Shown here: positions 1-64,000 of the stretch, piece by piece
Layout: the number at the start of each line of letters is the position of its first letter
How positions within the stretch are numbered: position 1 is the first letter of the stretch
Source: Pseudomonadota bacterium
Lineage (GTDB): Bacteria; Pseudomonadota; Gammaproteobacteria; Xanthomonadales; SZUA-38
Assembly (NCBI GenBank): GCA_039033415.1
Contig: JBCCCR010000003.1
Span: 186,001-250,000 of the forward strand
Reading direction: 5' to 3'
DNA length: 64,000 nt
The notes under the pieces: model-generated
Database searches by the model: none
Told to the model about the DNA's origin: nothing
What the model saw: the letters and a program-made list of their open reading frames with translations, nothing else
Position numbers and translations under genes: made by a program

Positions 1-680
1 TTGATCCGAAGCTCAACACCCGCTTCGGCGTGCTGCCGCGAAACGGCAGCGGCAGCAAAATTCGTTGGTTTGAGTTCGACTCCTGCTACATCTACCACGT
101 GATCAACGCCTGGGAAGAAGGCGACGAGGTGGTCATGACCGCCTGCCGGTTTCTCGACAACGGTCGGCCACTGGACAACCGGTTTGGCCCGTATGCCGGG
201 ATGGTAGACGTGCTCGCTCTCCGCGCACACGTCTACATGTGGCGCATGAACATGAAGACCGGCGAGACCCGCGAAATCCAGCTCGACGATACGGTCAGTG
301 AGTTTCCGGTCATTAACTTAGGGCACACCGGCAAGGCTAGCCGCTATAGCTATCTGGCAACCATCCCCGACACCAGCACCCAGATTTTCGACGGCGTGAT
401 GAAGTTTGATTTTGAAACCAAGACCAGTGAGACCTACCGTTTTCCGCTGAATTGCTACGGCTCAGAGCCTGCCTTCGCACCGCGAAAAAATGCTGGCACC
501 GAAGACGACGGCTATGTGGTCAGCATCGTGACCAACACGGTGGATGACACCTCAGCGCTGCTCGTCCTGGATGCCAAAGACATGGCGGCTGGACCGGTGG
601 CCCAAGTGCATCTGCCGCAGCGGGTGCCCCTGGGATTTCACGGCACCTGGGCAAACAGCCACGAGATGGCCGTCAGCTAG
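1..680 (+). CDS. Carotenoid oxygenase (RPE65/lignostilbene dioxygenase family), 3' part only
   Basis: The frame is open from the left edge, so the start lies outside the window. A GTG at 30 would be an artificial start, because in-frame codons before it continue the same protein. The visible ~225 residues match the C-terminal part of the carotenoid cleavage dioxygenase beta-propeller: a segment starting RFGVLPR, a central FDSCYIYHVINAWE stretch with the metal-binding-type histidine, and a terminal GFHGTW containing the last conserved iron-ligand histidine of the family. These non-heme Fe(II) enzymes split C=C bonds of carotenoids or stilbenes. The substrate cannot be read from this fragment. 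The gene converges on the nitronate monooxygenase gene 6 bp downstream. Confidence 0.88.
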   Translation, partial: DPKLNTRFGVLPRNGSGSKIRWFEFDSCYIYHVINAWEEGDEVVMTACRFLDNGRPLDNRFGPYAGMVDVLALRAHVYMWRMNMKTGETREIQLDDTVSEFPVINLGHTGKASRYSYLATIPDTSTQIFDGVMKFDFETKTSETYRFPLNCYGSEPAFAPRKNAGTEDDGYVVSIVTNTVDDTSALLVLDAKDMAAGPVAQVHLPQRVPLGFHGTWANSHEMAVS

Positions 681-686
681 CCGGCT

Positions 687-1607
687 TCAGGGGACGGCGC
701 GAGCTTCGTCATACTGTTGCCGCAGCTCGGTCACAATCTCCGCGGCCGACTGACGCCGGTGAATCGAACCTACCCCGTGGCCTGCCGACCAGACGTGCTT
801 CCAGGCTTTGATCTGGCCCTGAGAGTCTGACAGGTCCATGCCAGACCGCTGCCCCGGATTGTTCGGATCCATGCCCATCTTTTCGAGGCTAGCGCGCAGA
901 TAGTAGGCGGGCGCGCCGGTGAGCTTATCGCTGAGCACCAGGTCCTCCGCGGTCGCGGCGACCACCATGTCACGATATTCGTCGCTGGCCAGACTCTCTT
1001 GAGCCACGATAAATCGAGTCCCCATGTAGCAGAGGTCAGCTCCGAGCGCCTGAGCGGCCCGGATCGCCTGGCCGGTGCCAATGCCTCCCGCCAGCACAAC
1101 CAGCCCGTCGAAAAACCGCCGAACCTCGCCGACAAAAGAAAACCCGGTCAGAAACCCGGTATGCCCCCCGGCGCCGGCCGACACCAGCGCCAGGCCGTCG
1201 GCACCTTTGGCGACGGCCTTGCGGGCCAGCGCTACCGAGTTGACGTCAGCAATCACCGTTCCGCCGTAGCTATGAACCGTATCGATCACCGGCTCCGGAC
1301 TGCCTAGCGCGGTAATGACAATCGGCGGCTGATGTCGTTTGATCAGATCGATTTCAGCTTCCAGCCGGTCGTAGGAGCGATGGGTGGTCAGGTTTGCCGC
1401 AAAAGGTGCGGCATTCGGCTGGCGGGAAAGCGCGTGGCTGAGACGACCCAGCCACTCGTCAAGCGTATCGATGGTGCGGGCGTTGGGAAACGGAAACGCC
1501 CCGATCACACCGGCCTGGCAGGTCGCCTGAACCAGCTCAGGTCCAGAGACCAGAAACATCGGCGCCGCTATCGCCGGCACCGTCAGACGCTCAATCACCT
1601 CCCTCAT
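687..1607 (-). CDS. Nitronate monooxygenase (2-nitropropane dioxygenase-like flavoprotein)
   Basis: This is a single-domain FMN TIM barrel of about 306 residues. After the N-terminal IAAPMFLVSGPELV segment come family features: ALGSPEPVI, a GADGLALVSAGAGGHTG stretch with the phosphate/catalytic-histidine region, VVLAGGIGTG and ALGADLCYMGTRF. Known members oxidise alkyl nitronates or propionate-3-nitronate; some relatives are enoyl-ACP reductases, so the exact substrate is uncertain. The frame continues upstream to 1763, but family similarity begins at the ATG at 1607, and an AGAGG lies about 11 bases before it. I therefore chose this start. The gene is divergent from the receptor relic at 1733. 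Confidence 0.86.
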   Translation of the reverse strand: MREVIERLTVPAIAAPMFLVSGPELVQATCQAGVIGAFPFPNARTIDTLDEWLGRLSHALSRQPNAAPFAANLTTHRSYDRLEAEIDLIKRHQPPIVITALGSPEPVIDTVHSYGGTVIADVNSVALARKAVAKGADGLALVSAGAGGHTGFLTGFSFVGEVRRFFDGLVVLAGGIGTGQAIRAAQALGADLCYMGTRFIVAQESLASDEYRDMVVAATAEDLVLSDKLTGAPAYYLRASLEKMGMDPNNPGQRSGMDLSDSQGQIKAWKHVWSAGHGVGSIHRRQSAAEIVTELRQQYDEARAVP

Positions 1608-1732
1608 GACCCTATAACCTCTTTTCCCGGCCGGTCCCGGGGTTCCGTGAGATGCCGCGAGTATCGCAAGCGATCCTAAAGGACGCCACCTCGAGGTCGA
1701 TATACGGTCTGGTGATTTAACGAGGCCAGCTC

Positions 1733-2121
1733 GTGAGGATTTTTGCTTTGAGATGCCAACCACTGATAGCAGCGCTGGTGGGGACGCTGATGTGTACGGG
1801 TATCCAAGCGCAGGGGACGGAAGACTTTTTGAATCTCTCGCTCGAGGATCTGCCGTCGATCGAAGTCTATTCGGTGTCGCGAAAAGAGGAGGCGGGGCAA
1901 GGCGTCGATGGGGACTACGTCGGACGGATCAACGCTACACAGCAGGCGATCAGTTTCCGCGGCCCTTGGGAAACGCTCCGGGACTCCAACGCGGTCAACA
2001 GCGTCACTAACATCATCACTCGCAACGCCACGGAAACCCAGGGCGACCGGTTCAAGTATCTCGGCTTGCCTCGGACACTTGCCGAATGGTCTACCTGCAG
2101 CTAAGACTGCGCTGGCAGTAG
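1733..2121 (+). pseudogene. Collapsed TonB-dependent receptor relic
   Basis: About 390 bp retain fragments of a receptor normally around 2 kb long. A GTG-started frame has a signal-peptide-like N-terminus ending near GIQAQG, then LSLEDLPSIEVYSVSRKEE, the usual opening of receptors that precede YfiR/kinase pairs. Pieces of the plug follow: INATQQAISFRG, then SNAVNSVTNIITRNATETQG, corresponding to the GANAVNGVINIITK region. Everything between and after is missing, including nearly the whole barrel. The frame stops at 2104. In another frame, 2086-2121 reads MVYLQLRLRWQ then stop, which looks like the receptor's last beta strand. Both ends of the ancestral gene are therefore still present around internal deletions and a frameshift. 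It lies 18 bp before the YfiR-like gene. Confidence 0.72.
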
Positions 2122-2139
2122 CGCGACCGCCTCCCACTT

Positions 2140-2706
2140 ATGTTGACCCCTCACGCCACCGCCTCCAGGATCAGACGAGACGGTCTTATCCTTCTGCTGA
2201 CGCTGCTGACGCTCGGGTCCACCCGCGCCAATGACACGCCACAGTTCGAAAATAGCCTGAAGGCGGCGCTGGTCTACAAGATCATGGCATACGTGACCTG
2301 GCCGGACTCGGCTTTCTCGTCAGACGTCGACGCCCGTTTCAACGTCTGCGGCTACGGCGAAAACCCGCTTGAGGGCGCTTTGACGTCGCTGGCAGCGCGG
2401 CAGGCGGCAGGCCCGCAAATTGCGCTTTACAAACTGAACGGCGAAAAACCCGCAGCGCAACTCTGCCACCTCCTGTTTGTCGGCGACGTGGAGGACTTTG
2501 AGTCCGCGCTCGAGCTTACCCGCGACCAGCCAACGCTGACGATTAGCGATGCCGAAGCGTTTGCCGCCGGCGGCGGCATGATTGAGATCCGCAAGACGCG
2601 GAACAGTTTTGGGTTTCTCATCAATCGTGATGCGGCGCTGGATGCCAACCTCATGATCGCGGCACCGCTTCTGGAGCTGTCGACGGTGGTGGGAGGCAAC
2701 CGGTGA
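2140..2706 (+). CDS. YfiR-family (DUF4154) periplasmic protein
   Basis: This 188-residue exported protein has a signal peptide (hydrophobic [11 protein letters not shown], cleavage after TRA). It carries the YfiR hallmark [14 protein letters not shown] near residues 43-56 and ends with the typical [16 protein letters not shown] and a leucine-rich tail. YfiR proteins sit in the periplasm and restrain inner-membrane diguanylate cyclases or kinases that have a CHASE8 sensor domain. The next gene encodes such a sensor and overlaps by 4 bp (GTGA), implying translational coupling. I infer that this protein is its periplasmic partner. The upstream receptor relic may be the lost third component. No good Shine-Dalgarno precedes the ATG, so the start is reasonable but not proven. 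Confidence 0.88.
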
Positions 2707-5700
2707 CAGAGAAACCGATCAGCAACCTGTCCAGCGTGTTGGCCAATATGTCAATTGCGGCCCGCATTCGCTGGATGATTTTTGGGGTCAGCGCCGGCGT
2801 TCTTATGGGCGGTGCGGCCATCTACTCATACATGGAGCTGTCGTTCTACCGGAGCTCGCTGCTCGATCGAGTATCGGTTGTGTCCGACGTGGTAGCAACC
2901 AACTCAAGCGCCGCGCTGTCCTTTGAGGACCCGGAAACGGCATCGCGCGTGCTGAACGCACTTGCCGCCGAACCGATGGTTGCAAGGGCACAGCTGATGT
3001 TCGCGGACGGCGCCCCGTTTGTGGCACTGGCTAGCGGGGATCTGACCACGGTGGATACCAACGCCGGGTGGCAGCGATCTGACGCAGGTTTCCAATACTC
3101 CATGAGCATGAGCCACCTCGAGATGCTGACGCCGGTCCGACGCGACACGGAGGTGATCGGCGCACTATATGTGGAGGCGAACATGGCCCCCATGTACCGG
3201 CAGCTCACCCGCTTCGCGCAGCTGCTGGGAGCCGTGATCGGCTGCCTGCTGCTGCTGGTGTACTGGCTCTCGATCAGGCTCGCCAGACAGATCACCTTGC
3301 CGATCCACGACCTTGCTGACGGCATGGCGCGCGTTAAGACCGAAAACGACTACACGCTGCGGGTGAAAAACGACGGGCAGGACGAAATCAGTCAGCTGGT
3401 TCGCGGGTTCAATGAGATGTTGACGCAGATTCTCGATCGAGATCTGGAGCTGGCCGGGCATCGAGATTCGCTGGAGAAAACGGTTCACGAACGCACCGTC
3501 GATTTGCAGGAAGCCAAAGAATCTGCCGAGGCCGCCAGTCGGGCGAAGAGCGAATTCCTGGCAACGATGAGCCACGAGATCCGCACCCCCATGAACGGCG
3601 TTTTGGGCATGAATGAGCTGCTGCTTGGCACGTCGCTAAACAACAGCCAGCGACATTTGGCGGAAACCGCCTATCGCTCGGCGGAAAATCTACTCGGCGT
3701 CATCAACAACATCCTGGATTTCTCCAAGATCGAGGCCGGTCGGCTGGAGCTGAGCCAGCAGGACTTTGACCTGCGCGTGCTGATCGACGACGTTATGGAA
3801 ATGATGGCCGAGCAGGCGGCGCGCAAAGGCCTCAGCCTGATCACTGATGTCGACCGCCCGGGGGCGCTCTGGGTGACCGGCGACAGCGTCCGGCTTCGAC
3901 AGATTTTGATCAACCTGCTCGGCAACGCCGTGAAGTTCACCGAAACGGGAGAGGTCAAACTGTTCCTGGAGACGGGGGTTGACGAGGCGAGCCGGCAGAT
4001 GACGCTGTCTTTTGCCGTCAGTGACACCGGCATCGGCATCGATCCGCAGCAGGCGGAGCTGATCTTTGAATCGTTTTCGCAGGCTGACGGTTCTACGTCT
4101 CGCGCCTTTGGCGGCACCGGCCTGGGGTTGACGATCTCCCGTCAGCTCGTCGAACTGATGGACGGGCATCTAAGAGTCGTTAGCGAGCCGGGTCGAGGCG
4201 CCTGCTTTAGCTTCTCCATTGCGCTGAGCACAACTCAACCGAAGAGCGACAACCCGCTGGACCCCGAGTCTCTGGCCGGCCGACGAATTCTGCTGGTGGA
4301 CGATCAGCAGACCAATCTGGATATTTTAAAGCGACAGGTCAGCGCCTGGGACATGCTCCCGGATGTCGCCGTCAACGGCGAAACCGCGCTGGAGAAGGTC
4401 GAGTCGGCGGCACGCTCGGGCAGCCCCTACGAGGCCATCCTGCTCGATTGGCACCTGCCCGACACCGATGGCGTGAGCCTGGCCAGAAACATCCGGACGG
4501 ATCCGGAGATCCCTCCGGCCGCGCTGATTGTGCTCAGCTCCTCCGTGCAAGATATACCCAGCAGCCGCATCGAGGCGGCCGGGATCGATCGGCATATGAG
4601 CAAGCCCGTCCGGCAGGATACGCTGCTGGCCGGCCTGCTACAGCACCTGCCAGACACCGATGGCACCGCCTCGCAGGAGCTGGTTCCAGCCAACGACCCG
4701 GCATTCCCATCGCTGCACCTCCTGCTGGCAGAAGACAACCCGGTCAATCAGGAAGTAGCGCTCGCCATGCTGGAGACGCTGGGCTGCCGAGCGGATGTCG
4801 CCAACGATGGACACGAAGCGGTTGCGGCCGCCAGAACCACCCGCTATGACCTGATCCTGATGGACTGCCACATGCCCGGCATGGATGGCTTTGAGGCCGC
4901 GCGCCAGATTCGCCGGCACGAACAACAGCACGGCGACTCACCGGTCGCCATTGTTGCGCTCACAGCCGACGTCCAGAAAGGCATCGAGCAGCAGTGCGCG
5001 GATGCCGGCATGAACGGGTACCTGAGCAAACCCTTCGATCAGCAAAAACTCGGGGCCGAGGTACGGCGCTGGGCGCCGACCGCTACTCGAGAGGCGTTGG
5101 AAGCATCGGCGCCACCCACGCTGCAGCGCGAGGCCCTGGAAAACCTCCGGCAGGCGGGCGGCGAGACGGTGGTCGAGCGTGTCCTGGGACGATTCCTGGC
5201 GTTTCTGCCCGAACAGATGAAGCTCCTTGGCGTCGCTGCTGCCAACGATGACTGCGGCGCGATGAAAGACATCGCTCACAGCCTCAAATCCAGCTCGGCC
5301 AACGTCGGCGCCGAAGACTTCGCCGCGGTTTGCCGGGCGTTGGAAGAAGCGGCGTCGGCAGACCACCTGGCCGAGTGCCATGAACAGGCCGGTCGACTGC
5401 AGGCGCTTGCGGGCAACGTGTCGGCCGCAATCGCTCTGACGTTGAATAGCGATTCAGGTCCGGCGCCCAAGGTTGAGCTGGCGGTCGTTGCGTCCACGCC
5501 GCAGACCACCTTTGACCGGCATTCAGACCCTGGCATGGCGGCATCCGTTGTGCCAGCTGACGAAGCGTCCTCGCCGGAGCCGGTCGTCATGGTCATCGAC
5601 GATGACGCCAACTTCCGGATGTCGCTGGATGACGTCCTGACCGCCGAAGGCTATCGCGTCAGCGCCTTCCACAGTGGCAAGCAGGCTCTGGCTGCGCAAA

Positions 5701-7673
5701 AGCAGCTGAATCCGGATCTTGTGCTGCTCGACGCGCAGATGCCGGGCATGGATGGCTTCGAAACGTGCGTCGCTCTGCGTGAGTGCGAAGGTTTCCAAAA
5801 CCTGCCGGTGGTAATGATGACCGGACTGAATGACGCCAACGCGATCGAATCGGCGTTTCAGGCGGGAGCCGCCGCTTTTGTGCACAAGCCGCTTCAGTAT
5901 TCACTGCTGTGTCAGCAGCTGCGCTTTATCCTGCGGGCCGCGCGCAACGATGCGCTGCTGCGCGAGCAGCAGGGGCAGTTCCGCAACATCCAGCGAATCG
6001 CCGAGATGGGCTACTGGCAATGGGACATCGAAGCCCGCCAGCTCAGCGTGTCCGCCCATCTGGCCAAGCTCTGCGGCTGGCCCGAAGCCGATCGCGCGAT
6101 GGATCTGTCTGAGTTTCTACGTCGCGTACATTTTGAAGACCGGGATCGCGTCGAGGCATCGTTTCGCAACGACCGGGCCAAAGGCGCGGGCGCCACGCTG
6201 TGCTATCGATTGCTGCCGCCCGGCGGTGCACCGATTGAGGTCGAGCAGGCGCTGGAAACCAACCCCAATAACTCGCTGGTTGTGCTGGGCGCCGTCCGTG
6301 ATGTCACCCACCGGCGAGAAACGGAAAAGAAAATCGAGCGTCTCGCGTCGTTTGACCCGCTCACGGGCCTGGCCAGCCGCCGTCAGCTCCTGAAGACGCT
6401 GTCAGAGCGTATGGCCACGAATGCGAACACACCCTTTGCGCTGCTGGTCGTCGAGCTTGAAAACTTCCGTGACATCAACGAAGCGCTGGGCTTTGAAGCC
6501 GGCGACACCGTACTGGCAACCGTTGCCGGCCTGTTCCGAACCATGCTGCGGCCAACAGACTTCGCCGCGCGCACGGGGGGAGACGATTTTTGTATTGTCG
6601 TCGATCCGCTGGAGAGTCCTATGGACGCAGCCCATCTCGCGATGGACTGTCGCCGTCGGATCTGCCAGCCGCTGGACATCAACGGCACCCAGCTTGAGCC
6701 GACGATCAGCGTCGGCATCTCGCGCTTCCCGGATGATGGCGCTACGCCCTTCGACCTGCTCAAGGCCGCGGACTCCGCCCTCCAGGTCAGCCGCAAGCGG
6801 GGCGACGCGGGCGAAATTGCCTTCTACCAGCCGGAGATGACCGACCGGGTCGCCCAGCGAATGTCGATGGAGTTTCGTCTGCGCCGGGCGCTGCGGCAGG
6901 ATGAATTCCTCCTCCACTACCAGCCTAAGATCAATCTGGCGACCGGCCAGGTCTGCGGCCTGGAAGCGCTCGCGCGCTGGGATGATCCACATCATGGCCT
7001 CGTCTCCCCTGCACTGTTTATTGATGAGATGGAGCGGCTTGGACTGCTCGGTGAGCTCGGCGAACGGGTGCTGAAGCAGGCGTGCATCCAGGCTCAGGCC
7101 TGGGCCGAGACGGAACTCGGTTCACTGGTGGTTTCGGTGAATATCTCGCCCACCCACCTGTTGAAGGCCGGGTTCGTCAATACGGTCCAGCAAACCCTGC
7201 AGGATTCGGGACTGCCCTGTTCGCAGCTCGAGCTGGAGATCACCGAAGCAGCAGTCCAGCGCGCCGATCTCGCGCTACCGGTACTGGACCAGCTTCGCGA
7301 GCTGGGCGTCAGCATCGCCATCGACGACTTCGGCACCGGCTTCTCGTCGCTGGGTTCGCTGAAAAAGCTGCCGATTGACACGCTGAAGATCGACCGCGTG
7401 TTTGTCATCGATATGATGCACAACCCCGGCGACGCCATCATGATGGGGTCGATCATCGGCATGGCGAAAGGGCTCAAGCTCTCGGTCGTGGCCGAAGGGG
7501 TGGAAGACCGGGACCAGGTGGCAGCACTGTCAGCGCTGGGCTGCGATCAGATCCAGGGCTACTACTTTTCGCGGCCGGTCAGCGCGGCAGAGGTGCCGGA
7601 GGCCGTCAAACAGATCAATGAGCGGACCGACGATGTTCGCAGCCAGGCGATCCATGTCCGCGCAACCGGCTAA
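2703..7673 (+). CDS. Hybrid sensor kinase with three receivers, Hpt, PAS, GGDEF and EAL domains
   Basis: This 1,656-residue inner-membrane protein joins a phosphorelay to c-di-GMP turnover. In order it has: a first membrane helix (~25-45), a CHASE8-like periplasmic sensor, a second helix (~170-190), HAMP, HisKA with [15 protein letters not shown] (His291), HATPase (NLLGNAVKF ~399, DTGIGID ~439, GTGLGL ~470), receiver 1 (Asp582), receiver 2 (Asp721), Hpt ([13 protein letters not shown], His859), receiver 3 (Asp1010), PAS, GGDEF and EAL. The cyclase motif reads GGDDF (1292-1296), with Asp replacing the usual Glu, although an RxxD inhibitory site (RPTD) is five residues before it. The EAL domain keeps its key residues (EAL at 1421-1423, [29 protein letters not shown]), so it probably degrades c-di-GMP. 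The GTG start overlaps the YfiR-like gene. Confidence 0.95.
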
Positions 7674-8529
7674 GTCTTCCGACCCGAGGCCGACGCCGAT
7701 GCCGATGCCGATGGTGAGCACGGCGAGCCTGCCGGCGCTCCTCCCCGCGTCGGGCTATCTAGTCAACCGGTTGTCTGACCCGGAGCTCGATGCCCGAAGC
7801 CTACCCAGCGTTATCGAGAAAGCACCGGTCATCGCCGGCCGGATCCTGGCGCTGGCGAATTCCGCCTGGTCAGCGCCAGCAGTCCCGGTCACTTCGCTGG
7901 AGCTCGCCTGCCGTCGGCTCGGACTCAACATGATTCGGACCGTTGGGGTGGCCATGGCCGTCTCCCAACCCTTCCGTCCCGTCCCGGTCAGCGGCTTTAA
8001 CGCGATCCGGTTCTGGGCGAGCTCTCTCCTGGCCGCTGATGCGGGCTACCTGCTCGCTGAGCCTTTGGCTCCGGAGTCCCGGGAGTCCGCTCGCACCGCC
8101 GCGCTGCTGGCTCGGCTGGGCATTCTGTGGCTGGTCGAAAACCGCCCCGAGGATCTGGCCCGCGCGATTGCGTTAATGCAGGCTGACGGAGACCTGGCGC
8201 TCAACGACGCACTCCGGCAATGCTGCGGCTTTGGGCATGTCGAGATCAGCCAGCAGCTAGCCGAGCACTGGCGCCTGCCCGACGTCTTGTGCGCTGCCAT
8301 CGCCCGTCAAAAAGCTGCTGCACACGTCCCCGACGAGGAGCCGGTCACGCTCGTGGTCGCCAACGCCACCCGCATGTGTTTTGCCGTCACCCACCAACGA
8401 GATTTTGAGCCTGACGGACACCTCCTGCCATCGCTGAAGGTGGACGCCGAGCGCCAGCTCGACGCGTTTGAGAAGCTGAGAAAAGAAGCCCCAGCGATCC
8501 GCAGCCTGGCCTTTGAAATCACCGGCTGA
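7654..8529 (+). CDS. HDOD-domain signalling protein
   Basis: This is a soluble protein of about 291 residues with one HDOD domain: [18 protein letters not shown], then [15 protein letters not shown] and the helix that follows ([20 protein letters not shown]), and the C-terminal [24 protein letters not shown] domains resemble HD phosphohydrolases without the catalytic pair and act as adaptors in signalling. The frame allows starts at 7618, 7633 and 7654. I chose 7654 because AGG stands six bases before it and the overlap with the kinase gene is then only 20 bp. A short run of hexamers (gccgat-type, about 7688-7712) encodes PTPMPMPM near the N-terminus. Its position suggests co-expression with the hybrid kinase. 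Confidence 0.82.
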
Positions 8530-8620
8530 GCGACTGCGCGGGCTTTGCTGATCGCATGTCCTAGAACCATCCTCAAACCTAAGGGCTGCCGCTCTTTGCG
8601 AGCACTTCACCCAGCGAACT

Positions 8621-8634
8621 CCTAAAGAATTAGT
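8621..8634. promoter_or_regulatory. Upstream BlaI-type operator
   Basis: CCTAAAGAATTAGT forms an imperfect palindrome (CTAA-N4-TTAG) that touches the -35 box. It matches the second site at 8672 in both half-sites (CCTAA-N4-TTAG). BlaI/MecI proteins bind paired palindromes of this kind at their own promoters. Assignment to this repressor is inference. Confidence 0.6.
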
Positions 8635-8662
8635 TGACGAGAAACACGCTTATCGGTAAGCT
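8634..8662 (+). promoter_or_regulatory. Sigma-70 promoter of the blaI-like/M56 operon
   Basis: TTGACG (8634-8639) is separated by exactly 17 bases from TAAGCT (8657-8662), a good housekeeping promoter about 45 bp before the repressor start. It sits between two matching palindromes, an arrangement expected for an autorepressed operon. Confidence 0.65.
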
Positions 8663-8671
8663 CTTCTCACT

Positions 8672-8685
8672 CCTAATTCATTAGG
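8672..8685. promoter_or_regulatory. Downstream BlaI-type operator
   Basis: CCTAATTCATTAGG is a palindrome with six-base arms around TC, located where the transcript would begin. It is the better of the two operator-like sites, and repressor bound here would block transcription start. Confidence 0.65.
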
Positions 8686-8704
8686 TTTTGGACGTCCATT
8701 CGCT

Positions 8705-9091
8705 ATGGCCCGACAGAAATCTCAAACCTTAACCGACGGTGAGCTGCGCATCATGGATGTTGTCTGGACCCTGGGCGAAGCCTCGGTTCGAGAGGTCACC
8801 GATGAGCTGAATCGACGGGAGCCCGTCGCCTACAACACGGTACAGACGATGCTGGGGATTCTTGCCGAAAAAGGTTATCTGAGCCATCGAAAGCAAGGCC
8901 GAGCCTTTGTCTACGAGCCGCTGATCGATCGCAGCACGGCCCAGGGGCGAGCCTTGAGGCATCTCATGAGCCGTTTTTTTTCAGGCTCTCCTACGGCGCT
9001 GGTGCAAAACCTCCTCAGCTCCGATGACGTGGATGCGCTGGAGATCGACCGCCTGCGGCGAATGATCGAACAGGATGAGGACACGCCATGA
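8705..9091 (+). CDS. BlaI/MecI/CopY-family repressor
   Basis: This 128-residue winged-helix repressor has the family opening LTDGELRIMDVVWTLGEASV, the recognition region AYNTVQTMLGILAEKGYL, and a C-terminal dimerisation and cleavage region (ALVQNLLSSDDVDALEIDRL). In beta-lactam systems the repressor is cut when the membrane protease BlaR1 senses a signal. The next gene encodes an M56 protease and overlaps by 4 bp (ATGA), so the sensor-protease/repressor pair is present. No beta-lactamase or PBP2a gene is adjacent, so the controlled response is unknown. Two palindromes flank the promoter. Confidence 0.93.
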   Translation: MARQKSQTLTDGELRIMDVVWTLGEASVREVTDELNRREPVAYNTVQTMLGILAEKGYLSHRKQGRAFVYEPLIDRSTAQGRALRHLMSRFFSGSPTALVQNLLSSDDVDALEIDRLRRMIEQDEDTP

Positions 9092-11187
9092 ACGAGACAG
9101 GGTTTATAACCGACCTGCTGATCCATCACCTGGCGCTCAGCACAGGCCTGATCCTCGCGGTGTCGCTGGCGTTGGCCTTCAGCCGCTATGAAAGTGCCGC
9201 GGCCCGGCACGCCAGCTGGGCACTAGTGCTGGTCATGCTGCTCGCGATGCCGCTGCTTTTGGCCTGGCCTGATTCCGATCGGGAGGCGCGCTCGTCGACA
9301 CCCACCGCCGAACGGCTGGTGGCGACGCCACCTGGGGATTCGGCCGCCAGAGTCGCGAAAAGCAACAGCCCCGACCCGATACTCACGCCGGCGACCCGTC
9401 CAAAGGCAACCCAAGCGGGTAGCCTCGGTCGGTGGTTGGCGGCAGCATGGCTTCTCGGCGCCCTGCTGCAGCTGGCGCTTCTGCTGCGCGCTCTCAGGTA
9501 CAACCGCGGTCTGCGCCGTCGATCTGCGTGGGCAGCTAACGATCTGATTGAACAGGCTAACACCCTGGCACGGCGCATGGGCATGTCTCGTAAGGTGACC
9601 GTCAGGCTCAGTCCGGAGGTCGGTTCGCCGCAGACCGTCGGGACGCTTGCACCGATGATCGTGCTCCCAACGGCCTGGCAAACCCAGGCGAGCTCATCGA
9701 TGGTCAGTCATGCGCTTGCCCATGAGCTCGCGCATATCAAACGCGGCGATCACTGGTGGGTCTGGCTCCAGTTCGGCGCACGCGTGGCGTTCAGCTTCAA
9801 TCCGGGAATCTGGTACGTCATCAGCCAAATGAACACCGAGCGGGAAGCCGCCTGCGACGACTGGGCGCTTTCATTGGGGGCCTCGCCGAAGCGCTACGCG
9901 TCGAGCCTGCTCTCGGTCGCGGCGTCGCTGCTGCCAGGCCGGCCGCCTGAATTGGCCATTCCCTGCCTGCGCTCCAAAAACCATTTACGACGGAGAATTT
10001 CACACATGCTGGACGTCAAGAAGAGCCACTCCACGCTGCGCGCTGGACGCCTTACCGCCGCAGCCGCCGCCATCGTCTTTGCTGGCGGGGCGCTGGCCGC
10101 GCCCCAGTGGGTCAGCCTGGGGTTCAACGCGAGAGAAGCCGTGGGTGCTGTGGTTTCCCTGAACGTCAGTCGCGACCGTACCCCGCGCGCTGATGACGGG
10201 CTGCTGTTTACCGCCTGGGCGGGCGATCTTGCGGCAACCCGGCAGCTGCTGGCCGGCGGTGCAGACCCCGAAGAGGTGAACCGACGCCGCGATCCGCGGA
10301 CGCCACTTATCGCCGCCGCTCGACGCGGCAACTGGGAAGTCATGTTTGCGCTGCTGGACGCCGGTGCCCGGGTGGACTTCCACCATGGTAAAGACGAAAG
10401 CGCTTTGATCGCCGCCAGCGCGCGGGCGCCGGCGGCGGTGATCACCGAGCTGCTCGCCCGCGGCGCAGACGCTAGGCGACAGGTGAACGGTGATGGCACC
10501 GCGCTGATCGCCGCCGCTCGCCACGGCCAGGCCGCGAATGTCGAGCTGCTGTTGGCGGCAGGTGCAGACCCCAACACTTGGAGCAACGGCGACGAGTCGG
10601 CCCTGTTCCACGCGGCTGCCGGAGGTCACCTGGAGATTGTCGAGCTGTTGCTGGATGCCGGTGTCGATCCGAGCGTGACCTTTGACGGGGACGGCACGCC
10701 GCTGATGCTGGCCATTCGCCACGGCCACGACGACGTGGCGAACCTGTTGCTTAAAGCGGGAGCCAGCGTCAACGAGGCTGTCAGCGGTGACGGCACCGCC
10801 TTGATCGATGCAGCCAGGCGCAATGATGTAGCCACCACCAGCGCGCTGCTGGCCGCCGGCGCTGACGTCAATCAGGCGGTGCGCGGCGATGGCAACGCGC
10901 TCATCAACGCTGCCCGGGGCGGACATCTGGAATTAGCCGCCCTTCTCCTGGACGCCGGTGCGGGCGTGAACGCTCACGTAAAAGGCGACGATACACCGCT
11001 GATCAACGCGGTCTGGAGCAACAACGCCGACCTGGTGGGCCTGCTACTCGAACGCGGCGCAGATCCGCTGCTTGAAGGTGACTACGATAGGGAATTAGGA
11101 ACCCAGCGCACGCCGCTGAATCAGGCAGACCCTGGAAGCCCCATTGCGATGCTGCTCACCGACACCGCCAACGGCAACCGCCGCTAA
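9088..11187 (+). CDS. M56 (BlaR1-type) membrane metalloprotease fused to nine ankyrin repeats
   Basis: The N-terminal ~350 residues are an M56 peptidase. There are membrane helices near 10-30, 50-65 and 110-130, a zinc motif HELAH (212-216) and the third-ligand region EREAACDD (251-258), so catalysis looks intact. A further hydrophobic segment follows near 325-345. From about residue 368, nine consecutive 33-residue ankyrin repeats run to about 665, each with a DGTALIxAAR...LLLxAGAD pattern. This replaces the penicillin-binding sensor domain of BlaR1. By analogy with BlaR1 the C-terminal part would be periplasmic and act as a protein-binding sensor; this is inference. It is coupled to the BlaI-like repressor gene. 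Its stop overlaps the convergent neighbour by 4 bp. Confidence 0.92.
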   Translation: MNETGFITDLLIHHLALSTGLILAVSLALAFSRYESAAARHASWALVLVMLLAMPLLLAWPDSDREARSSTPTAERLVATPPGDSAARVAKSNSPDPILTPATRPKATQAGSLGRWLAAAWLLGALLQLALLLRALRYNRGLRRRSAWAANDLIEQANTLARRMGMSRKVTVRLSPEVGSPQTVGTLAPMIVLPTAWQTQASSSMVSHALAHELAHIKRGDHWWVWLQFGARVAFSFNPGIWYVISQMNTEREAACDDWALSLGASPKRYASSLLSVAASLLPGRPPELAIPCLRSKNHLRRRISHMLDVKKSHSTLRAGRLTAAAAAIVFAGGALAAPQWVSLGFNAREAVGAVVSLNVSRDRTPRADDGLLFTAWAGDLAATRQLLAGGADPEEVNRRRDPRTPLIAAARRGNWEVMFALLDAGARVDFHHGKDESALIAASARAPAAVITELLARGADARRQVNGDGTALIAAARHGQAANVELLLAAGADPNTWSNGDESALFHAAAGGHLEIVELLLDAGVDPSVTFDGDGTPLMLAIRHGHDDVANLLLKAGASVNEAVSGDGTALIDAARRNDVATTSALLAAGADVNQAVRGDGNALINAARGGHLELAALLLDAGAGVNAHVKGDDTPLINAVWSNNADLVGLLLERGADPLLEGDYDRELGTQRTPLNQADPGSPIAMLLTDTANGNRR

Positions 11188-12734
11188 GACTCGGTTAGAC
11201 TGAAAACGTCGGACAGGCCGGGGTCATGCCACTCCGGACTGTCTGGGGGCACCACATCAAAGGCGATACTGATCCGCCGCTCTTCTGAGGAGAACGGGAG
11301 CGTCCGGTGGAAATACCAGGACGGGAACAGCACGAGATCGCCGGTCACTACGCGCTGCAGCGAGGTGAGCGGGGGCGTACTCAGCTGAAACTTCGGTTCC
11401 GGAAAACCCAGCTCCAGCGCCCCCTCATCCGGGTCATCACCGACGGGCACCTTCAGGTAGAACACGCCGCTGATCACCCCGTGAGGATGCATGTGCGACC
11501 CCTGAAACCCCCCGCTTGAAAGCGCCACCGCCCACATTTTGATTCGCCCCGACTCGGGTAGCAGCGAACCATAACGCTTGTCGATCCGGCGAATGAGGCT
11601 CGCATGGGCGACAGCGGCCGAGCGCAGCTGAGCCAGCAGCGCATCGATCTCACTGCTGCCGGGCACCAGCAGCGACTGGGTCTGGCTGCCGTTGTGCGTC
11701 GACGTGGTCACCGGTTCAAACTCAAGACTCGGGTGACTCAGTATCTGCTCCTCCAGCGCTGGAAAGATCGCGAGATCAAGTGACGGACGCGACCGCTGGA
11801 CCAGCTCAGCGAACCGCTGCGCTTCCCTGGCCCGTCCCGCCTCCCCTGACTCGAGCCATAGCTGGGGCAGGAGCGACAGTACGACCATGGCGGTTTCCCG
11901 GTTCGATCCGGCAACCAGTTGATCCGCCTGGTCCAGGCAGCTGGGGTAGTGGCCCGCCTGGAAGTTGTTAAGAAAGCCCAGGCGCTGGGCGGCCGGGTCC
12001 TGCAGCGTCCCACCCGTCTTGGCCGCCAGCCGGTCGAGGATCTCAAGAGACGCCTGATGACGACCTTGTTCGAAACGCAGGGAAGCGAGATTAAGCAAAT
12101 AGGTCTCATCATCAGCTCCACACGCGGCAGCGAGTTCCAGCGCCTGATCGGCTGCCGCGAGATTCTCACGCTTCAGCTCCAGCGCCGCACGCAGGACAGT
12201 CCAGCGCGACTCGTGAGGATCCGCTTTGCTGAGGGCTTCCCATTGGGCCGCCGCGGCGTCAAAGCGAAACAGTCGCTCCAGCGCCATCGCGAGGTTGCTG
12301 CGCGCGTTGACGTGGTCAGGCTTGCCCGCGAGAAACGTCTCATAGCTATGAGCAGCCGACTCAAAATCCCCAAGGGTGTAGAAGCAATTGCCCAGGTTGA
12401 AGTGAAGGTGGGCGAACTGGGATGGTGCACGCCGGAGCGCCCGCTGATAAGCGTCCACCGCGAAGCGCGGCTGGCCAGCCTGCTGGGCGATCAGGCCGTA
12501 CTTGGCGATCAGCTTGGCGTTGTCGGGCTGGATGGCCAGGGCTTGATCAACAAGCTGCAGCGCGGCGTCGAAACGCTGCTGAGACTGATAGATCTCCGCC
12601 AGCTGAACTGCCGACAGCCAGTCCTGTGGATAGCGGCTGATCATTTCCTGAAGCAGCTCGCTGGCACCGCTGACGTTGCCGTGGCTCATGAGTTGTGCTG
12701 CACGCTGCTTCAGCTGCTGATGCTGAGGATCCAT
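11184..12734 (-). CDS. TPR protein with C-terminal 2-oxoglutarate/Fe(II) oxygenase domain
   Basis: This protein of about 516 residues has tetratricopeptide repeats over roughly the first 300 (e.g. DAALQLVDQALAIQPDNAKL, AHLHFNLGNCFYTLGDFESA). The C-terminal domain is of the 2OG-FeII_Oxy_5 type. HMHPHGVISGVFYL (~412-425) gives the first iron ligands, and GDLVLFPSWYFHRTLPF the last histidine. Such domains hydroxylate proteins or small molecules; the target is unknown. The frame is open upstream to 12803, but the ATG at 12734 has TAAGGA just before it and starts the helical repeats directly, so I chose it. It is divergent from hmgA. Confidence 0.85.
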   Translation of the reverse strand: MDPQHQQLKQRAAQLMSHGNVSGASELLQEMISRYPQDWLSAVQLAEIYQSQQRFDAALQLVDQALAIQPDNAKLIAKYGLIAQQAGQPRFAVDAYQRALRRAPSQFAHLHFNLGNCFYTLGDFESAAHSYETFLAGKPDHVNARSNLAMALERLFRFDAAAAQWEALSKADPHESRWTVLRAALELKRENLAAADQALELAAACGADDETYLLNLASLRFEQGRHQASLEILDRLAAKTGGTLQDPAAQRLGFLNNFQAGHYPSCLDQADQLVAGSNRETAMVVLSLLPQLWLESGEAGRAREAQRFAELVQRSRPSLDLAIFPALEEQILSHPSLEFEPVTTSTHNGSQTQSLLVPGSSEIDALLAQLRSAAVAHASLIRRIDKRYGSLLPESGRIKMWAVALSSGGFQGSHMHPHGVISGVFYLKVPVGDDPDEGALELGFPEPKFQLSTPPLTSLQRVVTGDLVLFPSWYFHRTLPFSSEERRISIAFDVVPPDSPEWHDPGLSDVFSLTES

Positions 12735-12848
12735 GGTCCTTATTGTCACCGCTTCGAATAGGTTGCCCGAACCACGCCGGCGGGCCACCTTCTTTGCCCG
12801 CAAACATGCGGTTATGATCCTGCTTCAGCCACCTTTAAGAGTGATCCC

Positions 12849-14174
12849 ATGAGCGGGAATCCGGACACGCAGCAGGAGCGATTATCGCTGAAGTACCTTA
12901 CCGGCTTTGGCAACCATCACGCCACCGAGGCGATTGAAGGTGCACTGCCGCAGGGCCGCAATTCACCCCAAAAAGTTCCGTTTGGGCTCTATGCGGAAAA
13001 ATTCAGCGGGAGCGCTTTCACCGCGCCCCGGGCCGCCAACCTGCGCAGCTGGTTCTACCGCCTGAGACCGAGTGTTCGCCATGGCGGCTTTCAGCCACTG
13101 GACCACCCGGCGCTTGCAACCAGCCCGCTGGGCGCCGGGGCGACGCCACCCGATCCGCTGCGTTGGTCACCGTTTGAGGTGCCGGATGCACCGAAAGACT
13201 TCATCGACGGCCTTTTCACCATAGCGGCCTGCGGTGATGCCCACGCCCAGTGCGGGGCCGGGATTCACCTTTACCTCGCCAATCAATCGATGACGAGCCG
13301 TTTTTTCTATAACGCTGACGGCGAGCTGCTGGTTGTACCGCAATCCGGCACGCTGGTGCTTCATACCGAGTGCGGCGTGCTGGAGGTACCGCCGCAGTTT
13401 GTCGCGGCGATCCCCCGGGGCATCAAGTTCCGCGTGGAGCTGCCGGACGGGCCCAGCCGGGGCTACGTGTGTGAGAACTACGGCGCGCCGCTCGAGCTGC
13501 CTGAGCGCGGGCCGATCGGCTCTGACGGGTTGGCCAACAGTCGCGACTTTCAGGCGCCGGTTGCGGCGTTTGAGGAGCGCAGCGGTAGCTACGAGACAGT
13601 GTGTAAGATGGATGGGCAGCTTTACGTTTGCCAAACCGACCACTCGCCGCTGGACGTGGTGGCCTGGCACGGCAACCTGACGCCTTATCGCTACGATTTG
13701 CGCCGGTTCAACGTCATCGGGTCAATCAGCTTTGATCATCCCGATCCGTCCATCTTCACCGTGCTTACCTCTCAGTCCGACACGCCCGGCACTGCCAACG
13801 TGGATTTTGTTGCCTTTGCGCCACGCTGGCTGGTGATGGAGGACACCTTCCGGCCACCGTGGTTTCACCGCAACATCATGTCGGAGTATATGGGCCTGAT
13901 CACCGGCGTCTACGACGCCAAAACGTCAGGCGGATTTGTGCCGGGGGGCGCCAGCCTGCACAACTGCATGGCGCCACACGGTCCGGATGCGGAAGCATTC
14001 ACCAACGCCAGCGAGGCTGACCTCAAACCCGAATTTCTCGCTGACACGATGGCGTTTATGTTTGAGTCACGCTATCTGATGCGGCCGACCGCGCAAGCGA
14101 TGGAGGCGGCCGAGCGGCAGCGGGACTATTGGGAGGTGTGGCGAGGGTTGAAGAAGCAGTTTCAGACGCCCTAA
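12849..14174 (+). CDS. hmgA: Homogentisate 1,2-dioxygenase
   Basis: At 441 residues this is full length for the family, with the diagnostic opening [19 protein letters not shown]. The iron ligands are His340 (WFHRN), Glu346 (MSEYMG) and His377 (NCMAPHGPD). The enzyme opens the ring of homogentisate to maleylacetoacetate in tyrosine/phenylalanine breakdown and is cytosolic. The usual partners (maleylacetoacetate isomerase, fumarylacetoacetase, HPPD) are not in the window. It converges on a CHMI homologue and shares the area with an HpaR-type regulator, so this is an aromatic-catabolism spot. The ATG start gives the standard N-terminus. Confidence 0.97.
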
Positions 14175-14202
14175 GCGATAAGGCCGAAGAGGTATCTTGG
14201 CA

Positions 14203-14592
14203 TCAGCTCTGAACGCCGCGCTGCGCCAGGTACTTTCGAATATTGCCCGTCTTTTCCCGATCCTCCGGAAGCTCCGTTATTTCCATCGATACGGCCAGGG
14301 GCATCGACTCGTAAACCGGCGCGAGAAAGGCCTGCAGCCGATCGAAGATAAAATCCTGGGCCTGCTTCCGCTCTGAGGACGGGCGAGGCCCAATCCTCGC
14401 GTAGACGTTGATAAATCCGTTGTCAGGATGCCCGTCCGCAATGCGGTAGCAATCGCGCCGCTCGGCGCGGGTTCGGATCCCGGCAAGCGGGAAGACCCCG
14501 CAGTCGGCAGCCGCCTGGTGCAGGATATTGACCAGCTCCTGAATATCCAGCTGTGCCTCGATGTTGGCGGAATACTCAACAACCTGGTGCAT
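14203..14592 (-). CDS. 5-carboxymethyl-2-hydroxymuconate isomerase homologue lacking Pro-1
   Basis: The 129 residues follow the CHMI (HpcD/HpaF) family throughout: VVEYSANI at the start, CGVFPLAGIRTRAERRDCYRI, then NVYARIGPRPSSERKQ and a C-terminal SMEITELP. These tautomerase-fold trimers isomerise a homoprotocatechuate breakdown product using the amino-terminal proline exposed after Met removal. Here the protein begins Met-His-Gln where MPHxxxEY is expected. The in-frame codons upstream (Asp-Gln-Ala) supply no proline either. Classical chemistry should therefore be absent or altered. It diverges from an HpaR-like regulator, the usual regulator of the homoprotocatechuate pathway, but no other hpa genes are visible. 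Confidence 0.86.
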   Translation of the reverse strand: MHQVVEYSANIEAQLDIQELVNILHQAAADCGVFPLAGIRTRAERRDCYRIADGHPDNGFINVYARIGPRPSSERKQAQDFIFDRLQAFLAPVYESMPLAVSMEITELPEDREKTGNIRKYLAQRGVQS

Positions 14593-14732
14593 GGCTTGGT
14601 CCTACTTGTTGCTGCGTGGAATCAACGACAAGCTAAGCGCGCCAGCCGGGACTCGTCAAATCGATTGGCGGCGGCTGTCTGGCGGCGCGGCGCCCGGGTG
14701 CGCGCATTCAGCATTACTGCTAACCTCCGGTC

Positions 14733-15200
14733 GTGGCTCACAAAACCCCTAAACGCCCCATGCGAGGGCTGGAGTCTTCGCTGCCGCTGGCACTCCTGCG
14801 GGCTCGTGAGTGCGCCATGAATCGGTTTCGCCCGATGCTCCGGGAACACGACCTGACCGAGCAGCAGTGGCGGGTGATCCGAGTCCTGGCCCAGCATCCC
14901 AGCATCGAGGTCACCGAGCTGGCCGAACGCGCAATTCTGCTCGGGCCAAGCGTGAGCCGTATCCTGCAGTATCTGCAGCAATCGAGCCTGATCGAACGCA
15001 GCCCGGTAGAGAGCGATCAGCGGCGCTCCGCCATCAGCCTGAGCCCAAAAGGCCGGGCGTTGTTCAAGGAGATTGCCCCGCATTCCGAAGCCATCTACAG
15101 CGATCTGGAAGAGCGCTTCGGCCGCCGGCGCCTGGCGAGCCTGCTGGAGATGCTGCGCGAGCTTGAGCTGGCTTTGAGCGGGTCCGATCAGGCTGCCTGA
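14733..15200 (+). CDS. MarR-family regulator, HpaR-like
   Basis: This 155-residue winged-helix regulator matches HpaR well: SLPLALLRARECAMNRFRPM, then LTEQQWRVIRVLAQHPSIEV, the recognition region LLGPSVSRILQYLQQSSLIE and the wing RSPVESDQRRSAISLS. HpaR represses homoprotocatechuate (4-hydroxyphenylacetate) meta-cleavage genes and responds to pathway intermediates. The gene diverges from the CHMI homologue across 140 bp. The start is uncertain: GTG at 14733 or ATG at 14760 would both give a plausible N-terminus, and neither has a clear ribosome site. It may also govern the AhpD-like gene 72 bp downstream. Confidence 0.85.
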   Translation: MAHKTPKRPMRGLESSLPLALLRARECAMNRFRPMLREHDLTEQQWRVIRVLAQHPSIEVTELAERAILLGPSVSRILQYLQQSSLIERSPVESDQRRSAISLSPKGRALFKEIAPHSEAIYSDLEERFGRRRLASLLEMLRELELALSGSDQAA

Positions 15201-15272
15201 TCCGCGCGCCGAAAAAGAGAATTGGCTCGTCAGCGAGCCGGCAACAACGATCGTCAGCCTGGAGATTTTGCT

Positions 15273-15860
15273 ATGCCGCATATGGATCCGCTTCCCTTCG
15301 ATCAGACCCCACAGTTCAAAGAGCGCTTCGATCATTACCGCAACACCCGAGGATTTGTGCCCAACAGCATTCGCACGATGGCGCGACGGCCCGCCATTGC
15401 CGAGGCGTTTATGGCGCTGAATCAGGCGGTACTCTACGAGGGGAGCGTCAGCGAAGAGCTAAAGATGTTGTGCAGCCTGATTGCCTCGCAGGCGGCCGGC
15501 TGCCGGTATTGTCAGGCCCACATGGCCAACCTTTCTCACATCTACCAGGCGTCAGCGGAGAAGATCGCCAACGTCTGGTCGTACGAAGAAAGCGATCTGT
15601 TCACCGACGCTGAGCGGGCAGCCCTGAATCTCGCGCTGAAAGGGTCGCTGGTGCCCAACGACGCCACCGACGCCGATTTTGCTCGTGCCGGTGCACACTT
15701 CAGCGAAGCCGAGATTGTCGAGCTGGTGGCAACCATTTCCCTGTTTGGCTACTTGAACCGATGGAACGACACGATGGCTACCGAGCTGGAAGAGCTGCCG
15801 GGCAAGGTGGCCGCCGACACGATCGGGCAGACCGGCTGGGACGCCGGGAAACACGGCTGA
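15273..15860 (+). CDS. AhpD-like / carboxymuconolactone decarboxylase-family protein
   Basis: This is an all-helical protein of about 195 residues with the CMD/AhpD core. SIRTMARRPAIAEAFMALNQAVL leads to LCSLIASQAAGC and the redox motif CRYCQAH (CxxCxxxH type). In AhpD this motif works as a peroxidase/disulfide reductase; in other relatives the function is unknown. The chosen ATG has GGAG eight bases upstream; the frame itself extends back to 15222 without a ribosome site. It lies 72 bp after the HpaR-like gene and 20 bp before the secreted heme-propeller gene, all on one strand, so the three may form an operon. Confidence 0.82.
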   Translation: MPHMDPLPFDQTPQFKERFDHYRNTRGFVPNSIRTMARRPAIAEAFMALNQAVLYEGSVSEELKMLCSLIASQAAGCRYCQAHMANLSHIYQASAEKIANVWSYEESDLFTDAERAALNLALKGSLVPNDATDADFARAGAHFSEAEIVELVATISLFGYLNRWNDTMATELEELPGKVAADTIGQTGWDAGKHG

Positions 15861-15880
15861 GCGGTTCGCCGAAGGAGTCC

Positions 15881-18800
15881 ATGATGGCTTACAGCCGTTG
15901 CACCTTCATGTTGGCAGCCAAACGAGCCACCGCGCTGCTCGCTGCTCTTTGGATCGCGACAAACGGCCTCGCGCAGGAAACCAGCTCCGGCGCGGACATC
16001 CCGTTTGTCAACTGGGAAAACCACCCGGTTCATCCCCTGGCCAGCAGTCCTGACGGCACGCTGCTGGCTGTTGCCCATACCGCCGACAATCGGCTCCAGC
16101 TGTTCGACGTCAGCGAGGGCCTGCCGGTCGCCGCCGGGCACGTGGTGGTCGGCGTTGATCCCGTGTCCGTTCGTTTTCGCAGCAACGCTGAGGCGTGGGT
16201 CGTCAACCACATCTCGGACTCCGTCAGCGTCGTCGATCTGGTTGGCCGTCAGGTGACCGCTACGCTGCAGACTGACGATGAACCCTTCGACATCGTCTTT
16301 GCCGGCGATCCGCTGCGCGCGTTTGTGAGCTGCTCTCAGGCCAACACCGTCTTGGTTTACAACGTGCAGGACCTGTCGCAGCCGCCCGAACGTATCAACC
16401 TTAGCGCCGAAGACCCGAGGAGCCTCGCGGTCAGTCCGGATGGCAGCAAAGTCTATGCCGCGATCTTTGAGTCCGGCAACGGGAGTACGGTCCTTGGCGG
16501 TGGCGCCGAATCGCTCGGCACGATCTCCTTTCCCCCCAACGTCACCCGGCAGACCAATACGCCGAGCGGAGGCGAATCACCGGCGCCCAATGCGGGCACC
16601 GGCTTCAGCCCCGCCCTTAATCCACTGCTGCCCCCACCACCACAGGTGGGCACGATTGTGAGGAAAAACGGCGACGGTGTCTGGCTTGACGACATCGGCG
16701 GTGACTGGACACGCTTCGTCAGCGGCTTCCAGGCCAATCAGTCGGGTCGGATCGAAGGTTGGGATCTACCCGACCGGGATGTCGCCGTCATAGACGCAGG
16801 CAGCCTCGAAGTCAGCTACGTGACCGCCCTGATGAATATCAACATGGCGCTTGCGGTGAATCCGGCCAGCGGCGAGATAACGGTCGTCGGCACCGAAGCT
16901 ACCAACGAAGTGCGGTTCGAGCCGCTGCTGAACGGCCGCTTTCTGCGCGTTAACCTGGCGCGGATCCGGGGGGCCGATAATGCGGTTCTCAGCGTCAGCG
17001 ACCTGAATCCTCATCTGACGTATGCCTCATCAACCACCGCCGCGGACAATCGCCTGCGCTCGCTGGGCGATCCACGCAGCATCGTTTGGAATGCGGCCGG
17101 CACGCGCGGTTTTGTCACCGGCATGGGATCTAGCAACCTGATTGTGATCGACACAGACGGTCGCCGGGTGGGTGACCCCATCGATACCGGCGAAGGCCCG
17201 GTCGGGGCAGTACTCAACGAGGAAGCTGGCCTCCTTTACGTTTGGAACCACTTCGAGGCCTCCATCAGCGTCATCGAGCTGGCCACCAGCCGACGCGTTA
17301 GCACCGTCGCGCTCTTTAACCCTCTGCCCCGGGCCATGCGAGACGGGCGCCGCTTTCTGTACGACACCCGACAGAAGTCCGGGCTTGGGCACGTTTCCTG
17401 CGGGTCTTGCCACGTAGACGGACGCACCGACCGGATCGCCTGGGACCTGGGTGATCCGTCAGGCGACATGAGGGCCTTCAATCAGAACTGCGTGACCGAG
17501 GTCCAGGGGAACCCCTGCCCCGACTTCCACCCCATGAAGGGCCCCATGATGACCCAGACCCTGCAGGACATCATCGGGCATGAGCCGTTTCACTGGCGCG
17601 GGGATCGTGACGGCCTGGAAGAGTTCAACGGCGCTTTCACCGGGCTGCTGGGGGCTGACGCCGAGCTGAGCGAGGCCGGCATGCAGGCTTTTGAAGACCA
17701 CCTGGCCACCATTACCTTCCCGCCGAATCCGTTCCGCAATCTCGACAATACGCTGCCCCGCAACCTGCCGCTCCCCGGCCACGTCAGCACGGGTAAATTT
17801 GGCCCGGCAAACCAGCCTCTGCCCAACGGCAACGCGCAGCGGGGCCTGCTGCTCTACACCACCGGCGGTCTGGACGAGCCCTTCCAGTGCTCGGACTGCC
17901 ACACACTACCTACCGGCATGTCCCGGAACGGTCCGCTGCGACTCCTCGGCGGGGCGGTTGAAGCCGGGGGTGAGCAGATGGCGCACGGCCCGCACGGCGA
18001 GGATCATCTCGGTATCGTCAGCGTGGACGGCAACACCAACATAGCCATGAAAACCGCGCAGCTGCGTAACCTCTACGACAAGGTCGGTATGGACGCGCAA
18101 AGCGCCGAGAGCCTCAGCGGCTTTGGCTTTCTGCACGACGGCAGCGTCGATACGCTGGCGCGCTTTGTGGCGCTCGAGGCTTTCGAGCTCGACTCCGATC
18201 AGGACGTTGCCGATCTGGTCGCGCTCATGCTGGCCTTCAGCGGATCCGATTTTGGTCCTGATCCTTCGCCGGGATCAGTCACTGCGCCGCAGAGCCAGGA
18301 TACCCATGCCGCCGTCGGCCGGCAGGTCACCTCAACCGGCGGTTCGCCGACCTCCGAACTCAATACCCTGTCGGTTCTGGCAGCCGCCGGCGCGATCGAT
18401 TTGGTAGCCCACGGCAGCGGCAACAGCTGGGTGCAGCAGGGCCTGGAGTTCAGCCCAGCCCAGGGTGATTCCGTTGGGCTTAGAGATTTGAGCGCCAGCG
18501 CCAGCGCGGCGGCGCCCATCACCTTTACCGCGGTCCCCAGCGGCCTCGGTGAGCGGCTGGGTCTCGATCGAGATCATGACGGCCTCACCGATGCCGAAGA
18601 GCTCAGGCTCGGTTCGAACCCGGCAGACGCTGCGTCCCGGACTCTCACGCCGGTTCAGGGTCTTTGGTTCAACCCCGATCGCAGCGGCCATGGCTTCGAC
18701 CTGCAGCGCCTGGGTAATTTTCTGTTCATTACCTGGTACACCTACAACGAAGACGGCACACCAACCTGGTACCAGGCGGCGGGCGAATTTGCTGGCGAGT

Positions 18801-19360
18801 CTTGGAACGCCGAGCTTTCTCGGTTTACCCGAGGTGCAACCGGCGACCCCACCGGTCAGCCAGTGGGGCAGGCATCTCTGATTTTTGTCGATGCGCGCCG
18901 GGCGGAATTCAGCTGGACGCTGGACGGGCGCAACGGCAGCGAGCCCTTCCAGCTGCTCGCCGCCTCCAATGATCGGACGCTACGCAACTATACCGGCACC
19001 TGGTACGACCCCGACGACAGCGGCTGGGGTGTGACCTTCTACAGCCAGGGCGACGTCAGGGTTTCGGTGCTGTATTTCTACGACGCTGAGCGCCAGCCCC
19101 GCTGGGTTCTGGGTCAAAGTGGCAATCACCAAGCAGGCAGCACCGCGATGCTGAGCTTCATTGGCTTCTGCCCCGACTGCGAGCGTGTTGAGCCACAGTC
19201 CACCAGCGCCGGGGATCTTACGCTCAGCTTCGAAAGCGCCCGCAGCGGCACCTTCAGCTCAACCGCCCGCTATCCCGGCCTGGCGAACAGCACCTGGAAT
19301 CGCAGCAATGTAGCCATCATCCCGCTCAGCGACCCGTGGCAAGATCCGGCGCTTCACTGA
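15881..19360 (+). CDS. Secreted beta-propeller protein with two heme-c motifs and C-terminal W/Y-rich repeats
   Basis: This exported protein of 1,159 residues has a signal peptide to LAQ, near residue 32. The first ~450 residues are a YVTN/SMP-type propeller (SPDGTLLAVAHT, SVSVVDLVGRQVTATL, SLAVSPDGSKVYAA). A di-heme region follows with CGSCH (507-511) and CSDCH (670-674), plus a MauG/peroxidase-like GFGFLHDGSVDTLARFV. After a calcium-loop-like DRDHDGLTDAEELRLGSNP (~895) come two copies of a domain rich in Trp/Tyr (GLWFNPDRSGHGF and GTWYDPDDSGWGV, each with a W.TYxxxGxPxWY-like strand). GAAGGAG five bases before the ATG fixes the start. A periplasmic or surface redox role is likely; the substrate is unknown. 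Confidence 0.85.
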   Translation: MMAYSRCTFMLAAKRATALLAALWIATNGLAQETSSGADIPFVNWENHPVHPLASSPDGTLLAVAHTADNRLQLFDVSEGLPVAAGHVVVGVDPVSVRFRSNAEAWVVNHISDSVSVVDLVGRQVTATLQTDDEPFDIVFAGDPLRAFVSCSQANTVLVYNVQDLSQPPERINLSAEDPRSLAVSPDGSKVYAAIFESGNGSTVLGGGAESLGTISFPPNVTRQTNTPSGGESPAPNAGTGFSPALNPLLPPPPQVGTIVRKNGDGVWLDDIGGDWTRFVSGFQANQSGRIEGWDLPDRDVAVIDAGSLEVSYVTALMNINMALAVNPASGEITVVGTEATNEVRFEPLLNGRFLRVNLARIRGADNAVLSVSDLNPHLTYASSTTAADNRLRSLGDPRSIVWNAAGTRGFVTGMGSSNLIVIDTDGRRVGDPIDTGEGPVGAVLNEEAGLLYVWNHFEASISVIELATSRRVSTVALFNPLPRAMRDGRRFLYDTRQKSGLGHVSCGSCHVDGRTDRIAWDLGDPSGDMRAFNQNCVTEVQGNPCPDFHPMKGPMMTQTLQDIIGHEPFHWRGDRDGLEEFNGAFTGLLGADAELSEAGMQAFEDHLATITFPPNPFRNLDNTLPRNLPLPGHVSTGKFGPANQPLPNGNAQRGLLLYTTGGLDEPFQCSDCHTLPTGMSRNGPLRLLGGAVEAGGEQMAHGPHGEDHLGIVSVDGNTNIAMKTAQLRNLYDKVGMDAQSAESLSGFGFLHDGSVDTLARFVALEAFELDSDQDVADLVALMLAFSGSDFGPDPSPGSVTAPQSQDTHAAVGRQVTSTGGSPTSELNTLSVLAAAGAIDLVAHGSGNSWVQQGLEFSPAQGDSVGLRDLSASASAAAPITFTAVPSGLGERLGLDRDHDGLTDAEELRLGSNPADAASRTLTPVQGLWFNPDRSGHGFDLQRLGNFLFITWYTYNEDGTPTWYQAAGEFAGESWNAELSRFTRGATGDPTGQPVGQASLIFVDARRAEFSWTLDGRNGSEPFQLLAASNDRTLRNYTGTWYDPDDSGWGVTFYSQGDVRVSVLYFYDAERQPRWVLGQSGNHQAGSTAMLSFIGFCPDCERVEPQSTSAGDLTLSFESARSGTFSSTARYPGLANSTWNRSNVAIIPLSDPWQDPALH

Positions 19361-19491
19361 GATCGGCTGACCCCTTTTTGGACCGACGTGGCTGATTCAG
19401 GGACAGGCGGCGCTCGCCGATACACAGTTTAACCATCCAAAAACACCGGCTGAAATACAATAACGGCTGCCCTTGATCACCTTCTTCCCTG

Positions 19492-22400
19492 ATGACAAAA
19501 CTGATGTCCCTGTGCCTGCTGCTGCCGGCCCTGCTGAGTATCAGCAGCTGCACGCTTCGCGAGACCGAAAGTGAGCGCCGCGCTCTCCAGTTTCCGCCAG
19601 GGCGGCCGCTCGATGCGGGCCCGAAAGCACACCGGAACCGCGCCGTAAGCAGCCGCCTAAGTGTTGGCGTTGCGCGAATTGAGGGTCCAGCCAAAATGGA
19701 CCAACCCGGGCGAACGCTAGCCGAGCCACCCAGGCAGAAGCAGCTGCGCAAAACCCCGAAGTACCGCCAGGTGCCCGACTGGTCCCAAAACCAGCAACGT
19801 GCCGAGACTAAAGGCTTTTCGGGCAGCACCTTCGACGCGCTGGACTATGACAGCAACGCTGACAACACGGGCGGCTTTGTGTTTATTCCGGCAGACCCGG
19901 TACTGGCGGCCGGCCCGAACCACGTGGTGGCGGTGACCAACACCAGTGTCGCGATCTACGATAAATCGGGTTCCGAATTGAGCAGCGAGTCGCTCCAGGA
20001 TTTCTTTTCGCCCCTCTCGCCGCCGACGTTTACGTTTGATCCGAAGGTCCTTTTCGATCAGTTCGAGAGTCGTTTTCTTGTGCTGACGTTGGAGCGGCAG
20101 GATATCGACGAAGGCGATTCCAGCAACACCTCACGGATCCTGCTGGCGGTCAGCGACACCGACGATCCCACCGGCTCCTGGACCGTCACCGAAATCAACG
20201 GGTTTGAGACCGTCGGTGGGCAAGACCACTGGGTAGATTTTCCGGGTTTCGCGGTGGACGAGGAGGCGGTGTATATCACCGTCAACCTATTCCAATTCTT
20301 CAATCAAACCAATGGAGGCGCCTTCGGCGGCACGCGGCTCTTCATCGTTGAGAAAGACGTAAACAACGGCTTTTATGACGGCCGAAGCGCGGACGTCACC
20401 CGCTTCAACCCGTTTACCAGCGGAAGCACTTTTGCCGGAACGCATCAGCCGGCGCACATTTTCGGCACGCCACCTTCGGGCAATACCGGCACGTGGCTGG
20501 TGCTGCAAAGTGGCCTCGGCAGCGGCAGTACCGAAGAAGCTCAGGTCGTTCAGGTCAACAGCCCGACGGGCAATACGTCATTCAGCTTCAACTTTGTGTC
20601 GCTGGGTAATATCGACAACAACCCCGCCAATCCGCTGGGCAATCTTCCCCAGAGCGGCAGTAGCCTCGACCCGGATGCCGGGGACCGCCGAGTGCTGGAT
20701 GCGGTCTGGCGTGACAACTCGCTGTATTTCACCGCAACGACTCGGGCCAGAACGGGCGCGGACAGCGGCGAGACCACCGCCTACTGGGCGGAGGTCAACA
20801 CGCAGACCGACAATCTGATTCAGCTCGGCCTGCTCGGCGGTGAGGATATCGCCAACAATACCGAGACGGCGTATGCCGCCGTAGCGGTCAACGATGCCGG
20901 CGTAGTGGCGCTTGGCTTCACCAGCGCCAACGGCAGCAGTTTTCTCAGCTCCCACTACGCGCTGCACGTTCCCGGCGACGCGGCCGGCAGTAACCGCGGC
21001 AGCCAGCTGCTTCGCGCCGGCATCGATGCTTACGAACTGACCTTTGGCGGCCCCGAGGTCCGCTGGGGCGACTACTCCTCGGTAGCGCTGGACCCCAACG
21101 GCGCCTGTTTCTGGGTCTACAACAAACACACCATCAGCCGCGGATCGGGCACCGACGGCGAAATCGGTCGCTGGGGCACGGCCGCTGCAGAAGTCTGCGG
21201 CAATCAGCCGCCGACGCCCGTAGCTGACGCGCTGACCGTGGCCGAAGGCGGCACGGTGGACCGGACCGACAGCGGCGACAACAGCCTGCTGGACAACGAC
21301 TCCGATCCAGAGGGCGACAATCTGGACATCAACCGCAACCCGACCACCGAACCCGGGTTGGGCACAGTGAGCATCGCCAGTAACGGCACCTTCGACTATA
21401 CCCATGACGGCAGCGATTCGAGCAACGACCTGTTCCGCTATGAGGTCTGTGACGACGGCAGCCCGGTGCTCTGTGCCGAGGCGCAGGTCAATGTCACGAT
21501 CACCGAAGTGAATGACCCGCCGATCGCGAACAATGACCTTGGCCCAACGATTTCTGAGGACGACGACGACACCATCAGTATTTCCAGCCTGCTCGCCAAC
21601 GACTCGGTCGGCGACATCGGTACCAGCCAGGCGCTGGACATCACTGCGGTCGACACCGAGATGAACGGCACCGCTGATCTGTTGTCGTCGAGCATCCGCT
21701 TTACGCCCGCCGATGATTTCTTCGGCAGCGCAAGCTTTCGCTATACCGCTACCGACGACGGCACCACCGACGGCGCCAACGATCCGCTAAGCGATACGGC
21801 GATGGTCACCATAACGGTCACCGAGGTGAACGACCCTCCCATTGCTGCAGGGGAGACGATCGCCAACCTGGCGGAGGACGGGATCTACACCGTGCCCTTC
21901 AGCCTGCTGCTGTCCAACGACAGCCCCGGACCCACCAACGAGGCTGGTCAGCAGCTCAGCGTTAACCTGGCCGCCAACCCGGCCGGCGGCAGCGTCACGC
22001 TGGACGGCAGCAACGTTGTCTTCACCGCGGCGCCCGATTTCAATGGCAGCGCCGGTTTCGACTATCGCGTGGTGGACAACGGAACCACCGCCGGCAGCGC
22101 CAACCCGCAGACCGACGTGACGCGCGCCCAGTTTCTGGTCATCGAGGTGAACGATCCGCCGCAGCCGACTGCTGACACGCTCCCAGACGTCCTCGAAGAT
22201 TCCGCCGGCTTCACTTTTGACGCCTCGGTTCTGGTGGTGAACGACTCCCCTGGGCCCTCCAATGAAAGCGGCCAATCGTTGACGCTCACCGAGGTGAGCA
22301 ATCCGGTTGGCGGCACGGTCGGCCTGAACGCCGGCATGATCACCTTCACACCCGCGCCCCAGTTCAGCGGCGCCGCGGCGTTCAGCTACAGCGTTGTCGA

Positions 22401-23082
22401 CGACGGCACCAGCGGCGGTCAGCCGGACCCGCTGTCGGCAGTCGGCGCAGTGACGTTCAACGTGGTCGGTGACAACGACCCGCCGAGCGCGGGTGACGAT
22501 ACCCTGACCGTCGTTCGCGGCGGACAATCGGTGGTGCTGGACAGCGGTTCTTTAAGGCTTACCGACAACGACTCTGACCCCGAGCAGGAGACCCTGAGCG
22601 TTTCTGTGGCACCGCTGGATGCGCCCAGCCAGGGCACCATCACGCTAGCTGCTGATGGCAGCTTTCGCTACGAACATTCCGCTTCGGATCTGACCAGCGA
22701 CAGCTTCAGTTACGAAGTCTGCGACGACGGCCAGCCGGTGCTGTGCGCAACCGCAGAGGTCAACATCACCGTGATTGAGTCACCCTTCGCCCGGTGCAGC
22801 GCCAGCGGGTCACGAGGAGTCGTCGGCTTTCCTATCGGATTGCCGGCAGCGGATCTGTTCGACAGCCCACAGGGAAGCTTTGCGGCCCAGGGTCTGCCCG
22901 CTTCCCTGACCATCGATCCGGACAACGGCGTCATCGCCGGCACGCCGGTCGTCGGCGATCTGCCAAACTCTCCCTATTTTGTGACCGTGACAAGCGCTGG
23001 CGCGCCCCGATTTTTCAGCCTTCGAATCGACCCGGATACCGACAGCCTGTTTTTCAGCGGGCTGGAGGACGAGTGCCTGTAG
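19492..23082 (+). CDS. Giant putative lipoprotein with N-terminal propeller-like region and tandem Ig/cadherin-like repeats
   Basis: The 1,196 residues begin with a lipoprotein-type signal (LLSISSC, lipid on Cys20). Residues ~130-570 form a propeller-like region (AAGPNHVVAVTNTSVAIYD, GPEVRWGDYSSVALDPNG). From ~572 to ~1,100 there are about five repeats of 95-105 residues of the VCBS/tandem-95 type, with DNDSDPEGD and ITEVNDPPIA linkers. A putative-Ig (He_PIG) module follows: LPASLTIDPDNGVIAGTP. The last residues, DSLFFSGLEDECL, resemble the terminal [LI]F..GFE tail of other proteins here. It is likely a surface adhesin or matrix protein. No catalytic motif is visible. Confidence 0.82.
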   Translation: MTKLMSLCLLLPALLSISSCTLRETESERRALQFPPGRPLDAGPKAHRNRAVSSRLSVGVARIEGPAKMDQPGRTLAEPPRQKQLRKTPKYRQVPDWSQNQQRAETKGFSGSTFDALDYDSNADNTGGFVFIPADPVLAAGPNHVVAVTNTSVAIYDKSGSELSSESLQDFFSPLSPPTFTFDPKVLFDQFESRFLVLTLERQDIDEGDSSNTSRILLAVSDTDDPTGSWTVTEINGFETVGGQDHWVDFPGFAVDEEAVYITVNLFQFFNQTNGGAFGGTRLFIVEKDVNNGFYDGRSADVTRFNPFTSGSTFAGTHQPAHIFGTPPSGNTGTWLVLQSGLGSGSTEEAQVVQVNSPTGNTSFSFNFVSLGNIDNNPANPLGNLPQSGSSLDPDAGDRRVLDAVWRDNSLYFTATTRARTGADSGETTAYWAEVNTQTDNLIQLGLLGGEDIANNTETAYAAVAVNDAGVVALGFTSANGSSFLSSHYALHVPGDAAGSNRGSQLLRAGIDAYELTFGGPEVRWGDYSSVALDPNGACFWVYNKHTISRGSGTDGEIGRWGTAAAEVCGNQPPTPVADALTVAEGGTVDRTDSGDNSLLDNDSDPEGDNLDINRNPTTEPGLGTVSIASNGTFDYTHDGSDSSNDLFRYEVCDDGSPVLCAEAQVNVTITEVNDPPIANNDLGPTISEDDDDTISISSLLANDSVGDIGTSQALDITAVDTEMNGTADLLSSSIRFTPADDFFGSASFRYTATDDGTTDGANDPLSDTAMVTITVTEVNDPPIAAGETIANLAEDGIYTVPFSLLLSNDSPGPTNEAGQQLSVNLAANPAGGSVTLDGSNVVFTAAPDFNGSAGFDYRVVDNGTTAGSANPQTDVTRAQFLVIEVNDPPQPTADTLPDVLEDSAGFTFDASVLVVNDSPGPSNESGQSLTLTEVSNPVGGTVGLNAGMITFTPAPQFSGAAAFSYSVVDDGTSGGQPDPLSAVGAVTFNVVGDNDPPSAGDDTLTVVRGGQSVVLDSGSLRLTDNDSDPEQETLSVSVAPLDAPSQGTITLAADGSFRYEHSASDLTSDSFSYEVCDDGQPVLCATAEVNITVIESPFARCSASGSRGVVGFPIGLPAADLFDSPQGSFAAQGLPASLTIDPDNGVIAGTPVVGDLPNSPYFVTVTSAGAPRFFSLRIDPDTDSLFFSGLEDECL

Positions 23083-23190
23083 GAGTCGTCCGATAGCTTG
23101 CGGGGCGCACCGCCTGAGGCGCTCCAACCCCTCAAGCTTTCACCTTGCGGGCCGATAATCTACGAACACTTTTGTTTGGCGGTGCGCGCA

Positions 23191-24411
23191 ATGGACGACA
23201 AGCGGCTCGAATCGATCAGCCCCCTGAAAAATCTGACTACCGGCCAGCGCAAAGATCTGCTGGACGGCGGCAAGCGTGCCGTTGTGCCGAAAGGTGCGAT
23301 GATCGACTCCTATGAGGAGCGTAACTGGTTTTTTATGCTGGTTGATGGCTCGGTCAAACTGGTTCCCGCTGAGGGCAAGGCATTTACATTCGACGACAGT
23401 ACCGATCGAGCCCTGGACCCAATTTTTCCGGATGTACGCGGCGGAGACACGGCCAAGTTCACCATCGACTCGCTAGTCCTACGCATCGACCGCAAGCGCG
23501 TTGAGCAGGCAGAACAGTCGGTGGACAGCACCGTTGAGGCCCATGACACGGAAATCGATGACGTTGGGGCTGACGTGATGAGAGCCTTGTTCGAAGATTT
23601 CCACAACGGCCGTATCAACGTCCCGGCGATGCCCGAGATCGCCGTGCGGGTCCGAAAACTGATGGACGACGAGAACGCCGGCCTCGAAGATCTCGCCAAG
23701 CTGATCGAGCAGGATCCATCACTCGCCGGCAAGCTGATTGCAGCCGCCAACTCAGCCCTGATCCGAGGGCGTACGGAGATCTGCACTGCCGAGGAAGCGC
23801 TCCTTCGGATGGGCATCACCCGGGCCTGCAGCGTGGTGATCTCACTGGCCGTCCAGGAGATGTTTATCTTTCGCTCGCGAACGCTCTACGCCGTTGGCTC
23901 GGACGTGTGGATGACCGCCACCCAGGTCGCCGCCACCTCAAAGATTCTTGCGCAGCACGCGCAGGGCGTGACGGTTGACCCGGAAAAAGCGTTCATGATC
24001 GGCCTGCTGCACAATGTCGGCGCCGTAGCGGTGCTCGGCTATCTTGAGAAACTGGAGATCGACGTGCCGCGCGCCGAGGTCAACGAAACCCTTAGCAGCC
24101 TGCGTGCGGTCAGCACCACGCTGGTGCTGAACAAGTGGCATATGGACGCCGATTTTCACGTTGCCGGCGAAGATGCGGAAGATCCGGAAACCCGGGAAAA
24201 CCCCTACTATCCGATCCTGCAGCTCGCGATCCAGCAGGTCCAGGCGGCCCAGGGCAGCGCTCCGGAGAGTCAGGAGATTCATCAGCTGCCAGGCTTGATG
24301 ATGCTCGGCGAACACCGCCAGGTGGATGAAGATGGGCGCCTCCTCCTGCTGGTGGATCACCCCGAGCTAGCCGCCCTTCCCAGCTCCCCAGGTGTCGAAA
24401 ACGCCGCCTGA
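23191..24411 (+). CDS. HDOD protein with N-terminal cyclic-nucleotide-binding-like region
   Basis: This protein of about 406 residues begins with a cNMP-binding-like fold (ISPLKNLTTGQRKDLL, then WFFMLVDGSVKLV). A full HDOD domain follows from ~150: INVPAMPEIAVRVRKLMDD, IEQDPSLAGKLIAAANSA, AEEALLRMGITRACSVVISLA, and the HD-remnant region FMIGLLHNVGAVAVL. HDOD proteins are non-catalytic signalling adaptors. I chose ATG 23191 because the open frame upstream (from 23098) has no family similarity, although no strong ribosome site is visible. It precedes an FHA-GGDEF gene by 73 bp. Confidence 0.83.
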   Translation: MDDKRLESISPLKNLTTGQRKDLLDGGKRAVVPKGAMIDSYEERNWFFMLVDGSVKLVPAEGKAFTFDDSTDRALDPIFPDVRGGDTAKFTIDSLVLRIDRKRVEQAEQSVDSTVEAHDTEIDDVGADVMRALFEDFHNGRINVPAMPEIAVRVRKLMDDENAGLEDLAKLIEQDPSLAGKLIAAANSALIRGRTEICTAEEALLRMGITRACSVVISLAVQEMFIFRSRTLYAVGSDVWMTATQVAATSKILAQHAQGVTVDPEKAFMIGLLHNVGAVAVLGYLEKLEIDVPRAEVNETLSSLRAVSTTLVLNKWHMDADFHVAGEDAEDPETRENPYYPILQLAIQQVQAAQGSAPESQEIHQLPGLMMLGEHRQVDEDGRLLLLVDHPELAALPSSPGVENAA

Positions 24412-24450
24412 GCGGGAGTTAAGCTCCCGATGAGCGGGTAAAGCTCCTGA
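24409..24450. repeat. Tandem near-repeat with a hairpin between HDOD and FHA-GGDEF genes
   Basis: Two adjacent copies of TGAGCGGG...TAAAGCTCC-type sequence (24409-24430 and 24431-24450) begin at the HDOD stop codon. The first copy folds as CGGGAG-TTAAG-CTCCCG (24413-24429). There is no T-run, so it is not a standard terminator. It may be an mRNA-processing or attenuation element between co-transcribed genes. Confidence 0.4.
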
Positions 24451-24484
24451 CGTTCGCCGCGCCCTGTGGTAAAAGAAAGGGGCC

Positions 24485-25462
24485 ATGGGGAACAACGAGC
24501 TAACGCAGTCCACCGACGCGACGGCCGAGATGGATTACGGCAGGTCCCAGAGCCGCCGCGAGCCCGGCCTGGTCATTATCACCGGCAGCAGTCTTGGTGA
24601 GTTCTATTCGCTTGCCGACGGCACCAGCCTGATTGTCGGTCGAGACGCCGACTGCGATATCGTCCTGCAGCGGCCATCCGTATCGCGGCGTCATCTGCGC
24701 GTTGAGCGCGAAGGTTCACAGGTAACCGCCGCCGACCTGAACTCCAAGAACGGCGCCCTAGTCGACCAGCAGCCGGTGCCGCTCGAAGGCGTGCAGCTGA
24801 ACAACGGCGATCTCATACGTGTGGGGGACGCCACGCTGAAATACCTGGACGGCCGGACGCCGGAGGCACGCTACCACGAGCGGAGCTATCGGCTGGCGAC
24901 CCGCGACGCGCTGACGAACCTCAATAACCGGCTGCTGTTTCTAGACGCCCTTGCTCGCACGCTCGCCGATTGGAACCGGCGCGGCGGCAACGTCTCGGTC
25001 GCGCTGCTGGATCTGGATCATTTCAAGCAGATCAACGATCGGTTTGGTCACGAAGCCGGCGACCGGGTGCTCCAGCTGCTCGCCAGCATCCTGACCAGCT
25101 CGCTGCGCGCCAGCGACCTGATCGCGCGACTGGGCGGCGAGGAGTTTGCCGTGGCATTTGCCGATACGCCGCCGCAAGATGCGGCTGAGATCCTGACCAA
25201 GATCAATGAAGAGCTCGCGCAGCGGTGCCAGGACTTTACCGATATGCCCACCGCAAGTTTTAGCGCTGGCGTTGCCAGCCTGCCGCCGGTGGCACCTCAC
25301 AACGCCGATCTGGCGGCGCTGCAGAACGCACTGCTGCGGAGTGCCGATCAGGCCATGTATCAAGCCAAGGATGCCGGTCGAAACAAAGTGGTCATTTCAA
25401 CCGAAGAACTGACCGAAACGACCGGCGCCGTGGAAACCAAACGACATCTCAAGCCCAGCTAG
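24485..25462 (+). CDS. FHA-domain diguanylate cyclase
   Basis: The 325 residues comprise an N-terminal FHA domain (LIVGRDADCDIVLQ, SVSRRHLRVE, NSKNG), which binds phosphothreonine peptides, and a GGDEF domain. The catalytic motif is GGEEF (217-221), and an RxxD inhibitory site (RASD) sits exactly five residues upstream, so it should make c-di-GMP with product inhibition. There is no membrane segment. A Ser/Thr kinase is encoded next door on the other strand, so phosphorylation-dependent control of this cyclase is an attractive inference. AAAGGGG just before the ATG supports the start. Confidence 0.94.
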   Translation: MGNNELTQSTDATAEMDYGRSQSRREPGLVIITGSSLGEFYSLADGTSLIVGRDADCDIVLQRPSVSRRHLRVEREGSQVTAADLNSKNGALVDQQPVPLEGVQLNNGDLIRVGDATLKYLDGRTPEARYHERSYRLATRDALTNLNNRLLFLDALARTLADWNRRGGNVSVALLDLDHFKQINDRFGHEAGDRVLQLLASILTSSLRASDLIARLGGEEFAVAFADTPPQDAAEILTKINEELAQRCQDFTDMPTASFSAGVASLPPVAPHNADLAALQNALLRSADQAMYQAKDAGRNKVVISTEELTETTGAVETKRHLKPS

Positions 25463-25512
25463 CCTGCCCTAGTAGGCTACGGCAGTGCGGGTCGGACCCA
25501 ACCGGCTCGGCG

Positions 25513-27609
25513 CTAGAGCGCAATGCCGAACTTGGTCAGCAGGTCGCGCGCATTGTCGGCCTCGGTACTTGCCTCCGGTCGCTCGCCGGCAAGCGCCAGG
25601 ATTTTGCGGATCAACTCGACCGCTTCGGGGTCACTCGGCTGCTGCATGAGCCTAACCTCCGCCAGACCCACTGCAGCGCGGAGCCAGGCGGGATGGTCCT
25701 CACCGTTGACCTCAGCCATGCCCGCCAGCGCCGCTTCGAGTAACCCTTTTGCTTCGTCGAGCTCATCCAGCTCTATCAAGACGTTCGCCAGGTTTGCTCT
25801 CGTGCTGAGGGTATAGTGATTGCGTTCGCCAAAGATCGTGGGCTGGATTTCGAGGTTTTCCCTGAATAGCGCCTCTGCCTCCGCGAGCCGTTTCAGCCGC
25901 AAAAGACCGTTCGCCAGATTGTTGCGGGCATGGCTCGTGTCCGGTGCTTCACGTCCAAGAACCTCGACCCGAACCTCCAGTGACCGACGCGCAAAGTCTG
26001 TGCCTCGTTCCAATGATTCGTTGTCTTCATTCTGTATTCCCCGAGACAGGTAAACATAGGCCATGTTGTTCAGCATGGTCATCATCAACGGGTGGGTTGG
26101 CGGCAGGTGTTGCTCTACCCGGCGATAGAGGTCTTCAAACCTGGGGCCGAACGTTTCGAGTGGCTCGTAACCAGCCTGGGTCTCAATCAGCTGGTTCTCC
26201 GCTGTCAGCGTATCCTCGTGAGTTGGACCTAGCGCAGCGACGCGCAGCTCCAGAGCCCGCTTCAGCAGCGGCTCGCCGTCCTGTGGCTGACCCAGCCCGG
26301 CATAGGTATAGCCGAGCGTCTCCAGCATGGTCGCTTCGAGCTTGGGCTGATCGGCAAAGGTCGTCGACGCCTTATCAGCCGCCTGGGCCAGCACGTCGAC
26401 CACCCGAACGTCCCGTCCACCGACCCGCGGATCAGCCGACCGCAGTGTTTCGACCAAAAAGTTATTCATGGCCGTCGAGCGCTGCGCCTCAAGCTCTGCT
26501 TCGCCGCGCGCCGCCTGGGCTGACAGCATGGCGCGGGTGGACACCACCACCGCACCGGCCAAGCCAGCAACGAGGAGCAGTGCGGCCGCTGTCTCGAGAC
26601 GGTGACGCTGCACAAAACGCCAAGCGGCGTGGGTCTTGCTCGGCGGCCTGGCGCTGACCGGATAGTGGGACAGATAGCGCTCCAGGTCCGCGGCCAGCTC
26701 GCCGGTAGAGGCATAACGCGCTGAAGGGTCTTCCTGGACGGCCTTCAGGACAACCCAGTCCAGATCCCCCTTGAGCTGACCGACCAGCGTATCGACCGCG
26801 GTACTTCGCGCATCGACCAGCGCCTCAACCTCGTCCTGATCCGCAGTCCGAATCCGGCTGCTGGGTGATTTCAGCGGGTGGTCGGGCACCTCAGACCAGT
26901 TGCTCCGGGAGCGGCGCTCAAACGGGAGGTTATCGGTCAGCAGTTCATAGAGGATCAGTCCCAGGGAGTAGACGTCGGTGCGGCTGTCGACGTCCTGCGG
27001 CTGCCGGATCTGCTCGGGGCTCATATAGGCGGGGGTGCCAAGCAGCGAGCCTTCCATCGTATGGTCAACCTGGGCGTCCGCAATCTTGGCGATGCCAAAA
27101 TCGATCACCTTGGGCACCGGCTGCCCGTCAACCTCCGTCACCATCACGTTGCTGGGCTTCAGGTCTCGATGAACCACCCCCTGCTGGTGCGCATAGCCGA
27201 TGGCGCCACAGAGCTCGATAAAGAGCTCAATTCTTCGCTCGATGGGCAGCCGATGCGCGTTGCAGTACTTGAGCAGCGAGTCGCCGTCCAGATACTCCAG
27301 CACCATATAGGGGAAACCGTCGGGGGTTTCCCCGGCGTCAAACACGGTGGCAATGTGGGGATGATTGAGCCGGGCCAGCGTTTGTCGTTCGGCCTGAAAC
27401 CGCGCCAGCCGGCGCACGGAGGTCAGGTCCAGGCGGGTGACCTTAATCGCCACCTCGCGGCGGATGGGCTGCTCCTGGAGGGCCCGGTAAACCGCGCCCA
27501 TACCGCCTTCCCCGACCACTTCCAGTAGCTGGTAGGGACCGATTTCTGACAGCTTTTTGGAAATCACCTGGCTGTGCTGAGCATCCAGGGTTTCGGTTGC
27601 TTCGGTCAC
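25513..27609 (-). CDS. Membrane Ser/Thr protein kinase with C-terminal TPRs
   Basis: This protein of about 698 residues has a Hanks-type kinase with all key motifs: glycine loop GEGGMGAVY (33-41), VAIK with Lys56, HRDLKPSNVM (His147-Asp149), IDFGIAK and GTPAYMSPEQ. One transmembrane helix follows (AAALLLVAGLAGAVVVS). The C-terminal half is TPR-like (LGYTYAGLGQPQDGEPLLKRALEL, ARNNLANGLLRLKRLAEAEAL) and should lie in the periplasm. The frame is open upstream, but that region overlaps the divergent DUF6489 gene. I chose GTG 27609, which leaves 24 residues before the kinase core. The gene converges with the FHA-GGDEF gene. Confidence 0.93.
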   Translation of the reverse strand: MTEATETLDAQHSQVISKKLSEIGPYQLLEVVGEGGMGAVYRALQEQPIRREVAIKVTRLDLTSVRRLARFQAERQTLARLNHPHIATVFDAGETPDGFPYMVLEYLDGDSLLKYCNAHRLPIERRIELFIELCGAIGYAHQQGVVHRDLKPSNVMVTEVDGQPVPKVIDFGIAKIADAQVDHTMEGSLLGTPAYMSPEQIRQPQDVDSRTDVYSLGLILYELLTDNLPFERRSRSNWSEVPDHPLKSPSSRIRTADQDEVEALVDARSTAVDTLVGQLKGDLDWVVLKAVQEDPSARYASTGELAADLERYLSHYPVSARPPSKTHAAWRFVQRHRLETAAALLLVAGLAGAVVVSTRAMLSAQAARGEAELEAQRSTAMNNFLVETLRSADPRVGGRDVRVVDVLAQAADKASTTFADQPKLEATMLETLGYTYAGLGQPQDGEPLLKRALELRVAALGPTHEDTLTAENQLIETQAGYEPLETFGPRFEDLYRRVEQHLPPTHPLMMTMLNNMAYVYLSRGIQNEDNESLERGTDFARRSLEVRVEVLGREAPDTSHARNNLANGLLRLKRLAEAEALFRENLEIQPTIFGERNHYTLSTRANLANVLIELDELDEAKGLLEAALAGMAEVNGEDHPAWLRAAVGLAEVRLMQQPSDPEAVELIRKILALAGERPEASTEADNARDLLTKFGIAL

Positions 27610-27702
27610 GGTGCGCTCGGGATAAAGATCCAGTATACGACGAACCTGTGCCGGCAAGCAGGTAAACTGATGGTAAGCAAGACAGGGAAACTGGAAAGCC
27701 TC

Positions 27703-27951
27703 ATGAAAGTCACCATCAATCTGGAACTGACGCCAAAAGAAGCCCGGGCCGCCATGGGGCTGCCGGACGTGGAACCCCTGCAGGAGAAGCTGATGGCCGA
27801 GATTTATGACCGCATGAGCGAATCGGTCAAGGACATGAGCGATCCCGAGAAGCTGCTGAAGATGTACATGCCGCTGGGGAACCAAAGCATGGAGCAGTTT
27901 CAGAAAATGATGTCGATGTTCACGCCGGGCGCGGGCACATCGAAAGACTGA
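27703..27951 (+). CDS. DUF6489-family small protein
   Basis: This 82-residue soluble protein begins MKVTINLELTPKEARAAMGL and continues with conserved VEPLQEKLMAEIYDRM and LLKMYMPLG, ending in a Met-rich tail (EQFQKMMSMF). The family is small and gammaproteobacterial, with no assigned function that I know of. The frame extends upstream to 27574, but the ATG at 27703 begins the conserved part and has GGAAAG before it. It is divergent from the kinase gene and convergent with queC. Confidence 0.8.
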   Translation: MKVTINLELTPKEARAAMGLPDVEPLQEKLMAEIYDRMSESVKDMSDPEKLLKMYMPLGNQSMEQFQKMMSMFTPGAGTSKD

Positions 27952-27973
27952 ATCACTGCGTCAAACGGCTGGC

Positions 27974-28648
27974 CTACTGATAGCGCGTAGGATCAGGGAA
28001 ACCGGCAGCCAGAAAGCCCGCCGCGCGCAGCCGGCAGGAATCGCAGCGCCCGCAAGCGCGGCCTTCCGCATCGGGCTGGTAGCAGGAGATGGTGTCTTCG
28101 TAAGGAACGTCCAGCTCGATGCCACGCCTGATGATCGCCTCTTTACTCAAACTCACCAGGGGGGTGCGAATACGGGTCGGCTGACCTTCAACCCCGGCTT
28201 TAGTCGCAAGGTTTGCCAGGTCGGCAAATGCCGAGATGAATTCGGGACGACAGTCCGGATAGCCCGAATAGTCCACCGCGTTCACACCAATAAAGATGTC
28301 TCGCGCTTCGAGCACCTCCGCAAGCCCCAGCGCCAGGGATAGCATAATCGTGTTGCGCGCTGGTACGTAGGTGACGGGGATTCCCTCGGTCGGCGTCTCC
28401 GGGACGGCAATATCGTCCGTGAGCGCTGATCCGCCGATGGCCCGCAGGTCCATCTTCACTACCCGGTGACCCGCAGCACCCAGCCGATCAGCCAGCTTCG
28501 CCGCCGCCTTGAGTTCTACATCGTGACGCTGGCCGTAGTCGACGCTCAGGGCGTGACAAGCAAACCCCTCAGCTCGGGCCATGGCCAGCACGGTGGCGGA
28601 ATCCAGGCCACCCGAAAGGAGCACAACCGCCTTCCTCTGGGTATTCAT
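27974..28648 (-). CDS. queC: 7-cyano-7-deazaguanine synthase
   Basis: This enzyme of 224 residues converts 7-carboxy-7-deazaguanine to preQ0 with ATP and ammonia in queuosine synthesis. It has the PP-loop [15 protein letters not shown] near the start, [10 protein letters not shown], the [14 protein letters not shown] motif, and the C-terminal zinc cluster CYQ...CGRCDSC. The start overlaps queE's stop by 4 bp (ATGA), so the two queuosine genes are coupled. The frame extends upstream into queE without conserved sequence, and I discounted that part. Confidence 0.97.
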
Positions 28649-29355
28649 CGGCCGGGTTCGTCGCCCCACAACAGCTTGTGCAGCTGCATCTGCAGCCTGA
28701 CGTTCAGCTGATCGGCCAGGATCCACTCGGCGAGTTCGGTGACGTTCTGCTCGCCAAAGCTTGGCGACAGCAGTACCTCCAGATCTTCGGGCAACGTATG
28801 TGCCTTGAGGATGCTGCAGGCCCAGTCGTAGTCGCCGCGGTTGCAGATGACAAACTTCAGCTGATCGTGCGCCGTGAGGAGCTCGAGGTTGGCCCAGAGG
28901 TTGCGATGGCTTTCTCCGGAGGCGGGCGTTTTGAGATCCAGGACCCGGCTGACGCGAGCGTCCACCGAGCCGATATCCAGCGCCCCGCTGGTCTCCAGAG
29001 AAACCTCATAACCGGCATCGCAAAGCCGTTTGAGAAGATCTACACACCGCTTCTGCGCCAGCGGCTCACCGCCCGTCACGGTGACGTGGCCCTCATTGAA
29101 GCTGGCAACCTCATCGAGAATCTGATCGAAGGTGTACCACTCACCGCCGTGGAACGCGTAGGCGGTATCGCAGTACGTACACCGCAGCGGGCAGCCGGTC
29201 AGACGGACAAACACCGTGGGTTTCCCCATGGAGCGCGACTCACCCTGGATCGAGTAGAAAATCTCGGTGAGCTTGAGCTGGTCGACGCGGGGTGCCGCGC
29301 CAGGCTCGGTCGACGGCACCGCGGGTACTAAAGGTCCGTGAATGGACTGACTCAC
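28645..29355 (-). CDS. queE: 7-carboxy-7-deazaguanine synthase (radical SAM)
   Basis: This 236-residue radical SAM enzyme rearranges 6-carboxytetrahydropterin to 7-carboxy-7-deazaguanine. The cluster motif is CPLRCTYC, preceded by [23 protein letters not shown] cut at the usual place, and followed by [11 protein letters not shown]. The GTG start has GGAG about seven bases upstream. It lies 12 bp after cpoB, continuing the Tol-Pal operon, as in many gammaproteobacteria where queuosine genes trail pal-ybgF. It is coupled to queC. Confidence 0.96.
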
Positions 29356-29367
29356 ATCACGCTCCGG

Positions 29368-30333
29368 TCAGCGGATGTGCCCTTCGATGCGCATCGTGCG
29401 CAGCCGGTTCTCGGCGAGCCTGGCCACCGTCGTGTTGGGGAACTGCTGCAGCACCTGATTCAGGGTCCGCTCAGCCTCGTCCCACTGCTTGAGCTCGTAA
29501 TGGGTAAACGCGAGCTTGAGCGTCGCGTCCTGGGCTTTGCTGCTGCCGGGGAAGCGGGCGATCAGCCCTTGGAACGCTTCCAGGGCAATGCGGTAATTGC
29601 CGGTGACGTAATAAGATTCCGCCAGCCAGTATTGCGCGTTGTCAGCATACTCACCGTCCGGGAACGCCTTTAAAAACTCGTCGAAACGCCGTGCTGACTC
29701 GGCGTAGCGTCCCTGCTTAAGCGCGTCGAACGCCACGTCATAGGCAGCTTTCTCGGCAGCGGGGTCCACCACAGAGGCCACCACTTGGTTCGGGTCTTCA
29801 CCCAGCCCTGTGGTCTGAAGCCCCGCGTCGATCGGCGCTCGAACCTCCGGACGCTCCTGCGGGACCGGCTGAACCGCCGTGCCAGGACGCGCCGCCGGCG
29901 TCGACCCGGCGGTGCTCGTGAGGGTGTCACCGTTACCGACCACGGTGGTTGGGATCGGCTCGAAGCTGCGCGCCGTGCTGCCGGCCACAGACGGGTCGCT
30001 GCTCATCGGGTTCCGCGTCACCTCACTCAGGCGACGGTCCAGATCGAGGTACTGATCCTGCTGCTGGGTCTTAAGCTGATCTACGTCGAATGACTGATTT
30101 TCCACCATGCCCCGCAGCGTCTGCACCTCACGCTGCAGATCATCGATCCGCAGCAGCAGCTCAGAGAGCGTTCGCTGGGTTTCCTGGTTACCGGCGCTGG
30201 CGGCCTGCTGCTCCAGCCTCGCGACCCGCTCAGACAGCGTCTCGCGCGGCCGCTGAGCGGCTGCGGGCTGCAAAAACACGACGGCAGCCAGAGCGGCTGC
30301 CGTCAGGGAAACTAAAGTGGGCCGTCCGATCAT
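29368..30333 (-). CDS. cpoB: Cell division coordinator CpoB (Tol-Pal system protein YbgF)
   Basis: This periplasmic protein of 321 residues has a signal peptide ending AAAQ. A coiled-coil trimerisation segment follows (RVARLEQQ, LLLRIDDLQREVQTLRGMV), then a low-complexity linker and C-terminal TPRs beginning AAYDVAFDALKQGRYAESARR. CpoB links Tol-Pal function to septal peptidoglycan synthesis. The start codon overlaps pal's stop (ATGA). The frame continues upstream to 30381, but ATG 30333 gives the correct signal peptide. It is the last tol gene before queE. Confidence 0.94.
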   Translation of the reverse strand: MIGRPTLVSLTAAALAAVVFLQPAAAQRPRETLSERVARLEQQAASAGNQETQRTLSELLLRIDDLQREVQTLRGMVENQSFDVDQLKTQQQDQYLDLDRRLSEVTRNPMSSDPSVAGSTARSFEPIPTTVVGNGDTLTSTAGSTPAARPGTAVQPVPQERPEVRAPIDAGLQTTGLGEDPNQVVASVVDPAAEKAAYDVAFDALKQGRYAESARRFDEFLKAFPDGEYADNAQYWLAESYYVTGNYRIALEAFQGLIARFPGSSKAQDATLKLAFTHYELKQWDEAERTLNQVLQQFPNTTVARLAENRLRTMRIEGHIR

Positions 30334-30866
30334 TGCCGCGAGGTGTAAACGATCTCCACGCGGCGGTTCTGGCTCCAGCAACGCTCTTCGCTGCAGTTGT
30401 TGGCCGGACGCTCTTCGCCGTATGAAACCACCGAGAGCTGCGAGGCGCTGGCGCCCTGCGCGTCGACGAGGTCAGACACCGCATTGCCCCGGCGCTCGCC
30501 CAGACCCAGATTGTATTCCCGGGTGCCGCGCTCGTCGGCGTGGCCTTCCAGGGTGATGCGTGCGCCGCCGTTGGCCCCGAGATAGGTCGCGTGGGCGGCG
30601 ATGATGTCGCGATACTCAGGCTTGATGCGCGACTGATCGAAATCAAAATAGACGACGCGGCGAGACAGAAGGCTGCGGGGGTCGTCAAGATTCTTGGGGT
30701 TTGTGTCGTCGTTAATGTCGACCGCAGGCTGGACCTCAGGCGCGGGCCGCGTCGGCTTCGCTTCCATCGGCTCGGCCGGCTCCACAGGGGCAGGGTCTTT
30801 GCTGGCACAAGCTGCCAGAACAAAACAGGCCGTCACCATTATGGTGAAACGGGTCAGATTCTTCAT
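30330..30866 (-). CDS. pal: Peptidoglycan-associated lipoprotein Pal
   Basis: The 178 residues have a lipoprotein signal (FVLAAC, lipidated Cys20), a short linker, and an OmpA-like domain with VYFDFDQSRI, ITLEGHADERGTREYN, LGERRGNAV and VSYGEERP. It is anchored in the outer membrane and binds peptidoglycan and TolB. It lies between tolB and cpoB in the standard order. Confidence 0.97.
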   Translation of the reverse strand: MKNLTRFTIMVTACFVLAACASKDPAPVEPAEPMEAKPTRPAPEVQPAVDINDDTNPKNLDDPRSLLSRRVVYFDFDQSRIKPEYRDIIAAHATYLGANGGARITLEGHADERGTREYNLGLGERRGNAVSDLVDAQGASASQLSVVSYGEERPANNCSEERCWSQNRRVEIVYTSRQ

Positions 30867-30897
30867 CGTCTAACTCCCAATTACGATTGTTGGCGCG

Positions 30898-32217
30898 TTA
30901 CTGTCTTATGGGCGACCACGCCGGCTCTCGGATGTCGCCGTCCGCAAAAATCAGTTGATGCGCGGTTTGTCCCGCCGCCGCAGCACCGTAGATCGGCACC
31001 GCGGATAATACACCCTGCGTGCCACGTCTTGAAGCATACAGCACCATCCGTCCGTTTGGCGCAAAACTGGGTGACTCGTCCAGCGGACCGTCCGATATGG
31101 TCCTTAAGATATTTCGCTCCGTATCCAGCAACGCAATCTTATAGTTATTGTCGTTGCCATGCACCAGCACCAGCTGGCTGCTGTCGGGCGACATCGAGGC
31201 GCGAGCGTTGTATTCACCCTGCCGCGTGATCCGCTCCGCCTCAGCGCCCGATCGGGGCTCAACGCGATAGATCTGCGGCCGGCCTCCCCGGTCGGAGGTG
31301 AAGTACACGTATCGCCCGTCCGGGCTCCAGGCCGGCTCGGTGTCGATACCAAAATGCCGCGTCAACTGTACCGTGCGTCGGGTGGCCAGATCCATGACGT
31401 AGATCTCAAGATTCCCGCTTCTAGACAATGCCAGCGCCAGCCTTTTCCCGTCGGGAGAAAACGCCGGGGCGCCATTAATCCCCTTGAAACTCGCCACCAG
31501 CTGGCGCTGCCCGGAGGCCAGCTCCTGGGTGTAGATCGATGAGTTGCCCTTCTCGAAGGACACGTACGCCACCGACCGGCCGTCCGGCGACCAGGCGGGA
31601 GACAGCAGCGGCTCTTTGGAGCGAACCACAGGCTGCGGTCCGTAGCCGTCCGCGTCCGCGACCATCAACGAAAACTCGGTGTTGTCGCCCTCACCGCTGC
31701 GGGTCACGTAGACCAGCCGGGTTCGGAAAAAGCCCGGCACGTCGAGCAGCGCTTCATAGACCGTGTCCGCGATATGGTGCGCGGTGTAGCGCATGCCGCC
31801 GGCGCGGGAGGTAAATTCCAGGCTCAGCAACGCGTCGCCGGTGGTGACGTTAAGCAGGTGCATCCGGATGCCATAGCCCAGCGTGTCGCTGCCCGTCACC
31901 TCACCGATCACCAGGTAATCGACGTTCAGCCGGCGCCAGGTCCCATAGTTGACGTCGCTGGGACGGCTGGGCCGCTCGATCATGTCGGCCATCGGCAGCG
32001 TGCGAAACTGGCCGCTGCGGGACAGATCATCGGTCACCACCTTGGTCACGTCCACCTCGCGGAGCGCGGTCTCTGAACTCCAGGCAAAGGGCACCACGGC
32101 GATCGGCACGGCCGCCTCACCAGACGGCGTAATCACAATGACCACATCGTCCTGAGCCAGCACCGCGCCGGCAAAAAGGCACAGGGCCGCACAGGCGTTT
32201 CTAAGCACTCTCTGCAT
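30898..32217 (-). CDS. tolB: Tol-Pal system beta-propeller protein TolB
   Basis: This periplasmic protein of 439 residues has a signal peptide (LCLFAGAVLAQ), the N-terminal D1 domain (IPIAVVPF-like AVPIAVVPFAW) and a six-bladed propeller with repeated SPDGRSVAYVS, SPDGKRLALALS and SPDGRYVYFTSDRGG blades. It binds Pal and TolA. ATG 32217 gives the normal signal peptide; seven codons of open frame before it are discounted. The start lies 1 bp downstream of tolA's stop. Confidence 0.97.
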   Translation of the reverse strand: MQRVLRNACAALCLFAGAVLAQDDVVIVITPSGEAAVPIAVVPFAWSSETALREVDVTKVVTDDLSRSGQFRTLPMADMIERPSRPSDVNYGTWRRLNVDYLVIGEVTGSDTLGYGIRMHLLNVTTGDALLSLEFTSRAGGMRYTAHHIADTVYEALLDVPGFFRTRLVYVTRSGEGDNTEFSLMVADADGYGPQPVVRSKEPLLSPAWSPDGRSVAYVSFEKGNSSIYTQELASGQRQLVASFKGINGAPAFSPDGKRLALALSRSGNLEIYVMDLATRRTVQLTRHFGIDTEPAWSPDGRYVYFTSDRGGRPQIYRVEPRSGAEAERITRQGEYNARASMSPDSSQLVLVHGNDNNYKIALLDTERNILRTISDGPLDESPSFAPNGRMVLYASRRGTQGVLSAVPIYGAAAAGQTAHQLIFADGDIREPAWSPIRQ

Positions 32218-32218
32218 C

Positions 32219-33079
32219 CTAATCCACCACAAATTCAAAAGTCAGTTGGCGCCGGAACACCCGCTCGAAGCCTTGGTAGGGCAGCGGCTCGGAGCGCAGC
32301 ACGGCATCGACAATCGAGCGTTTAGTCACCTCATCAACGTTGCAGCCGGGCGCCACGGTGGCGCTGATTACGTCGCCGCCAGGGAGCTGACTGACGTTGA
32401 CCCGGCAGCGCTCGCCCGATCTTGCCGTCGGCGGCTTGCGCCAGTTTTGCCGCACCAACGCGGCGATCAGGCCCACCCACTCTTCCATCTTGGTCAAATC
32501 CTGCTGGGCCTGGCGCTGCTGGTTTTCGATGTCGAGCAGCTGCTGACGCCGGGCGTCTTCGATCGCCTTCTCCCGGGCCAAAGCGTCCGCCTCGCGCTGC
32601 GCCTGGATGTCCGCCAGGTCGCGCTGCTGCTTCTCGCGCTCCGCCGCCAGCTTTTCCCGTTCAGCCTTGAGCGCCGCCTGCTTCCGCTCCAGCGCCTCGT
32701 TGCGCTCGCGCTCCTGAGCCAGGCGCTGCTGCCGAAGATCATCCGCCCGCTGCCTTTCGGCCTGCTGCTGGCGGACATTTTCCTGCTCAACGCGCTTCCG
32801 CTCGGCCTCCGCTTGAGCCTCAGCCTGGCGGGCCTGCTCCTGGCGCCGGCGTTCCGCCGCCTGGTCGCGCAACTTCTGCTGGGCGGCATCCTTACGCTGC
32901 TGCTGCGCCTCGCGCATGGCGCTGGTATCCACCACCACCGCCTGAATCGCGTTGGGAAACTTAGGTTCGATGGTCTCGGAAGTCCAGCGCAGACCGAAGA
33001 CCAGGAGCACACCGATCACACCGTGCAGCAGCAGCGACTGAGCGGCCGCTGAACCGTCGTAGACCAAAGCGGTGCTCAA
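32219..33079 (-). CDS. tolA: Cell-envelope integrity protein TolA
   Basis: This 286-residue protein has an N-terminal membrane anchor (LLLHGVIGVLLVFGLRW). A long Ala/Glu/Gln/Arg-rich helix follows (~55-200), then a compact C-terminal domain (WVGLIAALVRQNWRKPP, CRVNVSQLPGGDVI, FEFVVD) that contacts TolB/Pal. The start codon is TTG and overlaps tolR's stop (TTGA), implying coupled translation. Confidence 0.95.
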   Translation of the reverse strand: MSTALVYDGSAAAQSLLLHGVIGVLLVFGLRWTSETIEPKFPNAIQAVVVDTSAMREAQQQRKDAAQQKLRDQAAERRRQEQARQAEAQAEAERKRVEQENVRQQQAERQRADDLRQQRLAQERERNEALERKQAALKAEREKLAAEREKQQRDLADIQAQREADALAREKAIEDARRQQLLDIENQQRQAQQDLTKMEEWVGLIAALVRQNWRKPPTARSGERCRVNVSQLPGGDVISATVAPGCNVDEVTKRSIVDAVLRSEPLPYQGFERVFRRQLTFEFVVD

Positions 33080-33498
33080 GGCTCAACCTCCAGCGGGTCC
33101 GACATCAGGCCAACCTTCGGCACGCCCGCTTTCTGCAGCGACACCATAGCTTCGTAAACGCGGCCGTAGGGCACCGACTGATCGCCGCCGATCAGCACCG
33201 AAATGTTCGGGTTGTTCCGGACAAACGCCGAGACCTTAGTGATCAGCGTTTCGCTGTCGATCAGCTCGACCACCCCGTCTAGCGACAGGTAAAAGTCGCC
33301 GTTGGCCATCACGTTGACCACCACCGGCTCGTCGCTCTGCTGGTCCATCGGCGCCGCGTCAGCTTCCGGCAGCTCGATTTCGACCCCCAGCTGGAGCAGC
33401 GGGGCGGTGATCATAAAGATAATGAGCAGGACCAACATCACATCGATGTAGGGAACGACGTTGATCTCCGCTATTTGCTTGCGTTTGCCGCGGGGCAT
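33076..33498 (-). CDS. tolR: Tol-Pal system proton-channel subunit TolR
   Basis: This 140-residue ExbD/TolR protein has the opening EINVVPYIDVMLVLLIIFM, which contains the channel aspartate in the single membrane helix, and a periplasmic domain (YGRVYEAMVSLQKAGV). It works with TolQ to use the proton gradient. The start shares one base with tolQ's stop. Confidence 0.96.
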   Translation of the reverse strand: MPRGKRKQIAEINVVPYIDVMLVLLIIFMITAPLLQLGVEIELPEADAAPMDQQSDEPVVVNVMANGDFYLSLDGVVELIDSETLITKVSAFVRNNPNISVLIGGDQSVPYGRVYEAMVSLQKAGVPKVGLMSDPLEVEP

Positions 33499-34172
33499 CA
33501 GTCTTCCATATCCGCCTGTCGGTGAAGGATGGTGGAAAACTCCTCTTTAAAGGTGTCGTAGCGACCCTCCAAACGCTCCACTTCGCTGGAGTACTTGTTG
33601 TAAGCCACCACCGCGGGAATCGCCGCAAACAGCCCCATGGCGGTAGCGATCAGCGCCTCGGAAATCCCCGGCGCCACCATCGCGATGGTCGCCTGATTGA
33701 CGTTTGACAGTGCGTTGAACGAGATCATGATGCCCCACACGGTGCCGAACAGCCCGACATAGGGGCTGGTGCTGCCGACGGTGGCGAGATAACTGAGGTG
33801 ATTTTCCAGATGATCCAGCTCCCGGTTCAGCGCCACCCGCATGGCGCGCTCTGCGCTTTCCAGCACGCGCCCGCTTGTGCGCTTGCTCTGGCGGGTGCGC
33901 GCGAACTCGCGAAAGCCCGCCTCGAAGATGGACTCCAGCCCCGCGACGCGATTCCGCTCAGCGCTGATTTCCCGAAACAGCGCCGCCAGGTCAACACCGG
34001 ACCAGAAGCGCTCCTCGAAGTCGTCCGCATCGCGGCGGGCGGTGGAAATCACCTTGCGCTTGCCAAAGATGATCCACCAGGAAGAAAAGGACGCAAGCAG
34101 CAGGATCAGCATCACAAACTGCACCATGGTGCTGGCCTGGAGGATCAGCTCCAGCGGATTGAAATCACCCAT
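33498..34172 (-). CDS. tolQ: Tol-Pal system proton-channel subunit TolQ
   Basis: This MotA/ExbB/TolQ-type inner-membrane protein of 224 residues has three helices. The last two fall in TVGSTSPYVGLFGTVWGIM and the ALIATAMGLFAAIPAVVAYN region. There are two possible starts: ATG 34172, used here, or TTG 34178, which has GAGG at better spacing. It is the first gene of the tol operon. Unusually, ybgC is not directly upstream; about 6.5 kb of other genes separate them. A CATAAT box lies about 90 bp upstream on this strand. Confidence 0.95.
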   Translation of the reverse strand: MGDFNPLELILQASTMVQFVMLILLLASFSSWWIIFGKRKVISTARRDADDFEERFWSGVDLAALFREISAERNRVAGLESIFEAGFREFARTRQSKRTSGRVLESAERAMRVALNRELDHLENHLSYLATVGSTSPYVGLFGTVWGIMISFNALSNVNQATIAMVAPGISEALIATAMGLFAAIPAVVAYNKYSSEVERLEGRYDTFKEEFSTILHRQADMED

Positions 34173-34418
34173 AGTCAATCAGACCTCGGGATCGGGAAAA
34201 ATATGCATTGCGCTTCATTATTCGGCTGTTCATGGCATTTTGGGGGCAAAATCAGGGCGAATTATGACAGGGATTGCCCGTTGTCGCGCGACAAACTGCG
34301 TCCGTCACAAGCCGGTCAGGAGGCCGTCAGGATTGCGTTGAGACTACGGGTGCGACCGCAGTGACCATGAGCGGAAACCGGCGGGATCACCCCGCCGCGC
34401 CGCCTGGAGGCTGCCGTT
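34173..34418. promoter_or_regulatory. Divergent control region between tolQ and a Calx-beta-like gene
   Basis: This 246-bp non-coding stretch holds the promoter of the tol operon on one side and of the exported repeat protein on the other. Visible elements are a 14-bp perfect palindrome TTGTCGCGCGACAA (34281-34294) and a CATAAT -10-like box on the minus strand (34261-34266), with no convincing -35. GGAGG precedes the rightward gene. The palindrome may be a regulator site; no binder is known. Confidence 0.45.
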
Positions 34419-35852
34419 ATGTCAAAGCTCGCCAATCCGTTCATTTTTTCCCGCAACCGTTTTTCCTGGCTCTCCGCCCTGGCTCTGGCATCTGCCGGCG
34501 CCGCTGCCGGGGATCTACCCGTCGTCAGCATCACGAGCGTCGACGCCCAGATGGCCGAAGCGGCTCTCGACACGGGCAGCTTTCTGGTCAGCCGCCAGGG
34601 CGGAGACGTCAGCCAGGAGCTGCGGGTGAATCTGATCTACGGGGGCACGGCTGTCGTCCTGCAGGGCGACTATGAGACTCCGCCGTCTCAGGTGCTGCTG
34701 GGCGCCAACGTGGAGTCGCAGCTGATTGAGCTCACGCCACGGTCGGACAACCTGGTCGAGGGCACCGAAACGGTGGAAGTCACCCCCCAGTCGCTCCCGG
34801 AATATGAGGTTGGGCCGGACGCCACCGCAACGCTTGAGATCGAAGACGACCCGGCGGTCCTCACCATCGCCATCACCGATGCCGCCATCTCCGAGATCGG
34901 GCTGGACCCGGGCAGCTTTGAAGTGAGCCGCAGCGGCGGGCGAATTGAACAGGGTTTTTCCGGCTCCGTAGCGTACACCGGCACCGCAACCCCACTGTTC
35001 GACTTCGTGCAGGCTACGAGCTTCAGCTTTGCGGGCGGTCAGACCAGCACTAGCGTTACGCTCACCCCCGTGAGCGACAACGTCGTTGAAGGTGACGAGA
35101 CCATCACCGTCACATTTCTGCCCAACTCACAGTACATCACCGGCGACCCGGACGCCGTGACGTTCACGCTCACGGACGACGCACCGGTGATCGAGGTATC
35201 GGTGCTGGACGCCGACATGAGCGAGGCCGGGCCCAATCCCGGCGCCTTTCTTCTCACCCGTTCCGGCGGTGGGGACCCGACTCAGGCGATCGCCGTGAAC
35301 TACACCCTCGGCGGCAGCGCCGGCTCGCCGCAGGACTTTGTCGTGATGGGCGGCACCGTGATTGCGGCCAACGAGCTGACCCTGCAGCTCGATCTACAGC
35401 CTCAGGCCGACAGCGACGACATGGAGGGTGACGAAACCATCGAAATCACGCTTCAGCCGTCCCCGTCCTATCTCATCGGGCCGGCAAACACCGCAACCGT
35501 GGTCCTCCGCGACTTCGTCGACCTCATCTTCGCTGCCGGCTTCGAAACAGCGGAAAAGGCCTGCTTTCCGATCCGCGGCAAGCAGCTAAGCTCACTTGGA
35601 CCGGTGGTTTTTGACCCGGCAAGCGGCCTGATGTGGGCCCGCTGCGGAGTCACGGGCGTGTTCAGCGCTCGCTCCCAGCGTTGCTACCTCGCCCCGTCTT
35701 TTGACTCAGGCCGCGCGGACCAAACGTCGATTTCGAGTTTTAATGCGGGGCGCTCCGGCGACAACGCAGGCTTCAGCGACTGGCGAAAGCCCAGGCCCGA
35801 AGAGCTGAAGGCGCTGTCCCTGGGCTGCCAAGCCAGACAGGCTGTGAGATAG
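34419..35852 (+). CDS. Exported protein with three Calx-beta-like repeats and a C-terminal DUF1566 (Lcl) segment
   Basis: This 477-residue protein has a signal peptide (LALASAGAAAG). Three ~105-residue repeats follow, each opening with ITSVDAQMAEAALDTGSFLV-like sequence (VxDAxxSExGxxPGxFxxxRxGG) and closing with VEGxETxxVT...ATxxIxDD, the Calx-beta pattern. Near residues 367-377 is DLIFAAGFET, the tail motif that ends other proteins here, but in this case the chain continues. FDPASGLMWARC and GFSDWRKPRPEELKAL mark a DUF1566/Lcl domain that stops early, so it looks shortened. GGAGG eight bases upstream supports the ATG. It is probably surface-exposed. Confidence 0.8.
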   Translation: MSKLANPFIFSRNRFSWLSALALASAGAAAGDLPVVSITSVDAQMAEAALDTGSFLVSRQGGDVSQELRVNLIYGGTAVVLQGDYETPPSQVLLGANVESQLIELTPRSDNLVEGTETVEVTPQSLPEYEVGPDATATLEIEDDPAVLTIAITDAAISEIGLDPGSFEVSRSGGRIEQGFSGSVAYTGTATPLFDFVQATSFSFAGGQTSTSVTLTPVSDNVVEGDETITVTFLPNSQYITGDPDAVTFTLTDDAPVIEVSVLDADMSEAGPNPGAFLLTRSGGGDPTQAIAVNYTLGGSAGSPQDFVVMGGTVIAANELTLQLDLQPQADSDDMEGDETIEITLQPSPSYLIGPANTATVVLRDFVDLIFAAGFETAEKACFPIRGKQLSSLGPVVFDPASGLMWARCGVTGVFSARSQRCYLAPSFDSGRADQTSISSFNAGRSGDNAGFSDWRKPRPEELKALSLGCQARQAVR

Positions 35853-35871
35853 CGCTCCGCGCGAGCCGCGG

Positions 35872-37413
35872 CTACGACTGGCGGCTGAGGAGAACCAGAG
35901 TCATGTCGTCAGCCGCGGGCCCCGGCGGCTGAAACGCAACCACCTCCGTCATGACTTGCTCGAAGATGGCCCGCACGCTCTCCCCACGGTGGCTCTTCAT
36001 CAGCGATCCGAGCCGGTCGAGACCGAAGAACTCGCCTTCGGCATTGCGACACTGGGAAATACCGTCCGTGCCAACGAGCAGCAAATCACCGCGGTTGAGG
36101 TGGCAGGCCGGCCCGGCTTCAACCGGCTGACCCAGAATTCCCAGAGGAATGCCGGTCGCCTCGAGCGCTTCGATCTCACCGGTCTCCGCGCGCAAAACCA
36201 GCGCCGGGTCATGCCCGGCGCTGAGCCATTCGAGACGCCCCGTCGCCGCATCCAGCACACCCGCAAAGGCCGTGACAAAAGCACCCGCCTGCGAGTCGCG
36301 CAGCAGCTGGTCATTAACCGCCTGGACAGCCTTCACCAGATCCCCGTGAGATTCGCTGAAAGTCGCATGCAGTACGGCCCGCATCGCGGTCATGAGCAAC
36401 GCAGACTTAAGCCCGTGGCCAGACACGTCAGCAACGATGATGCCCAGCCGGCTATCTGGCAGCGGGAGGAAGTCGAAGTAGTCACCACCCGTCTCGTCGC
36501 AATAGCGGGCCGACCCAAATATGTCGTAACCGTCCAGCACCGGTTCCGACGTTGGCAGCAGATGCTGCTGCACCGCTGCGGCCGCCAGAAGATCCTTTTT
36601 CAGCCGCTCACGATCGCGGAGGTCGCTAACCATTCCGTTGAAGTGTTGCGCGAGTGCGTCAAACTCATCGTGCGTGGCCGGTACGGCAAGCGGCTCCAGC
36701 CGGCCGCTTGCAACAGCATCCATCCCGCCCGCGAAGGCCTCCACCGGTCGCGCAAGCGCCCTGGAAAAGCGCCGGCTGATTAGCCAGGACAGCAACGATC
36801 CGATGATAAAGACAGCGACCGCTCCGGCAAGCGCTTCCAGCCACAGGTTGTCGAAATAGCTGCCGCTGAGGTCCATCCGCAGCAGGCCCTGGACCTCCCC
36901 GTCCGTCGACCGAATCGGAACATAGGCACGCAGAAGCTGCTCGGAGTCCGGCTGATCCTCGACCGTCAGCTGCTCCCAGCCCAGGCGCCGGGCCTGGTTC
37001 AACGTCATGTCGTGATTCGACCCCTCCTCCGCTTCATCGATCGCGGCGATCACCCTCGCCGACGATGGATCGTCGGTGCGCACCATCACGGCAATATTGG
37101 CAATCGAATTCTGCGCGACGGGCTCACCCAACGCCCCGTCGAGCTCGCGAATCAACGCCAGTTTCGCGTCGACCAGCCGAGAGCGAAGAAAACCCGAGTT
37201 CTGCGCCGAGACAGCCGACGGCCAGCCCGCGGCCTGTATCCCTTCGGCAACCTGCACAATGGTTGCCTGCATCCAGGCCTGAGCTTCTTCCCGCTCGTTC
37301 TCCTCAAAGGCCAGAAAAAGGAGTACAGCGCAGGCACCAGCCAGGCTGAAGCTGACGAGAAGCAGGCCCAGCAAGAGCCGATTGTGGAAGGTTTTTCTGG
37401 GGAGGGAACCCAC
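35872..37413 (-). CDS. Membrane-bound PP2C/SpoIIE phosphatase with HAMP domain
   Basis: The 513 residues comprise a first helix (LLLGLLLVSFSLAGACAVLLFL), a periplasmic sensor of ~150 residues, a second helix (LAGAVAVFIIGSLLSWLI), HAMP, then an RsbU/SpoIIE phosphatase: LLPTSEPVLDGYDIFGSARY, ETGGDYFDFLPL, IIVADVSGHGLKSALLM, LSAGHDPALVL, GTDGISQCRN and PAADDMTLV. The metal-binding aspartates are present. Such enzymes dephosphorylate anti-sigma antagonists or other regulators. No partner anti-sigma kinase is adjacent. The start is GTG with a weak ribosome site, but no other codon gives an intact first helix. Confidence 0.9.
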   Translation of the reverse strand: MGSLPRKTFHNRLLLGLLLVSFSLAGACAVLLFLAFEENEREEAQAWMQATIVQVAEGIQAAGWPSAVSAQNSGFLRSRLVDAKLALIRELDGALGEPVAQNSIANIAVMVRTDDPSSARVIAAIDEAEEGSNHDMTLNQARRLGWEQLTVEDQPDSEQLLRAYVPIRSTDGEVQGLLRMDLSGSYFDNLWLEALAGAVAVFIIGSLLSWLISRRFSRALARPVEAFAGGMDAVASGRLEPLAVPATHDEFDALAQHFNGMVSDLRDRERLKKDLLAAAAVQQHLLPTSEPVLDGYDIFGSARYCDETGGDYFDFLPLPDSRLGIIVADVSGHGLKSALLMTAMRAVLHATFSESHGDLVKAVQAVNDQLLRDSQAGAFVTAFAGVLDAATGRLEWLSAGHDPALVLRAETGEIEALEATGIPLGILGQPVEAGPACHLNRGDLLLVGTDGISQCRNAEGEFFGLDRLGSLMKSHRGESVRAIFEQVMTEVVAFQPPGPAADDMTLVLLSRQS

Positions 37414-37531
37414 GACGTCAGTTTAGCCGCTTGCTCCCGGAGCCTAAAGAAAAATGGCCAACGCGGGGATGTCAGAAAGCCGGGCAGAGCGACCCCGGTC
37501 ATACACCGAGGTCGTCTGTCTGACCGTTTCG

Positions 37532-38764
37532 CTATTCCTCGAAACCGTTAGCGAAGATCAGTCGGGGGTCGTCGACCGCCACCGATACGTCGTCCAGCAG
37601 GAACGTGCCGACGTTGCCGACCCCTTCGCCGCGATAGCAGAAACGGAATCGGGTGGCGTCTGCGGTGGCCGCGAGGTTGATCGGCAGCGATACCGGCGTC
37701 TGGCCGTCGATGCTGGCGGAAACCGTATCCATGCCAAAGTCCACAATGAGCGAGACTTCCTGCCACACGCCGAGGTCATCCGGGTAAGTGGAGGCCTGGA
37801 TCAGCGTGGACGCCGGCGTGCCGCCCGAGCCGATCACCACCAGGTAAACGCCGTCGTTGCGATACTCGATGCCCCAGGTGTTGGCAAAACCGCCGTCGAC
37901 ATGCTGGATCGTGTAGCGCGGATAGTTGTCACCACTCGCCGGCGGTGGTGCTTCAACCGCATTGAAGAAGCGCCACTCATAGTTGGACTCAACCACGGCT
38001 TCGATGGTCGGTCCGTAGAACCGGTTCTGTACATCTCCTGGGTCCGCATCGTGGATTCGCAGCCACTGGCTTGAGTCCATGCTGCGCGGCGTCGTGGTCC
38101 CGAGCACGTCGCTGACGGTTCGAATCGTGAAGGCGCCGGGGGGGCTTGAGTCGACCACCGGCCAGTTCTGAATCACCGACACGGTGTCACCCAGGAGGAG
38201 CGACTCGAAATCCTGCACGCCGGCCGGAAACGCGGTGCTCGGGGGAATGGTGCCGGGCGTCTCCATTTCCGCGCCGCCGAGCGACGGCGTCTCGTCGACA
38301 TACCAGTCGAAGGCGGTATTGCCGAAACCATCCCACGACAGCGTCATGCCCGACGGCGGCACTGGCGCTACGCTGTCGGCGCCAGACCATTTGTCATCGC
38401 CGCTGGCCAGACCGGCCCGGCCCGAGACCGGTGCGCCATACTGCAGTCCCTGGATGAGATTGGCGGCGCTACCGAAGGGGCTCGAGCGATAGATCCAGAG
38501 ATCGCTAGCCGAAGCGTCTAGGTTATTGAGAGAAAAAGTCTGAATGCCGCCGGCACCGAACAGCGTGTTTGCGGGGATATTATTTTGATAAACGAACCGA
38601 TGGCAGAAGGGTCGATTCACGCTGGTCGTGAATTCGTCTCCTACGTTGGTGACTTCAACCTCGCCAGTCGCGGGATCAACCTCGGTGATCCGAAGGTTGT
38701 CCACCTGCGCCTGCACAGCTACCGTTCCGCCCAGCAATGCCAGGGCCAATCCCGTCCGTCTCAT
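37532..38764 (-). CDS. Exported protein of unknown function with C-terminal LIFANGFEE tail
   Basis: This 410-residue secreted protein has a signal peptide ending AVQAQ and GAGGAGG before its ATG. The N-terminal half resembles lamin-tail-like domains (LRITEVDPATGEVEVTNVGDE, LNNLDASASDLWIYRSS). The second half looks like a concanavalin/LamG-type beta-sandwich (NWPVVDSSPPGAFTIRTVSD, FGMDTVSASIDGQTPVSLP, FLLDDVSVAVDD). It ends LIFANGFEE. I know no defined function. Two other proteins in the window carry related tails. Confidence 0.75.
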   Translation of the reverse strand: MRRTGLALALLGGTVAVQAQVDNLRITEVDPATGEVEVTNVGDEFTTSVNRPFCHRFVYQNNIPANTLFGAGGIQTFSLNNLDASASDLWIYRSSPFGSAANLIQGLQYGAPVSGRAGLASGDDKWSGADSVAPVPPSGMTLSWDGFGNTAFDWYVDETPSLGGAEMETPGTIPPSTAFPAGVQDFESLLLGDTVSVIQNWPVVDSSPPGAFTIRTVSDVLGTTTPRSMDSSQWLRIHDADPGDVQNRFYGPTIEAVVESNYEWRFFNAVEAPPPASGDNYPRYTIQHVDGGFANTWGIEYRNDGVYLVVIGSGGTPASTLIQASTYPDDLGVWQEVSLIVDFGMDTVSASIDGQTPVSLPINLAATADATRFRFCYRGEGVGNVGTFLLDDVSVAVDDPRLIFANGFEE

Positions 38765-38973
38765 AGGGTTGCCTCCTCGATTCTTGTTGAGCCCGGAACG
38801 CTAGCACAAGTGGATCGCACAAATACGGCAGCACGCCTCAAACCCACAAAATCGTCCGCCGCTACCGGTATGACTATCAGCGCTTCACTTGCGGCCCGCA
38901 ACCGGGCAGTCTCTTTACCCACTGTAACCTTTGCCGGTCTCATTCGTATGCTGAACGGTAAACCCCGACGTGA

Positions 38974-39648
38974 ATGCTCATGAAGACGATTCGACTAACC
39001 TTAATGCTGCTGCTTTGCCTGCTCGGCAGTGGCTGTGTCATCGACGCCAGAACTAAAGACGTGGTGATCGGCCCTGAGCGACGGCTGGCACTCCCCGTTA
39101 CCGACGACTCGGACGTGTCAGTGCGGATTCCGATCGGCGAGATCGAGGTGATTGCCGGCAACGACGACCAGCTGCGGATCGACTTGCTGGTGCTGTGTCC
39201 GAGCCAGGACAGCGCCTGCGCCCGGCGATTGGCCGACCTGGAATTTGTCACCCGCGAGGAAGATGACGGCTCGCTGCGGATTCGGCTCAGCCGCAACGCG
39301 GCAACCTCTTTCCGAGACGCCCATCTGCGTGCCTCAGTGCAGGTGCCCCCCGTGCGCAAGCTCTCGCTGGACGTGAGCGCCGGAGAACTGTCGGTCGGAC
39401 CGGTGGACGCCTGCGTGGAAGTGGATATGGGTGCCGGTGACGTGAATGTCCGGGCTCGCGCGGTTCGCTACAGCAACGTGGATCTCGATGCGGGCATCGG
39501 CGACGCCAGCCTGGCCGTCGACGGTCAGCGCCTGCGCACGCGCCGCTCTCTGCTGGTCGGCGCCGAGGTCGCCTGGCACGAGGGCCGAGGCGAATGCGAC
39601 ATGCTAGTTGACCTGCAAACCGGCAACATAAGCGTCGCGCTGGATTAA
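38974..39648 (+). CDS. Putative lipoprotein with DUF4097-like beta domain
   Basis: The 224 residues have a lipoprotein signal (CLLGSGC, Cys near 19). The rest has the short alternating beta repeats of DUF4097/adhesin-like proteins (VSVRIPIGEIEVIAGNDDQL, LSLDVSAGELSVGPVDA, VEVDMGAGDVNVRA, VDLDAGIGDASLAV). The function is unknown. Starts at 38974 and 38980 (Met-Leu-Met) are equally possible, and neither has a good ribosome site. It is divergent from the tail-motif protein and convergent with the next gene, over a GC-rich stem. Confidence 0.75.
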   Translation: MLMKTIRLTLMLLLCLLGSGCVIDARTKDVVIGPERRLALPVTDDSDVSVRIPIGEIEVIAGNDDQLRIDLLVLCPSQDSACARRLADLEFVTREEDDGSLRIRLSRNAATSFRDAHLRASVQVPPVRKLSLDVSAGELSVGPVDACVEVDMGAGDVNVRARAVRYSNVDLDAGIGDASLAVDGQRLRTRRSLLVGAEVAWHEGRGECDMLVDLQTGNISVALD

Positions 39649-39654
39649 CATTTG

Positions 39655-39680
39655 CGCCGCCGTGATCGCTTCAGGCGGCG
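39655..39680. terminator. Possible bidirectional stem-loop between convergent genes
   Basis: CGCCGCC (39655-39661) pairs with GGCGGCG (39674-39680) across a 12-base loop, exactly between two converging stop codons. A short TTT precedes it and ATTG follows, so it is a weak terminator candidate at best. Confidence 0.35.
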
Positions 39681-39685
39681 ATTGC

Positions 39686-40492
39686 TCACGGGTCAGCCGG
39701 CACCCCAAAGACCGCAAAGTAGAAATTCGAATTGGAGCCTGAACCCGCCTCCTCAATGACGACTCGGATCACGCTGGAGTTTGCGGCGGAGCTGGCAAGA
39801 ATAATTTCGTTGTCAATCTGACTGCCAAAAGAGGTGGCGATCACTACGGGAAAGCCATCAAACTCGTTAGAGAGCGTAATCTCAAATTCACCGGTGGCGG
39901 GCCGCGTCACCTGGTCGACGCCGAAAGACTGCAGAAGCGTGCCGGTAGAAGCAACATAGCCCCAGGCCAGTGCCTGCCCAGGGTTTCGAATGCACGAGAG
40001 GCTGCCGTCCTCATTGACGCTCTGCACCATTGTTCCCGCCGCGCAGTTGCCGGTGACCCGCCGCTGCACCTGGCTGGGCACAATTTCGCTGGTGCCCACG
40101 GCTCCCGCGGCCACCATCTCGGCGTGCAGCGCGTAGGGTGACACCACAATCTCCTGGCGCGGGAGCAGGCCGGTGAAGCCACCGTTGCTCGCGCCCTCGC
40201 GGACGCTTACGTTAAGCCAAAGCCGGTCCCCGGCAAACGGTCCTCTGCCAAAATCCAGCAGGACCGTGAAAACGCCCTGAGCAACCGCTACATCCTCGAA
40301 AACTAGCGGTGCCGTCAGCGCAATCCCCCCGGCATCCACGTCGAATAGCTCAAACTGAAGATCGAATGATCCATTGGCCAGGGAGCCACCCTGCTGAAGC
40401 TCACCCTGGTAGGTGAACGCGCTGGTGAGCGGTTGCGCGCCAGCGCTGGCAGCACAAAACACGGCAGCAAAAAATAGGCATCTAACGGTCAT
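39686..40492 (-). CDS. Exported FTYQGEL-type protein of unknown function
   Basis: This protein of 268 residues has a signal peptide (CLFFAAVFCAASAGAQ). The region FTYQGELQQGGSLANGSFDL, then LFDVDAGG, VAQGVFTVLLDFG, RLWLNVSVREG and LPRQEIVVSPYALHAE is a pattern I have seen in many uncharacterised secreted bacterial proteins. A short Cys-containing linker (GNCAAGTMVQSVNEDGSLSC) leads to a separate C-terminal beta domain (GTLLQSFGVDQVTRP). ATG 40492 gives the signal peptide; the open frame before it (to 40564) is discounted. No enzyme motif is seen. Confidence 0.74.
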   Translation of the reverse strand: MTVRCLFFAAVFCAASAGAQPLTSAFTYQGELQQGGSLANGSFDLQFELFDVDAGGIALTAPLVFEDVAVAQGVFTVLLDFGRGPFAGDRLWLNVSVREGASNGGFTGLLPRQEIVVSPYALHAEMVAAGAVGTSEIVPSQVQRRVTGNCAAGTMVQSVNEDGSLSCIRNPGQALAWGYVASTGTLLQSFGVDQVTRPATGEFEITLSNEFDGFPVVIATSFGSQIDNEIILASSAANSSVIRVVIEEAGSGSNSNFYFAVFGVPADP

Positions 40493-40638
40493 AACGACAG
40501 TCCTTAGTTCCCAAACAAAGCGGTTCGTTCTCGAAAGCGTCCGGCCAAGGCAGCCATCCGGCAACCTCGATTCGCCTTCGCGCTTCTTCGCTATCTATAC
40601 GGAAATTTTAGCGGATGTCGTCAGCTTCGCGGCCCAGA

Positions 40639-41052
40639 CTATGCCAGCGCGTTGCGCAGCACCGCCGGGAAGCGGCAGGGCCGCCAGTTCGACGCGTTCA
40701 GGCAGGCGGCGCTGCCGCGCCCTTCGACCAGCAGCGTGCTGTCCGGCATCCGCCAGATCTGCTGACTCACCTCAAAGCTCGCGCCGCCGGTCTTTTCAAG
40801 GGTGACCGTCACGGCCAGCTCGTCGTCGAGTCGGGCCGGCGTAACATAACGAGCGCTGATGTCGCGCATGACCATCACCACCCCCTGCTCCGCCTCAAGC
40901 CGGCTCTGAATCAAGCCCCGCGACCGTAGCCACTCGGTACGGGCGCGTTCCATGAACTTGAGATAGTTCGCGTAGTAGACCACGCCGCCCGCGTCCGTAT
41001 CCTCCCAGTAAACCCGCACCCGCCAGACGAAGTCGGCGACGGGCTCAGCCAT
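40639..41052 (-). CDS. ybgC: Acyl-CoA thioesterase YbgC (Tol-Pal associated)
   Basis: This 137-residue hot-dog thioesterase has [21 protein letters not shown] with the catalytic aspartate, then [13 protein letters not shown]. It hydrolyses acyl-CoA or acyl-ACP and is normally the first gene of the tol operon. Here its start overlaps ruvB by 8 bp, as usual, but tolQ is about 6.5 kb away. Confidence 0.95.
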
Positions 41053-42088
41053 GGTCGCTGCCCGGGTCCTGGTCGCTGAACAGATCTCCGCCGGTGCCCG
41101 GGCGCGGCTTCAGCCCAAAGTGGCGATAACCTTTGCCGGTCACCATGCGCCCGCGCGGGGTCCGCATGATGTAGCCCTGCTGGATCAGGTAGGGCTCGAG
41201 CACGTCTTCAATCGTGTCGCGCTCTTCACTGATTGCGGCGGCCAGTGAGTCCACCCCCACCGGCCCACCGTCGAAGTGCTCGATCATGGTCTTCAGCAGG
41301 CGCCGGTCCTGCGCGTCGAATCCCGCAGCGTCGACGTCCAGCATGCCCATCGCCTGCTGGGCGATTGTCTCGTTGATCAGGCCGTCCCCTTTTACCTCAG
41401 CGTAGTCGCGCACGCGGCGCAGGAGGCGATTGGCGATGCGGGGAGTCCCGCGGGAACGCCGGGCCAGCTCGCCGGCGCCGCTGTCATCGCACTGGATGTT
41501 GAGAATACCGGCCGAGCGCTTCACGATCTGGGTCAGCTCGGAGACGCTGTAGAATTCCAGCCGCTCGACAATGCCGAAGCGATCTCGCAGCGGCGAGGTG
41601 AGCAGCCCGGCGCGGGTGGTCGCGCCGACCAGCGTGAAGGGTGGCAGGTCGAGCTGGATCGAGCGCGCTGCGGGACCCTCGCCGATCATGATGTCCAGCT
41701 TGTAGTCTTCCATCGCCGGATACAGCACCTCTTCGACCACCGGCGACAGTCGATGAATCTCGTCCACAAAGAGCACGTCGTGGGGCTGCAGATTGGTCAG
41801 CTGCGCCGCCAGGTCGCCGGCCCGTTCCAGCACCGGGCCCGAGGTGATCTTCAGCGCCGCGTCGAGCTCGTTGGCGATCACGTGGGCGAGCGTGGTTTTG
41901 CCCAGCCCGGGCGGACCATAAATCAGCGTGTGATCCAGCGACTCGCCGCGCCCACGCGCAGCCTGGATAAAGATGTCCAGCTTCTCTTTGACCTGCTCCT
42001 GCCCCAAACACTCCTTGAGCGTCTGGGGCCGCAGGCTGCGCTCGATCAGATCGTCGTCCCCGTCCGGATCCATCAACCGCTCCTCCAT
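41045..42088 (-). CDS. ruvB: Holliday junction branch-migration ATPase RuvB
   Basis: This full-length 347-residue AAA+ motor has Walker [17 protein letters not shown], Walker [11 protein letters not shown], sensor 1 GATTRAG and the C-terminal winged helix ([17 protein letters not shown]). It drives branch migration with RuvA. The start codon shares one base with ruvA's stop. Confidence 0.98.
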
Positions 42089-42693
42089 CAGCCCGCAACC
42101 TGAGACTTGAGCGCCTGGCGAATAATGTCTTCTGCGCTCAACGTCTCGTCAGCGTCGCTTTGCGCCTGCTGCACCATGCGCGACACCTCCGCCGGCTTGT
42201 AGCCGAGATTGCGCAGCGCAGCGCTCGCCTCGCTTGCCGCATCCAGGGGCGCGGCCGGTGCACCCGGCAGGCTGACGCTGCTCGCAACGCCCTCCGGCAG
42301 CCGATCGCGCATTTCAATGATCAATCGCTCGGCCGTTTTCTTCCCGATGCCCGGCAGCTTGGTCAACGACGCCGGATCGTTATTGTTCACCAGATTTATA
42401 AACTCCGAAACGCTGACCCCAGACAGGATCGCCAGCGCCAGCTTGGCGCCCACGCCGCTGACCTTGAGCAGGTTTCGGAACAGCTCCCGCTGGCTGTCGT
42501 CGGCAAAGCCGTAAAGCGTGTGGGAATCCTCTTTCACCATCAGGTGGGTCAGGATCGTGATCGGTTCACCGTCCTGCGGCAAATCAAAAAAGACGCTGAG
42601 GGGTGCTTCAAGCTCATACCCCACGCCGCCGACATCAACCATCAGCAGCGGCGGTCTCTTGTGCACTAGCTGTCCGCGCAGGCGACCGATCAT
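42088..42693 (-). CDS. ruvA: Holliday junction DNA-binding subunit RuvA
   Basis: This 201-residue protein has the N-terminal OB fold ([15 protein letters not shown]), helix-hairpin-helix segments ([34 protein letters not shown]) and the C-terminal domain that contacts RuvB ([12 protein letters not shown]). It overlaps ruvC by 4 bp. Confidence 0.98.
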
Positions 42694-43220
42694 CGGCGCA
42701 CTCCCGCGGCGGCGAGACGCACCGACGTTGCGCGATGATGTGCATGACAGATGGCGGTGGCCAGCGCGTCGGCGGCATCAGGCTGCAGCGGTCCGTTGAG
42801 CTGGAGGAGTCTCGCAACCATATGCTGAACCTGCTTCTTGTCTGCCCCGCCACCGCCCACCAGCGCCTGCTTGATGCTGCGCGGTGAGTATTCAGCGAGC
42901 TGGCAGCTGCGTCCGGCGGCGACAATCGCCGCGCCTCGCGCCTGGCCCAGCTTGAGAGCCGCATCCGCATTCCGCGACATAAACACTTTCTCGACCGCCA
43001 CCTCATCGGGCTGGTGCTCCGCCACCGCCTCGCTCACGCCCTGGAAGATCGCCTGCAGACGCGCGTGAAAATCGCCGCCGCCGGTTTTGATCGCCAGGTG
43101 AGCGACATGAGTCAGGCGGTTGCCGGAAGCGTCGATAACGCCGATCCCGGTTACCACCGAACCGGGATCGATGCCCAGGATCCGGACCGCTGAAGGCCGT
43201 CGCGCTTCAGCTCTCGGCAT
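42690..43220 (-). CDS. ruvC: Holliday junction resolvase RuvC
   Basis: This 176-residue nuclease has [18 protein letters not shown] with the first catalytic aspartate, [43 protein letters not shown] and the final [14 protein letters not shown]. It cuts Holliday junctions after RuvAB action. Its start lies 14 bp inside yebC. Confidence 0.97.
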
Positions 43221-43947
43221 AAGCCTCTTCAGGAATCTGGGCGTTGGAGTAAACAGCCTGCGTGTCGTCGAGGTCTTCGAGCACGTCGAGTAGGCTCAGG
43301 ACCGTTTGGCCGCTGTCGACGTCCAGCTCGACGCTGGTGTCGGGCTTCATGGTGACCTCCGCATCGTCAGGCACCAGGCCGGCCTCTCGCAGCGCGTCGC
43401 GAACCGTTTCGAAGTCATCGGGACTGGTGATGACCTCTACCGCCCCGTCTTCTTCAAGTACATCCTCCGCGCCAGCCTCGAGCGCCGCTTCCATGATCGC
43501 GTCTTCGTCCGCACCAGGACCGTAGGTGATCACTCCGAGCTTGTTGAACAGATAGCCCACCGAGCCGTCGGTGCCCAGACTGCCGCCATACTTGGTGAAC
43601 GCGTGACGAACCTCCGCCACCGTACGGTTGCGGTTGTCGGTGAGCGTATCAACCATCACCGCCACCCCGTTAGGTCCGTAACCTTCATACCGAATTTCTT
43701 CGTAGGTCACGCCCTCAAGATCACCGGTGGCCTTTTTGATCGCCCGCTCCAGCGTGTCTTTGGGCATGTTTGCGGCGTTGGCCTTCTCCACGGCCAGGCG
43801 CAGGCGCGGGTTGGCGTCCGGATCGCCACCACCCTGTTTTGCGGCGACGGTGACCTCGCGAATCACTCGGGTAAAAATCTTAGCGCGTTTGCGATCCTGG
43901 GCCTTTTTGCGGTGCTGGATGTTGGCCCATTTACTGTGTCCTGCCAT
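43207..43947 (-). CDS. yebC: YebC/PmpR-family protein
   Basis: The 246 residues have the family signature [38 protein letters not shown] and [22 protein letters not shown]. The family includes transcriptional regulators and, more recently, factors reported to help ribosomes at proline-rich stretches. It is the first gene of the ruv operon. Confidence 0.97.
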
Positions 43948-44010
43948 GAAACAAAAACCTGAAGAAAGTTAATCCGCTAGTTTATCACCGCCGCCCGGCA
44001 ATCGGATTCG

Positions 44011-44970
44011 TCAACCTGAGGCGGCGGGCGGTGCCGCCGCTCGTGATGGGTTCGTGGTTGTGTCGGCAAGCTTCGCCGACCAGCGTTCCAGCATTTCGAG
44101 GTTGACCCCCGCTCCGCCACAAACGATAACCAGCGGCCGGCGAGCGTCGACCAGCCCGTCATACACGGCGCTCAGCGCCGCGCCACAGGCCGGCTCCACC
44201 AGACGACGATGATCGTCAGCAAAGCGCCGGCAGCCAGCCAGCGCCTGCCGATCGCTCACCAGGACGCTTTGAACCGGATGCTCCTGCGTCCATTGGAACG
44301 CCCGGTCCGACACCTGCCGCGCACCCATCGTGATGGCAATCGTTTCGATCGCCGGCAGCTCAGCCGGGCGTCCCGCGGCCATAGCCGCGTGGAGAGAGGC
44401 TGCGCCATGCGTTTCTACCGCCACCAGGGGAACCTGCGCCCAACCCGCCGCGTGCATACCGCTCAGTACGCCGCACAGCAGCCCACCGCCCCCGACCGCA
44501 ACCACCACGGCATCTGGCGCCCCACCAAGCTCGGAACATGCGGAAGCGCACTCCTCAATCACGGTGGCGTGTCCCCACCACAGCTCCGGATGATCAAAGG
44601 GGTGAACGTAGAACGCACCGGTGCTGCCACAAAGATCCCGCGCCACCCGATCGGCGGCATTCCAGTCCGCGCCCTGTTGCTGCACTGAGGCGCCCAGCGC
44701 CTCCAGGCGCCTCACGGTGAGGTTTGGCGTCGATTCCGGCACCACAACCCGGCACGCAAGCTTCAGCGAGCGTGCCGCATAGGCCGCCGCCAGTCCGGCA
44801 TTGCCGCCCGACGAGCTGACCACAGCGTTTGCTCCGCTGCGGACCGCGTGCTCACACAGGCGTGACATGCCGCGAAGTTTGAAAGACCCGGTGGGCTGAT
44901 CACATTCAAGCTTTAGCAGGACGTCCTGCCGGCCGATGCGCTGCTCAAGCAGCGGTGTGTTGCGGTACAT
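44011..44970 (-). CDS. PLP-dependent L-serine/L-threonine dehydratase
   Basis: This 319-residue fold-type II PLP enzyme has the Schiff-base lysine in PTGSFKLRG (Lys31), SSSGGNAGLAAAYAAR for the substrate carboxylate, and VAVGGGGLLCGVLSG for the cofactor phosphate. Length and order fit the serine dehydratase/threonine deaminase group without the regulatory ACT domain (SDS-like). It makes pyruvate or 2-oxobutyrate and ammonia. The last ~15 residues are a low-complexity Ala/Pro tail. There is no obvious operon partner. Confidence 0.88.
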   Translation of the reverse strand: MYRNTPLLEQRIGRQDVLLKLECDQPTGSFKLRGMSRLCEHAVRSGANAVVSSSGGNAGLAAAYAARSLKLACRVVVPESTPNLTVRRLEALGASVQQQGADWNAADRVARDLCGSTGAFYVHPFDHPELWWGHATVIEECASACSELGGAPDAVVVAVGGGGLLCGVLSGMHAAGWAQVPLVAVETHGAASLHAAMAAGRPAELPAIETIAITMGARQVSDRAFQWTQEHPVQSVLVSDRQALAGCRRFADDHRRLVEPACGAALSAVYDGLVDARRPLVIVCGGAGVNLEMLERWSAKLADTTTNPSRAAAPPAASG

Positions 44971-45033
44971 GGTTTCTGATCATCCTGGCTGGGCTCACGG
45001 ACCAACTCGCATCGCAGGCTCGTTGTGCTGACG

Positions 45034-45039
45034 TATAAT
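45034..45039 (+). promoter_or_regulatory. Isolated TATAAT box upstream of exported protein A
   Basis: A perfect TATAAT stands about 120 bp before the gene, but the best -35 at 17-base spacing (ATCGCA) matches only three positions. It may give basal sigma-70 transcription in addition to the ECF-type site at 45125. Confidence 0.3.
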
Positions 45040-45124
45040 GAGGATAGAGTCGGCACAGCAACGGCGAAGGCCGCTTTTCCGGCCGGCTCCAGCCCCTCAT
45101 CTGCGTTGAGACCGACCTTAACGA

Positions 45125-45154
45125 TTTGGGGGAAATGCCACCACCCCGCGTCTG
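45125..45154 (+). promoter_or_regulatory. Predicted ECF-sigma promoter of exported protein A
   Basis: TTTGGGGGA (45125-45133), 14 bases, then GCGTCTG (45148-45154). The same two blocks with the same spacing stand before paralogue B at 51218. A G-rich -35 and a CGTC-type -10 fit the general shape of ECF-sigma promoters. The inferred transcript would begin at or next to the ATG at 45161, i.e. nearly leaderless. Confidence 0.6.
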
Positions 45155-45160
45155 TCGATA

Positions 45161-46588
45161 ATGCGCATGGCCAAGACTGCTTTTCGACAATTCCTGTGTC
45201 TGATTTTTCTGCTTGGCTGCACGCAGACGCAGGCCGTTCGCCTCAGTCTGGACAGCGCCGGACAGGTGCTGCTGTTCCCGCTGTTTATTACCGGCGACAG
45301 CTTCCAGACGATCTTCGAGGTGCGCAACCAGACCGACCAGGGCAAAGCGCTGCGATTTGTCGTCAAAGACGCGGTAAACGGCCGCCCAACGCTGTCACTG
45401 AATGTCTATCTGAGCCCTCGGGACAGCTGGTCCGGCGCCCTGTTTGAACCCAGCGGCGCTTCGGTGGACACGGCTGAGAGCCTGCTGGCGCCCTGGGTCG
45501 ATCAGAGCTGCACGTTTCCGGCGCGCGCCGACATTCCCGACGAGGGTATTGCCCTGAGCGATGAGCAGTTTACGGAAGATCTGTCGGGCCTTCTGGTCTC
45601 CCGAAGCCGGCTGGGGTCAGGCTACGTCGAGATCTACGAGATGGGAACACTCGCCCCAACCCTGGCGGAGGACTGCGCCGAGATCAACGCCCGCTGGGCT
45701 GCCGGCGGCGCCTGGGACCTCGACCCGGGCCAGGATATCGAGGCGCCCGGCGGCGGGCTCGAGGGTTACGCGGTGCTGGTTCAGGTCGACAACGGCCGGG
45801 CCCACCAGTACGAGGCGATCGCGCTTGCCGACTTTCGCGACGCGTCACTTCACACCAATCCCTTCAGCAGCCGACAGCCAAATCTCGCCGACGTTTCCCC
45901 CGCTGAAAGCCGGGTTGTGGAAACGGTGGTGTTCGGAAACCGAACGCTTCAGGTCGAACGCGTGTCGACCTGGAGCGAGTTCCCGGTCCACGCGGTAGAC
46001 GCGCTGCTGATGGCCACGGAGGCCCGTGCCGATTTTACCGCAGCCCAGGAACTGGACGCCCTGGTCTTCGCCACGCTGAATTTCCCCACCCGGCCCTATC
46101 ATGCTGATGCCCAGACGTTTTTCCTCCCCGAAGGCCAGGAACGGGTGCTGGCGCCGTTCGCGGTGTCGCTGCCGGTCGAGGCCGACGAGAGCCTCGACCA
46201 GAACCGATTGACGGTGAGCTCCATCGACCGCGAAGGTGCTGCGTTCGACCTGCAGCCGTTCCCGGGGCAGATCAACTGCGACCTGGCCAACGGCGCGGTG
46301 TCCACCGTGTTCTTAAGCCGCACCATCGGCTTTACCGAGCCCTGCCCCTACACGACGGGCATCTTTCGCGTTCCGGACAATGCGTCAGAGGGAGAGGTTC
46401 GCTACCAGCTAAGCGGCGAGATCGTTTCGGACGAAGGCCACGTTTTCTCCGGGCTGCCCATCGCGGGATTTGTGATCCAGTCGATTACGAATGAGCAAAT
46501 CGACATACGCCCGGGAACCGTCGGCGTTGCCGACTACGGCTGGGCCAGGGCACTCAAGATCGAGCGCCAGGTGAGTGATCCGCCATGA
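45161..46588 (+). CDS. Exported protein A of the signalling island (uncharacterised surface family)
   Basis: This 475-residue protein has a secretion signal (FLCLIFLLGC, a possible lipobox, or cleavage after TQTQA). It belongs to an uncharacterised family, common as I recall in xanthomonads, recognised by VLLFPLFITGDSFQTIFEVRN cut after the first strand, RNQTDQGKALRF, LNVYLSPRDSW, a Cys pair (SCTFP...EDC), GSGYVEIYEMG and PGGGLEGYAVLV. It aligns end to end with protein B at 51275. Its stop overlaps the TonB gene by 4 bp (ATGA), so A and TonB are co-translated. I infer a surface or periplasmic component of the same uptake/signalling system. The role is unknown. Starts at 45161 and 45167 are both possible. 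Confidence 0.82.
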   Translation: MRMAKTAFRQFLCLIFLLGCTQTQAVRLSLDSAGQVLLFPLFITGDSFQTIFEVRNQTDQGKALRFVVKDAVNGRPTLSLNVYLSPRDSWSGALFEPSGASVDTAESLLAPWVDQSCTFPARADIPDEGIALSDEQFTEDLSGLLVSRSRLGSGYVEIYEMGTLAPTLAEDCAEINARWAAGGAWDLDPGQDIEAPGGGLEGYAVLVQVDNGRAHQYEAIALADFRDASLHTNPFSSRQPNLADVSPAESRVVETVVFGNRTLQVERVSTWSEFPVHAVDALLMATEARADFTAAQELDALVFATLNFPTRPYHADAQTFFLPEGQERVLAPFAVSLPVEADESLDQNRLTVSSIDREGAAFDLQPFPGQINCDLANGAVSTVFLSRTIGFTEPCPYTTGIFRVPDNASEGEVRYQLSGEIVSDEGHVFSGLPIAGFVIQSITNEQIDIRPGTVGVADYGWARALKIERQVSDPP

Positions 46589-47316
46589 CGGCCGACCGTC
46601 GCCTAACGCTGCTGATCGCGGCGTCGCTGCTGGTCCATTTGGTGGCGTTGGCGTGGTTTTATCGACCGGTGGCCGTTCCGCTGTCGTTACCCACGATGGA
46701 AGTACTGCTGGTCAGTCCCCGGCAGGCTCCGTCCTCCGCGCCGGTGATCACCGACCCCACCGAACGAACCGGCGCCAGCGAAACCCGGCCCGCCGAGTCG
46801 GACCCCGCTGCGGCAGCCACCAACCGAGCGGCGCCCACGCAGGCAGCGACCGACCGTCGGCTCAGCCGGCAGGGACCCACCCGCGAAACGGTTCGCCCGG
46901 CCACCGAAGCGTCGCCGCTACCGATTCCCGTTGTCGATCGGTCGCGCGCGCTCGAGCCGCTGACGCCGAGCAAACCTTTTTCGACGCCCGGGTCTGCCGC
47001 CAGCACACGGGAAGCGCAGAACGCCGGGGTCATCCTGGCGATCCGTCAGCAGCTTGCGCGCTACCAGGCGTATCCAGCCAGCGCGCGCCGGCGTGGGCTT
47101 GAAGGGGCGGCAACCGTTCGCTTTGTCATCACCCGCAGCGGCAGGCTGGTTGATTCAGAGCTGATGGAATCCTCCGGATCGCGGCATCTGGACCAGGCGG
47201 CGCTGAAGCTGGTATCCGACGCTGCGCCCTACCCGCCACTGCCCGCGGCCGTGTCCGCCGCAAGACTGGAAGTCAAAATCCCCATCGAATACCGGCTCGC
47301 GCCGCCCGCCACATGA
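46585..47316 (+). CDS. TonB-family energy transducer
   Basis: This 243-residue protein has an N-terminal membrane anchor (LTLLIAASLLVHLVALAWFY), a Pro/Ala/Thr-rich periplasmic linker and a TonB C-terminal domain: YPASARRRGLEGAATVRFVI, then SGSRHLDQAALKLV and PYPPLP. TonB proteins pass proton-gradient energy to outer-membrane receptors. The receptor gene of this island lies 1.6 kb downstream, so this is probably its dedicated partner. No ExbB/ExbD pair is nearby; TolQR or distant ExbBD may serve. Translation is coupled to protein A. Confidence 0.9.
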   Translation: MTADRRLTLLIAASLLVHLVALAWFYRPVAVPLSLPTMEVLLVSPRQAPSSAPVITDPTERTGASETRPAESDPAAAATNRAAPTQAATDRRLSRQGPTRETVRPATEASPLPIPVVDRSRALEPLTPSKPFSTPGSAASTREAQNAGVILAIRQQLARYQAYPASARRRGLEGAATVRFVITRSGRLVDSELMESSGSRHLDQAALKLVSDAAPYPPLPAAVSAARLEVKIPIEYRLAPPAT

Positions 47317-47347
47317 GCCTTCCGTCGTGAATTTGGCCGGGGCAGCT

Positions 47348-47818
47348 ATGGCCATCGAGCAGCATCGCCGGGAGCTGACGGCGTTTGCGGCCGCGATGGT
47401 CGGACCCGATCGCGCCGAGGATGTGGTGCAGGACGCCTGCTTCCGGCTGGCGCGCGCGCTTGAGCGACAGCCGGTGACCAACCAGCGGGCGTACCTGTTT
47501 CGCATCACCGCCAACCTCGCCCGCGACTTGCTGCGGCGGGACAAGCGCGCCGACCAGCACATCAAGACGCTGGCAAGGGACGAGCATAGCCCCGGAGCCG
47601 GCGAGGTCGCCGCGCTGGATGAACAGCTTGTGGCGCTGCGCGAGGCCATTACCCAGCTGCCGACAAAGTGTCAGCGGGCGTTTGTCGCGCGGAAATACGA
47701 GGGGCTGAGCTATCGGGAGATTGCTGCCCGCGAGGGTATCACCGAAAAAACCGTGGAAAACCATATTGGCCGAGCGCTGAAGCTGCTGCGTGAAGCGATG
47801 GCAGGACAGCAGCATTGA
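47348..47818 (+). CDS. FecI-like ECF sigma factor
   Basis: This sigma factor of 156 residues has region 2 (AEDVVQDACFRLARALE, NQRAYLFRITANLARDLLRR) and region 4 (LPTKCQRAFVARKYEGLSYR, ITEKTVENHIGRAL). It matches the iron-uptake (FecI) group, which is controlled by FecR and an outer-membrane receptor. ATG 47348 has GGGG six bases upstream; an alternative GTG at 47327 is weaker. The likely targets are the two matching promoter motifs that flank this island. Confidence 0.93.
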   Translation: MAIEQHRRELTAFAAAMVGPDRAEDVVQDACFRLARALERQPVTNQRAYLFRITANLARDLLRRDKRADQHIKTLARDEHSPGAGEVAALDEQLVALREAITQLPTKCQRAFVARKYEGLSYREIAAREGITEKTVENHIGRALKLLREAMAGQQH

Positions 47819-47912
47819 TGGAACTTCGAAGAAGAAACCCGGAACTTACGGGAGGAGTGGTAACGCCGTCTGCAGGGCTCCGTTAGGGGCAAAGCGGCGG
47901 CGATACGTTGTT

Positions 47913-48884
47913 ATGACGACCAATAGTGAAAAACCCAACGTGATTCAACAGGCTGCACAATGGATGAGTCGGCTGGCTGCTGACGGCAACCCAAGCTGGG
48001 ATGATCCAGAGCTGGCCGCCTGGCTAAGGGAATCGCCCGGTCACCGGGAGGCGTTTGCTGAGGTCAGCGCCATTTGGTTTGCGGCTGACCAGCTGGAAGC
48101 GTCCGACCTGGGTGATGAGCTCGAGCAGTCGTCAAGGCTGGATCCCATGCCCGCAGCTGAGTCCGGTCGCGCCACGCCCACAGCACGCCGGAACCGCCGC
48201 TGGCCGCTACTTGCGGCGGGCATGATGGCGCTGGTGGTGGCGCTGATCGTGCCGGCAATCCCCAAGCAGTGGGCCGGCATGCAGGCCGACTTTGCCACCC
48301 AGGCAGGGCAGGTCCAGTCGGTGGCGCTGGAAGACGGCAGCAGCGTGCAGCTGGCCGGCGACAGCGCCGTGAGTCTGCGGCCGGGGGGGCGCGGGCTAGT
48401 CCTTCACTACGGCGAAATCTTTCTGGACGTTGAGCACAACGCAGCCGAGCCGTTTGTCGTCGAAACGAGCGAAGCCAAAGTCACCGTCCTTGGGACCCAG
48501 TTCGGCGTTTCCTGGCGCGACCGGATTCACCGCGCCGGCGTCGTCGAGGGCCGCGTGGCGGTGCAGCACGGGCAGTTACCCGTCGTCGAGCTCAGCCGCG
48601 GGCAGTTCGCCCGCGACGGGCAGCGAGTCGCGGATCCCGGCTTAGTGCAGCGCTACTTTGGCTGGTCTTCGGGCAACCTGGTGTTTGACGATCTCCCGCT
48701 GTCCGAGGTGCTCGCGCGACTGGCCCCTTTTCTGGATCGACCCGTCGTCAAGCTGCCGGGCGCCGGTGACCCATCGGTCAGCGCCGTTATCGCCGTCGAC
48801 AGCGGCCCGCAGGCGCTGGAGACGCTGGCATCGCGGGCCGGCCTCCGGCTGGTTTCCGCCGGACCCGTCACGCTGCTGTATTGA
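47913..48884 (+). CDS. FecR-family anti-sigma/regulator
   Basis: This protein of 323 residues has a cytoplasmic DUF4880 region (AAQWMSRLAADGNPSWDD, LAAWLRESPGHREAFAEV), one membrane helix (LLAAGMMALVVALIVPAI), a FecR domain (GQVQSVALEDGSSVQLAGDS, VTVLGTQFGVSW) and a C-terminal STN-like module (LVFDDLPLSEVLARLAPFLD). FecR relays receptor occupancy from the periplasm to the sigma factor. The open frame begins at 47790, but ATG 47913 starts the conserved part. Its stop shares one base with the receptor's ATG. Confidence 0.92.
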   Translation: MTTNSEKPNVIQQAAQWMSRLAADGNPSWDDPELAAWLRESPGHREAFAEVSAIWFAADQLEASDLGDELEQSSRLDPMPAAESGRATPTARRNRRWPLLAAGMMALVVALIVPAIPKQWAGMQADFATQAGQVQSVALEDGSSVQLAGDSAVSLRPGGRGLVLHYGEIFLDVEHNAAEPFVVETSEAKVTVLGTQFGVSWRDRIHRAGVVEGRVAVQHGQLPVVELSRGQFARDGQRVADPGLVQRYFGWSSGNLVFDDLPLSEVLARLAPFLDRPVVKLPGAGDPSVSAVIAVDSGPQALETLASRAGLRLVSAGPVTLLY

Positions 48885-51208
48885 TGCCACTTCAGTCCCG
48901 TAGAGCCTGGCTCGCGGTGCTGGCGACGCTGCTCACCAGCGTTGCCACCGCGCAGCCTTTGCTGCGGGATGTGCTGAGCGAGCTGAGCACGCGCCTCGGC
49001 TGGAACTACGTGCTGGGTCCCGGCGTTTCGCTGGACACGCCGGTGGATCAAGCCGTCACCAGCGAGACGGCGCTGGCCAGCTGGCTGCAAACCCAGGGCA
49101 TCGAGCTAGTCCAGCTGCCCTCGGGGGACCGTGAACTCAGGCAGCTGAGCCAGGCCAGCCTGAGCCTTTCGGCCCTCCCGGTCACCGCCACGCTGCCCGT
49201 GGCCGCCGGCCTGCCGCTGCGCAGTGGCGTCAGCGCCACCACCGTTTCAGCCAGCGATATTGAGAACCTCACCGACAACCGGCTCGATCAGCTGTTCGCG
49301 CGGGCCGCCAACGTCTTTGGCAGCGGCGACGAATACTATTTCCGGGGAATTCCGAGCGCCGGGGACCTCAACACGCTCGGCAACGCCGCGGCGGTGGTTG
49401 GAGAGGCGCCGCTCGCCGGCGTGGTGCTGGCCAACCTGCCTCTGAGCACCTGGGATACGGCCAGCGCCGGCTTTGAGCGCGGCCCGCGGAGCGCCAGCGT
49501 TGCAGGCCCCTTCAGCACCTTTGGCGGACGTATCAGCATCGTTCCCCAACAGCCCCAGTTTACGACTCAGCGCGCGCTGCGGGCCGGCGTGAGCGACCTC
49601 GGCGACACCCAGGCTTCGGTGATGATCAACCAGCCGCTGCTGGCCGAAGAGCTGGCCTTACGCGTGAGCTTCGATCGCCAAACGGTCGCCGGTACTCTCG
49701 ACGATCCGGGTGACCGTGGTCTGGGCTCAGACTTTAACTTCAGTCGCAGCAATACCGCCCGGCTGGCTGCGCTGTGGGAACCGGCAACGCTACCCGAGTT
49801 TGCCCTGGCTGTGGACTGGACGGCTTTCGACGGCCGAGCCGGACCCCAGCGGCTCAGCGCGGCAGACCCCTTCAGCCGCCGTGGGCGCGCACCGCCCTTT
49901 CGCGAACGCGAGGTCGACGGTCACGTCGCTTCGCTGAAGCTGAGCTGGGAGCCGGCAGCCACCCAGCGATGGGATCTCTCGCTGGTCGACTCCGGCGGTG
50001 ACGCGGAGCTCGAACCAAGCAGGCTGCTGGTCAACGATTTTGACCCAACCGACCTTCTCATCGACGCGGAGGAGGAAAACCTGCGCTTTGCGCAGCTCAA
50101 CTGGGAGGCTCGGTGGCGGGGGGCAAACATCAACGCTGGCCTCAGCACGGGCGTTAACCAGAGCCGTGAAGTCTATCGGCGAGAACAGCGTCGCTGGCAG
50201 CTGGACAGCCGCCTGCGGAGACACACGGCTTCGGTCGCGGTGGAAAAACCGCTGTCCACCCGCTGGCGGGTCGAAGCCGGCGTTCGACTTTCCCGGGACG
50301 AGCTGCGGCGCGATTGTGAAACGCGGCCCGAGACGGCAGCACCCGACGGCGACAACGCGACGTTGGCCTGTCTTCAGGTCTCCGGACTGCTGCTGATTCC
50401 AGCCGACGGTCAGTTTGAGCCCTTCCGTGAAACCTACCGCAACGTGAGTCCGGAGCTGGCCCTGAGCTATCGCCCCGGCGAAACCGGCGAGTACTTTATG
50501 CGCCTGGCTGAAGGGTTCAACGCCGGCGGCGCCGTTTCTGACGCCACGTTTGCCGGCACCCCACAATGGCTCTCCTACGAGCCGGAGCGCATCCGGAGCG
50601 CGGAGCTTGGCTGGCGTGGCCAGCTGGGGCCGCTGCAGCTCAGCACGACCGGTTTCTTTACACAGCTCGATCAACAGTGGCAGGTGGTTGAAGATCAGCT
50701 GAATCTTGGCGCCGTGACCAATGCCGGCAAGTCGCGCAACTGGGGCCTGGAGCTGGACGGCCGCTGGCGCATCGGTGAAGCACACGCCCTGAGTTTCAGT
50801 CTCGGGTGGCTGGACACCGAGTACGAGCAGTTCCTTCCGTTTGAGCGAGACGCGTTGCTTGAGCCGGCATCGGGAAACCAGTTTCCGGGCGCGCCTCGTT
50901 ACTCGGGTGCGCTGAGCTGGGCCAGCCAGCTGGGCGGCGGTTGGCGCCTCGGGGCGGGATTAAGCTTTCACGCGTCGGTGCAGGCCAACGCGAACAATCC
51001 CGAAGCGGGAGAGATTCCGGGGGTGGCGCTGACCGACCTCAATTTGGGCTGGCAGGGAAAAGGCTTCCAGGTTGCCCTGACCGCCAACAATTTGTTCGAT
51101 CGTGACTATCACCAGACCACACCCAACGTGGTGCGGCGCAACCAGCGAATCGACTTCCTGCCCGGCCGCCCGCGCAACATTACGCTCACCGTTCACTATC
51201 GATTCTAG
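48884..51208 (+). CDS. TonB-dependent transducer (STN-domain outer-membrane receptor)
   Basis: This 774-residue receptor has a signal peptide (LAVLATLLTSVATAQ). It carries an STN signalling domain (~26-90; LLRDVLSELSTRLGWNYVLG, VTSETALASWLQTQGIEL) that should contact FecR, a plug (VSASDIENLTDNRLDQLFAR, YYFRGIPSAGD) and a 22-strand-type barrel ending in ITLTVHYRF with the terminal Phe. The STN domain marks it as a transducer that both imports and signals. The ligand cannot be told; FecI/FecR context often means an iron complex, but carbohydrate cases exist. The start overlaps FecR by one base. Confidence 0.93.
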   Translation: MPLQSRRAWLAVLATLLTSVATAQPLLRDVLSELSTRLGWNYVLGPGVSLDTPVDQAVTSETALASWLQTQGIELVQLPSGDRELRQLSQASLSLSALPVTATLPVAAGLPLRSGVSATTVSASDIENLTDNRLDQLFARAANVFGSGDEYYFRGIPSAGDLNTLGNAAAVVGEAPLAGVVLANLPLSTWDTASAGFERGPRSASVAGPFSTFGGRISIVPQQPQFTTQRALRAGVSDLGDTQASVMINQPLLAEELALRVSFDRQTVAGTLDDPGDRGLGSDFNFSRSNTARLAALWEPATLPEFALAVDWTAFDGRAGPQRLSAADPFSRRGRAPPFREREVDGHVASLKLSWEPAATQRWDLSLVDSGGDAELEPSRLLVNDFDPTDLLIDAEEENLRFAQLNWEARWRGANINAGLSTGVNQSREVYRREQRRWQLDSRLRRHTASVAVEKPLSTRWRVEAGVRLSRDELRRDCETRPETAAPDGDNATLACLQVSGLLLIPADGQFEPFRETYRNVSPELALSYRPGETGEYFMRLAEGFNAGGAVSDATFAGTPQWLSYEPERIRSAELGWRGQLGPLQLSTTGFFTQLDQQWQVVEDQLNLGAVTNAGKSRNWGLELDGRWRIGEAHALSFSLGWLDTEYEQFLPFERDALLEPASGNQFPGAPRYSGALSWASQLGGGWRLGAGLSFHASVQANANNPEAGEIPGVALTDLNLGWQGKGFQVALTANNLFDRDYHQTTPNVVRRNQRIDFLPGRPRNITLTVHYRF

Positions 51209-51217
51209 GAAACGCGT

Positions 51218-51247
51218 TTTGGGGGACAAGACCCGGGTATGCGTCTG
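51218..51247 (+). promoter_or_regulatory. Predicted ECF-sigma promoter of exported protein B
   Basis: TTTGGGGGA (51218-51226), 14 bases, then GCGTCTG (51241-51247) repeats the element at 45125 exactly, while the 14 bases between differ. It begins 10 bp after the receptor stop and lies 27 bp before protein B's ATG, leaving room for a leader with GGAG. Confidence 0.62.
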
Positions 51248-51274
51248 CCGGGCATGAAACATCGGAGAACAACA

Positions 51275-52552
51275 ATGCGATCAACCTCAACTTTTCTAAC
51301 CCTGATGCTGCTGGCCACGGTGCTCCCTTGCGGAGTGGGCGCCGTCAGCCTGGACACCACCGGCGCTGACAGCCAGGTGCTGATTTTCCCCCTCTTTTCC
51401 ACCGAGGGTGACAACGTGACGGAACTGACAATCCGCAATCACACCGATCAAGGCAAGGCGCTAAAGGTGCTCACCAAGGACGCGCTGAGCGGGCGTCCTA
51501 CGATCAGCATCAACGTATACCTCAAGCCGGGCGACGCCTGGAATGCTCGGCTGACGGGACAGCCGCGCTTCTCCACCAGCATCACCACCGAGGACGAGAG
51601 CTGCACGGTGCCGCGGCTCGGTACGGTGCGCGCTACCCCGGTGCACCTGGACCGTTCGCTCAACGAAAGCCTGCTGCCCCGCAGCCGCCTCGACAGCGGC
51701 TACATCGAGGTGTTTGAAATGGGCGAGATTCCGGCTGAGCTTGCCGGCGACTGCAACGCGATCAGTCAGCGGTTTACGGACGGCGAGTGGTCGGGCAACG
51801 ATCTCTTTCTCAATGACAGCGTCACCGCGCCAGGCGGTGGCCTATCGGGCATCTCGTTTATCAAAGACGTCGACTCCGGGCGCACCTTTGCCCTGCAGCC
51901 GACCGGGCTGGCGGATTTCAGCAGCGAGCCGATGCACACCGTGAGTGCCCGCGCGGGGCGTCCGTCGCTGGCCAACGTCATGCCCCCGCAGGCCGAGGTG
52001 AATGGCCAGACCGAGACGTTTGCGACCAACCCGATTAACGCGGTGGAAGCGGTGCTGATGACTCAGCAGCTGGCCGCTGAATACCACAGCGAAGAGGACG
52101 CTCGCGCGTTTGCCAGCGCCCTGGTGCTGCTGCCCACCCGCCCGTTTCACGCCAACCCGGGCTTTTATCGGAGTTTCACCGCCTCACCCTTTGCGCCCGA
52201 CGACAGCCCGGTGAATGGGAATCTGGTGGACAACACCGGCGACCCAATCGAAGACCTGCCGGCACCGGTGGCGGGCATCAACTGCGATCGCTATACCGGC
52301 GCGGTGAATTTTGTGCAGCTCGTCAACTTCTTTGCCTTCAGCCACCCGTGCCTGCTCGGCGACGCAGAGTTTTTTCTGTTTGATGACGACGTGCGCGGAC
52401 TGCTGGAGCTGCCGCTGGCCGGCAGCGTGACCTCAGACGAGGGCACCGTGTTCAACGGCCTGCCCGCTGTGGGCCACATGCTTCAGACCAGTCTCGACGG
52501 CAGCAACGCCAACGCGCTCGGCATCTACACCGTGCCGATGCGGCGGCAATGA
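51275..52552 (+). CDS. Exported protein B of the signalling island (paralogue of A)
   Basis: This protein of 425 residues has a signal peptide ending GVGA. It follows protein A closely: VLIFPLFSTEGDNVTELTIR, RNHTDQGKALKV, INVYLKPGDAW, SCTVP, DSGYIEVFEMG, APGGGLSGISFI and FNGLPAVGHMLQ. It is about 50 residues shorter than A and has no lipobox cysteine at the cleavage site. ATG 51275 has GGAG seven bases before it; upstream in-frame ATGs at 51239 and 51254 fall within or at the start site of the predicted promoter and are discounted. It lies directly after the receptor and before a strong terminator, closing the island. The function is unknown. Confidence 0.83.
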   Translation: MRSTSTFLTLMLLATVLPCGVGAVSLDTTGADSQVLIFPLFSTEGDNVTELTIRNHTDQGKALKVLTKDALSGRPTISINVYLKPGDAWNARLTGQPRFSTSITTEDESCTVPRLGTVRATPVHLDRSLNESLLPRSRLDSGYIEVFEMGEIPAELAGDCNAISQRFTDGEWSGNDLFLNDSVTAPGGGLSGISFIKDVDSGRTFALQPTGLADFSSEPMHTVSARAGRPSLANVMPPQAEVNGQTETFATNPINAVEAVLMTQQLAAEYHSEEDARAFASALVLLPTRPFHANPGFYRSFTASPFAPDDSPVNGNLVDNTGDPIEDLPAPVAGINCDRYTGAVNFVQLVNFFAFSHPCLLGDAEFFLFDDDVRGLLELPLAGSVTSDEGTVFNGLPAVGHMLQTSLDGSNANALGIYTVPMRRQ

Positions 52553-52609
52553 GGTCTCCAGAAGTCTGGCCGATCGCCTGATCGATCAGTCCCAGGCGTT
52601 CGCCCTGTT

Positions 52610-52640
52610 GCGGCCCCGAGGTTTGGGGCCGCTTTTTTTT
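52610..52640 (+). terminator. Rho-independent terminator after the signalling island
   Basis: GCGGCCCC (52610-52617), a 7-base loop, GGGGCCGC (52625-52632), then eight T residues (52633-52640). The eight-pair GC stem is perfect. It ends transcription of the island 58 bp after protein B and separates it from the next operon. Confidence 0.93.
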
Positions 52641-52693
52641 GCCCAGCTGAGCAGGCGAGAAATCCGCCATGGCAAATTCGGTAGACTGGGCTA

Positions 52694-52996
52694 ATGGAAA
52701 ATCCGCAACCCAGCGACCAGCCGCCCACAGTCCTGCTTGTCCTGGGCTGGCTGATCTGGGTGCTCGAAGTCGCCGGGTTCCTTTTTCTCGCCGGCTGTGC
52801 GGTGGTCCTGGCCCTTGGCCAGAACAAACCGTTGGCGATTGTTGCTGTCGCCGTGGGGCTCGCCATTTTTGGCTACGCCATGGCACTCACCTTCAATCAA
52901 TCTAAAACCGGCCGCCCACGTCTCCTCGCGGGCTGCACCCTAATTCTAGCCGCGGCGTTTGTGCTGTTCGGCGGCTGCACGCTCGGGTTTCAATAG
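52694..52996 (+). CDS. Small three-helix membrane protein
   Basis: This 100-residue protein has three hydrophobic helices (VLLVLGWLIWVLEVAGFLFL, LAIVAVAVGLAIFGYAMAL, LLAGCTLILAAAFVLFGGC). I recognise no family. It lies 3 bp before an Lgt-like gene and is followed by a Tes-like radical SAM gene on the same strand, so it is probably co-transcribed with these lipid-type genes. Confidence 0.65.
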   Translation: MENPQPSDQPPTVLLVLGWLIWVLEVAGFLFLAGCAVVLALGQNKPLAIVAVAVGLAIFGYAMALTFNQSKTGRPRLLAGCTLILAAAFVLFGGCTLGFQ

Positions 52997-52999
52997 CCG

Positions 53000-53737
53000 G
53001 TGCTGACCAGCCATCTGTGGTTTGACTTAGCAGCCTATGCCGCCGCTGGGGCGATGACGCTGGCTCTGAACCGGGGCGAGCCGTCGCCGGTACCCGCCCC
53101 GCTCAAGACTCGCTACCTGCTCATCCTGACGCAGGGTGTGATTCTCGGAAGCCTCCTGCTCGGCACACTAAACCTCTATCTGCTCGGCGTGGGCAACGTC
53201 TTTGGTAAATCCATCCTCGGCGCCATTTGCGGAGGCATCCTGGCCGTCGAAGCCTTTAAGAGTTTCCACGGCATTCACGGTTCGACCGGGGCCAAGCTGG
53301 TACCGGGACTGGCGCTGGGCATTGTGATCGGGCGGATCGGCTGTTTCTCGGCCGGGCTTGAGGACCATACGCACGGTATTCCTACCAGCCTGCCCTGGGC
53401 GGTGGACTTCGGTGACGGTGTGCCTCGCCACCCCGTACAGCTCTACGAAAGCGGCATCATGCTGCTGGTGCTGCTGACGGCGCTGACGGTGCGCTGGCGC
53501 GACCGGCAGGCTAACGTCGGGCGCCTGAGCCGCTGGCTGGCCGCCAATATGTTTTATCTGTTTGTGCTGTGTTACGCGCTACAGCGCTTCGCCTGGGAGT
53601 TTCTGAAACCCTACGCCGCGCTAATCGGCCCCCTCAATCTGTTTCATCTCGCCTGCATTGCGCTGGCCGTTTACGGCCTGGCCATGCTGCGGCAAACGGG
53701 TGATACGCCTGAACTATCCACCGGAGGTGCCCATTGA
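53000..53737 (+). CDS. Lgt-like (prolipoprotein diacylglyceryl transferase family) membrane protein
   Basis: This 245-residue multi-helix protein has the Lgt-family core GIVIGRIGCFSAGLEDHTHG, then LPWAVDFGDGVPRHPVQLYE. Lgt moves diacylglycerol from phosphatidylglycerol to lipoprotein cysteines. This copy differs from housekeeping Lgt in its loops and is linked to a radical SAM enzyme, so it may act on another lipid substrate. The start is GTG. It overlaps the next gene by 4 bp (TTGA), and 3 bp separate it from the small membrane gene. Confidence 0.85.
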   Translation: MLTSHLWFDLAAYAAAGAMTLALNRGEPSPVPAPLKTRYLLILTQGVILGSLLLGTLNLYLLGVGNVFGKSILGAICGGILAVEAFKSFHGIHGSTGAKLVPGLALGIVIGRIGCFSAGLEDHTHGIPTSLPWAVDFGDGVPRHPVQLYESGIMLLVLLTALTVRWRDRQANVGRLSRWLAANMFYLFVLCYALQRFAWEFLKPYAALIGPLNLFHLACIALAVYGLAMLRQTGDTPELSTGGAH

Positions 53738-55101
53738 GCCAGGTTCAGCGGCAGCGACCCTACCTCTTCTATGGCCAGACCCAGTCGCTATGCGAACACT
53801 GTCTGGCGGTAGTGCCCGCGAAGATCGTGTTCATGGACAACTGCGTCTACTACCTGAAGCGCTGCCCGGAGCATGGTACGCAGAAAACGCTCGTTTCGAC
53901 CGACATTGATTACTACCTGAAGTGCAAGGACTACCTGAAACCGGGCGACCTGCCCCACCGTTTTCAGACCCGCATCGACCGCGGCTGCCCCCACGACTGC
54001 GGCCTTTGCCCGGATCACGAACAACACTCGTGCCTGGCGATCTTCGACCTGCTCGACGAGTGCAATATGCGCTGTCCGATTTGCTACGCCGACTCAGCAC
54101 CCAGCCTCGGCAACGCCAAAACCATGGCTGAGGTGCAGGCCATGCTGGATACGCTCCTGGCCAGCGAACTCACGCCCGACCTGGTGCAGCTATCCGGTGG
54201 TGAGCCCACCCTGCACCCACAGATTCTAGAGATCATCGATCTCTTACATCGCTCACCGGTCCGGCATCTGATGCTGAATACCAACGGTATCCGCATTGCC
54301 CGTGAACCGGCGTTCGCTGATGAACTCGCCCGCTACCGCCAGGGGTTTGAGGTCTACCTGCAGTTCGACTCGCTTCGGGCAGACGCTCTCAAGACGCTGC
54401 GCGGCATTGACGCCCGTCGGACGCGGGAGGCGGCGCTCAGAAATCTGGAGGAGCGAGGCATTTCGACGACGCTCGTTTGCACCGTGCAGCTGGGCGTCAA
54501 CGACGAGGAAATCGACGAGATCATCAATTACGCTCTGCGCTGGCGCTGCGTTCGAGGGGTCACTTTTCAACCGGTTCAGCGTGCGGGGCGAACGGAAAAC
54601 TTCGGCAAGGCCGACCGGCTGACGCTCAGCGATATCCGTCGCCGGATCGCTGAAGGCAGCAACGCCTTCACCGATGAGGACCTGCTGCCCTTGCCCTGCC
54701 ATCCGGAAAACATCTGTATCGGTTACGGCCTGCGCAGCCCCGAGCGGCCGGAGATGCTCGCTCCGGTGTCGGGCATGATCTCCCGAGAGACGCTGCTCTC
54801 CGGATCCGGCAACAGCATCACGTTTGAGACCAACAGTGACCTGAAGCAGGCGTTTTTGGAGACCTTCTCGCTCGACGCCCTGACGCCCGAGGTGGCGCAA
54901 CGCATGGAGACGCTGCTGTGCTGCCTGCCCAAGGTTGAGGCGCCGGAGCTCAGCTACGAGAACGTGTTTCGTGTGGTCATCATGTCCTTTCTGGACGCGC
55001 ACGACTTCTGCATTTCTTCGGTCAAGCGCTCATGCGTTCACTTCGTGACGCCCAAAGGAAAAATCTACCCCTTCGACACCTACAATCTGTTTTATCGCTG
55101 A
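53734..55101 (+). CDS. Radical SAM enzyme of the tetraether-synthase (MJ0619/Tes) family
   Basis: This 455-residue protein has the family's cysteine arrangement. A rubredoxin-like N-terminal site uses Cys20, Cys23, Cys37 and Cys44 (LCEHC, RCPEHG). An auxiliary-cluster region GCPHDCGLCPDHEQHSCLA spans 84-102, and the radical SAM motif CNMRCPIC is at 110-117, followed by QLSGGEPTLHP. Further cysteines occur near the C-terminus (CISSVKRSCVHF). Archaeal Tes joins two lipid tails by C-C bond formation; related bacterial enzymes have been linked to membrane-spanning lipids. The N-terminal resemblance to MJ0619 is strong, but the bacterial substrate is unproven. The TTG start has GGAGG seven bases upstream. 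Confidence 0.88.
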   Translation: MSQVQRQRPYLFYGQTQSLCEHCLAVVPAKIVFMDNCVYYLKRCPEHGTQKTLVSTDIDYYLKCKDYLKPGDLPHRFQTRIDRGCPHDCGLCPDHEQHSCLAIFDLLDECNMRCPICYADSAPSLGNAKTMAEVQAMLDTLLASELTPDLVQLSGGEPTLHPQILEIIDLLHRSPVRHLMLNTNGIRIAREPAFADELARYRQGFEVYLQFDSLRADALKTLRGIDARRTREAALRNLEERGISTTLVCTVQLGVNDEEIDEIINYALRWRCVRGVTFQPVQRAGRTENFGKADRLTLSDIRRRIAEGSNAFTDEDLLPLPCHPENICIGYGLRSPERPEMLAPVSGMISRETLLSGSGNSITFETNSDLKQAFLETFSLDALTPEVAQRMETLLCCLPKVEAPELSYENVFRVVIMSFLDAHDFCISSVKRSCVHFVTPKGKIYPFDTYNLFYR

Positions 55102-55129
55102 GGCTTTGCGGCGCCTCCTGCTCGAGTGA

Positions 55130-55870
55130 CTAACGTTCCCGCCAGCCGCAGGAGACAACAATCAGCACATATTTGCATCTCACCTCCAGCCCAAAATTGG
55201 TGACAAACCCGAACTCCGGCGTGATGCGATCGAAGGTGCGGGCGATATCTCCTTTCACGCCGGCCGAATAGAAGCGAAGGCCCATCTCCCCCGGTTCAAA
55301 CGGCAGCTGCGGCAGCGGGCCGTCGAGCTCGGTCAGCAGGTTGGTCTGGTCTGCGAGCCCCAGGGCGAGGGGTGCCGGCGGTGTCTTGGGGTCCGCCGGC
55401 GTCAGCCGGGGATTTTCCTCGATACGGTAGCGGCGCATGCGCTTGAGAATATCTTCAGCCCTCGGGGCTGGTGACGCTTCGTCCACGTTTGGAACCTCGG
55501 TCGGCGGCAGGCTGACGGTTGGGATCGTCGGCGTTGGCGCTGTGGCTGCCGGGGCGGGTTCAGCAGGCGGCGAATCCGGCGACGTTTCGGTGGGCAACGC
55601 GGGGACGGCCTGCTGCGGCTCCGAGGGGGCCTCGGTCACAGGCACCGGCGCCAATTTTGGCAGCGGCTCAACGCGATCGGGCACAAGCTCCAAACGGATC
55701 GCCTCGCGCTCGTCGACATTCGGCTCGGGCAGAGGCAGACCTGCCAGCCACCAAAGCGCCGCCAGGTGGGCCAGCAGCGCCAGCCAAAACCATCGAAGCG
55801 GCCGCGGGTTACGTCCCCAGCGGGCCGCAGGCCACCGCGGCAGATCCGCCGTGGCCGTCAGAGTACCCAT
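55130..55870 (-). CDS. Proline-rich membrane-anchored protein of unknown function
   Basis: This 246-residue protein has one N-terminal membrane helix (WFWLALLAHLAALWWLAGL) with a TonB-like start and a Pro/Ala/Glu/Thr-rich stretch (~60-130). The C-terminal domain (LGLADQTNLLTELDGPLPQL, GLRFYSAGVKGDIARTFDRI, EVRCKYVLIVVSCGW) does not look like the TonB fold, although the two terminal cysteines may form a disulfide. It lies 79 bp after ppc on the same strand. The function is unknown. Confidence 0.75.
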   Translation of the reverse strand: MGTLTATADLPRWPAARWGRNPRPLRWFWLALLAHLAALWWLAGLPLPEPNVDEREAIRLELVPDRVEPLPKLAPVPVTEAPSEPQQAVPALPTETSPDSPPAEPAPAATAPTPTIPTVSLPPTEVPNVDEASPAPRAEDILKRMRRYRIEENPRLTPADPKTPPAPLALGLADQTNLLTELDGPLPQLPFEPGEMGLRFYSAGVKGDIARTFDRITPEFGFVTNFGLEVRCKYVLIVVSCGWRER

Positions 55871-55949
55871 ATACGAAGGTTATCGCAGGCAACCTTAACG
55901 TTTAGTAAACGCTTTGGGTGGGCTCTAGTGTTCTGTTTGGAAAGTTCCT

Positions 55950-58655
55950 TTATCCCGTATTTTGAATACCGCGAGCGATGCCATTCACGGTGTCGAACAA
56001 CATGGAGAGGAGGTGATCGTCCTTCCGCTTGCCCTCGCGCCACTGTTTGAGCAGTCTGATCTGAACGAGGTTGAGCGGGTCGACGTAAGGGTTGCGCAGA
56101 CGAATCGCGCGGCGCAGCGTGTTGTCATCTTCCAGCAGCCGGGAGGCGCCGGTGATCGTCAGCACTTTCTCACGGGTCAGGTCGATTTCGCTGCAGATAT
56201 CATCGAAAACCCGGTGCAGCTTCGGCTTGGCCAGCAGACTGTACTCACGGCCGATCGTCAGGTCCGATTTGGCGAGCACCATTTCCACGTCTTTGATCAA
56301 ACTCCGGAAGAACGGCCAGCGGAGCATGTCGACGATGGCGTCTTCGCCAAACTCCGCCATCGCCGCCTCAAGTCCACTGCCAAAACCCAAGATGCCCGGC
56401 AGGTTGATCCGAGTTTGGCCCCAGGAAAAAACCCACGGTATGGCGCGCAGGTTGACGATCCCCTGCTGGCTGCGGCGCGCGCTCGGTCGGGAACCGATCG
56501 CCAGACGCTGGATCACGTCGATCGGCGTCGCCTCGCGGAAGAAAGGCTCAAAGTCCGGATCGTCGTACACCATGGCGCGATAGCGAGCCCGGGCAGCGGC
56601 GGCGATATGCGCCATCCGATCCGTCCACTGCGAGGTGTCCGGCGCTGACTCACGCAGGCTCGCTACCAGGGTCGCGCCGGTCATCTGCTCGAGGTTTCTA
56701 AGCCCCAGGGAGCGAATGCCATATTTTTGATGGATGACCTCACCCTGCTCGGTGACCCGCAGGTAGCCCTGCACGCTGCCGGACGGTGCGGCGAGGATGC
56801 CGTCGACCGTATTGCCGCCCCCCCGGCTCACGGTGCCACCGCGACCGTGGAAAAAGCCGATCTTGAGATCGAGCTCGGCCGCGACGTCGGTGAGCTGACG
56901 CTGCGCGCGCTGCAGCGCCCAGCGCGCGGCAGCAATGCCGCTGTCCTTGTTGCTGTCTGAGTAGCCGATCATCACCAGCTGACGGTTACCCCGCTGGCTG
57001 AGGTGCTCGCGATAGCTCTCTTCCGCGGCCAGGCCTCGCACAATGCCCTCACCGGCGGTTAAATCGTCGACCGTCTCTAGCAGCGGCGCGATGTCCAGCG
57101 GCACCTGGTTACCGTCCGAGACCAGACCCGCGCCGCGCGCCAGCAGCAGCACGCTGAGCACGTCGTCAGCACCCTGAGCCATGCTGATGATGTAGCTACC
57201 GATCGCCGAACTGCCGTAGCTTTTCTTGGCCTCGTCTATGGCCCGGAAAACGGCGAGCACCCGTTCGAGCTGGTGGGGAATATCTTCGGGTAGCGCCGGT
57301 AGATCTTTGAGCCATTCGCTCAGCTGCTCAGTCCGTTCCTGCGCAGACTTATCGGTCCACTCGTCGTCTCCCGCCCAGCCGGCCACCGCCCGCCGCAGGT
57401 CCATAGCGTCCTGGCGGACATCGAGCGTTGCCAGATGAAAGCCGAAGGTGCGGACCCGCCACATCAGACGCTTCACCAGGAATAGGCCTGCGTGGCTCCC
57501 GTTGTTTTGCTCCAGCGAGGTGCGGACCATCTGCAGGTCCGACAGCAGCTCGGTACTGCTGGCGTAGGCCGACTCGCCGTCGTTGAGCACCTGCACCAGC
57601 CGCGCAGTCACGTACGTCAGCAGACAGCGATACGGCATGTCCTCATAGCGATCCGGGATCGTCTCGCGCGTGTCGGGCAGCATCCGCTCGTACTTGGTGA
57701 CGCGATGCATCACCGCTTCGTTCACGGTCACCAAGCCCTGCGACTGCGACAGATCGCGCGCCAGGCGCCGTACTTCCGGCAGATACCGGGCGACGATCAG
57801 CTGGCGGTGTTCCTTGAGGCTTTCGCCGATGGTTTCGAACGTGACGTTGGGGTTACCGTCCATATCGCCACCCACCCAGGAGCCGAAGCGAAGCACGCTG
57901 GGCAGCCGCTCTCCCGCGAAGGCGTCTGGGTAATAGCGATCCAGCGATCGGCGAAAGGACTCATAAAACGCCGGCACGATCTGGTAGATCACTTCAGTCA
58001 CGTAAAACATGACGTGTTCGCGTTCGGTGGCAACCGTCGGTCGCGCCGCCGAGTAGGCTCGGGTCTGCCAGGCGGAGGTCAGCGCCTGACGGATTCGCTG
58101 CAGCGCCATATCCTCTTCCAGCGGCGTTCGACCCGGATCGAAGCGCTCGACCATCCGTATGACCATCGACCGGTCTTTTTCGAGCAAAGTTCGACGGGTT
58201 GCCTCTGTTGGGTGGGCGGTCATCACCGGCTCGATGACCGTCTGCTGCAGCAGCTCTCGAAGCTGTTCGCTGGTCACGCCCAAATCCCGCAGCTGGCTCA
58301 GGCTCGCGTCCAGCGACCCGGAGATTATCTCCTCCTCGCGCTGACGCTCCCGGATACGACGAATCCGATGGACCTTTTCAGCCAGGTTGACCGCCTGAAA
58401 GTAGGCGGAAAACCCGCGGACAACCTGGGCCAGACTGTCCTGATCGGCATGGCGAACGATGTCTGAGAGCGCGTCGGTCCCGCTGTCGTCACCCTCGCGC
58501 CGGGCGATCGCCGCGAGCCTCACCTCTTCGACAAGCGAATAGAGCGCTTCACCGCACTGTTCGGCCAGCACGTCGCCAACCATGGCACCCACCAGACTCA
58601 CGTCCTCCTTCAGCGCCAGGTCCTTGTCTGGAAACGATATTTCTCTCGGGCTCAT
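55950..58655 (-). CDS. ppc: Phosphoenolpyruvate carboxylase
   Basis: This full-length 901-residue enzyme has VMTAHPTEATRRTLLEKDRS with the catalytic histidine, FGSWVGGDMDGNPNV, the second site GYSDSNKDSGIAAARWALQ, FFHGRGGTVSRGGG, and the C-terminal GIARGIQNTG. It carboxylates PEP to oxaloacetate to refill the TCA cycle. A TATAGT box on this strand (58706-58711) lies about 50 bp upstream, with a poor -35. Confidence 0.98.
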   Translation of the reverse strand: MSPREISFPDKDLALKEDVSLVGAMVGDVLAEQCGEALYSLVEEVRLAAIARREGDDSGTDALSDIVRHADQDSLAQVVRGFSAYFQAVNLAEKVHRIRRIRERQREEEIISGSLDASLSQLRDLGVTSEQLRELLQQTVIEPVMTAHPTEATRRTLLEKDRSMVIRMVERFDPGRTPLEEDMALQRIRQALTSAWQTRAYSAARPTVATEREHVMFYVTEVIYQIVPAFYESFRRSLDRYYPDAFAGERLPSVLRFGSWVGGDMDGNPNVTFETIGESLKEHRQLIVARYLPEVRRLARDLSQSQGLVTVNEAVMHRVTKYERMLPDTRETIPDRYEDMPYRCLLTYVTARLVQVLNDGESAYASSTELLSDLQMVRTSLEQNNGSHAGLFLVKRLMWRVRTFGFHLATLDVRQDAMDLRRAVAGWAGDDEWTDKSAQERTEQLSEWLKDLPALPEDIPHQLERVLAVFRAIDEAKKSYGSSAIGSYIISMAQGADDVLSVLLLARGAGLVSDGNQVPLDIAPLLETVDDLTAGEGIVRGLAAEESYREHLSQRGNRQLVMIGYSDSNKDSGIAAARWALQRAQRQLTDVAAELDLKIGFFHGRGGTVSRGGGNTVDGILAAPSGSVQGYLRVTEQGEVIHQKYGIRSLGLRNLEQMTGATLVASLRESAPDTSQWTDRMAHIAAAARARYRAMVYDDPDFEPFFREATPIDVIQRLAIGSRPSARRSQQGIVNLRAIPWVFSWGQTRINLPGILGFGSGLEAAMAEFGEDAIVDMLRWPFFRSLIKDVEMVLAKSDLTIGREYSLLAKPKLHRVFDDICSEIDLTREKVLTITGASRLLEDDNTLRRAIRLRNPYVDPLNLVQIRLLKQWREGKRKDDHLLSMLFDTVNGIARGIQNTG

Positions 58656-58879
58656 GGGCTCAGAAACGGCTCTTCAGCGCGTCAGCTCGGTTTGGGGAGA
58701 GCCCGACTATAAAACAATTGGCGAGTGTTTTTCAGCGATGATCGCGACTTGCGAAAACCGCCCGGCTTGGGCACCATGACGGGCCTCCGATCCTCGCCGC
58801 AGCGTCCGCGGACTCGGTAGCGTCAGCCGTAGACTAAATTCCGGCTGTCCTTTTATGCCGTGCTGAAAGAGAGTGACAC

Positions 58880-60505
58880 ATGGACGTCAACGAATACGAT
58901 TACATAGTGGTCGGTGCCGGCTCGGCCGGTTGCGTTCTGGCCAATCGCCTCACCGAAGACCCCAGCATCAGCGTGCTTCTCCTCGAAGCCGGTGGTCGCG
59001 ACTGGCACCCGTTCATTCACATGCCCGCAGGTTTGGCCAAGCTCGTGAACATCAAGTGGCTGAACTGGGGTTATGAGACACAGCCTGAGCCCGAGCTTGA
59101 AAGCCGACGCCTTTACTGGCCCCGCGGCAAGGTGCTGGGCGGGTCAAGCTCCATCAACGCCATGTGTTACGCCCGTGGCCATCGCGCGGATTACGATCAC
59201 TGGGCGGATCTTGGGAATCGCGGCTGGAGCTACGCTGACGTGCTGCCGTTTTTCGTGAAGGCGGAGCATCAGGAGCGCGGCGCGTCGGACTACCACGGCA
59301 GCGACGGCCCGCTGAACGTGCAGGACCTGCTGCACCATAACCCGCTGAGCGAAGTGTTTCTGGAGGCAGCGCAGCAATGCGGATACACCGCCAACGATGA
59401 CTTTAATGGCCCAACTCAACGAGGCTTTGGCTACTACCAGGTCACCCAAAAAGGCGGTGCAAGGTGGAGCACCGCCGCCGGCTACCTGAATCCGGCCAAA
59501 CCCCGGCCAAACCTGACAATCGCCACCAAAGCACTGACCCATCGGGTCCTGCTGGAGGGTCAACGCGCCGTTGGGGTCGAGTTTTTCAAAGGTCGCTACC
59601 TGCAAACGGCACGCGCGAGGAACGAAGTGCTCCTCAGCGCCGGCGCCATCAACTCACCCCAGCTGCTGATGCTGTCGGGCATTGGTCCGGGCCCGGTGCT
59701 GAGCCGCTGCGGCGTCCGCGTCAACCACGAGCTGCCAGGCGTTGGACGCAACCTGCAGGATCACCTGGACATTTGCACGCTCTACCGCAGCAAAACCGAC
59801 ATCACCTACGATCGCACCAACGATCTGGCGGTCGGTCTCAAATACATGTTGTTCCACCGCGGTGTCGGTACCTCCAACATCGCCGAGTCCGGCGGTTTTG
59901 TTGTGAGTGATCTGGCGGAAGACGACCGGCCCGACCTGCAGTTTCATTTTGTGCCGGCCATGCTCGACGACCACGGCCGCAATCGGCTTGCCGGGGCGGG
60001 CTTCACGCTGCACTGCTGCGCGCTGCGGCCCGACAGCCGCGGAAGCATCGAAATTGTCAGCCAGGATCCCAAAAAGTATCCGGCCATCAAGGCCAACTAT
60101 CTGAGTGCGCCTCAGGACATGGACCTGATGATCGAAGGCATTCGGCTGTCCCGCAAGATTCTCGGCGCCAAGGCGTTCGACGAGTATCGGGCCGAAGAGA
60201 TCTTCCCGGGGGCTGACGTCACCAGCCGCAGCGACCTTGAGGCATTTGTCCGCCGCAAGGCCGAAACCATTTATCACCCGGTGGGCACCTGCAAGATGGG
60301 CTCAGACGACATGGCGGTGGTGGACAGCGAGTTAAGGGTTCACGGCATCGAAGGCCTGCGAGTCATCGACGCTTCGGTCATGCCAACACTGGTCAGCGGC
60401 AACACAAACGCACCGACGGTCATGATCGCCGAGCGGGCCAGCACGCTGATCCGCAACATTGCTGGGTATCGCACCAGCCAGGCGCGGACGGACGCCGCCG
60501 CCTGA
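58880..60505 (+). CDS. GMC-family FAD oxidoreductase (choline/alcohol dehydrogenase-like)
   Basis: This 541-residue flavoprotein has the FAD motif YIVVGAGSAGCVLANRL, the GMC signature 1 GKVLGGSSSINAMCYARG, signature 2 SAGAINSPQLLMLSGIGP, and the active-site YHPVGTCKMG and SGNTNAPTVMIAE with the catalytic His and Asn. Relatives include choline dehydrogenase (BetA) and alkane-chain alcohol dehydrogenases (AlkJ). No betaine-aldehyde dehydrogenase or transporter is adjacent, so an aliphatic alcohol is as likely as choline. The gene converges with kynA. Confidence 0.92.
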   Translation: MDVNEYDYIVVGAGSAGCVLANRLTEDPSISVLLLEAGGRDWHPFIHMPAGLAKLVNIKWLNWGYETQPEPELESRRLYWPRGKVLGGSSSINAMCYARGHRADYDHWADLGNRGWSYADVLPFFVKAEHQERGASDYHGSDGPLNVQDLLHHNPLSEVFLEAAQQCGYTANDDFNGPTQRGFGYYQVTQKGGARWSTAAGYLNPAKPRPNLTIATKALTHRVLLEGQRAVGVEFFKGRYLQTARARNEVLLSAGAINSPQLLMLSGIGPGPVLSRCGVRVNHELPGVGRNLQDHLDICTLYRSKTDITYDRTNDLAVGLKYMLFHRGVGTSNIAESGGFVVSDLAEDDRPDLQFHFVPAMLDDHGRNRLAGAGFTLHCCALRPDSRGSIEIVSQDPKKYPAIKANYLSAPQDMDLMIEGIRLSRKILGAKAFDEYRAEEIFPGADVTSRSDLEAFVRRKAETIYHPVGTCKMGSDDMAVVDSELRVHGIEGLRVIDASVMPTLVSGNTNAPTVMIAERASTLIRNIAGYRTSQARTDAAA

Positions 60506-60533
60506 CGCGCCGGCCGCAATCCGCCGGGCCTCC

Positions 60534-61379
60534 TTAGATGTTCGTGCGCAGTGCCAGCAGCTCCGGGTAGAAGCTTGTGTCCAGGGCTTTCTTGAGAAAG
60601 CCCACGCCGCTGGAGCCGCCCGTCCCCCGCCGAAAGCCGATGATCCGCTGCACGGTGTACATGTGGCGAAAGCGCCAGTTCTGGAACGCGTCTTCGAGAT
60701 CAACCAGCGTTTCGGCGAGCTCATAGAGATCGTAAAAGCGGTCGCTGAAGCGGTAGACCTTCGTCCAGGCGGCTTCGACCGAGGCGTTGTGCTGATACGG
60801 CTCACGCGGGTCCCTTGACGCGAGCTCGGGGTCGATGGCGAAGCCGGCGCGCACCAGCTGGGCGATAGCCGCGTCGTAGAGGCTCGGCTTCGCGAGCAGC
60901 GCCTCGAGTCGGGCCGTGCAGCTCGGCCGATCCTTGTGCACACTGATTGCCTGAGCGTTTTTGTTGCCCAGCAAAAATTCCAGCGACCGATAGCCTACCG
61001 ACTGAAAACCCGAGGCGTTGCCGAGGCTGTCGCGAAACTTCAGGTAGTCCACCGGCGTCATGGTGGCGAGAATCGACCAGGATTGTTTCATCTGGTTCAG
61101 GATTTCTTTGACCCGAGCGAGCACCTTAAAGGCGCGTCGAAACTGCCCCTCATCGATGAGCCGAATGGCGGCTGAGACCTCATGTACCGCCAGCTTCAGC
61201 CATAGCTCACTGGCCTGGTGGATCACAACAAACAGCATTTCGTCGTGTTCATCGGTGCGCATCTCCTGCGCCGACAAAATCTTGTCGAGATGAAGATAGT
61301 CGCCGTAGGCCATGGCGCCCTTGAAGTTGGTGCGGATGTCGGACTCAACTTCCCGAAAGTTTGTGCTGGGGGTTTTCAA
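60534..61379 (-). CDS. kynA: Tryptophan 2,3-dioxygenase
   Basis: This 281-residue heme enzyme has MAYGDYLHLDKILSAQ, the substrate/heme region DEMLFVVIHQASELWLKL, then SVGYRSLEFLLGNKN and a C-terminal MYTVQRIIGFRRGTGGSSGV. It opens tryptophan to N-formylkynurenine. The start is TTG, overlapping kmo's stop (TTGA); an ATG at residue 23 would cut the conserved N-terminal helix. It is the third gene of a kynU-kmo-kynA operon. Confidence 0.96.
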   Translation of the reverse strand: MKTPSTNFREVESDIRTNFKGAMAYGDYLHLDKILSAQEMRTDEHDEMLFVVIHQASELWLKLAVHEVSAAIRLIDEGQFRRAFKVLARVKEILNQMKQSWSILATMTPVDYLKFRDSLGNASGFQSVGYRSLEFLLGNKNAQAISVHKDRPSCTARLEALLAKPSLYDAAIAQLVRAGFAIDPELASRDPREPYQHNASVEAAWTKVYRFSDRFYDLYELAETLVDLEDAFQNWRFRHMYTVQRIIGFRRGTGGSSGVGFLKKALDTSFYPELLALRTNI

Positions 61380-62770
61380 CGCTCTTCTCCCAAACGCGCA
61401 GGCGGCGGTTGTTTAAGGTCATGGTGGTGGTTGGTGACCAGATCAAGCAGGAACTGCTGCACCTCACCGGATCGATCAGCATCTGCAACCCACGGCAGCG
61501 CCATCACCTGATCCATGATTTTCTGCTGGCGCACGCCGGACGCCAGCGCTTCGCTGTAGCTGACTTCCGGCAGAAATGTCACCTGGGTGTAGAGTGGAAC
61601 CCACAATTCCGGGTGGGCGCGGTGGAAATCCCGTTCGATGGTCTTCTGTAGCAGGAAATCCGGCTGGCCGGAGAGCTCACTCATTTCGGTGAAATTTTGC
61701 ATCGCCAGCTCTGACAGCGCGTCAGCGTTGGGTTTACGAACCGTCTCATAGGCCTCGAGTGTCCGCGCCCAGTCACCATCATAATCAGCGAACAGATCCC
61801 CGAACGCCCGACAGTCTTCGAACCCACAGTTGAGCCCCTGACCATAGAACGGGACGATCGCGTGCGCAGAGTCGCCGATCAGCGCCGCCCGTCCAGCAAA
61901 AACCCAGCGCGACACCTCTGCCAGCGCCAGCAGCGACGGCCGCGTTTGGAGAAAACGCTGCACGGGCCGCTCAAGCAAAGGCCGGGCGTCCGAAAAATCT
62001 TGGTCGAACATGGCCTCAACCGCCCGTCGGTCCGAGAGACTGGAAAACGAGTTGGCGCCCTCGTCCGGCAGGAACGCCGTTGCGGTCATCGACCCGTCGG
62101 GGTTGGGCAACGCGATCAGCATGTAGTTGCCGCGAGGCCAGATGTGCAGCGCGTCTTTGGCAAGCGCGTGGCCACCGTCGATCGCCGGCGGCATGTTCAG
62201 TTCCAGGTAACTGTGGCCCATCCTGCGCACGTTGACCTCCGCACCGTGGTCAACGGCCAGCAGCCGGCGAACCTTGGAGTTGGCGCCGTCTGCGCCAAAC
62301 AGATAGTCAAAGGAAAGCTCAAGGTCGCTGTATTCCGGCCGGGTAAAAAAGGCTCTCCGGCCCGGAAGATCGATGGCGGCAAGCACAGCTTCAAAATGGA
62401 GCGTGATGTTGGGCTCCTGGTCGGCCATGTTCAGAAGCACTTCGTTGACCGCCGCCCGCGAGACAGACCAGATCGCCTGGCCGAGCTGCCCATAGGGTTG
62501 CCGGGTCACGGCGCCGTCTCGGTCGTGCATGGCTCTCGCCGACATGGGAAGCGACACGGCGCGCACCGCCTCGTCCGCCCCAATCCGGCTCAGGGCCAAC
62601 CAGCCCCGCTCTGACAAGGCGATGTTGATGGAACGCCCTTCGTAGACGTCGTGGATCCGAGAGTCAGTGCGGGCTTCCAGCAGGTCGACCCGCATGCCCA
62701 GGCGCGCCAGCATGATTGCCAGCAGCGTGCCGACCGGCCCGGCCCCCACGACCACCACACGGGTGCTCAT
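61376..62770 (-). CDS. kmo: Kynurenine 3-monooxygenase
   Basis: This 464-residue FAD monooxygenase has [51 protein letters not shown], and [20 protein letters not shown] with NCGFEDC. It makes 3-hydroxykynurenine with NADPH and oxygen. The C-terminus has the usual membrane-associating helices of this family only in part. It overlaps both neighbours by 4 bp. Confidence 0.96.
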
Positions 62771-64000
62771 TCCTCTTCTTCAAGCAGGCGCCGCAGAATG
62801 GCGCCCAGCAGCCAGATATCTTCGAAACGGTTATAAAACGGAGTGGGAGCAAAACGCATCACGTCGGGTTCGCGGAAGTCAGCACTCACCCCTTCCGCAC
62901 GCAGTCGGTCGAAAAACGATCGGTCCGTTCCCCCGAGCTGGACGGAAAGCTGGCAGCCACGCTGCGCCGGGTCCTCCGGCGTGATCGACCGAAGTCCCAG
63001 CTCCGGGCGCCGGCCGAACTCCTCCTGCAGCACGAACAGCAGGTAGCCGGTCAGCCGTTGGCTCTTCTCCCGGAGCGCAACGATCCCCACCTCGTCAAAC
63101 ATTGCCAGCGACGCGCCGAGCATCGCGACCTCAACGACCGGCGGATTGCTCAGCTGCCAACCCTCTGCCCCAGGTATGGGTCGAAATCCTGGCTGCATCA
63201 GGAAACGTTTGGACTCATCGTAGCCCCACCAGCCGGCGAAGCGTGGGCCGTCGAAATCGGTGCCGTGGCGTTCGTGGACAAAAATGCCGCCGAGGTTGCC
63301 CGGCCCGGCGTTGAGGTATTTGTAGGTACACCAGGCGGCGAAATCCACGTTGTCATCATGGAGCGACAGCGGCACGTTCCCCGCCGCATGGGCTAGATCG
63401 AAGCCCGCGATAGCCCCTACGCGATGCGCCGCCGCCGTTAGCTCTTGGAGGTTGAAGAGCTGACCGGTGTAGTAGTTGACGCCGCCGAGAAACAGCAGGG
63501 CGAGCTGGTCGCCGCAATCTTCGATCGCTGCCAGCAGGTCTTCGTGCCTGACCACATGCTCACCCTCTCTCGGGCCGATCTCGACGATGGCATCCGCCGG
63601 GTCGAAACCGTGAAACAACACCTGGGTTTCCAGCAGGTAGCGGTCCGAGGGAAACATCCCGGCTTCGCTGATGATCTTGAAGCGACCAGGGGTTGGCCGA
63701 TAGAACGAAACAAAGAGAAAATGGAGGTTAGCGGTCAGCGAGTTCATGCAGACCACTTCGCTCTCCTGGGCGCCCACAACGCGGGCCATCGGGCCGGCAA
63801 GCTTTTTATGGCACGTGTACCACGGGTCCTTTGAGGAGAAATGACCCTCAACGCCGAGCTTCGCCCACCGGCCCAGCTCGTGATCGACCGCCTTGCGCGC
63901 CGCTACCGGCTGGAGCCCGAGTGAGTTACCGGTGAAATACAGCAGCGGCTGTCCATCCACCACCGGATGATGAAATGCCGAGCGCCACGGGGCCAGCGAA
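62767..64000 (-). CDS. kynU: Kynureninase, N-terminus beyond the window edge
   Basis: The frame stays open to the right edge. The visible part begins [12 protein letters not shown] and continues [13 protein letters not shown], the usual opening of kynureninase, so only about 15-20 residues are missing. The GTG at 63963 is not the true start. It has the fold-type I PLP core: [20 protein letters not shown] with the cofactor aspartate, then [20 protein letters not shown] with the Schiff-base lysine, and [16 protein letters not shown]. It cleaves (3-hydroxy)kynurenine to (3-hydroxy)anthranilate and alanine. It is the first gene of the kyn operon in this window. Confidence 0.96.

Follow-up and report, generated by a model that had tools for sequence, protein, structure and literature searches.

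Six co-directional genes in a 64,000-nucleotide stretch of DNA (the window) likely form a cell-surface-signalling operon of the FecI/FecR/receptor type that includes a TonB of its own. The operon's sigma factor would transcribe the operon itself together with genes for a set of exported proteins, chief among them A and B. The sequence evidence makes it very probable that this system has A and B among its outputs. Computational comparison established the genes, their synteny, a conserved motif shared by the regions upstream of A and B, and the restriction of that motif to TonB-type FecI/FecR systems and genes of the A/B family. The evidence points to a FecI/FecR subtype with its own promoter class, present in at least three bacterial families, with exported proteins as recurrent outputs.

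Gene order and conservation of the island

The genes are transcribed on the forward strand in the order A, TonB, ECF sigma factor, FecR, TonB-dependent receptor, and B, and are followed by a terminator. ORFs, Pfam searches, and reading of the sequence bear out the original prediction of this arrangement. Gene A (45161..46588) encodes an exported protein of 475 aa from an undescribed family (ORF list, profile searches); an alternative ATG start at 45167 would make its transcript near-leaderless. Next are a TonB-family energy transducer (46585..47316; TonB_C, 1.4e-17; TIGR01352, 1.3e-19) and a FecI-like ECF sigma factor (47327..47818) with a GTG start, a possible ATG start at 47348, and both sigma regions 2 and 4 (Pfam Sigma70_r2, 5e-13; Sigma70_r4_2, 6e-17). 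The adjoining gene, after a gap of 94 bases, encodes a FecR-type anti-sigma factor (47913..48884; Pfam FecR, 6.7e-17; DUF4880, 1.2e-6) whose sequence shows a single hydrophobic stretch, apparently a transmembrane segment. The receptor gene (48884..51208; Pfam) is separated by 66 bases from gene B (51275..52552), which encodes a 425-aa exported paralogue of A (ORF list, profile searches). An in-frame ATG at 51239, upstream of the B start, overlaps a promoter motif. The tight junctions proposed for A/TonB and FecR/receptor are both overlaps, a four-base ATGA and a TGATG, respectively. An intrinsic terminator with a hairpin and T-run (GCGGCCCC-gaggttt-GGGGCCGC-TTTTTTTT, 52610..52640, forward strand) was read directly from the sequence.

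The 774-aa receptor has a full-length beta-barrel (Pfam PF00593, 9e-30) and is extended at its N-terminus by about 80 aa. Pfam gave no significant STN hit in the window receptor, E 0.18 in the receptor of genome G003, and E 2.6e-4 in that of G014, the last falling below the Pfam cut-off. A profile search of the extension for STN among solved structures found no match.

The identical six genes occur in identical order in G001, which belongs to the same genus, and in G003, which belongs to another genus. Identities in the G003 island are 57% for A, 58% for the sigma factor, 38% for FecR, 43% for the receptor, and 40% for B, and its left flank differs from that of the window. In G014 and G562, from a second bacterial family, A/B relatives lie divergent from a four-gene TonB-FecI-FecR-receptor operon.

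A family of exported proteins near type II secretion genes

As first proposed, A is a paralogue of B: 449 positions align at 35% identity (E 1e-70). The description of their family as uncharacterised also stands; neither protein has a relative in Pfam, NCBIfam, or the PDB. Searching 34 relatives against Pfam gave nothing better than E 0.025. The family has 96 copies at many genomic places in 46 genomes. Phage records contain no family relative, and a viral collection yielded one 125-aa fragment and no full relative. Two AlphaFold runs gave mean pLDDT values of 40 and 43, and Foldseek found nothing at E ≤ 1e-3 with the predicted structure.

Sec signal peptides were read by eye on A, B, and their relatives. 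The leaders of A and B are of the signal-peptidase-I type and align with those of their G003 orthologues at an ...A-V[RS] cleavage site. Neither sequence contains a proper lipobox; LLGC in A deviates from the consensus, and the G003 orthologue does not retain it. The proposal that A and B are accessory lipoproteins was therefore rejected.

The family is linked to an Xps-type type II secretion operon in 43 of 46 genomes across the order, and in most genomes of the order the relatives immediately follow gspD and a gene for a small lipoprotein. This makes the family a near-universal neighbour of that operon in carrier genomes of the order. In the window's genome, G000, the secretion operon (C18) is remote from A and B (C3). 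The linkage to FecI/FecR systems anticipated for A/B homologues held for the island branch and for some G014 and G562 copies; most copies are linked to the type II secretion operon instead. A family-wide FecI/FecR link was rejected: apart from f1 and g14, linkage is about as frequent as chance predicts.

A and B might also be working partners of the receptor, binding or presenting ligand at the surface in a SusD-like manner and induced within a capture machine. In favour of this, they lie on either side of the receptor and seem to be regulated together with it. VIA-align matched the modelled N-terminal beta-sandwich of a family member to TM1070 (Z 8.6 over 108 residues) and less well to galectin-type sandwiches (Z ≤ 6), but with a mean pLDDT of 43 these matches are unreliable and were treated as a hint only. 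The partner role is unlikely given the lack of a lipobox, the lack of a match between A or B and the SusD/RagB families of Pfam and NCBIfam, and the position of most family members beside type II secretion genes with no linked receptor.

A shared promoter motif and the proposed circuit

An ECF-type promoter motif, TTGGGGGA-N15-CGTC, precedes both A (45126..45152) and B (51219..51245) on the forward strand. The copy before A is conserved in G001 and G003 (N15); the copy before B is conserved in G001 as TTAGGGGA and in G003 with N16. A degenerate copy, TTAGGGGC-N15-CGTT, precedes fecR (47883..47909, forward strand), and this copy is degenerate in both G000 and G001. A FecA-type GGAAAT -35 box before A was rejected because it fits A but not B.

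Because the motif was first spotted by visual inspection upstream of A and B, G000 by itself is no independent test; G003, G014, G562, and the f4 systems served as independent tests. The strict motif (TTGGGGGA-N15/16-CGTC) was scanned over 2.97 Mb strand-bases around the 96 family genes. Ten sites were found. Nine precede family genes in the right orientation, versus 0.017 expected by chance from the remainder, and the tenth precedes fecR in G003. No strict site was found on the opposite strand of the regions upstream of family genes, and none of the secretion-linked family copies carries the motif. In G014 and G562, the motif precedes the family gene beside the corresponding operon. When the sigma factor of G026 was used as query against 299 genomes, its best matches were motif-bearing systems, including the sigma factor of the G003 island. 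Three remote G000 sites (C1, C12, C53) precede genes with signal-peptide-like protein starts; a reversed control pattern also gave three sites in G000, so the remote sites are only suggestive.

A recognisable motif is present in the FecI-FecR gap of 10/10 TonB-FecI-FecR systems examined, as TTGGGGG[AGC] in five and as close variants in the rest; a strict scan detected it before 0/28 FecR genes without a linked TonB. This distribution, and the co-occurrence of motif, family genes, and TonB-FecI-FecR in two bacterial families, argue against A and B being ordinary exported proteins whose shared promoter element answers to a different sigma factor or regulator while the adjacent FecI/FecR/receptor set controls, for example, siderophore uptake. 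Such an arrangement is quite improbable, although the 11 FecR genes in G000 mean that other ECF sigma factors exist and the nearest solved relatives of the receptor are siderophore, metallophore, and PQQ receptors. A chance grouping of the six genes with A and B as unrelated passengers is most improbable even for so large and scattered a family, as gene order is kept across genera despite low sequence identity, promoters are shared, and eight family copies lie within 10 kb of FecR versus about 0.61 expected.

The idea that A and B are products of the signalling system has good support in the motif before both genes, its conservation in another genus, its near-exclusive occurrence at family genes and TonB-type FecI/FecR systems, and the G014/G562 association. 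Several observations count against this explanation. The f4 systems have the motif and no adjacent family gene, the fecR site is degenerate in G000 and G001, and STN stays below the Pfam cut-off in the receptors. The sigma factors fall into two clades, f1 systems in one and f4/f12 systems in the other, without resolution of how the two join.

In the proposed circuit, a ligand outside the cell would engage the receptor, TonB would energise the receptor, and FecR would free the ECF sigma factor. The sigma factor would recognise TTGGGGGA-N15/16-CGTC and drive A-tonB-fecI-fecR-receptor, an internal promoter before fecR, and B. A and B would exit the cytoplasm via Sec and fold in the periplasm, where their two invariant cysteines probably form a disulphide, and would probably arrive at the surface or in the medium. 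They are probably surface or secreted exported proteins of an autoregulated FecI/FecR variant. The usual place of the family behind gspD hints that type II secretion may export them.

A wider reading is offered tentatively. The family may be an unrecognised companion of Xps-type secretion, with the TonB-FecI-FecR-receptor module commanding duplicated members and other exported proteins for remodelling of the secreted surface, not nutrient import. If so, the family would be a substrate or surface partner of Xps-type secretion in much of the order, and the module would be a dedicated signalling subtype that acts through its own promoter class, making the remodelling receptor-sensed. The motif defines a candidate regulon. 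Together with the family's place beside the type II secretion operon, it offers an initial way into the function of a large family absent from databases.

Comparison with known systems

Most known FecI/FecR systems control iron-carrier uptake. As in Escherichia coli FecI/FecR/FecA, the island encodes an ECF sigma factor, a FecR-domain inner-membrane regulator, and a TonB-dependent receptor together, and a sigma-dependent promoter, here putative from the motif, lies beside the system. Unlike FecI/FecR/FecA, the island operon has its own tonB, its candidate outputs belong to an undescribed family of exported proteins, and no linked transport genes were seen. The sigma operon of the island itself appears autoregulated, unlike E. 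coli fecIR and Serratia hasI (PMC9249621). At the Xps-type operon of Xanthomonadales, A/B relatives sit behind gspD, and A and B themselves lie elsewhere.

Bacteroidota SusC/SusD systems with an ECF sigma factor and FecR combine a receptor with co-regulated exported partners. The island likewise has a receptor and apparently co-regulated exported proteins alongside an ECF sigma/FecR pair, but A and B do not look like lipoproteins, and no SusD family matches either of them. A precedent for the proposed circuit is VreI of Pseudomonas aeruginosa, which governs both exported proteins and the type II secretion genes of the Hxc system; a tonB homologue lies near the PUMA3/VreA-VreI-VreR system (PMC2729926). 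The island resembles PUMA3 in combining cell-surface signalling with exported-protein outputs, predicted here from the motif, and a nearby tonB. It differs in gene order and, whereas VreA is without a beta-barrel, in having a full-length receptor of 774 aa.

Gene content and conservation of the island

The island encodes exported protein A (45161-46588), TonB (46585-47316), an ECF sigma factor (ending at 47818), FecR (47913-48884), a TonB-dependent receptor (48884-51208) and exported protein B (51275-52552). As originally described for this layout, A and tonB overlap by ATGA, fecR and the receptor gene by TGATG, and a hairpin with eight Ts (52610-52640) lies 3′ of B. A and B indeed align end to end, over nearly their full length (35% identity, E 1e-70). 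Neither matches Pfam or NCBIfam, and 34 relatives gave no convincing Pfam match and no credible PDB relative. Both have type I signal peptides, which does not support their suggested labelling as lipoproteins. Two invariant cysteines common to A, B and their family are consistent with predicted periplasmic folding. STN had no significant match in the N-terminal extension of the receptor; its counterpart in G014, a genome outside the window's family, gave an STN E-value of 2.6e-4, below the cut-off.

The identical six genes, in identical order, recur among 61 relatives in G001, which belongs to the same genus, and in G003, which belongs to a different genus within the family. Identities between the window's genome (G000) and G003 are 57% for A, 60% for the C-terminal part of TonB, 58% for sigma, 38% for FecR, 43% for the receptor and 40% for B. 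The G003 island has a different left flank and a right flank shared only in part; the island is a conserved unit. G001 and G003 also retain, on the right-hand side of the island, a gene for a 246-aa protein without a Pfam match (window 55130-55870, minus strand). In G003, B is followed after 3 bases by the start of a 905-aa secreted beta-propeller protein (PF09826; L055:13237-15954, plus strand), so B may head a longer exported-protein operon there. In the protein tree, the A and B clades of G000, G001 and G003 form one supported group with a single G002 copy; A and B are old paralogues retained with the system.

The wider family and type II secretion

Family matches were found in 10 of 276 genomes sampled across the class, own genome included. 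Searches of open-access text found no published description of the family or this signalling subtype. The family sample comprised 96 copies from 46 genomes, each with 19-kb surroundings; locus L007 adds three ORFs. Of these copies, 44, spread over 43 of the genomes, adjoin an Xps-type type II secretion operon ordered GspK, GspL, GspM, XpsN, GspD, 131-aa lipoprotein, family gene, often followed by an exported 354-aa protein, a PpiC-type isomerase and an ABC-2 exporter. The copy at L044:8135-9721 (minus strand) is an example of this position directly behind gspD. The 354-aa companion of the lipoprotein gene behind gspD belongs to no known family. The family protein, small lipoprotein, 354-aa protein, isomerase and exporter constitute an apparently undescribed extension of the Xps-type operon. 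In the other three genomes, copies lie near contig ends or without recognised secretion genes.

A FecR gene lies no more than 10 kb from eight copies, against an expectation of 0.61. Of these eight, only the tandem pair in G014 falls outside the window's family, where 0.35 would be expected. The idea of a family-wide FecI/FecR link was not borne out; in its stead the family shows a link to type II secretion, with one branch probably under signalling control. The neighbourhood of their relatives suggests that A and B may themselves be exported by type II secretion.

Secretion-linked copies mostly track species families in the tree, and the remaining copies are expansions. G000 (6.4 Mb) has five copies, G014 eight and G056 eleven; G017 carries four in tandem (L076:6845-13358, plus strand). 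The tandem genes and the high copy numbers of G014 and G056 reflect repeated lineage-specific expansion. Double-length fusions of two family units (L088:8330-11155 and L007:2256-5195; 941 and 979 aa) are followed by a 175-aa protein, and the L007 member has a weak, below-cut-off match to an outer-membrane beta-barrel family. Viral contig IMGVR_UViG_3300023275_000046 encodes a 125-aa family fragment (L141:2133-2510, minus strand), with signal peptide and N-terminal domain, adjoining a lysozyme-like gene.

Distribution of the promoter motif

Reading of upstream sequence identified a bipartite element, TTGGGGGA-N15-CGTCT, before A (45126-45153) and before B (51219-51246), the only exact copies in the window; a looser form with up to two mismatches is no rarer there than chance. 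The motif is of the general ECF promoter form, with a GGGGGA-like -35 and a CGTC -10 separated by 15-16 bases. Its position before B supports the predicted start at 51275. With the -10 element some 8 bases upstream of A's ATG, the A message may be leaderless or nearly so. Orthologous positions in G001 carry the motif, as TTAGGGGA before B, and G003 has it before A (N15), B (N16) and fecR. Upstream regions of A and B in both genomes keep the motif, otherwise without obvious similarity.

Strict sites (GGGGG-containing upstream part, N15/16, CGTC) number six in G000 and five in G003, three of these in the island, versus three and one for reversed-pattern controls. Remote G000 sites C1:287252, C12:15896 and C53:2473 (L125, L134, L138) lie 28-81 bases before genes encoding proteins with signal-peptide-like starts, possibly further regulon members. 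Another G000 FecI/FecR locus (L170:5670-5765, plus strand) has two similar GGGGGA elements between fecR and receptor, one with N15-CGTC; a related sigma may therefore use a similar promoter.

Order-wide, 2.97 Mb of strand-bases around family genes contain ten strict sites. Nine precede family genes in the correct orientation, where the remainder would predict 0.017; the tenth precedes fecR of G003. None occurs on the opposite strand of family-upstream windows or before any secretion-linked copy. G014 has TonB, FecI, FecR and receptor genes in island order, with two divergent family genes preceded by the motif on their strand. G562, also outside the window's family and outside the set from which motif and layout were found, shares this layout: TTGGGGGG-N15/16-CGTCT precedes its family gene and, in the same form, fecR; the strict motif also precedes an unlinked family gene. 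In the new-region set including G562, 1 of 27 family genes has the strict motif (control strand, 0). Of ten CTTGGGGGA sites in G014 and G562, three lie upstream of family genes and several more upstream of genes whose products have signal-peptide-like N termini.

The FecI-FecR gap contains TTGGGGG[AGC]-N15/16-CGTC in G003, G006, G026, G014 (as variant TTGGGGGC-N15-CGTC) and G562, CTGGGGGA-N15-CGTC in G040, G347 and G340, and TTAGGGGC or TTGGGGGC with CGTT in G000 and G001. The motif is recognisable there in all ten TonB-FecI-FecR systems examined and, by strict scan, before none of 28 FecR genes without linked TonB (24 fetched loci), a comparison not blind for looser forms, which were searched by eye in the TonB-type systems only. 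With the G026 sigma as query against 299 genomes, best matches were G562, G014, G006, G040, G003 (island), G347 and G340, followed by a drop; the island sigmas of G000 and G001 (about 1e-22) come after it, among other ECF sigmas. The sigma tree has two supported clades, family f1 and family f4 with f12, with no resolution at their junction.

Proposed regulation and known systems

The most parsimonious interpretation has the island sigma reading the motif and driving A-tonB-fecI-fecR-receptor and B, as well as a promoter inside the operon, before fecR. The sigma would thus drive its own operon, an autoregulation, presumably under ligand signalling. That A and B are products of the system, as proposed, is strongly supported by the comparative evidence of motif distribution and conserved synteny. 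They may also be its partners.

The module is a FecI/FecR/TonB-dependent-receptor system. Its proposed autoregulation differs from Escherichia coli fecIR and Serratia hasI, which are not autoregulated (PMC9249621). In Pseudomonas aeruginosa PUMA3, whose region includes a tonB homologue, the VreI regulon comprises Hxc type II secretion genes together with exported proteins and a putative peptidyl-prolyl isomerase (PMC2729926). PUMA3 differs in that VreA is without a barrel, and is the nearest functional parallel to the island module.
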